A stretch of DNA of 44,101 nucleotides from a virus. A model generated the notes under the pieces. That model was not told the origin of the DNA. It did no database searches and saw only the letters and a program-made list of their open reading frames with translations. Shown in pieces: positions 1 through 44,101 of the stretch (the stretch's first letter is position 1; the number at the start of each line of letters is the position of its first letter). The stretch covers positions 1 to 44,101 of IMG/VR virus record IMGVR_UViG_3300022918_000019; one strand, 5' to 3'. Made by a program: the position numbers and the translations under genes.

Positions 1-513
1 CGTGGTGCTAACCTTGGTGGTGCTAACCTTCGTGATGCTAACCTTGGTGATGCTAACCTTGGTGATGCTGACCTTGGTGATGCTAACCTTGGTGGTGCTG
101 ACCTTCGTGGTGCTAACCTTGGTGGTGCTAACCTTCGTGGTGCTAACCTTGGTGGTGCTAACCTTGGTGATGCTAACCTTGGTGATGCTGACCTTGGTGG
201 GTTCAAACACGATATATGGGCGATATTATTACATGCCCCTCACGAGATTCAAGGTCTTGTTGATTCTATCAATGCAGGTAAAATTAACGGTTCTGTATAT
301 GAAGGGGAATGTGCGTGTTTGCTGGGAACTATCGCAAACGTAAAGGGTGTAAGGCATACCGAAATACCGGGTCTTGTTCCTGATTCCAGAAGACCTGCTG
401 AAATATGGTTTTTGCAATTCAAAAAGGGCCAAACGCCTGAAAACTATTCACCATTGAAATTAACATTGGATTGGATAGAAGAGTTTAGAAAGTTGCTTTC
501 TTTAGCTAAATAA
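1..513 (+). CDS. Pentapeptide-repeat protein, C-terminal part (gene broken by the window ends)
   Basis: Frame 1 reads 13 consecutive A(N/D)LxX pentapeptides (bases 7-201, one 15-base unit each), then a unique C-terminal domain of about 100 residues starting FKHDIW and ending LLSLAK. The 5' part of the same gene is at 43725-44101. Joined over the 8-base identity of the window ends, the protein would have about 293 residues: 35 N-terminal residues, about 31 repeats and the C-terminal domain. Pentapeptide repeats fold into a right-handed square beta-helix, and some family members mimic DNA and bind gyrase. Pentapeptide proteins with this kind of unique C-terminal domain are familiar from phages, but their role is unknown. 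The +1 frame is open only because the repeat has no stops. Confidence 0.85.
7..201 (+). repeat. Tandem 15-base repeat array (right part), 13 units
   Basis: Thirteen units of the form gctaaccttNgtgRt follow each other without gaps and encode pentapeptides. Variation is limited to a few positions (a/g in the second codon, c/g at the start of the fourth, a/g in the fifth). Units 2-7 repeat, nearly base for base, the blocks at 43845-43934 and 44010-44099, so the array has a higher-order repeat on top of the 15-base period. It is coding sequence, not a CRISPR array. Confidence 0.95.
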
Positions 514-514
514 T

Positions 515-604
515 ATGAATAAAATAATTTTAATAGGAATAATACTTTCTTCATCATGTTACATGTATGGAGGCATTAACTATATCATAAATAAATTTAA
601 CTAA
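515..604 (+). CDS. Possible 29-residue secreted or membrane peptide
   Basis: An ATG one base after the stop of the pentapeptide gene opens 29 codons. The product begins MNKIILIGIILSSSC, which looks like a short hydrophobic signal sequence with a weak lipoprotein-type S-S-C site, followed by a polar tail rich in Tyr, Asn and Ile. The tight spacing suggests translational coupling to the upstream gene. It is very short and has no recognisable family, so it could be chance. It fills most of the space before 640. Confidence 0.3.
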   Translation: MNKIILIGIILSSSCYMYGGINYIINKFN

Positions 605-610
605 ACCCGA

Positions 611-630
611 GCCATGCGGTTAAACATGGC
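611..630 (+). promoter_or_regulatory. Hairpin just upstream of the ssDNA-binding-like gene
   Basis: GCCATG (611-616) and CATGGC (625-630) form a perfect 6-base-pair stem around an 8-base loop, ending 9 bases before the ATG at 640. In the mRNA it would sit in the translation start region. Autoregulation by the encoded protein or modulation of start access are possible readings. Nothing more can be said from one copy. Confidence 0.4.
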
Positions 631-639
631 ACGATTGAT

Positions 640-1320
640 ATGTCTGATAAAAATGAAATTGTTGATGAATTTGATGGTGAAGAAATGCATGGTGATGTGG
701 GTAGTTTTACCCTTGCGCCTGCTGGCAATCATCCTGCTATCTGTGTAAGTGTTGTTCTGATTGGAACAATTGACACTACTTTCAAGGGTAATCCGGTAAG
801 AAAAAAACTTATCCGTATTGGTTTTGAATTACCCAAGCAAAGACACGTATTCAATGAAGCAAAAGGTGAAGAACCATTTGTTGTGTACAAAGAATACACG
901 TTTTCAATGGGAAATTCCAACTTCAAAAAGATGTTAGAATCTTGGAGGGGTGAACCGTTTGCTTCAAAGGAAGAAGCGAAAAAATTCAATGTTGTTAAAT
1001 TATTGGGATGTGAGTGCATGGCTAATATTGTTGTTAAGACTTCCGGAAACGGTAACCAATACAATGATATAGCAACTGTTACGCCTTTGCCAGACGGCTT
1101 AGAAGTACCAGCACAATCAAACAAAAGCACATTGTTCAATTTCAATCCTCCGTTCAAAACAGAAGTATTTAATTCTTTGCCTGAATTTATTCAGAATAAA
1201 ATTAAATCTTCTGACGAGTACAAAGCTTTAGGAGGTGAAGCACCTGCATCAACTTCACAATCAAGTACTCAGGCTACAGCAGCTACAACGGGTGCTAAAA
1301 AGAAGGGGTTGCCGTTTTAG
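640..1320 (+). CDS. Putative single-stranded-DNA-binding replication protein (DUF669-like), 226 aa
   Basis: The protein is all-beta in character up to about residue 150 (APAGNHPAICVSVVLIGT, then a KEYTFSMGNSNFKKMLESWRG block and a KTSGNGNQYNDI block). A Ser/Thr/Ala/Gln-rich linker follows (about 200-218) and the protein ends KKKGLPF. Phage proteins with this pattern belong to a DUF669-like group found beside recombination and replication genes, and are thought to bind single-stranded DNA. The C-terminal LPF resembles the last residues of SSB proteins, but the usual acidic residues are replaced by lysines. It is followed by a non-coding structured stretch rather than directly by the next gene. 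The ssDNA-binding role is inferred from sequence character and position. Confidence 0.6.
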   Translation: MSDKNEIVDEFDGEEMHGDVGSFTLAPAGNHPAICVSVVLIGTIDTTFKGNPVRKKLIRIGFELPKQRHVFNEAKGEEPFVVYKEYTFSMGNSNFKKMLESWRGEPFASKEEAKKFNVVKLLGCECMANIVVKTSGNGNQYNDIATVTPLPDGLEVPAQSNKSTLFNFNPPFKTEVFNSLPEFIQNKIKSSDEYKALGGEAPASTSQSSTQATAATTGAKKKGLPF

Positions 1321-1326
1321 CTCTAA

Positions 1327-1498
1327 CAAAATCACGTACCTTGGAACGGATATACAGGGTTAAATATTGGTCTCAATGCGTGATACTCCGGCAGCAGGGT
1401 TTGCTACTCACTGCCGGAACAATAGGGTAACTTCAGAAGGTCGTTACCTAGCCTCTATCATAAGTCAGGTCTACCAACACGGCAATGATAGGGGTTTG
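1327..1498 (+). ncRNA. Candidate novel structured RNA (about 170 nt, multi-hairpin)
   Basis: This stretch between two genes folds by eye into consecutive perfect stems. P1 is ATCACG 1331-1336 with CGTGAT 1379-1384, and it encloses P1a (ACCTT 1338-1342 / AGGGT 1356-1360, one G-U) and P1b (ATTG 1366-1369 / CAAT 1374-1377, tetraloop). P2 is TCCGGCAG 1387-1394 with CTGCCGGA 1411-1418. P3 is GGTAAC 1426-1431 with GTTACC 1443-1448. P4 is 12 pairs with two wobbles, 1450-1461 with 1485-1496. A weak closing helix CAAA 1327-1330 / TTTG 1495-1498 competes with the outer pairs of P4. The region is richer in G+C than its flanks, as expected for structured RNA in an A+T-rich genome. I do not recognise the family. 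The strand is taken from the flanking genes; being inverted repeats, the stems could also form on the other strand. Confidence 0.6.
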
Positions 1499-1524
1499 AA
1501 AAATTCACTTTTACTTTTATAACC

Positions 1525-2040
1525 ATGACCATGAAAATCACAAAACTAGTTGCTCAGGAAGTAGCAAACAAAATCTGTCAACCACACATTGAAAAGAATA
1601 ATGCTTTGCGCGCTGAAATTGAAAAATTAGCAAATGAATATGCACTTAAATTAGTGCCATTAGCGGTGCGTAATGCATTCAAATCAAACCCTGAATACTT
1701 CCTTCAAAGAAGAAGTTTGTATGTAGCCTTGCATGCTAATATTCAACTTAATTGTCCTTCAAATTCTTATAATCAAATGAAGGTTGAAGAACTTGAAAAA
1801 CAGGATGCAATTAAAATTCAAAAAATGCTTGATCAATTCGATCAAAAACACAAGGAAATAAATAAAAACCGTGAAGAAATACAATTAGCAATTCAGTCTT
1901 TTGGAACTATTGCTAAATTAGAAGCTGGATTTAAAGAAGCGTTTGACCTTCTTCCTGAATGGTTTTTACAATCAACAAGTACTTTACCTGTTAAAAATAT
2001 AGATCACCTTAAAAGTTTTATTAAACAAAAAGTTTCATGA
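1525..2040 (+). CDS. Hypothetical phage protein, 171 aa, helical
   Basis: This mostly alpha-helical protein starts MTMKITKLVAQEVANKI and has a central heptad-like stretch (about residues 90-125, rich in Gln, Lys and Glu). The start lies in the ACCATGAC context seen at several genes here. The N-terminal layout (helix, then an ALRAEIEKLA-type segment and an NAF..NP motif) is loosely like the Nmad5 group of phage proteins linked to nucleotide modification, but I cannot confirm this. Its stop overlaps the start of the next gene (ATGA), so the two are probably translationally coupled. Confidence 0.7.
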   Translation: MTMKITKLVAQEVANKICQPHIEKNNALRAEIEKLANEYALKLVPLAVRNAFKSNPEYFLQRRSLYVALHANIQLNCPSNSYNQMKVEELEKQDAIKIQKMLDQFDQKHKEINKNREEIQLAIQSFGTIAKLEAGFKEAFDLLPEWFLQSTSTLPVKNIDHLKSFIKQKVS

Positions 2041-2261
2041 AAAAGAAAAATCTATTCCTTATTTACTGCCTGATGTCATTCATCCCGGTGGTTGTGATTC
2101 AAATGTTTTGTGTCACTGAAATTGCTTCACTGGTATCAGCAAAAAGTGATATTCAATTGCTGTTAGGCTTAACCTGTTTGTGCCTATGGGTTGCCTGCAA
2201 TATTGTTGCGCTAAATTTGCTCTATGGCAAATTCATAAAGATCAGAGAAAATGATAAGTAA
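2037..2261 (+). CDS. Small membrane protein, two transmembrane helices, 74 aa
   Basis: Two hydrophobic segments (about residues 5-25 and 40-63) make this an inner-membrane hairpin protein. It has a Lys-rich N-terminus (MKKKN) and a charged C-terminus (KFIKIRENDK), which suggests both ends face the cytoplasm. It overlaps the preceding gene by 4 bases and the following one by 11. Paired small membrane proteins in phage early regions are often host-takeover or superinfection-exclusion factors, but nothing in the sequence identifies a function. Confidence 0.7.
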   Translation: MKKKNLFLIYCLMSFIPVVVIQMFCVTEIASLVSAKSDIQLLLGLTCLCLWVACNIVALNLLYGKFIKIRENDK

Positions 2262-2463
2262 GTATAAAATAGCAACAAGGTTGCTTATAACATTGCAATT
2301 TATTCTTTGGACGGGGTACATGATTGCTTTGTCTGAATTAGATCATGTTAGTTTTCTTTTTTTCTACATGATGAATGTTATGTTTTCTATTGCTGCCCTT
2401 CTTATTGGATGCGATCTTGACAAAGATAGAAGAAAAAAAGAAGCAAAAAATAATACGTATTAA
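2251..2463 (+). CDS. Small membrane protein, two transmembrane helices, 70 aa
   Basis: Hydrophobic segments at about residues 9-27 and 33-53 are followed by a strongly basic tail (DKDRRKKEAK), which places the C-terminus in the cytoplasm. It overlaps the upstream gene by 11 bases, so the two membrane proteins are likely made together and may form a pair. It is not a recognised family. Its overall shape repeats that of its neighbour, but the sequences are not clearly similar. Confidence 0.65.
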   Translation: MISKYKIATRLLITLQFILWTGYMIALSELDHVSFLFFYMMNVMFSIAALLIGCDLDKDRRKKEAKNNTY

Positions 2464-2483
2464 CTAAACCCAAATAAATAAAA

Positions 2484-3299
2484 ATGAAAAAAGTAATTTA
2501 TGCTTTCGCAATTGCAACAATTATTTCATGTTTTTTGTCTTCGTGTAGCACCCGTATTGATGGAGGTGCTGAAGGGATTTTAGTACAGGACTACGGGAGT
2601 TCAAAAGGCGTTCAGGACATTGCCCTGGCTGCTGGTCGTGTGTGGTACAACCCCTTTACAGAAACAGTTTATGAAACTGATTTGTATGTAAAAACAATTG
2701 ATTACGATCCGTTCACCGTAAATGATAAAGACGGTTCAGAATTTGTGGTTGATCCTAAAATATCATTGAAGGTTATCCCTGGCTCAACGCCTCATATCTT
2801 TAGAAAATACAGGAAAGATGTTGACAAGGTGTTTGAAAGTACGGTTTACACCTATACACAGGATGCTTATCGTATAGTATTCAATAGCTTTAAAACTGAT
2901 TCTGTAATATCTCACCGGGCTCAATTTGAAAAGGGTGTAGAGGACTTATTAAGAAGAAAGCTAAAATCAGACGGTATCAGCTTAGAAAATTTAACTTCTG
3001 GATTGCAATACCCGGCAACAATTATTGCAGCGGTGAACGCAAAGAATACAGCCGTACAGCATGCCATGCAAATTGATAACGAGGTGAAGACCACCGAGGC
3101 TGAAGCACGTAAGAAGATAGCCAAGGCTGAAGGTGATGCCACAGCGTTAAAAATACAGGCTGATGCAGAAGCATATGCTTACAGAGCAAAACAGCAAACG
3201 TTGACCCCTTTGATTGTTCAGCAACAATTTATTGAGAAGTGGGACGGTAAACTTCCGGTGTACGGGCAAACGCCTAGTATGTTTAAGAGCGTACAATAA
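2484..3299 (+). CDS. SPFH/Band-7 domain lipoprotein, 271 aa
   Basis: The signal sequence ends in a lipobox-like L-S-S-C (Cys21). The rest matches the SPFH (prohibitin/stomatin/HflK-HflC) pattern: a beta-rich segment to about residue 110 (GRVWYNPFTETVYETDLYV), an alpha/beta segment with a QFEKGVEDLLRRKL helix, and a long Ala/Glu/Lys helix (about 195-245, repeats of the KIAKAEGDA type) typical of SPFH oligomers. Such proteins form rings or microdomains at membranes and, as HflKC, modulate FtsH proteolysis. As a lipoprotein it would lie on the periplasmic side or outer membrane. It follows two small membrane proteins and precedes a tRNA-like element. A role in membrane protection or superinfection control is inference. 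Confidence 0.8.
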   Translation: MKKVIYAFAIATIISCFLSSCSTRIDGGAEGILVQDYGSSKGVQDIALAAGRVWYNPFTETVYETDLYVKTIDYDPFTVNDKDGSEFVVDPKISLKVIPGSTPHIFRKYRKDVDKVFESTVYTYTQDAYRIVFNSFKTDSVISHRAQFEKGVEDLLRRKLKSDGISLENLTSGLQYPATIIAAVNAKNTAVQHAMQIDNEVKTTEAEARKKIAKAEGDATALKIQADAEAYAYRAKQQTLTPLIVQQQFIEKWDGKLPVYGQTPSMFKSVQ

Positions 3300-3307
3300 A
3301 TAAATGA

Positions 3308-3364
3308 CACCGGGAAGTATTGGGTACTTGTAGGTAACACGGGTTCGATCCCCGTCCCCGGTGC
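3308..3364 (+). ncRNA. tRNA-like element lacking an anticodon arm (about 57 nt)
   Basis: CACCGGG (3308-3314) pairs perfectly with CCCGGTG (3357-3363) as an acceptor-like stem. A canonical T arm follows the tRNA rules exactly: ACGGG 3339-3343, loop TTCGATC, CCCGT 3351-3355. A D-arm-like hairpin is present (AAGTA, loop TTGGG, TACTT, 3315-3329). Only 9 bases lie between the D-like and T arms, so there is no room for an anticodon arm. It cannot be a decoding tRNA as it stands. It may be a decayed tRNA, or a tRNA mimic that recruits RNase P/Z or other tRNA-binding proteins. A second tRNA-like element follows at 3601. Confidence 0.6.
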
Positions 3365-3393
3365 TTCGATATAAACCAATCGAAACCCCAAAA

Positions 3394-3594
3394 ATGGAAA
3401 CTCCAATATTCAAATTTGAAATGTATGCAAAAGTTACTGAAACAGTAACTGGTTTAAAAGGTACTATTACAGCACGTTGTGAAAGTATCGGACAAATTCA
3501 ATATCAGGTTGAAGCTGATGCTACATCAAGTAATGTTGTTAGAAGTGAATGGTTTAGTGAGCCTAGGCTTATGCTAACACCTTCAGCAGAGTAA
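3394..3594 (+). CDS. Small conserved phage protein, SH3-like beta barrel type, 66 aa
   Basis: The core reads KVTETVTGLKGTITARCESIG, then QYQV and a SEWFSEPRL end. This is the pattern of a widespread small phage protein (flexible N-terminus, 'V.D.VTGF.G.VTAR', 'W..E..L') that resembles small SH3-like or DUF2158-like folds. The function is unknown. I chose the ATG at 3394. A GTG at 3361 in the same frame would put the start inside the tRNA-like element and adds unrelated residues. The gene sits alone between two tRNA-like elements, 30 bases after the first and 6 before the second. Confidence 0.75.
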   Translation: METPIFKFEMYAKVTETVTGLKGTITARCESIGQIQYQVEADATSSNVVRSEWFSEPRLMLTPSAE

Positions 3595-3600
3595 AATCTT

Positions 3601-3668
3601 TCCGGGTTCGTCTAGTGGCAGGACGGTGACTGATATCCATTACAGCGGTTCGATTCCGCTATCCGGTA
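3601..3668 (+). tRNA. tRNA-like gene, anticodon tentatively GAT (Ile), atypical
   Basis: The acceptor stem TCCGGGT 3601-3607 pairs with ATCCGGT 3661-3667, with one mismatch at the outer pair and one G-T. The D arm GTCT / GGAC (3610-3613, 3621-3624) has GG in the loop. The T arm AGCGG, TTCGATT, CCGCT (3644-3660) is canonical. Between them, loop CTGATAT (3630-3636) has T before GAT and A after it, as an anticodon loop should, giving GAT (Ile). The supporting stem GGTGA / CCATT has two wobbles and a mismatch, and the variable loop is only 2 bases. CCA is not encoded. It may be a degenerate or phage-modified tRNA, and charging is doubtful. Confidence 0.5.
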
Positions 3669-3671
3669 CTA

Positions 3672-3723
3672 AAATAAATTTAATAAAATATTTTGATGTT
3701 AAATTTATTTAATGCTAATTTGT
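3672..3723 (+). promoter_or_regulatory. Promoter, repeat family copy 1 (upstream of 3751)
   Basis: TTTG at 3692-3695 is followed after 19 bases by CTAATTTGT (3715-3723), matching the Bacteroidota -33/-7 layout. The -33 box overlaps the palindrome AAAATATTTT shared with the other copies. Here it is also flanked by perfect 12-base inverted arms, AAATAAATTTAA 3672-3683 and TTAAATTTATTT 3699-3710. The gene start lies 27 bases downstream. Confidence 0.65.
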
Positions 3724-3750
3724 TAATCATTAAATTAAATAATTAAAGTT

Positions 3751-4074
3751 ATGTTCTTAGTAAAAGAAAACAATCAGTTTCATTTAATTCTTTCTTTCGA
3801 TTCAATGCGTACCGGATTAACGGACATTTCACCATGCACATTGGGACTTGTTAGCGTTCAGATGTTCGATGAAACACAAGAAAATGCAACAACGCTCCAC
3901 GGGGTAATTCTTGCTTCTACTCAGGATTTATCCGATAAGTACACCGAAGCTGTGGGTATCATAAACGAAATTGAAAAACTCGATTTTGAAAAGTGTCAGG
4001 AATTTTATAATAAGTTCAAGAAAGAAGAACTTCCAGTTGTAAAAATGACTGATGTATATAATTTACTTGCATAA
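3751..4074 (+). CDS. Hypothetical protein, 107 aa
   Basis: A beta-rich first half (FLVKENNQFHLILSFDSM, then TLGLVSVQMFD) is followed by a helical second half with many Glu and Lys residues (SDKYTEAVGIINEIEKLDFEKCQEFYNKFKKEE). It is the first gene after repeated promoter copy 1 and probably leads the recombination block 4090-5981. No family is recognised. Confidence 0.65.
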   Translation: MFLVKENNQFHLILSFDSMRTGLTDISPCTLGLVSVQMFDETQENATTLHGVILASTQDLSDKYTEAVGIINEIEKLDFEKCQEFYNKFKKEELPVVKMTDVYNLLA

Positions 4075-4089
4075 TTAACCCATACAACC

Positions 4090-5184
4090 ATGACAAAAAA
4101 AGATCCGTTTAAGCATTTGAATGAACCACAAGATACAGAACAAGGTGTCGATTACGCTGCATTGAAATCTGAATCCAATATTAGATCAAGTGCTATTATT
4201 GCAATCCCCCAAGGATTCAAAGCGATTCTGATCCGTAAGGAATTCAATCCAGAAATTACCAATCAAATAGAGGTACTAGAGAATGAACTTACTTCATTGC
4301 CTCCTATCAAGACGGATGAAGACCTTCAGAAGGTTAACGGGTCATTGAAGAAGGCTAAGACCCTTATCAAAACGGGTGGGTCAGAACGCCTCCTAATGGC
4401 TTCAGGATTGAAGGAAGAAGACAAAGCTTTAATTAATTTAGAAAGAAGCACTTTCAAAAAACTTTCTGATTTGGTTGAACTGCAAAACAAACGAGCGACC
4501 GATTACCAACTTGAAAAAGATCGGAAGGCAAAAGAACTTCAGGATAAAATTGAAGCGGATAGGCAAGCAGAACTGAAGAAAATTCAGGATGAAAAAGACC
4601 GGGTGCAAAACATTTCCAACAAAATCATTCAGTTTGAAAGAAATGTACTTACTTCAATTGCAGCAGCTACATGTGAAAATATTGATACTAGTATTGAATT
4701 ATTAAATCAAGGGAAGTTAACAGTAGAAGTATATCAGGAATTTCTACCTGATGCAATGGCAATGCTTGACCGATGCAAAACGCTTTTTCAAAATAGAAAA
4801 GCGGAATTGCTACAGCTTCATGAATTATCTTTGAAAAACAAAGAAGCTGCTGAAAAATTAGAGACGGAACAGCAGGAAAAAATTAAAGCGGAACAGCAGG
4901 AATTAGAAGCTAAAAAAGATTCTATAAACGAAATGCTTGCTGATTCACATGCCAATGAAGTGTTGAATGTTCAAATGCAAACTGAGTTGAAAAACTCAAT
5001 GGTTGAAAAACCTTCTTCAGTTATGCGTACCTATCAGGCTGACTTCACAAGCATTGATATGTCTTTGCTACCGGATGAATACAAAACATTCGATGAAAAG
5101 AAAATCAAAGAAGCCGTAAAGGCCGGATGCAGAGAAATCCCAGGCGTTAAAATAACCGATAAGCTTTCAAACGTTTCAAGATAA
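4090..5184 (+). CDS. Coiled-coil protein of the recombination block (DUF1351-like?), 364 aa
   Basis: The middle is a long charged helix (about residues 60-285), including KDRKAKELQDKIEADRQAEL and a Gln/Glu-rich segment near 250-275. A compact C-terminal domain ends PGVKITDKLSNVSR. Phages often carry a coiled-coil protein of this size (DUF1351 and relatives) next to a RecB/RecE-like exonuclease, as here with 5349. The family call is tentative. The stop overlaps the start of the next small gene by one base (TAATG). The start lies in the ACCATGAC context. Confidence 0.65.
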   Translation: MTKKDPFKHLNEPQDTEQGVDYAALKSESNIRSSAIIAIPQGFKAILIRKEFNPEITNQIEVLENELTSLPPIKTDEDLQKVNGSLKKAKTLIKTGGSERLLMASGLKEEDKALINLERSTFKKLSDLVELQNKRATDYQLEKDRKAKELQDKIEADRQAELKKIQDEKDRVQNISNKIIQFERNVLTSIAAATCENIDTSIELLNQGKLTVEVYQEFLPDAMAMLDRCKTLFQNRKAELLQLHELSLKNKEAAEKLETEQQEKIKAEQQELEAKKDSINEMLADSHANEVLNVQMQTELKNSMVEKPSSVMRTYQADFTSIDMSLLPDEYKTFDEKKIKEAVKAGCREIPGVKITDKLSNVSR

Positions 5185-5348
5185 TGGAAATAGCAATATT
5201 CAGCGTTTCTTTGAAAGAAAATACGCCCGGTAAAATCAGAGAAGATTTTTACCAATGGAAAAGAACTAAAATGAATCTTTCTATTGTGTCAATGCATTAT
5301 ACATCATCGGATGGTGTATTTAGTTTACTTGTTCAATATAATAATTAG
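5184..5348 (+). CDS. Small coupled protein, 54 aa
   Basis: The ATG overlaps the previous stop by one base (TAATG), and the TAG is followed immediately by the ATG of 5349, so it is packed between two genes without spacing. The product MEIAIFSVSLKENTPGKIRE... ends DGVFSLLVQYNN and is predicted to be beta-rich. The perfect fit between its neighbours is the main evidence that it is real. No family is recognised. Confidence 0.55.
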   Translation: MEIAIFSVSLKENTPGKIREDFYQWKRTKMNLSIVSMHYTSSDGVFSLLVQYNN

Positions 5349-5981
5349 ATGCAAAGCGATCCATACTTTAAAATCCCGGCAATCAGCAATAGTGGACTTT
5401 CAGCAGTAGCCAGACAATTGAGAGGCGAACCGGAATTTTTCTGCAAACAAGAAACTCTTGACTTTGGCAATCAACTGCATGAAGCCTTGTTTGAGCCAGA
5501 ATATTACGAATCAAAAATAGCTGAAGCTGATTCTTTATATTTAGTTAATAAATACAAGATTGAAAACATGGTAAAATCCATGAACGCAAACACTATTTAT
5601 TCACTGCTTAGAAACGATTTTGCAGCCCGATTGGAACAGGTACATACGTGGACTGAAGAACGCTATGACATGGCTTGTAAAGGCAAAATTGACCTATGGG
5701 TACGAAAGATCATAGGGGATGCAAAAAGCACTGATTGCACTTCATTAGCTCAATTCAAAGCATCTATTTTTGAATACGGGTACGATAGACAGGCGGTGTT
5801 TTATATGGACGGCACAAAGGCTGAAAAATTCATTTTCTTTGGTATCTGTAAAAAAGCACCGTTCAATACCTACACCGTTATTTTCAACATTGACGATGAA
5901 GCAATGATTGAGGCAAGGAAAAAATACGAGAATTTAATAGATTCATATTTATCAATAAAACAAAAACAAAATCATGACTAA
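5349..5981 (+). CDS. PD-(D/E)xK exonuclease, RecB/RecE-like (DUF3799 type), 210 aa
   Basis: Family motifs are in order: an N-terminal His in GNQLHEAL (His44), GKIDLW with Asp115, GDAKST with Asp124-x-Lys126 (the metal-binding D...DxK core), and GYDRQAVFYMDG near 144-155, the Q-containing motif of RecB-type nucleases. Phage enzymes of this class digest one strand of double-stranded DNA ends to prime recombination, together with a strand-annealing partner. No RecT-like annealer is recognisable. The 640 product or the upstream coiled-coil protein might play a related part. It overlaps the next gene by 8 bases. Confidence 0.85.
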   Translation: MQSDPYFKIPAISNSGLSAVARQLRGEPEFFCKQETLDFGNQLHEALFEPEYYESKIAEADSLYLVNKYKIENMVKSMNANTIYSLLRNDFAARLEQVHTWTEERYDMACKGKIDLWVRKIIGDAKSTDCTSLAQFKASIFEYGYDRQAVFYMDGTKAEKFIFFGICKKAPFNTYTVIFNIDDEAMIEARKKYENLIDSYLSIKQKQNHD

Positions 5982-6267
5982 AGTAATAGTAATGACTGCA
6001 TGGGGCACCCCTCTATTTGATGGATTGTACCACACAGTAAAAACACAAGCTGTAAAAATTCCTGAAACAGATCAGTATACTCAATCAGCTATTGAGGCAA
6101 CTGGGTTTTATAAGGGAGAAATGAAAAAAGGTGATATTGTTCAATTTGGACATTTCGCAAATTCCCCTCAACATGTAATAAAAGAACTTGTAGAGCGCAG
6201 GGATCACAAAGGGATCTTTCCTGATCCCGATGATGCAAAGGGATCTTTCTTTCATGTCAAATTCTAA
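5974..6267 (+). CDS. Hypothetical protein, 97 aa
   Basis: This soluble, beta-rich protein starts MTKVIVMTAWGTPLFDGLYH and contains KKGDIVQFGHFANS, followed by a PDPDDAKGSFFHVKF end. It overlaps the nuclease gene by 8 bases and is therefore co-translated with it. No family is recognised. Confidence 0.65.
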   Translation: MTKVIVMTAWGTPLFDGLYHTVKTQAVKIPETDQYTQSAIEATGFYKGEMKKGDIVQFGHFANSPQHVIKELVERRDHKGIFPDPDDAKGSFFHVKF

Positions 6268-6278
6268 TTTTTGAAATT

Positions 6279-7127
6279 ATGATAAAAGAAAACAAGTTAC
6301 TCGACTTTCTAAAATCGAATGCGTTCATTTTGTATGTTGCAATATTCACAGTAATATTTCAAGCACCAAATACGTATTATGTGTATCATTCTTTTTCTGT
6401 GTTTTCTTCACCATACAGAGAAATAGCATCAGCCGGGGTTGCAATCATCGTGTCAGCCTCTATCATGATCTATACCCTACGTAAAAATTTCTTTGTAGCA
6501 AAGTGTTATTCAGTCTTTGAAGTAGGCATAGCGTGCTATTACTACGCTGATACAATAGGATGGGATTGGGGATTAATACCTGCTTTTGCAATTGCTTTGA
6601 TTGTGCCTATCTCTGTGTTTCACTTTACCAATGAAATAAATAAAGAATCAAATTCAACAATATCCGGTGCTGAAATTGATAAAATAAAAAATGCATACGC
6701 AAGAGATTATGCTGATCTATTAAGGCAAGTTAAAGATGATTATGAAGGCAAAATGTCTTCTCACGTTATGGAGATTCAGCAATTATTAACGGTTATTGAT
6801 AATAAAAAAATAGAGTTGTCTGGCCTACAATCTGAAGTAGATAAAGCCAATTCAATCATTGACCGGGATGCAGAAACGATTGCTGTGCTGACTCGTGACA
6901 ATGAATTAAAAGAGCGTTTTATATTTGAGAATATAAAAAAAATAACTCCTAATGACGATGAAGCAGGTATTGAAGATCAATGGCACCTAAAAAATGAAGT
7001 TCAGCCTGTTGATGTAAATGAAAGAATAATAGAATTAGTGCAAAAGGCTGCTGATAATGTAAAAAAAAAGTTCAGTGAAGAAAAGCAACAGGGTTTCTGG
7101 AACAGCAAAGAAAACACCTTCTTCTGA
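6279..7127 (+). CDS. Membrane-anchored coiled-coil protein, 282 aa
   Basis: About four hydrophobic helices lie in the first 115 residues (about 15-33, 48-65, 75-90, 97-115). A long cytoplasmic coiled coil (about 125-215) and a polar tail follow. The shape resembles phage or plasmid membrane anchors that tether replication or segregation complexes, but no domain is recognised. It is 11 bases downstream of 5974-6267 and precedes the methyltransferase pair. Confidence 0.7.
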   Translation: MIKENKLLDFLKSNAFILYVAIFTVIFQAPNTYYVYHSFSVFSSPYREIASAGVAIIVSASIMIYTLRKNFFVAKCYSVFEVGIACYYYADTIGWDWGLIPAFAIALIVPISVFHFTNEINKESNSTISGAEIDKIKNAYARDYADLLRQVKDDYEGKMSSHVMEIQQLLTVIDNKKIELSGLQSEVDKANSIIDRDAETIAVLTRDNELKERFIFENIKKITPNDDEAGIEDQWHLKNEVQPVDVNERIIELVQKAADNVKKKFSEEKQQGFWNSKENTFF

Positions 7128-7145
7128 TACTAATCAATTGAATTT

Positions 7146-7496
7146 ATGGTAATAGATGAACCGTATTACAAAGCCATTGTTGATTTCATTCAGGCAAAGG
7201 ACAACACAAAGTATATTGTTTCTGATTTGACAGACAGCCCTGACAAATTTATTTTTCATGTTGAGCACTACATAAAAAATAGAGGTGAAGGGTTGATAGT
7301 GAAATTCAGTTCAGATAAAAATTTCTTAACGGTACTAGAGTTTTTTGAATCTATCTATCTGAGGTATGAAGAAGGAAAGATCATTGAAATGGATGAAGTT
7401 GAAAGACGTGAACACATTTTAAAAGTGTCAGCAGAATTTATTGCTGAAGAAAAAAGAGCTAAAATAAGTAAAGGTAATAAAGGATTATTTCAATGA
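7146..7496 (+). CDS. Hypothetical protein, 116 aa
   Basis: This acidic alpha/beta protein (MVIDEPYYKAIVDFIQAKDN...) has a C-terminal helix rich in Glu and Lys (MDEVERREHILKVSAEFIAE). Its stop overlaps the methyltransferase start (ATGA), so it is coupled to that gene and might be an accessory of it. No family is recognised. Confidence 0.65.
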   Translation: MVIDEPYYKAIVDFIQAKDNTKYIVSDLTDSPDKFIFHVEHYIKNRGEGLIVKFSSDKNFLTVLEFFESIYLRYEEGKIIEMDEVERREHILKVSAEFIAEEKRAKISKGNKGLFQ

Positions 7497-8089
7497 TAGA
7501 TTTAAGAAATTGCGATAACATGGATTTAATGAAATCTTTTCCAGATAAATATTTCGATTTAGCTATCGTAGATCCGCCATACGGGTGGGGTGATTTGAAA
7601 GGAAGAAATATAAACGGTAATGCAAGTGAATGGAATGTAGCGCCTTCTGAATATTATTTCAATGAGCTTTTTAGGGTTTCTAAAAATCAAATAATTTGGG
7701 GAGGTAATTATTTTAAACTTCCACCTCATAAGCATTTTATTATTTGGGATAAAAAACAACCATTGAAACAATTTGCCAGGTGTGAATTTGCATGGTCTTC
7801 TTTTGATAAAAATGCTCAAGTATTTGAATATGCTTATTATGGCAATTTAAATACTAATAAGAATAGATTTCATCCTACTGAAAAGCCAATTCAATTATAT
7901 AATTATTTATTAAAAGAATTTGCTAATAAAGGCGATAAGATATTAGATACTCATTTAGGCAGCGGTTCTATTGCAATAGCTTGTCATTATGCTGAATTAG
8001 ATTTAGTAGGGTGTGAAATAAATGAAGTGTATTTTAAAAAATTAATGAAGAGATTTCATCAATTAACAATTCAACAAAAAATGTTTTAA
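7493..8089 (+). CDS. DNA methyltransferase, N6-adenine/N4-cytosine type, beta class, 198 aa
   Basis: Motif IV DPPYG lies at residues 27-31. The SAM-binding region is near the C-terminus (TEKPIQLYNYLLKEF, then ILDTHLGSGS and the VGCEINEVYF segment). This order, catalytic motif first, defines the beta class of PF01555 amino-methyltransferases. It is a small member with a short central recognition region. No partner restriction enzyme is nearby, so it is probably an orphan enzyme protecting phage DNA from host restriction or marking it. The gene is visibly more A+T-rich than its neighbours, which fits separate acquisition. Confidence 0.85.
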   Translation: MIDLRNCDNMDLMKSFPDKYFDLAIVDPPYGWGDLKGRNINGNASEWNVAPSEYYFNELFRVSKNQIIWGGNYFKLPPHKHFIIWDKKQPLKQFARCEFAWSSFDKNAQVFEYAYYGNLNTNKNRFHPTEKPIQLYNYLLKEFANKGDKILDTHLGSGSIAIACHYAELDLVGCEINEVYFKKLMKRFHQLTIQQKMF

Positions 8090-8106
8090 TAAACAAATAA
8101 AAGACC

Positions 8107-9417
8107 ATGACACAAGAAGACAATTTAGATTATGCGTGGGAAAGACTGCATGATAAATCAGTTCATTCATTCTTAACTGGACCAGCTGGATCAGGTAAAT
8201 CAACACTGATTAGAAAATTCATTGAGCATAATCCCGGTAAGTGTTTAGTCACAGCACCAACAGGTATTGCAGCCGTTAACGTAAGCGGTCAAACTATTCA
8301 CAGCCTGTTTCAATTTCCTGCAAGACCAATATCTAAAGGCTCTGTGAAGTACCTACGCCCTGCTATTGATGGCATGGCTGTTGACATGTGGCATCAAGCG
8401 GAAATTGATAAAAGAAGATTATTCAACAAAGCGGATTTTCTTTTGATTGATGAAGTTTCAATGTGCCGGGCTGACATTATGGATCAAATTTTTTGGTTCT
8501 TTGAAAAAAACGGATTCAATCACTTGAAATTAATCATGATCGGTGATGTTGATCAGTTGCCCCCTGTAGTTGGAAATAGTGAAGAAAGAAAAATGTTAGA
8601 TGCTCGTTACAAGTCTGAATTTTTCTTTGATGCTGCATGCTGGCATGATCATAAATTTGAAGTTATTCGTCTCACTAAAATTTGGAGACAATCAGACCCG
8701 GTATTTATCGGTATTCTAAACGACATAAAAAATAATAAGCTTGCACCGTTTGAGTTTGACAAAATGAATCGTAATTTATTACGTGAAGATACACTTGATC
8801 CTAAAGACGGCATCATGCTTTGCGGTACTAATAACGTAGCAAACGAAGTGAATCAACTGATGCTTGACAGGTTGGATTCTGAAGAAATTGTTTTAGAAGG
8901 ATTGATTTCAGGAAAATTTAATTTATCTGATTGTCCTGTTCCTAAAACATTAAATCTAAAGGAAGGTTGCCGGGTAATGACTATGCGAAATTCACCGGGT
9001 GGAGAATATGCAAACGGCACTATTGGCACTTTCTTGTATCATGATCAAGAAACAAATTTATTGATTGTAAAATTGGACAATGATGAAATTGTGCAAGTAC
9101 CAAAATATGAATTTGAATCAACAGAGTTTGTTTATAATCCAAAAACAGACAGCATACAACACACTATCACAGGGACATTCATTCAATTCCCATTGAAGGT
9201 TGCCTATGCAATCACAATTCATAAATCACAGGGGCAAACCTTTGATAAAGTAATTATTGATCTAGGTGAAAAGGGTGCATTTGCTCACGGTCAAGTATAT
9301 GTGGCACTGAGTAGATGCCGAACAATGGAAGGTATTATTTTAAGAACACCATTGAAATCTAAGGATTTAATTTATCATAAAAGAGTTTTAGAATTTAATC
9401 AAACAAACAATGTCTAA
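8107..9417 (+). CDS. PIF1/RecD-like SF1 DNA helicase, 436 aa
   Basis: The helicase motifs are all visible: Walker A GPAGSGKS (25-32), motif Ia PTGIAAVNVSGQTIHSLF, Walker B LLIDEVSM, motif III GDVDQLPPVV, and near the C-terminus AITIHKSQGQTFDKV and QVYVALSRC. This is the standard set of the 5'-3' PIF1 subfamily. In phages such enzymes unwind replication or recombination intermediates. It is the first gene of the replication block, in the ACCATGAC start context, and overlaps the next small gene by 8 bases. Confidence 0.92.
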   Translation: MTQEDNLDYAWERLHDKSVHSFLTGPAGSGKSTLIRKFIEHNPGKCLVTAPTGIAAVNVSGQTIHSLFQFPARPISKGSVKYLRPAIDGMAVDMWHQAEIDKRRLFNKADFLLIDEVSMCRADIMDQIFWFFEKNGFNHLKLIMIGDVDQLPPVVGNSEERKMLDARYKSEFFFDAACWHDHKFEVIRLTKIWRQSDPVFIGILNDIKNNKLAPFEFDKMNRNLLREDTLDPKDGIMLCGTNNVANEVNQLMLDRLDSEEIVLEGLISGKFNLSDCPVPKTLNLKEGCRVMTMRNSPGGEYANGTIGTFLYHDQETNLLIVKLDNDEIVQVPKYEFESTEFVYNPKTDSIQHTITGTFIQFPLKVAYAITIHKSQGQTFDKVIIDLGEKGAFAHGQVYVALSRCRTMEGIILRTPLKSKDLIYHKRVLEFNQTNNV

Positions 9418-9550
9418 AAGAAAGCGACATAGATATAAATTGAAGGGTGAATTTATTACCAACACAATTTTATTTTTCACACCTGTTATTTACAAGGAAG
9501 AAACTTTAGGACGTGCAGTACAAAATAGATTTAAGAGGCTATCAGCATAG
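9410..9550 (+). CDS. Possible small basic protein, 46 aa
   Basis: An ATG inside the end of the helicase gene opens 46 codons. The product begins MSKRKRHRYKLKGEF and ends QNRFKRLSA, a very basic peptide that could bind nucleic acid. It overlaps the start of the next helicase by 38 bases, in another frame. It fills the gap between two helicase genes, but its size leaves some doubt. The GTG start of the following gene within it would fit translational coupling. Confidence 0.4.
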   Translation: MSKRKRHRYKLKGEFITNTILFFTPVIYKEETLGRAVQNRFKRLSA

Positions 9551-11201
9551 AGGTAAAAAAGCAACATCGGTTTCTTTTAGTCAAGGGAATCGAACGGTGG
9601 TTTTTGTGCTGGGTACGGGTGGAGGCAAGACAGTAATTTTTTGTTCAATGGCTCGGGATGCCATAATGCAAGGCATCCCGGTAATGGTTGTATGTAACAG
9701 AGAAGAGTTAATTGGACAGTGCGATAAAACAATGAAGCGCAACGGCCTGCATGGAACAAAAATAGTTCCGGGATATAAAGTACAACTTGACAACTTATAC
9801 ATTGCATCAATTGACACGTTGGTAAACTATCCAATGCCTGAAATAGGGCTTCTGATTATTGATGAATGCCACTACAGAGACTTTGATGAATTGGTTTTGT
9901 GGTGTAAAGAAAGAGGTATTTACTGTGTTGGATTTACTGCAACACCGATCAGATACGGCAAAGCATTTTTAGATGCATATCCAAAGTATACGGGACAAAT
10001 GGGAGACGTGTACGATGATATGATAATTGGTGCAAGCATGTCTGAACTATTGGCAGGTGACCCTGATACAGGTGAATCATATTTAGTTCCTTCTATTCCG
10101 TACGGTGCAAAAATTGACATTTCAGAAATTCGTGTTTCAGACACAAAAGATGGCAAAGAGTTCAACAAGGCTGATGTAAAAAAAGTACTGAATAAACCGC
10201 AAAAAATTGCCGGGACTGTTCAGAAGTATTTAGAAAAAGCAAAAGGTAAAAAATTCATTTGTTATTGTGACAATGTTGAACAATCAAAAAAGCAAGCAGA
10301 GTTGTTTAATTCAATGGGTGTACCCACTATTCACATTGACGGTAAAACCAAGAACCGGAAAAAAATCTTTGAAGATTTTCATGATGGTAAATATATGGGT
10401 ATCTGTAACGCTTTGGTTGCTGTTGCTGGTCTGGATGAAAATACGATAGAATGTATAATCATGGACATCATTACAATGTCCCTTGCTAAATTCATTCAAA
10501 TCTATGGGCGTGGTGGCAGGCCGTGCCCGGAAATAGGAAAGAAAGATTTCATATTTCTTGATATGGGTGGTAATGTTGAAAGGCACGGGTATTGGGAAAT
10601 GGATCGGGATTGGTCACTTGATACTGATTACGTTTCAAAAACAAAAGGTGTTGCCCCGGTAAAAGATTGTGAATTTTGTGAAGCTCTAATCCCTGCATCA
10701 GCTACTATCTGTAAATATTGCAACAATACCGTTGCCATAAAAGAGCCTGATAAAGGGCTGAATACTGAAGCTGAATTTGTAGAACTCAAAATTGTTCCTG
10801 ATCATCTAAAAAGTAAATCTATATCAAGCCTCAATGCCGTAGAATTAGAAGAGTTTAGAGAAGCTAAGGGGCATTCTATAGGCTGGGTTGTAAAGAACGT
10901 CCTATTGCGCTCTATTTCGCCTACAGAGCAACACAAATTACTTTCAGAGTACGGCACAATAAAAAGGTATGCCACCGGATGGGCTTCAAAGCAAATGCAG
11001 CTTCATGAAGAAAACAGAGAAGAAGCAAAAGCGCAAATTTGGCAGTTCATACAGGACAATCAGCATGTAACTAATGACTATTTGTTAGATTATTCTTATA
11101 AGAAGTTGAAAGCCACGCATACTGAACAACAGATAAAAATAACTATTCCAAAGATCATTGAAGCAGCAGAAAATTTTCGTACTTTGAATGTTCCCAAATA
11201 A
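9513..11201 (+). CDS. SF2 DEAD/DEAH-box helicase with zinc-ribbon C-terminus, 562 aa
   Basis: Motif I is LGTGGGKT (about 33-40), motif II LIIDECH, motif III GFTATP, and the C-terminal RecA domain has a DGKTKNRKK segment and the motif VI-like IYGRGGRP. About residue 385 two CxxC pairs (CEFC and CKYC) form a zinc ribbon, followed by a helical tail. It resembles phage UvsW/RecG-like or type III restriction-type SF2 helicases that remodel forks or RNA/DNA hybrids. The start is GTG, and I see no better ATG in frame. Confidence 0.88.
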   Translation: MQYKIDLRGYQHRGKKATSVSFSQGNRTVVFVLGTGGGKTVIFCSMARDAIMQGIPVMVVCNREELIGQCDKTMKRNGLHGTKIVPGYKVQLDNLYIASIDTLVNYPMPEIGLLIIDECHYRDFDELVLWCKERGIYCVGFTATPIRYGKAFLDAYPKYTGQMGDVYDDMIIGASMSELLAGDPDTGESYLVPSIPYGAKIDISEIRVSDTKDGKEFNKADVKKVLNKPQKIAGTVQKYLEKAKGKKFICYCDNVEQSKKQAELFNSMGVPTIHIDGKTKNRKKIFEDFHDGKYMGICNALVAVAGLDENTIECIIMDIITMSLAKFIQIYGRGGRPCPEIGKKDFIFLDMGGNVERHGYWEMDRDWSLDTDYVSKTKGVAPVKDCEFCEALIPASATICKYCNNTVAIKEPDKGLNTEAEFVELKIVPDHLKSKSISSLNAVELEEFREAKGHSIGWVVKNVLLRSISPTEQHKLLSEYGTIKRYATGWASKQMQLHEENREEAKAQIWQFIQDNQHVTNDYLLDYSYKKLKATHTEQQIKITIPKIIEAAENFRTLNVPK

Positions 11202-11208
11202 CTAAACC

Positions 11209-13548
11209 ATGACAACACAAGTTTCTCTTTATAAAAAAATAGGTGATGTGAAAAATAATCATGATGTTGATTTTTCAGACATCATGGATGCGATAAGGGA
11301 AGGGAAATGGAAAGATAAAATACAGTTCCTGAAAAAAAGAATTTCTGAAGGTGCAAGCAAAGAAGAAATTGAAGAAATAAAATCAGGCTTACCCGGCTTT
11401 ACTGCATCAGGTATTTTTACACACCGAAAAGCTGAAGGATTGAAAATGCATAGTGGTAAACTAGCATTAGACTTTGACGGCATAGAACACAAAATAAACA
11501 ATCCAGAAGAAGTGCGTGAAGTTCTGATGAATGATAAGTATACAGAGTACTTATTTACTTCATCAAGTGGGCGTGGCTTCTGCATCATTGTAAATATTGA
11601 TCCTGAAAAACATGCTGAATCTTTTTTGTTCATCGAAAAGTATTACATGGATGTGTATGCAAAACTATCAAAGCATAGACAGGAACAGTTTGATAAATCA
11701 GGCAACTCATTAGGCATATACGATCCAGACTATAAAATTGATACAAGTTGTAAAGATGTTTCACGGGTTAGATATATTTCTTACGATGAAAATTTATTTC
11801 ATAATCCAGAATATGAGCCTGTAATAGTAGCACCAGAATACACTTCTATCACAATAGATTCTGATGAAGAAAAATATGAATGGATAAAAAATGTCCATGA
11901 AAAAAAACAACAATACGTTGAAGGGAACAGGCATAATTATCTTGTTATACTTGGTTACTTTTTAAACAAGGCAGGTGTATCACAGGATTACACTGCATCA
12001 AGATTTTCAGAGTTTGTTGGTAATGGTAAAACTCAAAAAGAATTAGACAGGATAGTAAGAGATTGCTATAAAAATACTTTTGAACATGGTGTGTTTGAAA
12101 TCTCTAAAAAGATGGAAGACTTACCACCTGAGCATGCTAAAAAAATAAAAGACATTGCAAAGCATGCACACGGAATGAATGAAGCCGGGCGTGATTGGAA
12201 GGAAAACAATGAAGCTGAAGTAAGTGTTCTTGCTGCTCGTTATGAAGTCTCACAAAACATTGTACGTGGAATTTTAAAAAACGTTTTTGAAAACAACAAA
12301 GATTCATTTGGCTTTGAACACAAAAAAGAAATTGAACAGGTAGAAATATTTTTAAGCAAGAGGTATAAAAATCTTGTAAAGAATGTTATCAGCCACCGTG
12401 TAGAATATGAAATATCACCGGGTACTTTTGAGCTAATAAATAATGATACCATATTAAGACAGCTTGCACACGCAGGTTTTAAATTCTCATTAGATAAAGT
12501 TCGTTCATTAATGAGAAGTGACTTTGTGCAAAGTTTCAACCCTATAAAAAACTATTTTGAAAGTTTGCCTGTATGGAATCCTGAAACCGATCCTGATTAC
12601 ATTACGCAGCTTGCAAATTATGTAAGAACAGACAATCAGGATTTCTGGATAGTTCAATTTAAAAAAGCCTTAGTGCGTTGTCTTGCTTGTACTCTTGACT
12701 ACAGAGAAAACAGAATTATTATTACACTGGTAGGCCAGACACAGGAAACCGGAAAGACTACCTTCATACGTTTTCTTTGCCCTCCTGCATTGAAAGAATA
12801 TTATACAGAGACAGCAATGAATGATTCAAAGGATTCAGACATTCAACTTTCTGAAAACATGTTTTGGAACTTAGAAGAACTTGCTGCATTGCATAATAAT
12901 GAAATTAATAAATTAAAGGCAACCATTTCAAAAGGCAATGTAAAACAACGCCGAACGTATGGTGAATTTTTTGAAAGCAATCCACGCCGGGTAAATTTTT
13001 GGGCTTCTACCAATAAGACTGAATTTTTAACTGATGATCAAAACACCCGTTGGTTGTGTTTCAATGTACTGGCTATAGATCAGGATTACAACAATTACCA
13101 GACAGGAGTAAGGAACATAGATATAAATAAAGTTTGGGCGCAAGCCTACACACTTTATAAGTCAGGTTTTGATTTCACGCTTACCAAAGAAGAAGCACAA
13201 CACAGAGACGCTTTAAATAAGTCATACGAGCTTTCCAGTGAAGAAAAAGATTTAGTGGTGCAATACTTCGGTATTGTTGATGATAAGCGGTTAGGAGTGT
13301 TCCATACGCCTACAGAGATACTTTTAAAACTTCAGGATTTCACCGATAACAAAAGAAAGCTTTCATTGCCACTTCTGAAGAAAGCCATGAGACAATTAGG
13401 CTATTTAGAAGGGTACAAGAAAATACAAGGAACAACGGTACGGGGTTTTTATGTAGGTATTCAGTCTTCAAATTCACACCCGGGATTACCAGACCCCAAT
13501 TTCCCTGATGATGATTTATCGCCAAATCCTTCAAAAAAGCTGTTTTAG
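11209..13548 (+). CDS. Primase-helicase: VirE-N/BT4734-like N-terminus and VapE-like helicase C-terminus, 779 aa
   Basis: The N-terminal third carries a BT4734-like (VirE-N) pattern: GLPGFTASGIFTHRKAEGL, then LALDFDGI and FTSSSGRGFCIIV, an AEP-primase-like fold frequent in Bacteroidota mobile elements. The C-terminal part is a VapE-type SF3-like ATPase with Walker A GQTQETGKT (509-517), NLEELAAL and a segment NPRRVNFWASTNKTEFL. Together they would prime and unwind DNA at the phage origin. No DNA polymerase is seen in the window, so the host replicase is probably recruited. The start is 8 bases after the SF2 helicase, in the ACCATGAC context. Confidence 0.87.
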   Translation: MTTQVSLYKKIGDVKNNHDVDFSDIMDAIREGKWKDKIQFLKKRISEGASKEEIEEIKSGLPGFTASGIFTHRKAEGLKMHSGKLALDFDGIEHKINNPEEVREVLMNDKYTEYLFTSSSGRGFCIIVNIDPEKHAESFLFIEKYYMDVYAKLSKHRQEQFDKSGNSLGIYDPDYKIDTSCKDVSRVRYISYDENLFHNPEYEPVIVAPEYTSITIDSDEEKYEWIKNVHEKKQQYVEGNRHNYLVILGYFLNKAGVSQDYTASRFSEFVGNGKTQKELDRIVRDCYKNTFEHGVFEISKKMEDLPPEHAKKIKDIAKHAHGMNEAGRDWKENNEAEVSVLAARYEVSQNIVRGILKNVFENNKDSFGFEHKKEIEQVEIFLSKRYKNLVKNVISHRVEYEISPGTFELINNDTILRQLAHAGFKFSLDKVRSLMRSDFVQSFNPIKNYFESLPVWNPETDPDYITQLANYVRTDNQDFWIVQFKKALVRCLACTLDYRENRIIITLVGQTQETGKTTFIRFLCPPALKEYYTETAMNDSKDSDIQLSENMFWNLEELAALHNNEINKLKATISKGNVKQRRTYGEFFESNPRRVNFWASTNKTEFLTDDQNTRWLCFNVLAIDQDYNNYQTGVRNIDINKVWAQAYTLYKSGFDFTLTKEEAQHRDALNKSYELSSEEKDLVVQYFGIVDDKRLGVFHTPTEILLKLQDFTDNKRKLSLPLLKKAMRQLGYLEGYKKIQGTTVRGFYVGIQSSNSHPGLPDPNFPDDDLSPNPSKKLF

Positions 13549-13560
13549 AAAAATAATTAT

Positions 13561-13599
13561 AAAATATTTTGATGTTAAAATAATTTAATGTTACTTTAC
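13561..13599 (+). promoter_or_regulatory. Promoter, repeat family copy 2 (upstream of 13624)
   Basis: TTTG 13568-13571, a 19-base spacer and TTACTTTAC 13591-13599 form a Bacteroidota-type promoter overlapping the palindrome AAAATATTTT. The 46-base stretch starting here matches 43661-43706 at all but one base. The start codon follows 24 bases after the -7 box. It probably drives the accessory block. Confidence 0.75.
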
Positions 13600-13623
13600 A
13601 TCATCAAAATAAACAATATCATT

Positions 13624-13806
13624 ATGAAGGCTTACACATCATTCACAGATAAATTTGGCAACCAATACGGATTTACAAATTACGTTGACTTTGCAACCTT
13701 TTGGTTTAACCTGTCTCGTAAAGTATCTATGGCTCATTTTCCTGACAACTTCAAAGCCTTGAATAAATGTGCAACATCTTCATCAGAAGCAAAGATTAAA
13801 ATTTAA
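13624..13806 (+). CDS. Hypothetical protein, 60 aa
   Basis: The product MKAYTSFTDKFGNQYGFTNY... is aromatic-rich (several Phe, Tyr and Trp) and ends with a Ser/Lys tail. I use the ATG at 13624. An in-frame ATG at 13588 lies upstream of the -7 box of promoter copy 2 and would not be transcribed from it. It is the first gene of the accessory block. No family is recognised. Confidence 0.6.
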   Translation: MKAYTSFTDKFGNQYGFTNYVDFATFWFNLSRKVSMAHFPDNFKALNKCATSSSEAKIKI

Positions 13807-13811
13807 TCACC

Positions 13812-14333
13812 ATGACTGAAAAAATAATTGATTTACTCAAAAAAGTAAAAAAGCTTTCTGAAGAAGGTGCAACTGATGGTGAAAGAAATGCAGCTAAAGG
13901 AAGACTAGATGCATTGTTAAAGAAATACAACATATCATTAGAATCTTTGTCTGAAGAACAATTAAATGAAGTGGTGTTCACATACAAGGGCAAAGAGCAA
14001 AAAAGTTTCCTGTTTCAGATAGTCGCTAATGTTATAGGTAAGAAAAGTTTTGTTGATAGGTATTCAGGTGAATACGGTGGGAAATTTTTCGTAAGATTAA
14101 CTAAGCCTGAAGAAATTGACATTTCAGAAAAATATACTTTTTATTGGAATGATTTCAATAAAAAAATGAAAGACTTTAAAGCAGCATACATACACGCCAA
14201 TGATTTAGGGGCTCGTATTGAATCTGATGAAGAAAAAGAACGCACAATAAAGGAACTAAAAGAGTTGTTGCGTATTTTAAAAATGGCTGCAAGTATTGAG
14301 CCTAGTGAGTTTTACAAGAAAATAGGAAATTAA
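13812..14333 (+). CDS. DUF2786-like protein, 173 aa
   Basis: The N-terminus (IIDLLKKVKKLSEEGATDGERNAAKGRLDALLKKYNISLESL) matches the DUF2786 pattern: a helix, a clustered '(N/D)xxERxAA' segment, then a 'LLxKYxI' helix. It is seen in phage and plasmid proteins of unknown function, some with a C-terminal metalloprotease-like part. The rest is helical with basic and aromatic residues and no visible HExxH. It starts 5 bases after 13806 in the ACCATGAC context. Confidence 0.65.
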   Translation: MTEKIIDLLKKVKKLSEEGATDGERNAAKGRLDALLKKYNISLESLSEEQLNEVVFTYKGKEQKSFLFQIVANVIGKKSFVDRYSGEYGGKFFVRLTKPEEIDISEKYTFYWNDFNKKMKDFKAAYIHANDLGARIESDEEKERTIKELKELLRILKMAASIEPSEFYKKIGN

Positions 14334-14335
14334 TC

Positions 14336-14572
14336 ATGAATATAAAACAATCAGACGTTACCCCTCACCATGCAGGTATTGCGGTAATGCAGTTAACAGG
14401 TAAATGCTTTTGCTCGGGTTGTTTCCTGATCAATTTAGCACTTCAGGTTGTCACTATAGACGATAAACCGATTGATGAAGAACAGTTGTTGTCATTGCCT
14501 TCTTCAGAATTTAAAAAGATAATGGACTTGATTGCTGCTGAAATGTTAATCTTTAAAAGTAATTTGAAATGA
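14336..14572 (+). CDS. Hypothetical protein, 78 aa
   Basis: The sequence contains a small cysteine cluster (KCFCSGCFLIN, about 23-33) that might bind metal, followed by an acidic helix. It overlaps the next gene by 4 bases (ATGA). No family is recognised. Confidence 0.6.
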   Translation: MNIKQSDVTPHHAGIAVMQLTGKCFCSGCFLINLALQVVTIDDKPIDEEQLLSLPSSEFKKIMDLIAAEMLIFKSNLK

Positions 14573-14853
14573 AATTTTCTAAGGGCTCAAAAGTATACAA
14601 TAAAAAAACAGGTGCAATTGGCACTGTTAGGGATTATCCTATTCATGAGGCATGGTGTGGGTATTTCACTACTGAAGAAATTGAAAGCATTACATTCCCT
14701 GGCACTAAACAGGCTTTTCATGATTCTGATTTCTGTTTAGTTGGATCGTTTGAATATTATTGTATCAAACATCAGAATGCTGCTTTGGTTATTTTAGGTA
14801 TTGCAACATTGATTTATTTCATCACTCGTTTAATGTTATTGTTCTATGTCTAG
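14569..14853 (+). CDS. Small protein with SH3-like start and C-terminal membrane helix, 94 aa
   Basis: The first part (KGSKVYNKKTGAIGTVRDYP) looks like a small beta-barrel turn, similar in style to 3394-3594. The last about 22 residues (AALVILGIATLIYFITRLML) are a clear transmembrane helix. It would be a tail-anchored membrane protein with its small domain in the cytoplasm. It overlaps both neighbours (4 and 8 bases). The function is unknown. Confidence 0.6.
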   Translation: MKFSKGSKVYNKKTGAIGTVRDYPIHEAWCGYFTTEEIESITFPGTKQAFHDSDFCLVGSFEYYCIKHQNAALVILGIATLIYFITRLMLLFYV

Positions 14854-15070
14854 TTTAGAAAAATATTACTATTCAATCACTAAAAATACTGATCCGGTAT
14901 TTGAAGAACTAAGCCCTAAAGAATTACATGATTTAAGGCACTCTGATGGGTTTCAAAAGTACCGGGTGAATCCTAAGAAGCCAACGCTTCAGGATCGCTA
15001 CAAACGCATCCATATTCGTTCTATGTGGGCTGATTGGTTTGGATGGTTACTATACAAATTTAAAAGATGA
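14846..15070 (+). CDS. Hypothetical protein, 74 aa
   Basis: A basic, aromatic-rich small protein whose C-terminus (IRSMWADWFGWLLYKFKR) is amphipathic and could touch the membrane. It overlaps the preceding gene by 8 bases and the next by 4. No family is recognised. Confidence 0.6.
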   Translation: MSSLEKYYYSITKNTDPVFEELSPKELHDLRHSDGFQKYRVNPKKPTLQDRYKRIHIRSMWADWFGWLLYKFKR

Positions 15071-15351
15071 AAAATTCAGAACAACTAACTGAAGAAATTG
15101 CAAAAGAATTTTCAGTTTCTTCATCGGATGAAGTAGCCTTAAGAGCAAAAATACATAGACTAAAAGAAGCAATTATTGATGAATTTGCTTCAGAAGTTAA
15201 GAACAGAGTTATTTGGTCAAAGCCTACTTATGTGTCGTTAGGATATGGTGACTTTGGGGTATTTAATGACTCACAAGAAATTGCAAACATCACCGATAAA
15301 CAGGCAGACGATTATGACAACCAATCAGAAGAAAAACGGCAAAGAGGTTGA
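15067..15351 (+). CDS. Hypothetical protein, 94 aa
   Basis: This acidic, helical protein (EQLTEEIAKEFSVSSSDEVALRAKIHRLKEAI...) has a short aromatic middle (YVSLGYGDFGVF) and a charged tail. It overlaps the previous stop by 4 bases, and the next small gene starts within its 3' end. No family is recognised. Confidence 0.6.
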   Translation: MKNSEQLTEEIAKEFSVSSSDEVALRAKIHRLKEAIIDEFASEVKNRVIWSKPTYVSLGYGDFGVFNDSQEIANITDKQADDYDNQSEEKRQRG

Positions 15352-15457
15352 TTTGTATTATCTATCAGCATTTGCCACCTATTGCAGGAGTAGAAAATTT
15401 ATCCCGAACAAATTAGCTAAAGTACTATTCTTATCCGATTCAAAACAATGGAATTGA
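15314..15457 (+). CDS. Small basic protein, 47 aa
   Basis: The start is taken at 15314 (MTTNQKKNGKEVDLYYL). The same frame is open further upstream, but only inside the previous gene. The product is basic (CRSRKFIPNKLAKV) and overlaps its neighbours by 38 and 10 bases, as usual in this packed block. No family is recognised. Confidence 0.5.
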   Translation: MTTNQKKNGKEVDLYYLSAFATYCRSRKFIPNKLAKVLFLSDSKQWN

Positions 15458-15642
15458 TTCATCAAAATCTTACAGAAGAAAAAATATTATCAATGCTGAA
15501 GTCTGGCATCACTACTGCATCACTGCTTAAAGCTACAGGTGATAAAAATTGCGTAAGGCAGGCTTTTGAATTAGGCGCAAAAGTAACCGGGTTCAAAATG
15601 CATCAGGGTCGTTATGTAGGTGTTTTAAAAATAGAATCTTAA
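15448..15642 (+). CDS. Hypothetical protein, 64 aa
   Basis: The sequence LTEEKILSMLKSGITTASLLKATGDKNCVRQAFELG suggests two or three short helices that could form a helix-turn-helix, followed by a beta strand end (GRYVGVLKIES). DNA binding is possible but not shown. It overlaps the preceding gene by 10 bases. Confidence 0.55.
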   Translation: MELIHQNLTEEKILSMLKSGITTASLLKATGDKNCVRQAFELGAKVTGFKMHQGRYVGVLKIES

Positions 15643-15646
15643 TATT

Positions 15647-16117
15647 ATGAGAAAGCAGTGTATTAATTGTAAGTCAATGATGACTAAAGAATTTACAGGC
15701 GACACTAACGGAGTATACAAAATTATATGTATGAATTGCGATTGTATCACCATTGTTGATAATACAGAGTTATATCAAGATTTGGAGTATGCAAAAGTAT
15801 ATGGTGAAGATGAATTTAATACTGAACATTCATATATTTTACCTCCAACAATACCAACTATACGCACAAGAGAAGACTACATCAATTCATTGCCTGAGGG
15901 TTCTTATGAAAGATCATTTGCTGAAGTAGGTGGTGAAACATTCCGCATACATGGACATGATATAGGTTACAACATGGTGGTTCATGAAAAAGCGGTTGAA
16001 GCTGCGAAGCATTATGCCCGGATACTATTGAATGCTGTACTGGATAAAGAAGAAGCAATTGGATATTTAAATTGCATTACTCGTGAATCAGTTAAAGAAA
16101 TCCTAGATAAAATTTAA
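15647..16117 (+). CDS. Zinc-ribbon protein, 156 aa
   Basis: Two CxxC pairs near the N-terminus (CINC at 5-8 and CMNC at about 29-32) make a zinc ribbon of the type found in nucleic-acid or adaptor proteins. The C-terminal about 100 residues are helical with a His-rich turn (FRIHGHDIGYNMVVHEKAVE). It starts 4 bases after the preceding stop. The function is unknown. Confidence 0.6.
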   Translation: MRKQCINCKSMMTKEFTGDTNGVYKIICMNCDCITIVDNTELYQDLEYAKVYGEDEFNTEHSYILPPTIPTIRTREDYINSLPEGSYERSFAEVGGETFRIHGHDIGYNMVVHEKAVEAAKHYARILLNAVLDKEEAIGYLNCITRESVKEILDKI

Positions 16118-16121
16118 TTAT

Positions 16122-16478
16122 ATGAGCAACAGACAAGACTTTGAGCGCTTCGCAGTACATTACTGGGGGCAAGAGGTAGCGGTTTCAACTATACTTTTTG
16201 CACCTATATGCATTGTAAGTGGTGAATCATTTTGTATGGGTATAGATTACTTACAACTCCGCAGTATTGATAGCCTGACGGATGAAGAAATAAAAACTAT
16301 GTGGCCTAATTGTTCTAAAATGATTGCCCCTTTAGTTACTGCAATTCAATGCTTGAAACTAAATGCATTTAGGCCTAATGAGATTGACTACCTCCGCTCT
16401 ATCGGAATCATCGTACCCTTTGATAAATACAGTGTAGAACAAATCCTATCGCTCGGTTGGGCGGTGGTTAAAAAGTAA
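16122..16478 (+). CDS. Conserved-type phage hypothetical protein, 118 aa
   Basis: The segments YLQLRSIDSLTDEEIKTMWP and a C-terminal NEIDYLRSIGIIVPFD...LGWAVVKK look like a common small phage protein in Bacteroidota phages in which conserved patches describe 'L.L..I..ITDED' and 'D.LRS.G.A.P..' motifs. No biochemical role is known to me. It starts 4 bases after the previous stop. Confidence 0.6.
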   Translation: MSNRQDFERFAVHYWGQEVAVSTILFAPICIVSGESFCMGIDYLQLRSIDSLTDEEIKTMWPNCSKMIAPLVTAIQCLKLNAFRPNEIDYLRSIGIIVPFDKYSVEQILSLGWAVVKK

Positions 16479-16485
16479 AAAATAC

Positions 16486-16671
16486 ATGACTACAGAAGAA
16501 CAGATGCTCGTCATAAACAATAATGCGGTTCATAAATTAGAAACGCTAAAATCTTTAATCATAAGCGAGAGACAAGATTTTAAAATAGATCAGAGTTCCG
16601 CTATAGAGTATTGCCGTTTGATTAATGAAACTATTGATATTTTAATCACTGAAAGTAAAAACAAAGAGTAG
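16486..16671 (+). CDS. Small helical protein, 61 aa
   Basis: Two acidic helices (VHKLETLKSLIISERQDF and AIEYCRLINETIDILI) suggest a helical hairpin. The next gene follows after one base. No family is recognised. Confidence 0.55.
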   Translation: MTTEEQMLVINNNAVHKLETLKSLIISERQDFKIDQSSAIEYCRLINETIDILITESKNKE

Positions 16672-16672
16672 T

Positions 16673-17059
16673 ATGGTAAATAGAGAAATAAAATTGCGTC
16701 CTTATAATCAACATACAGGTGAAATGTATGAGCCAATGACTATAGAGCAAATCAGTAGAATAAGAAACCCTGCTAATATTTCGCCTGTTTCAGTAGACTT
16801 AATAATGTATTTTGATTCAATTATATGGTCACCCTTTACAAGATTGAGAGACAGAAACTATAAAGAGATTTATGAAGACGATGTAATCGTATGGTTTTCT
16901 CCGTTAGGTGAAAGAGAAAAAATGTTAGTTTACTATAGAAATGGGGCGGTTTATTTCAAGCGATTTGAGACAGAAAAACAGTACGATTGGGCAGGAGTAG
17001 ATACTACAGAGATTGAGGTAATAGGCAACATACACGAACAACCAGAACTATTAAACTAA
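16673..17059 (+). CDS. YopX-family phage protein, 128 aa
   Basis: It matches the YopX pattern (PF09643): an N-terminal REIKLRPYN segment, the central LRDRNYKEIYEDDVIVW motif ('GLKDKNGKEIYEGDIV' in relatives), and the final IEVIGNIHEQPELL. YopX proteins are very common in phages and prophages, yet their function is unknown. The length is normal for the family. Confidence 0.85.
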   Translation: MVNREIKLRPYNQHTGEMYEPMTIEQISRIRNPANISPVSVDLIMYFDSIIWSPFTRLRDRNYKEIYEDDVIVWFSPLGEREKMLVYYRNGAVYFKRFETEKQYDWAGVDTTEIEVIGNIHEQPELLN

Positions 17060-17064
17060 CCCCC

Positions 17065-17550
17065 ATGAGCGAAACAACTAACACCCCCGAGAATGTGCCG
17101 AGTGAATGCACAACTCCATGCGGATTAAATCACTGTGATACCAATGGATGCTCAAACAGAAAAAGGCATTATGTTGCGCCCGATGAAGTAGTGAAAGACC
17201 TGGAGTATTTCATGGATCAAGTAGCCAAAACAGTAGCCAAAGGAATTGAAGGTGAAAAATTTGAGTCTTATGATGATCTGGAATTACATTTCAAAGACAA
17301 GACAGGGCAAGAGTTTATGTACGTAAAATGCCAACTTGAAGGTTTAAAATTGTTTCACAAATACCAACTAGAAGAGAAAGACAGAATTTTCAACAATAAT
17401 ATGAAAGGAGCAAAATCTATTAATGACCAATTAAAAGCCACTATCGAAGAGCAGCGCAAAGAGATTGATAAGTATAAGAAAGCTTTATCTATTGCATCAA
17501 ATGAAATCGAAAAGCTTACACAGGAAAACGAAGCACTTAAACAAAAGTAA
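17065..17550 (+). CDS. Cys-rich N-terminus plus coiled-coil protein, 161 aa
   Basis: Residues 14-33 carry four cysteines and a histidine (CTTPCGLNHCDTNGC), a possible metal site. The C-terminal third is a classic coiled coil (about 105-160, ending EKLTQENEALKQK). It could oligomerise and bind nucleic acid or a host protein through the Cys cluster. The function is unknown. Confidence 0.6.
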   Translation: MSETTNTPENVPSECTTPCGLNHCDTNGCSNRKRHYVAPDEVVKDLEYFMDQVAKTVAKGIEGEKFESYDDLELHFKDKTGQEFMYVKCQLEGLKLFHKYQLEEKDRIFNNNMKGAKSINDQLKATIEEQRKEIDKYKKALSIASNEIEKLTQENEALKQK

Positions 17551-17552
17551 TT

Positions 17553-17801
17553 ATGGGAATTGAAAAAGTAGAATGCTATACAATGACTTGTGATAATTGT
17601 AAAGAGTTATATGAAGAACACTATACAGGTTACACAATATTTCATGATGAATCCAGAATAAATGAGTCAGCAGAAGACTGGGTTATAGGCGCTGATCCTA
17701 GAAATGATCAAGAAGAAGAAATATGTCTTTGCGACAAGTGCCATCATTTCAACGATAAAGACCAGTTGATAATTAATGAGTCAAGATTTAAAGCAAAATG
17801 A
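17553..17801 (+). CDS. Small zinc-binding protein, 82 aa
   Basis: Two CxxC pairs (CDNC near residue 13 and CDKC near 60) separated by an acidic linker suggest one zinc knuckle. Small phage proteins of this layout are common, and some act as adaptors or anti-host factors. It overlaps the next start by 4 bases (ATGA). Confidence 0.6.
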   Translation: MGIEKVECYTMTCDNCKELYEEHYTGYTIFHDESRINESAEDWVIGADPRNDQEEEICLCDKCHHFNDKDQLIINESRFKAK

Positions 17802-17980
17802 AAAGAACTCCACAAGAATTAATTACTGAATTTGATAAACATAAATTCAGTATACCTCAATATCTATTAGTCTTTTGGTGGTCATTAGTTGCAGAGAAAA
17901 GACTACATGAATTAGCTAATTGGCTGGAAGCTGGAATGGCTGTAAATCCATCTTTCAAAAAAGCAAAATCTATTAAATAA
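17798..17980 (+). CDS. Hypothetical protein, 60 aa
   Basis: A small protein with a hydrophobic, Trp-rich middle (IPQYLLVFWWSLVAEKRLHE) that may be an amphipathic or membrane-contacting helix, and basic ends. It overlaps the previous gene by 4 bases. No family is recognised. Confidence 0.5.
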   Translation: MKRTPQELITEFDKHKFSIPQYLLVFWWSLVAEKRLHELANWLEAGMAVNPSFKKAKSIK

Positions 17981-17989
17981 CTACCCATT

Positions 17990-18156
17990 ATGGAAAGAAA
18001 GACATTGAAGGAAATCCTGATTGGGATGAAGATCAATACAAATCAATAGGTGTTCTCTATGATGGGAAACGTTATGATTCAGATTCAGATTATCTGATTG
18101 GTAAAACATTCCAACAAGATACAGAACCGAGAGAGATTTTTGTAAAAGTAAAATAA
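17990..18156 (+). pseudogene. Small gene split by a -1 frame change
   Basis: The ATG at 17990 reads MERKTLKEILIG... and stops after 19 codons. The -1 frame is open from 17977 to a TAA at 18154-18156 and encodes a protein-like sequence (DIEGNPDWDEDQYKSIGV, then DGKRYDSDSDYLIGKTF) but has no ATG, GTG or TTG start. Its stop overlaps the next ATG by one base (TAATG), the coupling seen elsewhere here, which argues that this frame is the one translated. A one-base insertion near 17993-18000 (gaaagaaag), an assembly error, or a programmed -1 slip at A-AAG would each explain it. Confidence 0.45.
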
Positions 18157-18416
18157 TGGAATCAGAAGGAGTGTATTTGACTCAAGAGGGTCATGAAGCA
18201 TTAGACAGGTTAACTGACAGGCTTATTTTAAAAAACAGAAAAGATTTATCTGATAAGTACAGGAATCAAATACATGATATGTATACCAATTTAGGTAAAA
18301 TAACAACTTGCAAAATGATCTCAAATGCAATTGACATTGTTATTACATTAAAAGAAATACAAATAGTATTAAGAACACCGAATAATAAAAAGTCACTGAT
18401 TACTGTTTACGAGTAA
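18156..18416 (+). CDS. Hypothetical protein, 86 aa, last rightward gene
   Basis: This helical, basic protein starts MESEGVYLTQEGHEALDRLTDR and continues with a C-terminal helix containing ISNAIDIVITLKEIQIVL. It is coupled to the preceding frame by TAATG. Its 3' end overlaps the convergent late gene by 17 bases, and the rightward terminator lies just beyond at 18439-18472, inside that gene. No family is recognised. Confidence 0.6.
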   Translation: MESEGVYLTQEGHEALDRLTDRLILKNRKDLSDKYRNQIHDMYTNLGKITTCKMISNAIDIVITLKEIQIVLRTPNNKKSLITVYE

Positions 18417-18798
18417 CAACGGCATAGATAACAATCCCGGCCAGAGTCATGATATATGGTTCTGGCCTTTTTAATATACCTATCAATGTTATTTTTGGAT
18501 TGCAGTTTTTAACAGCATTATTAAGCCTCTCAATCGTTTCATTTTTCTGAAGTAACAATGTGTCACGCAAAACCAAACGATTGCTTAAATCGCTTACAGT
18601 GCTTTGCAGTGATGCAATTGCAGAGTCTTGATATTGTATTTGCTGTTTTGCCTTTACAGACCATGTACGCATGTCGGAATACAGTTTTTTATGCATGGTC
18701 ATGCTGTCACCATGTTCTTTAACATCATAAAGCCCCTGTGCATTGGATTCAGAAATTTGGCAACTTATCAGGATCAAAGCCAGTGCTATCCATTTCAT
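18400..18798 (-). CDS. Putative u-spanin (lipoprotein with C-terminal membrane helix), 132 aa
   Basis: The N-terminus MKWIALALILISC is a lipoprotein signal with lipobox L-I-S-C (Cys13). The middle is a coiled coil (about 55-95, including SLQSTVSDLSNRLVLRD). The C-terminus has one transmembrane helix (about 113-128, YIMTLAGIVIYAVV) and a basic end. A lipid anchor in the outer membrane plus an inner-membrane helix in one chain defines unimolecular spanins, which fuse the membranes in the last step of lysis. It is the last gene of the lysis cassette and overlaps the 98-residue gene by 50 bases. A signal peptidase I site near residue 20 (SNAQ) is an alternative. Confidence 0.65.
   Translation of the reverse strand: MKWIALALILISCQISESNAQGLYDVKEHGDSMTMHKKLYSDMRTWSVKAKQQIQYQDSAIASLQSTVSDLSNRLVLRDTLLLQKNETIERLNNAVKNCNPKITLIGILKRPEPYIMTLAGIVIYAVVTRKQ
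18439..18472 (+). terminator. Rho-independent terminator of the rightward operon
   Basis: GGCCAGA (18439-18445) pairs perfectly with TCTGGCC (18461-18467), with an extra CAT/ATG inner stem, followed by TTTTT. The T-tract follows on the + strand, so it ends rightward transcription. The whole element lies within the 3' coding part of the leftward gene 18400-18798. Confidence 0.85.
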
Positions 18799-19045
18799 AA
18801 CGTATCGTCTCTATAGTGTGAATGATTCTTTCGGTTGTCTTTACATGGGTTGACTGATTGGCTGCTGCAACACTGTCCGCGTATTCATAGGCTTTAGTTT
18901 GAAGGGAGTCCCTTACATTGGCATCCCTAACAAATTGCGCTTGCCTGTCGGCCTCTAATGACTCAATACGCATATATAAAAATCCTATCACCAACAGGAG
19001 CAAGGCAAATATAATAGCAATAATCAGCGCATAATTATTTTTCAT
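18749..19045 (-). CDS. Putative inner-membrane spanin-like (Rz-like) protein, 98 aa
   Basis: One N-terminal transmembrane helix (about 5-25, ALIIAIIFALLLLVIGFLYM) is followed by a periplasmic coiled coil (RIESLEADRQAQFVRDANV...). This is the layout of Rz-type i-spanins. It overlaps the downstream lipoprotein gene by 50 bases in another frame, as Rz/Rz1 pairs often do, and overlaps the holin-like gene by 11 bases. It could act with that lipoprotein as a two-component spanin. Confidence 0.6.
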   Translation of the reverse strand: MKNNYALIIAIIFALLLLVIGFLYMRIESLEADRQAQFVRDANVRDSLQTKAYEYADSVAAANQSTHVKTTERIIHTIETIRYEMDSTGFDPDKLPNF

Positions 19046-19352
19046 CGGACTCTATTTTAGTAGTCTCTTTTGTTGTCTCGGTAGTCGTGCTTGTTTCTTT
19101 GGTAACTATGCCTGTACGAAGTGCGATGATGTCTGCAACCTTGATCAGTGCCAAAAAGAAGGCCACACCAGACAAATGTACTATCAACCATTCGGTAAAT
19201 ATGTCAACAAATAAAACATCAGATACTTGAAAATATCTAATGTCTCCGGAAACTACACAAATAGTCAATACAGCAGCAGTTACTTTTCTGCCTGAAAATC
19301 CTTCAGAGTTATTGAATAAAGAAAGATATAATGATGTTAGGAATTTTTTCAT
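19035..19352 (-). CDS. Putative holin, 105 aa
   Basis: Hydrophobic helices lie at about residues 23-37 and 58-80 (WLIVHLSGVAFFLALIKVADIIA). A polar Thr/Glu/Lys tail (STTTETTKETTKIESDEK) probably faces the cytoplasm. Size, topology and position directly after the endolysin (4-base overlap) fit a phage holin that opens the inner membrane. There is no sequence family I can name with certainty. Confidence 0.7.
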   Translation of the reverse strand: MKKFLTSLYLSLFNNSEGFSGRKVTAAVLTICVVSGDIRYFQVSDVLFVDIFTEWLIVHLSGVAFFLALIKVADIIALRTGIVTKETSTTTETTKETTKIESDEK

Positions 19353-19852
19353 ACTCTAAAATATAAATTTGCTTCTGCTGTTCTTCTTTTAATTAATCCA
19401 CCTAAAATTTGTTTCTCTCCAACTTCATCAATTAAACCATCCCCATCATCGTCTTTTTTATTATGCTCTCCATTGGCTTTAGTCCATTTATCAAACTCTA
19501 AACGTATAGCTACATCTTTGGGATTTGCATTTACTCTTTTCCTTAGATTACTGTTCTTGTATGCAGGAAATCCTACATTATAAACAAATAAACATAAAGC
19601 ATCGAATTGATTTTGATTGATATTATCAATAGTCACACTGTCCACTTGTGTCGCTACCAATCCCATGTCATGAAGGAAGTATTGTATAGCTTGTTCTCGT
19701 GTACATTTGTCACCCTTTTGAACTCTTTTACCGTTCGGATAAACTGTTGTGCCAATACCAATAGTCCATACATTAGCAGGACACAAGTAAGCCTCAAGTT
19801 TAAGGGCTTCAAATTTTACAGCTTCTTCAAATACTGATTTAGATGGTTTCAT
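19349..19852 (-). CDS. Endolysin, GH24 phage lysozyme, 167 aa
   Basis: The catalytic set is Glu15, Cys24 and Thr30, exactly the E-8-(D/C)-5-T spacing of GH24 muramidases, in FEALKLEAYLCPANVWTIGIG. Cys replaces the T4-type Asp, as in many relatives. Further family blocks are NQNQFDALCLFVYNVG and GLIKRRTAEANLY. Near residue 135 an insert with D-x-D-x-D-G-x-x-D spacing (DDDGDGLID) looks like a calcium-binding loop. There is no signal peptide, so export depends on the holin. Confidence 0.92.
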   Translation of the reverse strand: MKPSKSVFEEAVKFEALKLEAYLCPANVWTIGIGTTVYPNGKRVQKGDKCTREQAIQYFLHDMGLVATQVDSVTIDNINQNQFDALCLFVYNVGFPAYKNSNLRKRVNANPKDVAIRLEFDKWTKANGEHNKKDDDGDGLIDEVGEKQILGGLIKRRTAEANLYFRV

Positions 19853-19867
19853 AATATAAAGATATAA

Positions 19868-19897
19868 AAAAAGCCCTTACTTTCATAAGGGCTTTTT
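19868..19897 (-). terminator. Terminator between fibre genes and lysis cassette
   Basis: AAAAAGCCCTTA (19868-19879) and TAAGGGCTTTTT (19886-19897) form a perfect 12-pair stem around a 6-base loop. On the leftward strand it is followed by seven T, so it ends or weakens the late structural transcript. It also has five T on the + strand and could act both ways. Lysis genes would then be expressed by read-through or a weak local promoter. Confidence 0.85.
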
Positions 19898-19903
19898 AAT
19901 TTG

Positions 19904-20668
19904 CTATTGTAATGTTATTTTAGAATAAGTACCTGTAGGTGGCGTTAAGCCTCCATACGTGACTTTTACATAATACCCAGCGGGCACAGGTATCGTACCA
20001 CTTATCTTATCTACTGCTACGCCTAATACGGCGATCAATAAAGCGTCTGTGCTAACAGTGGTATAAGTTCCTCCTGAGGTCGGCGACAAGGCAATAGTGA
20101 CCGTTCCGGTAACCCCTAACGCAGCATTCAAAGTAGATGATACAGTAACAAAAGAAGCGTTTGATGCATTCGGCTGAAATGCCGTGCCAGAAGTAATAGA
20201 AAGACCATAAGTAGGAGCTGATAAAGAAGCTGAAACGGGTATGCTTATATTACTTGTGCCATCAAAAGAAACACCGTTAATAGTTCTAGCTGTAACTAAT
20301 TTAGTAGCTGATACAGCATTACTTGAAACTCCTAATTTAGCAGCCTGCCCAGTATTAAACTGAGTTAATGTAACAACTTTTGTTATCGAATCAGATTGAG
20401 CAAAATATGGAGCGATTGTAGTCCATTGACCTCCGCCTGTGCCGTTATTCCATATTAGATACTGACCACTTGAACCACTCGCTGTTGATCCGGTACCGCC
20501 GTTAGCAGGGCTAATTACTTGACCATTTAGGTTTAATAATGTTCCAGAAGAAAGTGTTAAACTTCCTCCTACTGTTACATTGCAAGGTGTGATGTTTGGG
20601 TTTGTGCATTGTGCGTTAACCTGTGAAAACGCAAATACAATTGAGAGTAATAAAATTATATTTTTCAT
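19904..20668 (-). CDS. Tail-fibre-like protein with a Sec signal peptide, 254 aa
   Basis: The core contains tail-fibre repeats (VISPANGGTGST, ATKLVTARTINGVSFDGTSNISIPV), common in distal fibre proteins of many phages. The N-terminus MKNIILLLSIVFAFSQVNAQ reads as a clean signal peptide with a V-N-A cleavage site before Gln20. Export would be unusual for a virion part. It may be a secreted fibre-derived protein, or the hydrophobic start may serve virion assembly. It lies directly before the terminator and after the lipoprotein paralogue. Confidence 0.7.
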   Translation of the reverse strand: MKNIILLLSIVFAFSQVNAQCTNPNITPCNVTVGGSLTLSSGTLLNLNGQVISPANGGTGSTASGSSGQYLIWNNGTGGGQWTTIAPYFAQSDSITKVVTLTQFNTGQAAKLGVSSNAVSATKLVTARTINGVSFDGTSNISIPVSASLSAPTYGLSITSGTAFQPNASNASFVTVSSTLNAALGVTGTVTIALSPTSGGTYTTVSTDALLIAVLGVAVDKISGTIPVPAGYYVKVTYGGLTPPTGTYSKITLQ

Positions 20669-20673
20669 TCTTC

Positions 20674-21942
20674 TTATGGTTGAAATTGATTGACTGTACC
20701 ATTTGTAATTGATCCAATTAGGGCACCCCGAATATTGACTGTTGCGCCTCCTAAATTTAATGTGTAACCTGAATCTATAATTAGATCCTCCGGTATTGCT
20801 GATCCACTACCAGACGAAACAAGTTCAGTTCCTTTTGTTCTACTTAAGGTATAATGCAAGTCGGATGTAGATCCGTATGATAATGAATAGGTAGATTTAT
20901 TCAAGTTTGCACTCGATGTTATTTTTAATTCTCCTCCTATCACGGTATTAGTTACAAGCGTTTTGTTACCTGTGCCTCCAATTGTTACATTGGTGTAATT
21001 TTGAATATTTACAGCGTCAACATTGCCGCCCTTTCCGATGAATGTTTGGTTAGCTGATCTATCGAAAATTACATCTCCTAAAATACTATACGATTGTGTC
21101 GGAACGACTTCGCTTAAAAGCGTAGGTGTAAATTTAGCACCTGACTGTATAATGAAATTAGACAACCCGTTGGCCGCTGATGTTGGGTTGTTTTTAAGCA
21201 GCCTTCCAGCTACTAAAGAAGCGCCACTGTTTACTGTAACTATGCCAGCGCTTACGCCGTCCCCTGGTTGTGCTGTATAGTCGTTTCCTGCTACTCTGAT
21301 TTCATATCCTGTAGAATTATACGGTTGAATTTCAAGCGTGCCAGATAATACAGACAAATTACCACAACGAGTTGTAGCATAATAATGAATAGCCGTATCT
21401 CCTGATGGAAAATCTATCTCCATATTCCAGCCAGCAGTTTGAGAATTTGCGCTCATGGTTTGGGTATCGAAAATGCGTCGAGTCCCTACATTTGTTTTAA
21501 AGCGAAGTGTGCCAGATATGAAGCCTGGAACGCCTGCCGTACCAGCAAGAAATAATGTTCCAGGATATGATCCAGTATACGTATAGATCGTACCATAAAT
21601 ATCTAACCTATTTGAATCCGTGTTAATTCTTAGTGTATCAACATCACAATTGATATGCAAATCTTTACATTCAAAATTAGAATCAATATCAACGCAATAC
21701 AAAGATTCAAGCCAAACAGAGTTATTGATCCCTGGACAGTCAGTTGCAGAAACCCATACGCCACTTACTTTTTTATTCCAAGTAGTAGGGTCTGAATATT
21801 TACCGCTCTTTACTGATTTATAATCGTCGCTTCCAGTGTCTCTATAACTTTTTACATCATTTGATACAAGCGGTTCAATAGCTTTCTTTTGACAAGCAAA
21901 AAATAAGCTAAGTGATAATAGTAAAATTAATAAATGTTTCAT
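20674..21942 (-). CDS. Lipoprotein paralogue of the tail-fibre beta-solenoid protein, 422 aa
   Basis: MKHLLILLLSLSLFFAC is a lipoprotein signal (Cys17). The rest aligns along its length with the product of 21946-23148: S-V-K/Q-S-G-x(n)-TW near the start, then LRINT...LDIYG, YEIR(V/I)(A/S)GNDYTAQPGDGV and a shared 'LNL.G..(V/I)NIRG' end. The G...W...TW opening is typical of Bacteroidota secreted beta-helix adhesins. So a tandem duplication has produced one version with a membrane anchor. It could be displayed on the host surface or act in the periplasm. Blocking of phage receptors is a hypothesis. Confidence 0.75.
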   Translation of the reverse strand: MKHLLILLLSLSLFFACQKKAIEPLVSNDVKSYRDTGSDDYKSVKSGKYSDPTTWNKKVSGVWVSATDCPGINNSVWLESLYCVDIDSNFECKDLHINCDVDTLRINTDSNRLDIYGTIYTYTGSYPGTLFLAGTAGVPGFISGTLRFKTNVGTRRIFDTQTMSANSQTAGWNMEIDFPSGDTAIHYYATTRCGNLSVLSGTLEIQPYNSTGYEIRVAGNDYTAQPGDGVSAGIVTVNSGASLVAGRLLKNNPTSAANGLSNFIIQSGAKFTPTLLSEVVPTQSYSILGDVIFDRSANQTFIGKGGNVDAVNIQNYTNVTIGGTGNKTLVTNTVIGGELKITSSANLNKSTYSLSYGSTSDLHYTLSRTKGTELVSSGSGSAIPEDLIIDSGYTLNLGGATVNIRGALIGSITNGTVNQFQP

Positions 21943-21945
21943 GTG

Positions 21946-23148
21946 TTAAGGTTGGTTTATATTTAAAGTTCCGTTGGTAGTTGAACCGCCCCCAACAATA
22001 GAGCCTCTTATGTTTATTGTTCTGCCTTGTAAGTTTAATACAATTCCGGTGCCTATCAAAAGATTTCGGCAAATTGCAGTTCCAGCACCGGAATTGGGCA
22101 ATTCGTTGCCGATGTTTCTGCTGACTGTATATTCTATATCCGCCGACGTTCCATAAGAAACAGTAAAACCACCAAGAGAAACTGTTGCCAAGGCATCACT
22201 AAAAGAAAGCAACGTGTTTATAGTTGTATTCGTTTTTAGAGTCTTGGCAAATGATCCTCCACCTATTTTAACGGTCGAATAAGTGGATACCGCAACAGAA
22301 TCAACATTACTACCCTTGGCAATCCATTCTTGAGCTAGTGACTGAGTAAACGATACTGTTCCATTTAGAGCATACGCAATACAAGGTACTACTAATGCCG
22401 CAAGCGTAGGCGTGTATACACCTCCTGCATCAATAGTGAAGTTGTCTAGTCCATTCTTTGCACTTGTAGGAGAGTTTTTAAATATTCTGCCTACAGTTAA
22501 TTTTCCGTTTGATTTTACTGTAACTGTACCGCCATTAACACCGTCCCCAGGCTGCGCTGTATAGTCATTACCTGAAATTCTAATCTCATAAGATGTGGCA
22601 TTGTATGGAATTATCTCTAACTCTCCCGATGTTATCAAAAGGAATCCGCATCTTACGGTAAGCGTATCTATTTGTAATTTTTGCCCTACAGCAATATCTA
22701 CTTCTAAAGTATAACCTGATGATCTTGCGTTTGCGCTTACTGGTTTGGCAGCACTGGCTATAATTCTAGAAGTGCCTTTAAATCTTAAAGTACCTGCTAT
22801 CCATCCGGCTATGCCAGCATTGGCAGAAGAAAAAACAGCCGTCGAATGAGTGCCTGAATAATCCCCCCTGTTTCCATAAATATCCAGCTTGAAAGCACCT
22901 GTATTTATTCTTACAACGTCTTGTGTCGTATTTAAATTTAAGTCTTTGCAGGCTTCGTTTTGTGTACACGTAACAGTATGAGCTGCCTCGATGTAAACAT
23001 CATTGCCACGTTCAGGCACAAAAGGGCACGGGTATAAATTGCCGTCAGTCCCTTTTATTTTCCATGTCGAGATGGCATTCCAATTCCCTGATTGAACAGA
23101 TACAAACGCACTGCTCGATCTTGTCCATAAAGTATATTCTAGTCCCAT
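21946..23148 (-). CDS. Beta-solenoid tail-fibre/receptor-binding protein, 400 aa
   Basis: The protein lacks a signal peptide (MGLEYTLWTRSSSAFVSVQSGN) and consists of beta-solenoid repeats beginning with the NWNAISTWK motif and continuing with NDVYIEAAHTVTC. It is the cytoplasmic, presumably virion-borne, partner of the lipoprotein paralogue downstream. Its place among fibre and collar genes supports a receptor-binding role. The fold assignment is from pattern only. Confidence 0.7.
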   Translation of the reverse strand: MGLEYTLWTRSSSAFVSVQSGNWNAISTWKIKGTDGNLYPCPFVPERGNDVYIEAAHTVTCTQNEACKDLNLNTTQDVVRINTGAFKLDIYGNRGDYSGTHSTAVFSSANAGIAGWIAGTLRFKGTSRIIASAAKPVSANARSSGYTLEVDIAVGQKLQIDTLTVRCGFLLITSGELEIIPYNATSYEIRISGNDYTAQPGDGVNGGTVTVKSNGKLTVGRIFKNSPTSAKNGLDNFTIDAGGVYTPTLAALVVPCIAYALNGTVSFTQSLAQEWIAKGSNVDSVAVSTYSTVKIGGGSFAKTLKTNTTINTLLSFSDALATVSLGGFTVSYGTSADIEYTVSRNIGNELPNSGAGTAICRNLLIGTGIVLNLQGRTINIRGSIVGGGSTTNGTLNINQP

Positions 23149-23154
23149 ATTTTT

Positions 23155-24405
23155 TTATTGCATTAAATACCTAGTCCACTCATTATCACCTAAAGCCTCG
23201 TAAACATACCAATTCCCATTACCAGCCAAGCCCTTATATTTCTCTCCTCCTTTTGTTCCGGTAATAGCACCAGATGTAGTGCCTATATAAGTTTGAGTAG
23301 AATCCCAGTCGCTTGTTAGATCGGCCTGCAATTTTGCTTTGTTGGCTATGGATGTACCCTTGACGTACGTTACAGGAGTCCATGAGACAACCCCGTTTAT
23401 GATTGTTATTTCATATTTCTGATTATCATTCCCAGGGTATGTGGGAAGCGTTAATAATGCCGAAATATTACCACTTAATTTTTGTAATACCTGCTGTAAG
23501 GTGTCACCGTTAGCAATAGCACCCGCTGCTGGTGTCCATCCTGCTAAAGCAGATAAATATACCCTAGCGACTGTAAAATACAAATTAGTAACCTCGGTAA
23601 TCTGTGCTGTGGTGTAATCACCTGCCATAGCAGTCACTACACCAGTACGACCAAATACAGATGCTACACCTGCGCTGCCTGACCCTATTACCCATCCTTC
23701 ATTATCATCCCAAATATACTCTGTGGCATTTGTCCCGGCACCGGGATCAACTATAGCCCAGTGCCCGCTTGTAGAAGTTGGATAAGCAGTTTGTAAAGCT
23801 ACTAATGAAACATACTTACCTAAATACAAAGACAGTGCTGTAATTTGAGCATCTAAAGCGGCGATTTTAGTATATAATTTATCTGCACTTGGGGAACTAG
23901 CAGTGTTACCAGACCATCCGGCGCCGTAAGATGTATTTAATATTTTAGCAAGTGTGCCGCCTGTTGATGGAAATTCAAACACTTCATTAGAAGCTAAATT
24001 GGTAAATCTTAATGCGCCCTTCCATCCGTCATTATTATAAATATCTAATCCGGTTAAAAGAGAAGTAAATGAAATTATTTGTTGTCCATTTAAATCAAAA
24101 AATGACCTGTTAGCTGGATTGAAAAATATTTTTGGCGTTGCTTGGTTATCTAGCAATCCTCCTATTTTAGTTACAGAAAATCCTCCCATCGGCAATGGGG
24201 CTGTCATTTCATTGCCTCCATCTACCCTGAGAAATGCACCGCCACCTATGTCTTCTATTACTTCATCAACATATCTTTTATTGACAATATCTAGAGGATT
24301 ATCAAAAGTAGGATCTGTACCATATCTCAATTTTGATAGTACAATTATCAAATCTGTTAAATCTTCTGATTTTAATGCAGTTAAATGTATTATTCTTTTA
24401 GACAT
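23155..24405 (-). CDS. Tail fibre protein, 416 aa
   Basis: The stretch SVFGRTGVVTAMAGDYTTAQ is a widely shared phage tail-fibre motif. It is preceded by low-complexity beta segments and an N-terminal region (LDIVNKRYVDEVI) of a kind found in fibres that attach to the baseplate. The C-terminal part repeats GTxxGAITGTKGGEKYKG. It sits between the collar-like protein and the solenoid protein. Confidence 0.75.
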   Translation of the reverse strand: MSKRIIHLTALKSEDLTDLIIVLSKLRYGTDPTFDNPLDIVNKRYVDEVIEDIGGGAFLRVDGGNEMTAPLPMGGFSVTKIGGLLDNQATPKIFFNPANRSFFDLNGQQIISFTSLLTGLDIYNNDGWKGALRFTNLASNEVFEFPSTGGTLAKILNTSYGAGWSGNTASSPSADKLYTKIAALDAQITALSLYLGKYVSLVALQTAYPTSTSGHWAIVDPGAGTNATEYIWDDNEGWVIGSGSAGVASVFGRTGVVTAMAGDYTTAQITEVTNLYFTVARVYLSALAGWTPAAGAIANGDTLQQVLQKLSGNISALLTLPTYPGNDNQKYEITIINGVVSWTPVTYVKGTSIANKAKLQADLTSDWDSTQTYIGTTSGAITGTKGGEKYKGLAGNGNWYVYEALGDNEWTRYLMQ

Positions 24406-24407
24406 AA

Positions 24408-26129
24408 TTAAAATATTCTTTTAATGTAAATATCTGTAGTAAATTCATTTGTAACATCTAAATCTTCACCTGATCCTACTAAACTTGTTCTACCAATTTC
24501 AGGCTCTAATCTTGTTGACACACTGTCTCTTTTTTGATCATATCCTAATTTACCACCCATTGATGCTAGCACTTCATCAGCACCCGCTGTAGGCCTTACG
24601 TATGGTTCTAGATTATTTACACTCCCCGGATCAGGTGCGGCCTGATAGCTATCACCAAATAATCTATGTGAATGTTCAGGAAGTTGTTCTACAGTAATTG
24701 TAATTAAATTGTTACCACCATCTGTGCCAGGTTGTTCTGATATGCCGTCAACAGCCCTTGATAATTTACCTCTCCTGTCTTTTGTGTTATGATCGCCATT
24801 GCAAACAGCATACCCAAAATATGCCCGGTCAGCCCTTCCTAATCCTGTTGAAGTATCAAAATCTAATTCAAAATCTCCTTCATTTATTTCTTCATAGATT
24901 ACAACCATTCCAACTTGTATGCCCCCTCCGCTTCCTGAACCTGACGTATTATTTGCGTCTAATTTCTCGTAAACAACAAAAACATCTAGTGATGTCCAAT
25001 CATCAGATGTTATTTTTAAAACTTTATCCGAAGAAAAAAATTGATTAAAATCAAGTGTAGTAGATGCTCCTGAAATTGTAAGAGTTTGATCTATATCATC
25101 AACATTCCCAGTTGTGGTGGTAAACACCCGTATTGATACCGGAGTTCCAGCATTCCTAAAGCATATCTTTACAAGTCCTGTATATTGCTTTAAAATATTT
25201 GTTATCGTTATGTCAGCTACATTGGCTAAATACGATAATTTTCTATAGACAAATGCCATATCTTCTATTGGTGAATTGCTTTCAAGCTCTAATTGAAATT
25301 TGTTTTCGCTTCTGCTAATTGAAATCCGTTGTGCTGATAATGGATAATTTTGAAATCGTAATTCTTCCCAATCAGAACCTTCACTTTTAGTGAAATATTT
25401 GCCGTCAATTTTAACTTGATCACATGACATTACATGGTTTATTATATCAACCATGTAATCAGGCACACCGCCATATGTTTTATTTACATTTCCGCCGATA
25501 ACTAACGAATACTTACTATAAGGAACAGACCTCGTTAAAGTGGTGTTTCTAACTTGATCTGTATAAATGGTATTGTCTGATGCTGGTTGATACTCTAAAA
25601 TATCACCTTCGCATCTTACTATCCCAGTAAAATCGGAATCAAAAATAATTGAGAATTCATTTTTACTGTTTGTATATTCAAATCGTAATGTATTTTTGTG
25701 TACCTCTTTTATCTCTAACGGTTCTGAAACTAAAACAGTATAATTTGCATCTTCCGGATTCTTGTATTTTAACTTTAATAAGAATAATCCTTCATTAAGA
25801 AACTCGCACGTAGTTTGATATACACTAAAATCTTGATCAACTAAATTTGTAGCAATTTGATTTACTGCAAAGCTATCTACAGCGATATGACTCACGCAAT
25901 CAATTAATTCACAAACAATATCAGTATATGTTGACATCATCTGAATCATTGGAGAATCCTGAAGTGTATACTTTTGATTGTAAATTATTTTACTTTGATA
26001 ATCTCGTATCTGTTTGAAGTAAGGGGCATCTTCCATCTGTCTAATGTAGTATACTCCCGGATCATAATTATCTTCTTCAGGATAAAACCTTATAGGATTT
26101 GCGGTTGATATATAAAATTCGTTAGCCAT
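24408..26129 (-). CDS. Baseplate/tail protein with C-terminal collar-like domain, 573 aa
   Basis: The last about 150 residues resemble phage tail-collar domains: a G-x-A-x-C-N-G turn, KDRRGKLSRAVDG, and ITVEQLPEHSHRL. The N-terminal 400 residues are beta-rich with no recognised family. A Gly/Ser linker (SGSGSGGGIQVG) separates the parts. Its place between the tail protein 26131 and the fibres suggests it joins fibres to the tail tip. Confidence 0.75.
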   Translation of the reverse strand: MANEFYISTANPIRFYPEEDNYDPGVYYIRQMEDAPYFKQIRDYQSKIIYNQKYTLQDSPMIQMMSTYTDIVCELIDCVSHIAVDSFAVNQIATNLVDQDFSVYQTTCEFLNEGLFLLKLKYKNPEDANYTVLVSEPLEIKEVHKNTLRFEYTNSKNEFSIIFDSDFTGIVRCEGDILEYQPASDNTIYTDQVRNTTLTRSVPYSKYSLVIGGNVNKTYGGVPDYMVDIINHVMSCDQVKIDGKYFTKSEGSDWEELRFQNYPLSAQRISISRSENKFQLELESNSPIEDMAFVYRKLSYLANVADITITNILKQYTGLVKICFRNAGTPVSIRVFTTTTGNVDDIDQTLTISGASTTLDFNQFFSSDKVLKITSDDWTSLDVFVVYEKLDANNTSGSGSGGGIQVGMVVIYEEINEGDFELDFDTSTGLGRADRAYFGYAVCNGDHNTKDRRGKLSRAVDGISEQPGTDGGNNLITITVEQLPEHSHRLFGDSYQAAPDPGSVNNLEPYVRPTAGADEVLASMGGKLGYDQKRDSVSTRLEPEIGRTSLVGSGEDLDVTNEFTTDIYIKRIF

Positions 26130-26130
26130 T

Positions 26131-28203
26131 TTATACTCTCGGTATTTTTTTGTTTAATTCTTGCAATGCTAATAATGACCTAGGACTCATTGAAACTTTA
26201 ATTTGTTTAGATATATTTTTATCTATAATAAATGAATCCTTATCAGCAAATCCTTCTAGTATTTTACCTTTATACTTGAACTCAATATAGCCATAATTGC
26301 TTTTATCTTCTATGAAATCTTTGAATTTTTTATTTGTTATTGATGTTTCAAACGTGGCTATCACTGGTAATGAAATAGGATTTGAAATATCTTCATAATT
26401 AATTTCGCCCTTTTCTATAAATTTTGATCCATCAAAATTAGTCAGTACCATGTTTGCATTTTTTTCTGAAGATTTAAATGTGATTTGACCTTTTTGTTGT
26501 ATTGCCATTTGTATGGCTAACTCTCCCGCATTCCTAAGTAGCATATGACGTGGAGAAAGTATAGTATTATACGATCTGTCTAATGAAGCTAAGCCTTCTA
26601 CATTCGCATATATATCTACCCCCTCAGGCTTGAATGACCCATCTTCTTCAGCAAATTCTTTTAAATAAACAAAGAAAATTTCGTTATCACTTTTTGTGTC
26701 TGATGTTTGATTTTGCCTGTTGTCAATTATTAATTGATCCATACCCCGACTATCAGCACGGTATACGCTTTTAATTAATTTTATAGTTTGTACTCTATTG
26801 CTTTTTGTAACCCATGATTCCAGAGTGTTTTGTTCATCCCTTCCGTTTAGAGTTCTGTATTCTTGATTATCATAACCAACACTTATTCCACTATAAGCAT
26901 ATAGTAAATCAGGGTCAAAGGTTAAATTTTTAACCTCACCTAATTGTAATTTTCTTTTAAATTGATTTCTAAAGAAAGAATATTTTTCAATTATTATCTT
27001 ATTATCATATGAATCTAATCCTAAATTTAATTCTGCATTATAAGAGGTAAAAGCGTCTTCTAAACTTGTTTTTATAACCGCGCCGGGGATGGCTCTTAAG
27101 CTATCCCCGGATGTCACGCATAACCTGTTCCAAGGTGATGTAGATAATATATTTGAAATTGTTTCTGTATCTATCCCCGGATTTATTTGCTCAATTAATG
27201 AACGAAACAGCGACATAGGACGCAAGCCCTTACAGATGTAATCATCTTCATACGCATTGTATTGAAATTTTAAATTTAACGCCTTTACATCTATATAAAA
27301 TCCAGGTGCCGAATCAGGTGAATCACCTATAGGCTGTCCATAGGCATAGTAATATGCAAACTGAGTTGTATTAGTTACTGAAACAGTTTTATTTATATCG
27401 AAATTAAAAGTTTGAAATCTTCCCAAAGTCTGATCATAAAATATTGTTTTTAATAAATAGACATCACTACTATTTAAATCTCTCAAAAAAACAAACATCC
27501 TACCTATTGTATTACTAGGCCAATTTTGATTAATTCCAATTCTTACAGATGCGTTGCCTGTTAGATTAGCTGTTAGATTAGCTCCAAAGCTAATAAAAGA
27601 CGTAACCCCTATTGTAGAAGAACCTGCATAATAAGAAACGCTGTTGGGTATAGCTAATTCATCAGAAGTGGTATCATCTTGTAATATTATTGAAGGCTGA
27701 ATTATATTATTAAAAGCAAAAGCGTTTTGTTCAACAGTAACCCAATCGGCGTGTTCATCTACGGACAATGATCCAATATTTATAGTAACTGCTTCCGGAT
27801 TGTAATCTAAAGGAACTTCATAAGTTGTGGCATCATGTGCAATTAAATTTGCAACAACTCCCACGTCTAAAGTTTTTATAGATACTCCATCTTCATCTTT
27901 TGAAAATGTTGAGAAATCAAAATCGGCTGTTACAATATTTTCATATAAATAATTATCTGTATTAAATTCATCTATGATTAATTGAGCTTCTCCATCAATT
28001 CCTTCTTCAAAAAAAACATTTGATAAGATGTCTGCACCTTCTACTACAAATTTCAGTGTAGATGAAAATGATCTCCTAATAACCTTATACAACTCTGTCT
28101 TTTCTCCACTGAACTCTATATCCTCCCAACCTACCGGAGAATGAGCCAATGTGTATCTATTTTTAAAAGCTATTATCTGAAATCTAAAATCAGGCTTCTG
28201 CAT
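26131..28203 (-). CDS. Tail tip / baseplate protein, 690 aa
   Basis: Beta-rich throughout, with a start (MQKPDFRFQIIAFKNRYTLA) and length common for distal tail or tail-tip proteins encoded next to the tape measure in Bacteroidota phages. No enzymatic motif is visible. The role is assigned from position directly downstream of the tape measure gene (2-base gap). Confidence 0.65.
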   Translation of the reverse strand: MQKPDFRFQIIAFKNRYTLAHSPVGWEDIEFSGEKTELYKVIRRSFSSTLKFVVEGADILSNVFFEEGIDGEAQLIIDEFNTDNYLYENIVTADFDFSTFSKDEDGVSIKTLDVGVVANLIAHDATTYEVPLDYNPEAVTINIGSLSVDEHADWVTVEQNAFAFNNIIQPSIILQDDTTSDELAIPNSVSYYAGSSTIGVTSFISFGANLTANLTGNASVRIGINQNWPSNTIGRMFVFLRDLNSSDVYLLKTIFYDQTLGRFQTFNFDINKTVSVTNTTQFAYYYAYGQPIGDSPDSAPGFYIDVKALNLKFQYNAYEDDYICKGLRPMSLFRSLIEQINPGIDTETISNILSTSPWNRLCVTSGDSLRAIPGAVIKTSLEDAFTSYNAELNLGLDSYDNKIIIEKYSFFRNQFKRKLQLGEVKNLTFDPDLLYAYSGISVGYDNQEYRTLNGRDEQNTLESWVTKSNRVQTIKLIKSVYRADSRGMDQLIIDNRQNQTSDTKSDNEIFFVYLKEFAEEDGSFKPEGVDIYANVEGLASLDRSYNTILSPRHMLLRNAGELAIQMAIQQKGQITFKSSEKNANMVLTNFDGSKFIEKGEINYEDISNPISLPVIATFETSITNKKFKDFIEDKSNYGYIEFKYKGKILEGFADKDSFIIDKNISKQIKVSMSPRSLLALQELNKKIPRV

Positions 28204-28205
28204 AA

Positions 28206-31200
28206 TTATCTTCTTCTTAAATTTCTATTTAAATATGTTGTTTTGCTATTCTGATCAGAATACACATGTCGTAATCCTTTTTCTGTGATAGTGGTATTTA
28301 GTGTTCTTTTGCCGAATTGCTTTTTCAAATCTTGGAAATTCTTATTATCATTCATCATTAATTTACCTAAATTGAAATCAATTTTTGTTGAATTATCAGA
28401 AACGAAATTACTTAATGTTCCTTTGGCAATCATATTTTTCAATCTATCATGAGATAAAAATTCTGTTCCACCGGGAACAAAGCCAACTGTAGGGGTTGAA
28501 GGTGTTAAACCCATTTGTCCGTCAGGCATTATATATAATTCTTCACCTTTTTCACCATACAAAGCCATGCCATCTTTAGGGTGAACACCACCCTTTTCGT
28601 AAGCTGGTAAAGGACTTGCAAGAACTGTTGCTAGTTGTATAGCTCCAATTATTCCAGCTAATGCCGCCCTTTCTGGTGCTGTATATGGATCGCCAACACC
28701 ATATTGATAAATTACAGCCTGAGCCGTTGAGGCAATAATATTTGCTATTTGAATAAGCCTATCAACCCTTGCTTGTTGTAATTTTATCCTTTGTTCTTTA
28801 TCAGCTAATTCTTTTTTCCTTGCTGCATCTTTTGCATCCAATAAAGCTATTTTAGACCTCTTTTCTTCTTCAGATGCTGTAGAATTTTCAATATTAGTTT
28901 TTTGTGCATCATAATATTCTTGTTGATCATTTTTTTGTTGTTCAATGCCTTGAAGTTGTTTTTCAAATAACGCATCTGCTAATTGGCCTATACCATTCAA
29001 TACCTCTTGTAATGCAGCTCCATACTCCTTTAGAAACTCCTTAAAATTCTTAAGCTTTCTTTTGTTACCTTTTACATCCTCCTTATCTTCTTCTTCTCTA
29101 TACTTTCTTCTAAGTGCAGCTAATTGTGTTTCTAATTCCTGAATTTTATTGAGTGAACCAACATCACCTTGTGCCCTTATTTTTTGTTGATCTAAAATAG
29201 CTTGTGTTTGGTCTATTTCTAATGATATGGACTGAAGAGCATATTTTCTTTCTATCTGAAATCTTTTGTCAGCAGCAGCTTGAGAATTACCTACTATATT
29301 AGAAAGTTCATTATCCCTGGCTTCTTCAATTGCTAGAAGTGCGGTTTTATTGGCGGTCAATCTATCTCTTTGCTCTTTAGAGGCAATTCGATCAAACTCC
29401 GCTTCAGCTTCACGACCAGCTTTTACCGCAATATCATTTAGCTCTTTGTTTTTATCTAAGTCAATTTTAATTAAATCGTTTTTTAGTTTTTCTCTGATTC
29501 TTATTTTGTCATTTGCATCAATCCCTTCTTGCTTTAGATCATGATTACTAGTAAGTTTTGCTAATTTAATTTGTTTGTCATAAAAAACTCCAGCGGCTGT
29601 TATTCTTGTATTAAAATCTTCCTTTTCATCTTTTACAATAACACCGGATGTATCACGAGCAATTTCAAGTCTTTGTTTTGCTAATAGATATTCAGAATCA
29701 CGTATCTTTTTTAATTCATCAGCATTTGCAGTAGCAGCGTTTTTCTCAATAGTATTTATTTTTTGTGCGTAATCATCGGCTAAGAATGTTCGTTTCTTTA
29801 AATCATATTCATACTGACGAATGTATAATTTTGCATCACTGACTTGTTGACTCAATTGCCTAGCAGTGTCAGTTGCGCCATTGTTTTTTCGTTCATTAGC
29901 TAAATCCTTCTCTAATCCTATTAACTCAGCATTTTTAAACTGAAGTAATTGAGTGTCTTTATCTCTAAATTCTTTTTGCAAAGCTTCTTCTCTTTTGTAA
30001 ACATCAAGCTGAACGGCAATTAATTTTTCTCCTTTATCAACTCTATCCTGAATTTCTTTATCATTGGCAACTTTCCTTGCTTCGACATCTTTTGATATTC
30101 TTTCATTTTGAATATCATTCAATCTTTGATCATAGGTTTTGACCAAATCAATTGATACATTAAGAATAGAGGTTAACCCGTTAACAACCCCTGCAAAAAT
30201 AGGCTTTAATCGTCCCTCTCCAATTTTTAATAAGAACTGATCGAATGCATCACCAAGATTACTTATCTGCCCTCCTAGTGTCTGAGACACAGCAGCAGCA
30301 GCCCCTGACACTCCTTTTAAATCTCCTAAGCCTACTATGTAACTATCAATTGCAGCAGCGCTGTTTTTTATTTCAGTCGTTACACCTTTAAATGTTAACC
30401 TTACCTTATCTCCGTCTTTTTCTCCTCGTATACCAAACTCGCGCAAACGAATAAATTGACCTTGTCTTGCATCTAAAATTGCTTCAGCTAACTGATCAAA
30501 AGTTTTACCAGTTGAAGCCGCAAGGTCTCCCATCTTTTTCAATTGATTGACAGTAGGCACAAAACCTTGATTGGCTAATTTTACAAAAGCCCCAGCAACC
30601 TCTTGAACGCCAAAGGGTGTAGTTTTTGCAAAGTTTTGAATATCATCTAATGCTTTTTTTGCAAGAGATTTTGAACCAAGCGTATTTGTAAGTACTGACT
30701 CAAGTTTTTCAAATTCGGCAGTAACCTTAAATACATCAACAACTAAATCTTTAAACTTATTCACAGCAAAGAATGCAATGAATGCAGAAGATAATGCCGT
30801 AATAGCTTTTGTGCCATAATCACCAACTTGTTTGGTGAAGTTGCCCATGCTGCCTTCTGTTTTCTTTATTTGGGCATCAATATCTTTGATGTTTTTCAAG
30901 AATACGCCACCAACAGCGCTATTTTTCTTTTCTTCATCAGTTAGTCCCCTGTATGCTGTACGTAGCCTGTCAAGTCTTGCTTGTAATCCTTCAGTGGTGC
31001 TACCAGCAGCAACGTTTTCTTTTTGTTGTTGCCTAATCGCTAAATTAGTTTGAAGAAGTCCAGCCTTTAACTCTCCTTCTCTTACAGTTAGATTTGAAGT
31101 AGCAGCAATGTATTTTTGCTCCGACAATGTCCCAGAATCAAACGCATCACGCAATTTCTTTTGCTCCTGAGAGATTTGGCGTAATTCTATTTCATATTTT

Positions 31201-31805
31201 ACTTGTTGATCAACATTCTGTTTTAAAGTTCCTGTTGTCTTATTCAGTAACTTATCAAGATCAGACAACTCAACATATTCTTTGTCAATCTCAGAGGCTG
31301 CATTAGCGGCTGCCTGTGCTGATTGTTGGTTAGCTTTTGAGTATTGGGTTGCTGAATTAGCGGCGGCTGCCTGTGCCTTGTCTAAATCGTTTACAGCGGT
31401 GCCTGTTTTACCCGCTCCTGTTGCTGACTTATTATAAGCATCTACTTCAATTTGGGAATTAGATACAATTTTTTTTGTTTTTTTAGCTATTGCAGCTTCT
31501 TCTTTTGCAATACGGGCTAACGCTTTCTGGGTAATGCTTTCCTGAAATAAATCAAGTTTGCTTTGAGCTAGTTGAGCATTTGCGGTTTCCCTTGCAAGGC
31601 GCTGTACGGCAATAGCGGCTTTGTCAGCATTTGCTGAAAATTCTTTTGCAGACGAAGCTTTACTTAATGATTCATTGAATTTTGCAGCGGCACCTGCTGA
31701 ATCAACTAGTAATTTTTGAGCTTCACCCAATTCTTTTTTAAGACGAGTTATTTGTTTAAAACCTTCATTGGAAACAAACTCTTCTAATCTATAGTCATTA
31801 CTCAT
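28206..31805 (-). CDS. Tail tape measure protein, 1199 aa
   Basis: This is the longest gene of the window. Long Ala/Gln/Lys coiled coils (residues 1-340 and 560-1000) surround a compact region with the tape-measure pattern GQFIRLREFGIRGEKDG. Hydrophobic stretches occur near 335 and 1040-1080. Tape measure proteins fix tail length at about 0.15 nm per residue, which would give a tail of roughly 180 nm. It overlaps the upstream gene by 8 bases. Confidence 0.9.
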   Translation of the reverse strand: MSNDYRLEEFVSNEGFKQITRLKKELGEAQKLLVDSAGAAAKFNESLSKASSAKEFSANADKAAIAVQRLARETANAQLAQSKLDLFQESITQKALARIAKEEAAIAKKTKKIVSNSQIEVDAYNKSATGAGKTGTAVNDLDKAQAAAANSATQYSKANQQSAQAAANAASEIDKEYVELSDLDKLLNKTTGTLKQNVDQQVKYEIELRQISQEQKKLRDAFDSGTLSEQKYIAATSNLTVREGELKAGLLQTNLAIRQQQKENVAAGSTTEGLQARLDRLRTAYRGLTDEEKKNSAVGGVFLKNIKDIDAQIKKTEGSMGNFTKQVGDYGTKAITALSSAFIAFFAVNKFKDLVVDVFKVTAEFEKLESVLTNTLGSKSLAKKALDDIQNFAKTTPFGVQEVAGAFVKLANQGFVPTVNQLKKMGDLAASTGKTFDQLAEAILDARQGQFIRLREFGIRGEKDGDKVRLTFKGVTTEIKNSAAAIDSYIVGLGDLKGVSGAAAAVSQTLGGQISNLGDAFDQFLLKIGEGRLKPIFAGVVNGLTSILNVSIDLVKTYDQRLNDIQNERISKDVEARKVANDKEIQDRVDKGEKLIAVQLDVYKREEALQKEFRDKDTQLLQFKNAELIGLEKDLANERKNNGATDTARQLSQQVSDAKLYIRQYEYDLKKRTFLADDYAQKINTIEKNAATANADELKKIRDSEYLLAKQRLEIARDTSGVIVKDEKEDFNTRITAAGVFYDKQIKLAKLTSNHDLKQEGIDANDKIRIREKLKNDLIKIDLDKNKELNDIAVKAGREAEAEFDRIASKEQRDRLTANKTALLAIEEARDNELSNIVGNSQAAADKRFQIERKYALQSISLEIDQTQAILDQQKIRAQGDVGSLNKIQELETQLAALRRKYREEEDKEDVKGNKRKLKNFKEFLKEYGAALQEVLNGIGQLADALFEKQLQGIEQQKNDQQEYYDAQKTNIENSTASEEEKRSKIALLDAKDAARKKELADKEQRIKLQQARVDRLIQIANIIASTAQAVIYQYGVGDPYTAPERAALAGIIGAIQLATVLASPLPAYEKGGVHPKDGMALYGEKGEELYIMPDGQMGLTPSTPTVGFVPGGTEFLSHDRLKNMIAKGTLSNFVSDNSTKIDFNLGKLMMNDNKNFQDLKKQFGKRTLNTTITEKGLRHVYSDQNSKTTYLNRNLRRR

Positions 31806-32400
31806 TATTTTTAGCCCTCTCTATTGCTCGTTTATAAGAATTATATGCTGATACAAATTCAGTTACAGTTATCTCCCTGGCTGATAACCTATGCCCGGCT
31901 GTCTTGCTTATCTCAAAAAGCAAATCAGTATAATCTGTTTCTTTTATTTCATTATCATTATTTTTTCTTAATTCATTATATTCATATTCTTTTTCAATTA
32001 TCTGCATCACTATGCTCTTCGCCCTGGATATAACCTTATTGCAATCGTCTAAATAAGTTTCTTTGGTAAATTTAAAATTGAAACCCTCCCCCCGTAATAA
32101 CTCAATAGCTCCGGGGGAATAAGATTGTCTTAATAAAAAAACCAATGCGTTTATTATGGTTATTTTATTGTGAAAAACGTGAATATCTCTATATAGTTCA
32201 AATGAAATATTTGCGTTTTTATCATCCATTAATATTTGATATTCAGCAAAAATTTCATCCCAAATATTCTGCAATTGTTTTTTGCTGAATATTTTTAAAA
32301 AAATATCATTTTTTACAAGATGCTCTACACTCCCATTCACTAGAACTTCTATGAAAATATATAATGGCAATTCGTTGCATTTTTTATAAACCAACTTCAT
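31798..32400 (-). CDS. Putative tail assembly chaperone, 200 aa
   Basis: A helical, charged protein lying directly before the tape measure gene, where tail assembly chaperones are encoded. The C-terminus (AREITVTEFVSAYNSYKRAI) fits a helix that could hold the tape measure. I see no evident frameshift site producing a second product. The function is inferred from position. Confidence 0.55.
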   Translation of the reverse strand: MKLVYKKCNELPLYIFIEVLVNGSVEHLVKNDIFLKIFSKKQLQNIWDEIFAEYQILMDDKNANISFELYRDIHVFHNKITIINALVFLLRQSYSPGAIELLRGEGFNFKFTKETYLDDCNKVISRAKSIVMQIIEKEYEYNELRKNNDNEIKETDYTDLLFEISKTAGHRLSAREITVTEFVSAYNSYKRAIERAKNNE

Positions 32401-32847
32401 TTATTTAGTCATTTTAAGCCCCGTTGTCTTCTCAATATAACTCTTTATTCTTGAACTAAAAGCACCTCTGATATATGTAAATTTACTTTCCTTTGTGAGT
32501 CCGAAAATTGTATTTCCCAATCTATCTTCAAGCAATGATGTCTTGTAATCACTTGAATCAAAAGTTATTTTTGAAGTGTCTACTTTTATTTTAAATCCTT
32601 TAAAAAATCCACCTTTATCATATAAAGTGTAATGAGTTCCCTGCTTTTTCCTGCCTTTACTTATCACTTCTGTTAGAAATGAATATGTTCCTATCACTTC
32701 ACCATCAGCATTGACCCCTTGATTAAAAAGTTGCTTTTGGTTTAAAGAAATTAAAGTGCCGGATGTAGCTCTCACTATTTCCGGCACTTCTTTCTCAAGG
32801 TTTAATTGTTCTACTCTCTCAAGCAGTCCTTTTATCGTTCCCTTCAT
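32401..32847 (-). CDS. Phage morphogenesis / head-tail joining protein, 148 aa
   Basis: Contains a HYTLYDKGGFFKGFKIKV segment shared by small structural proteins located between tail and head genes in Bacteroidota phages, and an N-terminal helix (LLERVEQLNLEKEV). The start overlaps the upstream 63-residue gene by 29 bases. The exact structural role (neck or tail completion) is inferred. Confidence 0.6.
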   Translation of the reverse strand: MKGTIKGLLERVEQLNLEKEVPEIVRATSGTLISLNQKQLFNQGVNADGEVIGTYSFLTEVISKGRKKQGTHYTLYDKGGFFKGFKIKVDTSKITFDSSDYKTSLLEDRLGNTIFGLTKESKFTYIRGAFSSRIKSYIEKTTGLKMTK

Positions 32848-33010
32848 CTTTTTTTTCTTCTTTCTTTGGTTTCCCTACGATCTTATCGTATTCGGCTCCT
32901 AAGTCGTACCCGGCTTTTACCAAGTGAGGTTGAGATGCTATAAACTGTTCTTTAGTTTGCTTCTTAACCTGTTCGCTATTGAAGTCAACAACAGGAATAC
33001 TGTACTTCAT
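32819..33010 (-). CDS. Small structural-region protein, 63 aa
   Basis: Starts MKYSIPVVDFNSEQVKKQTK and ends in a Lys/Glu-rich tail (KPKKEEKKDEGNDKRT). It lies 2 bases after the major tail protein gene and overlaps the next gene by 29 bases. It could be an accessory tail protein. No family is recognised. Confidence 0.5.
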   Translation of the reverse strand: MKYSIPVVDFNSEQVKKQTKEQFIASQPHLVKAGYDLGAEYDKIVGKPKKEEKKDEGNDKRTA

Positions 33011-33012
33011 AC

Positions 33013-33942
33013 TTAAACAGCAACAGTGAATGTATTGGACTCATATTTACTTACATTCAATCCGTCCAATACCGCAGGAGAAGCGAGAGAAATAACTACG
33101 CCTGTTGTTACATAATCAGGATCGGCAGCGGTCAACGTAATAGCCCATGACTTGGAGTTAGGAACAGCAGCCACAGAGGTAATACCGATGTCGTTGCCCG
33201 TAATTGGATTCGTGGCTTTCCATGCAGCAGCAGCAGCAAGTTCTGTCGCATACAAATCATAAAGATCAGTTGCAGAGCATCCTGTTTTTGCTTTTGCAGT
33301 TACAACAGCAGCGGCACGAGTACCGGAAAGCGCAACATCGTTGATTCCGGTGATTCCTTGCCATGCAGTTACAGAGCCTTCAACGAACCCTATGTTGTCG
33401 TTTAGGTAGATAGGATCATGAACCATTTCAATTGAATAAACAGTTGAGGTTGCATAATCGTTTATTTTCAATTTAGGAATGTACAAAGACTCCAAAGGAA
33501 TGCCTCTGAAATTATCGCCGTCTTTCCATCCGTACAACACTCCATTGATGTCATAGAATAAAACAGCGTATGAACCACCATTGAATTTACGCAATGCTTT
33601 ATTCAAGCATACGCCACCTTTTTTGTAAGAGTAAGCCCACTTGTATTTTCCGTCATTGGTAACAGATTCAGAACCGTACTGAAGCGTTTCTTTTGTTGCA
33701 TCAGTAGAAGAGTCAACAAATCCGGTAAAGTTACCAATAGGATACACTCTATCCTCGGCCAAATCAAGCGTGTCGGCCTCCAACGCTGCTATCAAAGCCT
33801 CTGCTGTTAAGGTTTGAGTTGCATCATACACTTTGTCTACTGGCAAAATGAACATGCCAAACAGGTATTTAATATCAAGGAAGCATTTAGGAACACCTGT
33901 ATTGCCTCCTTTTTTTACACATGAAATTTGATTTAATCCCAT
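33013..33942 (-). CDS. Probable major tail protein, 309 aa
   Basis: Beta-rich with low Cys and His content, and a C-terminal Ig-like stretch (SVAAVPNSKSWAITLTAADPDYV). Size and position, after the connectors and before the tail assembly/tape measure genes, fit the tube-forming major tail protein. Ala-rich runs near residues 200-240 give it the base composition of a highly expressed gene. No unique signature is present. Confidence 0.65.
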   Translation of the reverse strand: MGLNQISCVKKGGNTGVPKCFLDIKYLFGMFILPVDKVYDATQTLTAEALIAALEADTLDLAEDRVYPIGNFTGFVDSSTDATKETLQYGSESVTNDGKYKWAYSYKKGGVCLNKALRKFNGGSYAVLFYDINGVLYGWKDGDNFRGIPLESLYIPKLKINDYATSTVYSIEMVHDPIYLNDNIGFVEGSVTAWQGITGINDVALSGTRAAAVVTAKAKTGCSATDLYDLYATELAAAAAWKATNPITGNDIGITSVAAVPNSKSWAITLTAADPDYVTTGVVISLASPAVLDGLNVSKYESNTFTVAV

Positions 33943-33948
33943 AAATTT

Positions 33949-34518
33949 TTAACAGTTTTTAGGTTCTAATTTTAATTTAATGTTTCGTAATTCTATGCAA
34001 TCTAAGAAATCTAGTAAAGTATTTGCACTTGCATTGCTTGATGATGAAACTGCTTTTTTCTTTCCCCAATAATCATTGAACCTATAACCATTTTCCATTT
34101 CTCCTGTTTCAAACGGCTTGTATCTACCATAACTAAATACTTGCAATTGATTCAGAAATTCATCAGCTATTGGTTTTAATATTGGAATGAAATTTTTTTC
34201 ATAACGTTGTGGGCTTATTAAATCTGCCTTTGTTCCGTTGATGATAAGAATATCAAAAGTCAAATTGTCAAGTTCACCACGTTTTTGAAACTGATCAAAC
34301 GGAGTCATTAGCCAAACTAAAGGATATTTTTGTAGCCGAGTTTCTTTATCCTTGCTTAAGGAGCAAAGCCGGGCAACAATTTCTTCATCCGATCCATACA
34401 TATAATGTACAGCAGTAGCATTGGCAGCGTATTCCGCTTCTTTGATTTCAACAAGTCTGTTTGTAGATACAACAGCAACTAAATCTTCTAATATTTCAAC
34501 TAATAATTCTGAAGCCAT
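33949..34518 (-). CDS. Probable head completion / tail terminator protein, 189 aa
   Basis: An alpha/beta protein with VWLMTPFDQFQKRGELDNLTFDILI, a pattern compatible with tail terminator proteins that cap the tail tube. It is located between the connector and major tail genes. Inference from size and order. Confidence 0.5.
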   Translation of the reverse strand: MASELLVEILEDLVAVVSTNRLVEIKEAEYAANATAVHYMYGSDEEIVARLCSLSKDKETRLQKYPLVWLMTPFDQFQKRGELDNLTFDILIINGTKADLISPQRYEKNFIPILKPIADEFLNQLQVFSYGRYKPFETGEMENGYRFNDYWGKKKAVSSSSNASANTLLDFLDCIELRNIKLKLEPKNC

Positions 34519-34519
34519 A

Positions 34520-35074
34520 TTAAAAGTTTAATTGATTCTTAAATGCAAACAAATTAGTAGCCTCTGAATTAGGATAAGCATACGGACAAGGCCAATAATA
34601 GTTCCAAATGTATACGGGCGTATATGGGTACTCTAAATCATAATCTTCAGCATGATCATACAACCATGTAGAAAATTCACGATTCATTTTAACCATGTCA
34701 TTCCACGCTTTAACATTCTTTGCTGTATTGGAAACAATATAGCCGTTCAAAGATTCAGGCTTCATTTGTCCAGTGCCTACAGTCTGTGTGGTGTTATCTT
34801 GTTGATACCAGTAATACACATACTGAGCAATAGGGCTTGTGAAATCTTCTTCATCCACTAACTGTGCTTTCAAGTCTAACCATTTCTGATCAGGCGTAAT
34901 AGCTTCAAGCCCGGCTTCAAAAGCATCATACAGGTCTTTACCTAAAACGAATTTCAAAAACTGTTTCTGATATTTTTTTATGAATACAGATACGTTTTTT
35001 TCAACTGCATCTTGTTCAGCCTGCCCGATGTAAATTTCACCAATGAAGTAATCTATATCTATGAACGGCTCCAT
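34520..35074 (-). CDS. Head-tail connector-like protein (DUF6712-like), 184 aa
   Basis: Helical, with an N-terminal DIDYFIGEIYIGQAEQDAVE and a middle containing YVYYWYQQDNTT and an Asn-x-Met-x-x-Tyr/Trp-rich end. Such proteins in Bacteroidota phages follow the capsid gene as head-tail adaptors. The family name is a guess from the pattern. Confidence 0.55.
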   Translation of the reverse strand: MEPFIDIDYFIGEIYIGQAEQDAVEKNVSVFIKKYQKQFLKFVLGKDLYDAFEAGLEAITPDQKWLDLKAQLVDEEDFTSPIAQYVYYWYQQDNTTQTVGTGQMKPESLNGYIVSNTAKNVKAWNDMVKMNREFSTWLYDHAEDYDLEYPYTPVYIWNYYWPCPYAYPNSEATNLFAFKNQLNF

Positions 35075-35075
35075 G

Positions 35076-35396
35076 TTATTTCACCTTTTTAGCAATCCCT
35101 TTTTCAATGAAGATTTCAGCCGTTGCCGGGTGAACTTCATCGGTATCACCTTTTTTGTAAAAATTGGTTTTGCCATCACCTTCTTTGATGATTTCAATCT
35201 TAACAAGATCATGTGCTGAATCACCTTTGTAATTAGCCTGTGATTTGATAAGTGAATCATTGGTTAATGCTTTTTCTTTTTTCACTTCAGGAGAAGATTC
35301 AGCAGCTGCTTTTTCTGCTTCATAAATCGCTTGCTCTTCAGGAGACATCAATGCGATTTCTTCAACTGATTTTTCTTTAAATTGGTTTTTAGCCAC
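35076..35396 (-). CDS. Small structural-region protein, 106 aa
   Basis: A charged N-terminal half (MSPEEQAIYEAEKAAAESSPEVKKEK) leads into a C-terminal beta part (VKIEIIKEGDGKTNFYKKGDT) that ends VHPATAEIFIEKGIAKKVK, a pattern like small head-completion proteins. Its gene lies just beyond the hairpin at 35431-35454. Confidence 0.55.
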   Translation of the reverse strand: MAKNQFKEKSVEEIALMSPEEQAIYEAEKAAAESSPEVKKEKALTNDSLIKSQANYKGDSAHDLVKIEIIKEGDGKTNFYKKGDTDEVHPATAEIFIEKGIAKKVK

Positions 35397-35430
35397 GGTA
35401 GTATAATTTAATGTGATAAATAATTAATAA

Positions 35431-35454
35431 AGTAAAGCCCCGAAGGGCAATACT
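35431..35454 (-). terminator. UUCG-loop hairpin after the capsid gene
   Basis: On the leftward strand GCCC, loop TTCG and GGGC form a tetraloop hairpin, extended by AGTA/TACT across a 2x2 internal loop. It overlaps the last base of the capsid gene stop. It is followed by TTTACTTTATTAATT, only weakly T-rich. It may partly terminate transcription or protect the capsid mRNA 3' end. Confidence 0.55.
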
Positions 35455-36767
35455 TATGCTGCTGCAATTGCAGTTTTAACCGCTGCAAAAGTTGTTTTGA
35501 TGAATGCAGGTTCTTCATTCTTGTATACCCACAAGTGAAAACGAGATTCACCGATGATTGTGTACATGTTCTTCTCAAAGTCAGAAGCAATGTTGGCAGC
35601 AGTGGCATCACCCACAATACCTTGACCGATTCTGATGCTGAAAGATTTGTAAACAAATCTGTGCAACTTTTTAAAGTCAGCAACAATGAACGCACCATCA
35701 GCAACCGTTGAATCAAACACTTCAATCAAAGGCACACCGCACACTTTAGATTGATCAGGAGAAACAAACGGAGGTTGTACGTATTGTCCGTATGTGGTTT
35801 TAGCTGCACCCATGTTGTACAAGTCTACAGACTTGATCAATACAGCGTTTGCACGGTAGCGACCTTTGGAAACGATTGCGAGGTAGAAGATAACCGCTCT
35901 GATTGCATCCCAGTTGGTAGGGGTTGCAGTAGAAGCAGCCATGCCACCTGCCACAAAAGGTGCTGCAATAGCGTTGATCTTTGTGAAGATTGCAGCTTGT
36001 TCAGCAATGTCATGTTCGTAACGCAATTCGCCATTGATGATTGACATCAAATAAGGAATATCGTCAAGAGCTTCTTCAGAAACTTTAACACGTCCTGCAA
36101 CTTTTTGTGCTGTTGAGTATCTCAACTCAAACGTGAATGAAATCAACGGCTTCAATGCACCTTCAGCAGTGATTGCCATGCTGCCTTGATTTGCAACCTT
36201 GTCCATGTATGGCAAAGAAGGTTTGTCAGTCGTACCATTGTCCATGAAATTGATGATGTACGCATTTGCACGAATGTCAGCAGCGTACTGTGTCACTTGG
36301 CTGTACACATAAGAATCAGGAGTTGTTACACCTGAAGCATTGGCAACAGAAACAGTGGTCATGTTTACGGCTGCTTTGATAGTCAACTCAAGTTCTTTGC
36401 CTTTTGTTTCTTCATTGCCTGCTTTCATTTTCTTCAGCATTGGTAATGCTTCAGTCAATGCTTTTTCAAGCAACGCACCAAACGTATTGCTCTGTGGAGT
36501 TGTTGCAGCATTACCCAGGTCTTTCATCACTCTGATTTGCTCTTTCAATTCAGTCACCTGACCTTTGATAGTTGCTAATTCAGTTTCATCAGTGGTTGTT
36601 GGAATTTTCTTCTCCAAAGCCTCTAATTGGCTGGTGAAAGTTTTTGTTGCTTCGGCAACTGCATCGGTAACAATTTGCTTGTCGTGAGCAGCTTTGTCTT
36701 TGGCATACTGATCTCTTTGTTCAGGAGTCAATTTTGCCAATTCTGCTTCTGATAATAGTTTAAACAT
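35454..36767 (-). CDS. Major capsid protein (HK97 fold), 437 aa
   Basis: The N-terminal about 110 residues are coiled coil (AELAKLTPEQRDQYAKDKAA, EALEKKIPTTTDE), matching a scaffold-like delta domain usually removed by the protease. The rest has the HK97-type pattern: AGRVKVSEEALDDIPYLMSII, QAAIFTKINAIAAPF, and a C-terminal FVYKSFSIRIGQGIV. It is directly downstream of the prohead protease gene (1-base gap). Confidence 0.85.
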   Translation of the reverse strand: MFKLLSEAELAKLTPEQRDQYAKDKAAHDKQIVTDAVAEATKTFTSQLEALEKKIPTTTDETELATIKGQVTELKEQIRVMKDLGNAATTPQSNTFGALLEKALTEALPMLKKMKAGNEETKGKELELTIKAAVNMTTVSVANASGVTTPDSYVYSQVTQYAADIRANAYIINFMDNGTTDKPSLPYMDKVANQGSMAITAEGALKPLISFTFELRYSTAQKVAGRVKVSEEALDDIPYLMSIINGELRYEHDIAEQAAIFTKINAIAAPFVAGGMAASTATPTNWDAIRAVIFYLAIVSKGRYRANAVLIKSVDLYNMGAAKTTYGQYVQPPFVSPDQSKVCGVPLIEVFDSTVADGAFIVADFKKLHRFVYKSFSIRIGQGIVGDATAANIASDFEKNMYTIIGESRFHLWVYKNEEPAFIKTTFAAVKTAIAAA

Positions 36768-36768
36768 T

Positions 36769-37599
36769 TTAGAAGTTGTTTGGGTTTATAAATTGTGGCT
36801 GAGTGTCGGTTGACGGCTCGTGTTTTTCTGTTGTTGCAGTGGTTTCATCCGGCTGCGTTTTGCCTACTGGCAGTGTTGGTGTAAGGTCATTCGATCCATT
36901 AGTAACAGGACTAATTTCTTTCAACTTTGCTTCTGTGATTGCCCAAAAATACCCCTGTTCAAGTATCAATGGCATGTTGCCTAAATCAACAAAATATTTA
37001 TTCCAGTTTGCATAGTGTTCTTGATCGTTTGGATCATTTATGCAAAGAAACATATTTACATATCGCATTGCAACAGAATGTTGATTTAATTCATTGTTTT
37101 TATACTGATCAAAAATAGATGCGTTTAACGCTTTTCTAATTTGTGAGTCAGCAAGTAATGCAACCGTTTGCCCTAGTCTATTTAAGCCCAGCGTTACCCA
37201 GTCAACAGGTTCTTCATACACTTTTGAAAATACACCTACCTTTGCACCTACTTCAAAAATATGATCATGAACGTGCAAAATATTCCCTTGATTTTCCTGA
37301 AGTGTTTTTGTGAAAATACCCGGTATATGCACATCATCATGTGAGTCCATGTACTTGTATGTATTACCTACAATTGTTCTGTAGATAATATCTTCTGTAT
37401 CATTAGAACCGTCTGATGATGCTGCCTTATGGGAAAAATCTTTCGCCAACTTATTTTGAAAATTATCAAAACCAAAAGCATCAGTGTTTTTATCTGCTGC
37501 TTTTTTGCACCGGATCACATCAGCTTTATTTTCTTTCTGTTGAAGAAATTTTATTACTTCTGAATGATCATTGAATACTTTGCCGTATTTTTTTATCAT
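36769..37599 (-). CDS. Prohead protease (HK97-type, U35), 276 aa
   Basis: A likely catalytic His lies in NILHVHDH (His109/111/113), and the Ser is probably Ser175 in NQHSVAMRYV. The family's KEISPVTNGSN motif follows. The C-terminal 50 residues are Thr/Pro-rich and probably disordered. It would cleave the capsid delta domain during maturation. Its start overlaps the stop of a hidden 39-residue gene (ATGA). Confidence 0.8.
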   Translation of the reverse strand: MIKKYGKVFNDHSEVIKFLQQKENKADVIRCKKAADKNTDAFGFDNFQNKLAKDFSHKAASSDGSNDTEDIIYRTIVGNTYKYMDSHDDVHIPGIFTKTLQENQGNILHVHDHIFEVGAKVGVFSKVYEEPVDWVTLGLNRLGQTVALLADSQIRKALNASIFDQYKNNELNQHSVAMRYVNMFLCINDPNDQEHYANWNKYFVDLGNMPLILEQGYFWAITEAKLKEISPVTNGSNDLTPTLPVGKTQPDETTATTEKHEPSTDTQPQFINPNNF

Positions 37600-37715
37600 T
37601 TCTTTATATATTTATCGTCTTTTACTTGCTTTTGTTTTTCTTTCACTGATTCACAAAGTTTTTTTTCATTGACTTGTGGCTTGTTGGTTGATGTCGTTTT
37701 GCTGTTGTCCTGCAT
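37596..37715 (-). CDS. Hidden small gene between portal and protease, 39 aa
   Basis: An ATG at 37715, out of frame within the end of the portal gene, opens 39 codons (MQDNSKTTSTNKPQVNEKKL..., ending VKDDKYIKK). The stop overlaps the protease start as ATGA. It uses otherwise unexplained bases 37600-37665. The product is very hydrophilic and Lys-rich. The ATGA join is the best evidence. Confidence 0.45.
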   Translation of the reverse strand: MQDNSKTTSTNKPQVNEKKLCESVKEKQKQVKDDKYIKK

Positions 37716-38967
37716 TGTCCATTGTTGCACCCTGTGCGTTAAGTTGTGGAACTAGTTCTTTAAAATCTGTATCAAGGAATTTATTTATTTCTTCAGTAGA
37801 AGCCCCGGCTTTCTGAAGGTTCAATATTGATTGAGTTGTTTTGAATGCTGTTTCAGCACGTTCTTTTGCGAACACCTGCATAAATGGTAAGTGTTCCCAA
37901 TCCATGCAGTATAATCTATTTTTATCAGAACCAAAATAAGTACACAGCTTATTCATCAATGCTTCTGCATGTGGTTGCAAGCAATAAGACACGTATGAAC
38001 CACGTGCCATTTCTTGATTATTGAATGTACCACCGCCTTGTAATGAAGCCTCAAGGACATCACGAGGTATGTCAAACATGTTGCCGATCAAAAAGAACTT
38101 GTTGTAATAAATCTCATCAAGAATAAGGTTCTGATTATTCTCGTTGAATTTTTTTACTTCTAACATTGATTTAAATGCATGGACTTGTTTACGTCCGTTC
38201 ATCTTTGTTTCAATATCTAGCTTTTCATCATCACTCAATGGCAACTCTGTAACGTTGTTTGGATCAGCAACGCCTGCTACAGCCCATTTGCCCGTAAACC
38301 TAGTTGCAATGTTCTCAGCGTTCATTGCTTCTTCAGAGTTAGTTATAATCTTGTATAACGCATCTATCTTTGAATGACCTTTAAACCAGTTACCGAGACC
38401 ATTTGAAGTATCTGTGATGTGTATGACATTAGACCACTTCACCTGTTCTGTTGTTCCATCACTGAAGCGATAATCAATAATCAAATTATCTATATCATTC
38501 TTTCCTTGTTTGGATCGAATGAATTTATCTTTCATTGAATTAAATTCAGTCCTGAAGTACATCTTGTCAGGACTCATGAAGTACATGGTATTATCTTCTA
38601 TGAACTTACTTTCTATGTTGATGTATACGTTACCAACCATTTTCCAAAACATATAATCCCAAAGCCACTGGGTACTGTCTTGCATCATATTGGGCTGCTT
38701 CATTAAATCTAAAAACGGATCAGTAACAAGAACCTTTTCACCGGATTTATTATACACATAAATTTTCCCTTGAGAAAACATATTGCACTGCAATGAAACA
38801 ACCTTCATCATTGCAGGATTAGAAAAAATAACTTTTAGTTTTTTTAGATCATCACCATAACTGTTGAAATCTGTTGATGTATTGAATACACGGCCTAATG
38901 CCCGGCTGAAACCATCAAAACCATTGAATGAATTACCGAATCCTAGAAAGTCTCTTAACCAGCTCAT
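37666..38967 (-). CDS. Portal protein, 433 aa
   Basis: Typical HK97-type portal features: MSWLRDFLGFG start, VVSLQCNMFSQGKIYVYN, MKQPNMMQDSTQWLWDYMFW, a DIPRDVLEASLQGGGTFNNQEMA segment, and a C-terminal Gln-rich tail. It forms the dodecameric DNA gate of the capsid. It lies between the large terminase and protease genes. Confidence 0.85.
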   Translation of the reverse strand: MSWLRDFLGFGNSFNGFDGFSRALGRVFNTSTDFNSYGDDLKKLKVIFSNPAMMKVVSLQCNMFSQGKIYVYNKSGEKVLVTDPFLDLMKQPNMMQDSTQWLWDYMFWKMVGNVYINIESKFIEDNTMYFMSPDKMYFRTEFNSMKDKFIRSKQGKNDIDNLIIDYRFSDGTTEQVKWSNVIHITDTSNGLGNWFKGHSKIDALYKIITNSEEAMNAENIATRFTGKWAVAGVADPNNVTELPLSDDEKLDIETKMNGRKQVHAFKSMLEVKKFNENNQNLILDEIYYNKFFLIGNMFDIPRDVLEASLQGGGTFNNQEMARGSYVSYCLQPHAEALMNKLCTYFGSDKNRLYCMDWEHLPFMQVFAKERAETAFKTTQSILNLQKAGASTEEINKFLDTDFKELVPQLNAQGATMDNAGQQQNDINQQATSQ

Positions 38968-38990
38968 TTATATAATTTTGTATAAAAATA

Positions 38991-40376
38991 CTAAACTTTT
39001 TTAATAATACCTGCTTTTCTCAGAAATTGTGCAACATATCGCAAAGGATCAATTAAGTGGTTGTTTGCATCTTCTGGTTCATCCAGTGTCACACCGTATT
39101 TGTCAACCTCCCGGCTGTAGTTCTGTTGTTCATGTTTGAAGTTCGTACTGTCTGATGTAAAGTATACCCTTAAGTCTTTCAGTAAATCAATGCCGTCAAG
39201 GATTGAACCCGGTGGCTTAATAGCTGCAATTGCATAATCATAACCGATAGAACGCAATGCTTTTATTTTTTCTTCACGGTTGTTATCGCATACAACAACT
39301 GATTTGGTACTGATGCCTAATTGTTTGAAACGCCATCTTACTAAACCTTCATCAGCACCTGCCAGCTGTGCCCGTTGTGTAATAGTTAGACCTTCACGTA
39401 ATAAGTTTTCTGAAATGTAATTTAATTCACGAACATATAAAGCACCATCATAATATTTTACTTCTATGATTCCCCACGGATCGGATGCACCCCAATCGAC
39501 ACCGTAGTATGACTTCTCCTGTAGCTGAAGAAATTTCTGCAATGGTATTTCTTCAAACCTAAATATTCTATTTGGTTTTTCTGCTTTAGTACCTAATCCA
39601 TACACACACCAATTGAACGCATCCGCAGTGCGCTTGCGCTCGTTCTCCTGACACCTTGCGAGTTCTTTTAGTTGTACCTGATTGAAGTTTAATTTGTTTT
39701 CAGCGCAATTGTAATTTTCTGCTGCAACTTCTTCAATCATTTTATTCAATACTACATAGGAGAAGCCTACAGGTTGATAAGAAAGATTTTTTATTCTACT
39801 TTCTTCAGGACAAAACGGATTATCTAAAAATGTAGAATGAATAACAATGGTACGTGGATCATTCAATAAATCATCTATCCAATGTGACTGTTTAGGATTC
39901 CAATCAATGATGATGCAATCAGCAGTTCTTTGATCTATCTGATCAAATGTTGCACGTGAAATTTTATATGGCTCGTTTAACCATGCTAAATCCTGAGTTA
40001 ATCCGTGTACCGTAACTTCATCATCAGTACCATGAATTTCAAAAGTAGAATCAGTACTATACTGTAAAATTGATTCAGTCTTATTTAACTTAAAACCTAT
40101 TTCATACCTGTTAGTGGTCTTTAGGTGCTTCAGTATATCATGCAGTACTGTCTTCTTGCAATCTGTTTTTGTATCACGCCAAACCGTTGCACGTTTATTT
40201 TTATTGTCACGGCAATAATCATCTATGATGTCAATGAGGGAATAAGTCTTTGATGATCTTGAACCACCCGTATTGATTATGTACCTGTACTTACGTGTGC
40301 CGTCTTCATTCTTAGCATAAATCGCTTCGTAATTCTGAGTTAATACTTTGGTACATTTTACAGGTAGTGCAACCAT
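38991..40376 (-). CDS. terL: Terminase large subunit, 461 aa
   Basis: Walker A GGSRSSKT (37-44), a Walker B-like DLAWLNEP near 130, and a C-terminal RNase H-like nuclease with YYGVDWGASDP and further acidic residues near the end. It packages DNA with ATP hydrolysis and cuts concatemers. It starts overlapping the lipoprotein stop by one base. Confidence 0.92.
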   Translation of the reverse strand: MVALPVKCTKVLTQNYEAIYAKNEDGTRKYRYIINTGGSRSSKTYSLIDIIDDYCRDNKNKRATVWRDTKTDCKKTVLHDILKHLKTTNRYEIGFKLNKTESILQYSTDSTFEIHGTDDEVTVHGLTQDLAWLNEPYKISRATFDQIDQRTADCIIIDWNPKQSHWIDDLLNDPRTIVIHSTFLDNPFCPEESRIKNLSYQPVGFSYVVLNKMIEEVAAENYNCAENKLNFNQVQLKELARCQENERKRTADAFNWCVYGLGTKAEKPNRIFRFEEIPLQKFLQLQEKSYYGVDWGASDPWGIIEVKYYDGALYVRELNYISENLLREGLTITQRAQLAGADEGLVRWRFKQLGISTKSVVVCDNNREEKIKALRSIGYDYAIAAIKPPGSILDGIDLLKDLRVYFTSDSTNFKHEQQNYSREVDKYGVTLDEPEDANNHLIDPLRYVAQFLRKAGIIKKV

Positions 40377-40672
40377 TACTGAGCTATAAAATAAAAAGAT
40401 TCTTTATTCTCAAAATAAAAAAGTACTCCATTTTTGTAAACTCTTATTTCAACAACTTTATCTGAATCAATATTCACACTTGTGCCAGGAATAAAAGCAT
40501 AGTAATGGTATGTTAAACCCCTTCCATAGAATGATGATCCATTAACAGTACATTCATATGGATCATTGGAATCAATAGTTACTGTATAGCTATTTGAATC
40601 AGGACTTACTTCTGCTTTTCTATTGCAAGAAAATAATACAATTGCGAGTAATAAAATAATTATTTTTTTCAT
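40376..40672 (-). CDS. Small lipoprotein inside the terminase block, 98 aa
   Basis: MKKIIILLLAIVLFSC is a lipoprotein signal (Cys16, F-S-C). The mature part is a small beta-rich domain (YTVTIDSNDPYECTVNGSSF). It is not a recognised family. It overlaps terL by one base (TAATG) and follows terS by 5 bases. A lipoprotein there has no obvious packaging role. It is probably a moron-like gene acting on the host envelope, for example in superinfection exclusion, but that is inference. Confidence 0.7.
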   Translation of the reverse strand: MKKIIILLLAIVLFSCNRKAEVSPDSNSYTVTIDSNDPYECTVNGSSFYGRGLTYHYYAFIPGTSVNIDSDKVVEIRVYKNGVLFYFENKESFYFIAQ

Positions 40673-40677
40673 GGTAT

Positions 40678-41187
40678 TTAGTCAACTGGTTTTGGTGGTA
40701 CAACTTCAAATTTTACAAAGGTTTCATTCGTATTATGATTAGTGTTTGTGTTGGTGTTATTGCTTTCTATTTCGACTTTATCACCAAATCTTTTAGGAAG
40801 CAATTTTGCTGCTAGCCATTTACGGGCATCAATTCTTAATCTTGAGCGGTTAACGTATTCTTTGTTTTCAACGGTGTAAGCTTGACCGTCTTGATCAAAA
40901 CGAGTTTCTTCATCACCCCTGTTATCATCAGCTATTGCAAGAATTTCTTCAGCCAGCAAATTGGCCTGTGCTTCTTTCGCGCGCGCGTATCTGTCCGAGA
41001 AGTCTTGATCTTTTCTTATCCAATCCCAAACAGTTGAAACTGCTGGCATGTCTTTTGGCGTACAAATGGTTTTTAAAGAAACAGGCTTAGTTGATATTTC
41101 TTCACAAATCCTTGCAACTACTTCTTCTGTAATGACAATTGGCCTGCCCATTTTCTTAGGCTCTTTTGGAATTTTTGTCTTTGCCAT
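40678..41187 (-). CDS. terS: Terminase small subunit, 169 aa
   Basis: Basic N-terminus, then a helix-turn-helix region (GRPIVITEEVVARICEEIST, MPAVSTVWDWIRKD), ARAKEAQANLLAEEILAIAD and the late motif RKWLAAKLLPKRFGDKVE shared by many small terminases. It recognises phage DNA and loads it into the large subunit. An Asn/Thr-rich linker near residue 150 is present. Confidence 0.85.
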   Translation of the reverse strand: MAKTKIPKEPKKMGRPIVITEEVVARICEEISTKPVSLKTICTPKDMPAVSTVWDWIRKDQDFSDRYARAKEAQANLLAEEILAIADDNRGDEETRFDQDGQAYTVENKEYVNRSRLRIDARKWLAAKLLPKRFGDKVEIESNNTNTNTNHNTNETFVKFEVVPPKPVD

Positions 41188-41188
41188 G

Positions 41189-41764
41189 TTATAAATATTT
41201 TCCGTAGACGTTTGAATTTTTCATCACTTCCTTGAAACCAAAATCACTGATGAATGAAATCACTAATGATTGCGAAAGTGTTTTATTACCTAATTTACGT
41301 ATAAATTTGGCATTTCGTTCTAAATAATCTTCAGGCATTGTATGTAAATTATCCTGAATGTATTTGAAGCACTCGTTTACTGTTAGTAGGATGCATTTTT
41401 TATCCTTTATAAGTTCTTTTACTGCTGGGTAATCATTTTCCAGGGAGATGTAAAATAGACGTTCTGAATAAGATTCAAGAGATATTGATTTTAGGAATAA
41501 TTCAGCAGCTTCTTTGTACTTGAATTGCATCGGTAGTGGTAATTCATCCCACTGCATTAAAGTTACCCAGCAATTGTACAATAAAATATGCTGAGGCATA
41601 GGATCAACATTGAAATACTTTTCAGCAACTATTGCTGTTTGCATTTTAATTGATAGTTTCCCTTTTTTTTGCCTTGACTTATGAACTTTATGAATTTTCC
41701 TATATTCTTCAGAAAAAGAAGGATATTCATCAAGCCAGCGCAGCATTAACTTTTTTACATCCAT
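41189..41764 (-). CDS. First gene of the late operon, unknown, 191 aa
   Basis: Helical, with MDVKKLMLRWLDEYPSF and a basic segment (KVHKSRQKKGKL). No family is recognised. Its ATG lies just 4 bases after a perfect -7 box, so the transcript would be leaderless or the true start may be Met7 (41744-41746). It might be a late regulator or packaging accessory protein. Confidence 0.6.
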   Translation of the reverse strand: MDVKKLMLRWLDEYPSFSEEYRKIHKVHKSRQKKGKLSIKMQTAIVAEKYFNVDPMPQHILLYNCWVTLMQWDELPLPMQFKYKEAAELFLKSISLESYSERLFYISLENDYPAVKELIKDKKCILLTVNECFKYIQDNLHTMPEDYLERNAKFIRKLGNKTLSQSLVISFISDFGFKEVMKNSNVYGKYL

Positions 41765-41765
41765 A

Positions 41766-41782
41766 TTTCAAATATAGTGAAA
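41766..41782. promoter_or_regulatory. Operator-like element TTTCA-N7-TGAAA, copy 1
   Basis: A 17-base dyad TTTCA-aatatag-TGAAA overlaps the -7 box of the late promoter. The same dyad with another centre occurs at 42157-42173 in the opposing promoter. Binding of one regulator to both would link the two halves of the genome. Confidence 0.5.
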
Positions 41783-41800
41783 TTTAGCACATTTTTGAAA
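41769..41800 (-). promoter_or_regulatory. Leftward late promoter
   Basis: On the minus strand, TTTC (41800-41797), 20 bases, then TATATTTG (41776-41769), a perfect TAnnTTTG box. It drives the 23-kb late operon. It overlaps the TTTCA-N7-TGAAA element at 41766-41782 and three tandem GTTWCAAAA-like repeats upstream. Confidence 0.75.
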
Positions 41801-41879
41801 CCTTTTGTAACCTTTTTGAAACTTTTTTTTGTGACCCTTAACGGCAACAATGCCAGGCACATATGTGTAATACACAAAA

Positions 41880-41896
41880 TAGACACAAAAGACACA
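41880..41896 (-). repeat. Paired TGTGTC repeat, left arm
   Basis: The reverse complement reads TGTGTC-TTT-TGTGTCTA, two TGTGTC units 9 bases apart. With 41956-41972 it forms an inverted pair with one mismatch over 17 bases. Confidence 0.6.
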
Positions 41897-41955
41897 GTGG
41901 ATTTCAGTTGTAGTAAAATTCTATGCTATCAAAAATTACCTGAGTGAAATATCTG

Positions 41956-41972
41956 TGTGTCATTTGTGTCTA
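41956..41972 (+). repeat. Paired TGTGTC repeat, right arm
   Basis: TGTGTC-ATT-TGTGTCTA repeats the left arm in inverted orientation, 59 bases away. More units lie at 42061-42067 (inverted) and 42095-42109 (TGTGTC followed, 9 bases later, by TGTGAC), flanking the A+T-rich segment. Confidence 0.6.
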
Positions 41973-42156
41973 CTATTAATTATTATAATAATATTACTAT
42001 TTAAGAATATATAATATATTAATAATAAAGTAGTTAATTTTTAAAATAATGGAATAATGCAGACACAATCTGTAAAAAAGTGAAACCTATTTTTTGTGTC
42101 TATTGTGACCGTTGATAATCAGGTGCTTATATTAAAAGTTTCATTTTTATTAAATA

Positions 42157-42173
42157 TTTCATTATTAATGAAA
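42157..42173. promoter_or_regulatory. Operator-like element TTTCA-N7-TGAAA, copy 2
   Basis: TTTCATT and AATGAAA form 7-base arms around ATT. The element covers the -33 box and part of the spacer of the rightward promoter, so bound protein should block it. Confidence 0.5.
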
Positions 42174-42187
42174 ATATAGTACCTTTG
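42157..42187 (+). promoter_or_regulatory. Rightward promoter of the nuclease gene
   Basis: TTTC (42157-42160), 19 bases, then TACCTTTG (42180-42187), an exact TAnnTTTG box. The start codon of the nuclease gene lies 20 bases beyond. It differs from the four-copy promoter family. Confidence 0.75.
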
Positions 42188-42207
42188 AAACATAAATTGT
42201 ATTATTT

Positions 42208-42624
42208 ATGGATGGATGGAAAAAAGGTAATACAAGGGTATTGTTGGATTCTGAAGATTCATTGCAGGCACAATGTTTTGCGTGGTTTCACAACACATTC
42301 CCATTATGCAGGGGGCTGATGTACCACATTCCAAACGGGGGATTAAGGAACATGGTCGAGGCCAACAAGCTCAAAGCTATGGGCGTAAAAGAGGGCGTTC
42401 CTGACCTTCATTTTGCTTTACCGTCGTATAGAGAGGGGGAATACTTTGCATCGCTCTATGTTGAGCTAAAGAAGCCAAAGACCGGGAGACATTCACCGGA
42501 ACAATTGAAAGAACAGGAAATATTGAGACGTGCCGGAAATTGCGTATTGGAGTGCCGGACGTTTGAAGACTTCAAAAAATATATCACCCAATGGTTGGAA
42601 GAATCGGAATTTAAGTATAAATAG
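42208..42624 (+). CDS. VRR-NUC domain nuclease, 138 aa
   Basis: VRR-NUC motifs are in order: an N-terminal EDSLQAQCFAWF, GVPDL (Asp66), VELKKP (Glu86-x-Lys88) and Gln residues in the helix after it (SPEQLKEQEIL). These are PD-(D/E)xK enzymes that often cut branched DNA such as Holliday junctions. The gene stands alone under its own promoter and ends before a terminator at 42708-42740. Confidence 0.88.
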   Translation: MDGWKKGNTRVLLDSEDSLQAQCFAWFHNTFPLCRGLMYHIPNGGLRNMVEANKLKAMGVKEGVPDLHFALPSYREGEYFASLYVELKKPKTGRHSPEQLKEQEILRRAGNCVLECRTFEDFKKYITQWLEESEFKYK

Positions 42625-42696
42625 CAGTCCCTATTAATGACCAACTCTTGATCTCTCCGATCTTGACTAAACGGATAAACGAAGCGAGTCATGGCG

Positions 42697-42963
42697 CTAG
42701 TTCATCAAAACCCGGACTACTTCAGCCCGGGTTTCTTTTTTGGGTACAAATATTTGACCTTCTTCTATTTTTGTTTGCACGCCTGCTCGTGAAGCTCGTT
42801 CCATTCTGATTAATTCAAGCCTATTGTCAAGTTTAATTGCAGATGTTATTGCTTGTTCTATTTGATTCTGTAATCTTATTCTAACATGAGGATGCAATTT
42901 AAACTTCTTAAGTCCGTAGCGATCTGTCAAGGATTTTGCTTTGCTCTTTATGATTATATCCAT
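42697..42963 (-). CDS. Hypothetical basic protein, 88 aa
   Basis: MDIIIKSKAKSLTDRYGLKK leads into helices rich in Arg and Ile (HVRIRLQNQIEQAITSAIKL, ELIRMERASRAGV). A DNA-binding role is possible. It is the only leftward gene outside the late operon, and it faces the 43039 gene across promoter copy 3. Its 3' coding end contains the rightward terminator of the nuclease gene. Confidence 0.55.
   Translation of the reverse strand: MDIIIKSKAKSLTDRYGLKKFKLHPHVRIRLQNQIEQAITSAIKLDNRLELIRMERASRAGVQTKIEEGQIFVPKKETRAEVVRVLMN
42708..42740 (+). terminator. Rho-independent terminator of the nuclease gene
   Basis: AAACCCGG (42708-42715) pairs with CCGGGTTT (42727-42734), loop 11, followed on the + strand by CTTTTTT. 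It lies within the 3' coding part of the leftward 88-residue gene. Confidence 0.8.
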
Positions 42964-42980
42964 AAAACAAAAATCATAAA

Positions 42981-43016
42981 ATATTTTGACATTAAAAAAT
43001 ATTATTATACATTTAC
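42981..43016 (+). promoter_or_regulatory. Promoter, repeat family copy 3 (upstream of 43039)
   Basis: TTTG 42985-42988, 19 bases, TACATTTAC 43008-43016. It shares the AAAATATTTT palindrome and spacing with the other copies, with more sequence drift. The ATG follows 22 bases later. Confidence 0.65.
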
Positions 43017-43038
43017 ATTATTAAAACTAAAAAACACC

Positions 43039-43404
43039 ATGACAAAAATAAGAATTCAATTCGAAGTTGAAATTGATCGAGATACGATTGATTTCATGAA
43101 AGAGAAGTTTAATATAAATGGATCTTTTTATAATAAAGAAGCCTTGATTATTTTATCTGAAATACAGAATCAATTTTCTGAATTATACTTATCAAGCAAG
43201 CAAAATGCATTAGACAAGATAATTACAGAGATTGAAAACCTTCCTTCGTTAAGCCATTATGTTGAAGAAACTCTGAATCATGCAGAAAAGCTATTACATG
43301 ACAGAAAAATGATCATGAATCAAATAAAATCATTCAAAGAGCAACTAGAAAAAGACCGTAAATCTTTAGAGCCTGATGACATGGATGATGATTTACCGTT
43401 TTAA
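43039..43404 (+). CDS. Coiled-coil protein with SSB-like acidic C-terminal tip, 121 aa
   Basis: A short beta strand (TKIRIQFEVEIDR) is followed by long helices (about 30-105) and the end SLEPDDMDDDLPF. Bacterial SSBs end in D-D-D-(I/L)-P-F, which docks many repair and replication proteins. Such a tip on a non-OB, coiled-coil protein suggests it recruits SSB partners or competes for them. The ATG at 43039 (ACCATGAC context) suits the promoter at 42981. A longer open frame starting at 42886 would cross that promoter. Confidence 0.7.
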   Translation: MTKIRIQFEVEIDRDTIDFMKEKFNINGSFYNKEALIILSEIQNQFSELYLSSKQNALDKIITEIENLPSLSHYVEETLNHAEKLLHDRKMIMNQIKSFKEQLEKDRKSLEPDDMDDDLPF

Positions 43405-43413
43405 TTACTAATT

Positions 43414-43659
43414 ATGAAAAAGAAAATACAATACAAAGAAATTGATGCTGATCTATACGAAGAAGCGGTTGACGTGATTGACAAGATTAGACGTTCAGGA
43501 TTGAAACAGGGATTTATTTCTTCTCAAATAAATTTGAGTCAGGAGAATTTGAGCTTATTCATGAATCTAAAACCTGATGCTATCACATGGGATAAGGTGA
43601 ATTTATTGAAGAAATTCATTAAACCTTACGAAGATAAAAAATTATTAGAAAATATTTAA
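43414..43659 (+). CDS. Small helix-turn-helix-like protein, 81 aa
   Basis: The stretch LKQGFISSQINLSQENLSLFMN has the spacing of a Cro/CI-type helix-turn-helix, preceded by an acidic helix. The position 9 bases after 43404 and just before promoter copy 4 makes it a candidate regulator of the repeated promoters. Sequence support is moderate. Confidence 0.6.
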   Translation: MKKKIQYKEIDADLYEEAVDVIDKIRRSGLKQGFISSQINLSQENLSLFMNLKPDAITWDKVNLLKKFIKPYEDKKLLENI

Positions 43660-43660
43660 T

Positions 43661-43699
43661 AAAATATTTTGATGTTAAAATAATTTAATGTTAGTTTAC
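43661..43699 (+). promoter_or_regulatory. Promoter, repeat family copy 4 (upstream of the pentapeptide gene)
   Basis: TTTG 43668-43671, 19 bases, TTAGTTTAC 43691-43699. It is nearly identical to copy 2 over 46 bases. The start codon lies 25 bases downstream. Confidence 0.75.
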
Positions 43700-43724
43700 A
43701 TCATCATTTAAAACAACCCATGAC

Positions 43725-44101
43725 ATGATAAAAATACAGATTAAAACTTGGTATGGTTCTCTGCTTTTTGAATATGAGAAAGAGAACAACACAGTAAAAG
43801 AAACACTTTTAGCTGCAATAACCGCAAAGGCTAACCTTGGTGGTGCTAACCTTCGTGATGCTAACCTTGGTGATGCTAACCTTGGTGATGCTGACCTTGG
43901 TGATGCTAACCTTGGTGGTGCTAACCTTCGTGGTGCTAACCTTCGTGGTGCTAACCTTGGTGGTGCTAACCTTGGTGGTGCTAACCTTCGTGGTGCTAAC
44001 CTTGGTGGTGCTAACCTTCGTGATGCTAACCTTGGTGATGCTAACCTTGGTGATGCTGACCTTGGTGATGCTAACCTTTGTGGTGCTGACCTTCGTGGTG
44101 C
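43725..44101 (+). CDS. Pentapeptide-repeat protein, N-terminal part (continues at base 1)
   Basis: [20 protein letters not shown] leads into 18 full A(N/D)LxX repeats from base 43830 and runs off the window. The first ATG at 43720 (atgacatga) stops at once, so 43725 is the start. The N-terminal domain is the type seen in phage pentapeptide proteins. The last 8 bases equal the first 8 of the window, and joining there keeps the frame. See 1-513 for the rest. Confidence 0.85.
43830..44101 (+). repeat. Tandem 15-base repeat array (left part), 18 units
   Basis: Eighteen full units and 2 bases. Units 2-7 and 13-18 match almost exactly with an 11-unit (165-base) period, and the same block recurs at 22-111. 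High base-level identity suggests recent expansion by recombination or slippage. Confidence 0.95.

Follow-up and report, generated by a model that had tools for sequence, protein, structure and literature searches.

It is an established principle that tRNAs lead to 3'-end formation through RNase P and tRNase Z, and another that stacked hairpins block 3' exonucleases. For mascRNA and menRNA, a tRNA-like element downstream of a transcript leads to cutting and to 3'-end formation. The pRNA of phi29-type phages is similar in length to the element studied here. Further, ROOL and GOLLD are structured RNAs of phages that are often located beside tRNA islands (PMC12286853), and STAXI, built of two to three pseudoknots in tandem, is a structured element that occurs near genes for single-stranded-DNA-binding proteins (PMC2864571).

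Here we describe a segment of a phage whose host group is Bacteroidota. In the window, i.e. the whole stretch of 44,101 nucleotides that was analysed, it lies between an ssDNA-binding-like (ssb-type) gene and a gene of unknown function, where the earlier note had placed it. Folding predictions indicate that 1331-1496 is probably an unusually stable, non-coding structured RNA. As a sequence the element is new; its kind, a phage structured RNA near tRNAs, is already known. The features of the region are:

640..1320, + strand: upstream gene, 226 aa, ssDNA-binding-like, phrog_862
1331..1384, + strand: P1, long imperfect hairpin with a base of 7-8 bp, ATCACGTA/TGCGTGAT
1367..1522, + strand: overlapping open reading frame, 51 aa from TTG or 48 aa from ATG at 1376, judged not coding
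1387..1418, + strand: P2, TCCGGCAG/CTGCCGGA with inner GGGT/ACTC
1425..1449, + strand: P3, GGGTAAC/GTTACCT with an 11-nt loop, TTCAGAAGGTC
1450..1496, + strand: P4, 12-pair stem AGCCTCTATCAT/ATGATAGGGGTT with an inner helix
1525..2040, + strand: downstream gene, 171 aa, function unknown, same strand as the ssb-type gene
3306..3366, + strand: mini tRNA-like element of about 56 nt, with a CACCGGG/CCCGGTG acceptor-like stem, one hairpin and the T arm ACGGG-TTCGATC-CCCGT; no D arm
3602..3667, + strand: tRNA-Ile (GAT), 66 nt, weak anticodon stem

Like ROOL and GOLLD, the element lies close to tRNA features, here a tRNA and a tRNA-like element in the same interval; however, it is only about 166 nt long, whereas many GOLLD members, for example, exceed 800 nt, and no Rfam model of these families matches it. 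As in STAXI, an ssb-type gene adjoins, but the predicted structure consists of four simple hairpins; no tandem pseudoknots were seen by eye, and there was no STAXI match in Rfam. The resemblance to phi29-type pRNA is one of length only, and Rfam gave no match here either. A packaging RNA, one of the functions suggested in the earlier note, is unlikely, because the phage has a terminase large subunit and the element sits in the ssb region and not among the packaging genes. The shape of mascRNA and menRNA is found in the mini element, at 3308-3363, and not in 1331-1496, which has no T arm; with the mascRNA-menRNA model the mini element scores 12.0 bits, far below the cut-off of 42.5. The same mechanism is proposed below for the tRNA-like neighbours.

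In general, no relative of the element was found by sequence. Rfam 15 gave 0 matches in 1300-1540, at the gathering score or at E<=10, and neither blastn of the element in phages and plasmids nor scans with two DNA patterns revealed a homologue. Two extra matches of the second pattern were due to chance and lie in unrelated sequence. A covariance model, R1, was built from the single sequence, and a one-sequence model is insensitive: it found nothing in the whole records of relatives and related loci (0.89 Mb of related viral loci), and nothing in 395 sampled Bacteroidota genomes, where an empty search with such a model proves nothing. The only other copy in the collections searched is in L001, a record of the same phage: over 7.3 kb the two are 100% identical, and a further 5.5 kb agree to 99.98%.

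When 1320-1505 of the plus strand is folded as RNA, the energy is -58.9 kcal/mol, while the mean of shuffled sequences is -41.6 (sd 4.4); this corresponds to a z of -3.9, and 0 of 200 shuffles were as good. The plus strand is much better than the minus strand, for which the z is -1.2. Four adjacent hairpins are predicted in 1331-1496, most of their main pairs having a probability of 0.9-1.0, in agreement with the stems proposed earlier. Taken singly, P2 (z -5.0) and P4 (z -3.9) stand out most. P4 indeed has 12 pairs, i.e. A-U 1450-1496, G-U 1451-1495 and ten inner pairs, and it follows P3 with no linker. The exact fold of 1331-1496 is a thermodynamic prediction only.

Two structural details suggested earlier have to be changed. 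P1 had been described as carrying two inner hairpins; this three-way junction, with the hairpins ACCTTG/CAGGGT and ATTG/CAAT, is a suboptimal form at -12.4 kcal/mol, compared with -14.4 for a single long imperfect hairpin, and has a probability of about 0.03 as RNA, although it is the minimum under DNA parameters. The short closing helix CAAA/TTTG is not predicted, and its formation would compete with the two final pairs of P4. What stands of the proposal of a possible new structured RNA is a stable sense-strand fold that is probably non-coding and matches no Rfam family or homologue in the collections searched; the detail of P1 is altered.

The word AGGGT occurs 22 times on the plus strand, and three of these are inside the element (1355-1361, 1395-1401 and 1424-1428), with CAGGGTT present twice, 40 nt apart. 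This was noticed post hoc.

The overlapping reading frame does not look like a gene. Its codon score, 0.05 per codon, corresponds to the 0.5th percentile of real 51-codon chunks and falls within the out-of-frame distribution, where 6% of the chunks score as high. There was no Pfam match and no tblastn match in phages for 1367..1522. Protein conservation of the 48-codon frame had been named as an observation that would speak against a structured RNA; no relatives of it were found and its codons score as non-coding DNA. On codon score, Pfam and tblastn, a coding role of the element was rejected.

The 226-aa protein has a tblastn match (30% identity) to a "putative ssDNA binding protein" of Pseudoalteromonas phage RIO-1, while a search for relatives of the 171-aa downstream protein returned the identical copy only. 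The gap between the two genes is 204 nt, from the end of the first at 1320 to the start of the second at 1525, and the first helix starts 10 nt past the ssb-type stop codon. Searches of the plus strand gave no match to a Bacteroidota-type promoter (TANNTTTG) from 343 to 1541 and none to a terminator in 560-2100. Since there is no match to a promoter or terminator of its own and the flanking genes run in the same direction, the element is most likely transcribed together with ssb.

Two further observations concern the phage. An SPFH/Band 7 lipoprotein-like gene at 2484-3299 encodes a protein that shares about 55% identity with proteins encoded on Pontibacter and Chitinophaga chromosomes, which may be a hint to the host. 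The ends of the window (1-113 and 43989-44101) overlap with 99% identity over 113 nt, within a pentapeptide-repeat gene, and L001 spans the join; on this evidence the window appears to be a circularly permuted, complete genome of about 43,988 bp.

Protein searches identified four diverged relatives: L002 (with the near-identical L003), L004, L126 and the contig behind L125/L204. Their ssb-type genes are 44-50% identical to the one studied here, and in all four a homologue of gene 4090 follows. The element itself is absent from them according to blastn and model R1. Nevertheless, in 4/4 relatives a folded, non-coding gap immediately follows the ssb-type gene (105-566 nt, z -2.1 to -3.7):

L002: 242 nt, z -2.1
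L004: 105 nt, z -2.2
L126, 5543-6108: 566 nt, the first 358 nt with z -3.7
L204 contig, 1630-1963, - strand: 334 nt, z -3.3

By folding energy, the gaps of L002 and L004 reach only moderate significance. L002 (2582-2707) and the L204 contig (1630-1963, minus strand) hold tRNA shells directly behind the ssb-type gene, with a 7-bp acceptor stem, a D arm with GG and a canonical T arm. Their anticodon region, by contrast, is abnormal and enlarged, and ARAGORN recognises these shells only if introns are permitted. Within the gap of the L204 contig, a helix of about 17 pairs (AACATTTCGGGAACCGC/GCGGTTGCCGAAATGTT) encloses one domain, and within that of L126 one domain is enclosed by a 14-pair helix, with a T-rich stretch after it. 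In the window, the interval from ssb to 4090 also contains extra genes besides the mini tRNA-like element and the tRNA-Ile. We read this interval as a small, fast-turnover RNA island. Among the five gaps there is no sequence similarity beyond T arms and AT-rich pieces, so the case for a common function of these RNAs is one of position and not of shared sequence.

Our preferred reading, which we hold tentatively and short of confidence, is that 1331-1496 is a non-coding structured RNA within the ssb operon transcript, occupying a slot of quickly replaced folded RNAs, and that it closes and protects the ssb message. The slot, between the ssb-type gene and gene 4090, would in this phage group always hold a folded RNA, whether tRNA, tRNA-like or other, which is quickly replaced. 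After the transcript is cut, the four stacked hairpins would form the 3' end of the ssb message, as suggested by P1 starting 10 nt after the stop codon. In the two relatives with tRNA shells, these could do the cutting via RNase P and tRNase Z. The stacked hairpins would then block 3' exonucleases and protect the ssb RNA, whose level would thereby be set apart from that of the downstream genes, and the fragment set free in this way may persist as a stable small RNA. Closing of the ssb message by a folded or cleavable RNA is, as a model, the simplest mechanism that spans all five phages.

Against a pure protector counts that one hairpin suffices for 3' protection, so that 170-560 nt exceeds the need. 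This elaborate size argues that at least some of the slot RNAs also act after release. The strongest rival, although on balance unlikely, goes further: an RNA of the phage, cut out of the operon transcript, would act in trans by binding or occupying a host factor, as a decoy, an anti-defence RNA, a mimic or a complex of the ROOL/GOLLD type near tRNA islands. Several stacked helices with short linkers are more than a 3' protector needs, the quick replacement in relatives fits an arms race, and tRNA-like elements adjoin, as tRNA islands often do for ROOL and GOLLD (PMC12286853). On the other hand, the element resembles no such RNA, either in sequence or by Rfam, an own promoter was not found, and the target is not known. 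A broader version, in which the slot behind ssb is dedicated to trans-acting structured RNAs that are rapidly replaced and either counteract host defence or mimic RNAs of the host, appears more doubtful; such RNAs may include tRNA shells without a normal anticodon arm as well as new folds like 1331-1496.

The structured RNAs of phages are under-annotated. If the slot always holds a folded RNA without conserved sequence, it is a place to seek RNA functions that homology searches miss, and the tRNA shells, given their altered anticodon regions, could serve as decoys or as processing signals.

The element could also act at the DNA level: while the DNA near the ssb gene is replicated or repaired, the strand would fold as ssDNA. 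Such a role has been suggested for STAXI, which is found near ssb genes and may act as ssDNA or RNA (PMC2864571). Using DNA parameters, both strands do fold better than shuffles (z -3.3 and -2.6). However, 8 of the 55 pairs in the predicted fold are G-U, and as RNA the two strands differ strongly in how well they fold; further, the tandem pseudoknots that define STAXI were not seen by eye, and the tRNA shells of the relatives are RNA features. We consider this improbable.

Still less probable is a degenerated remnant of a tRNA island, in which P1 would be a decayed tRNA shell (7-bp acceptor ATCACGT/GCGTGAT, a D-arm-like hairpin with the loop GAACGGATATA) and the rest debris. Two relatives do carry tRNA shells in the same slot, and the best fold of P1 is only 2 kcal/mol more stable than its three-way junction. 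Taking as tRNA-like a T arm (5 bp with a TTCRA-type 7-nt loop) beside a 7-bp acceptor stem, a scan and ARAGORN with introns allowed found no T arm and no standard tRNA in 1321-1524, and there was no Rfam tRNA match at E<=10. The same combination of arms was found at 3308-3363 and 3602-3667 of the window, in L002 and in the L204 contig. The acceptor and the D-arm-like hairpin can be traced in P1 by eye, but with no T arm and a low probability P1 was rejected as a tRNA shell. In addition, P2-P4 are near perfect, unlike debris.

To assess how unusual the fold is, we compared it with the rest of the genome. Among the delimited non-coding gaps of at least 80 nt, the gap with the element ranks lowest in energy per base as well as in z. 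In the genome-wide scan it ranks fourth of 1174 windows, and all higher-ranked windows are in coding DNA. Strong-looking folds at 32.9 kb were discarded, being coding DNA. Chance, i.e. stable hairpins without function or a short real gene with incidental structure, is the least probable explanation: some coding windows of this genome do reach a z of -4 to -5.7 by energy, and the fold is without covariation support since the only other copy is identical, but the gap is the most extreme of the non-coding gaps, the overlapping reading frame looks non-coding, and four relatives have folded gaps here too.

The element has a G+C of 0.465, above the 0.27-0.39 of the flanks as previously noticed. The accompanying statement that nothing similar occurs at other gene borders is too strong: besides the mini tRNA-like element (3306-3366) and the tRNA-Ile (3602-3667), there is a folded gap of 443 nt at 41765-42207. 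This gap is A+T-rich, lies between divergent gene blocks, is folded on both strands (z -3.8 and -3.3) and contains dyads of the GACACAAA type; it is possibly a control region or origin.
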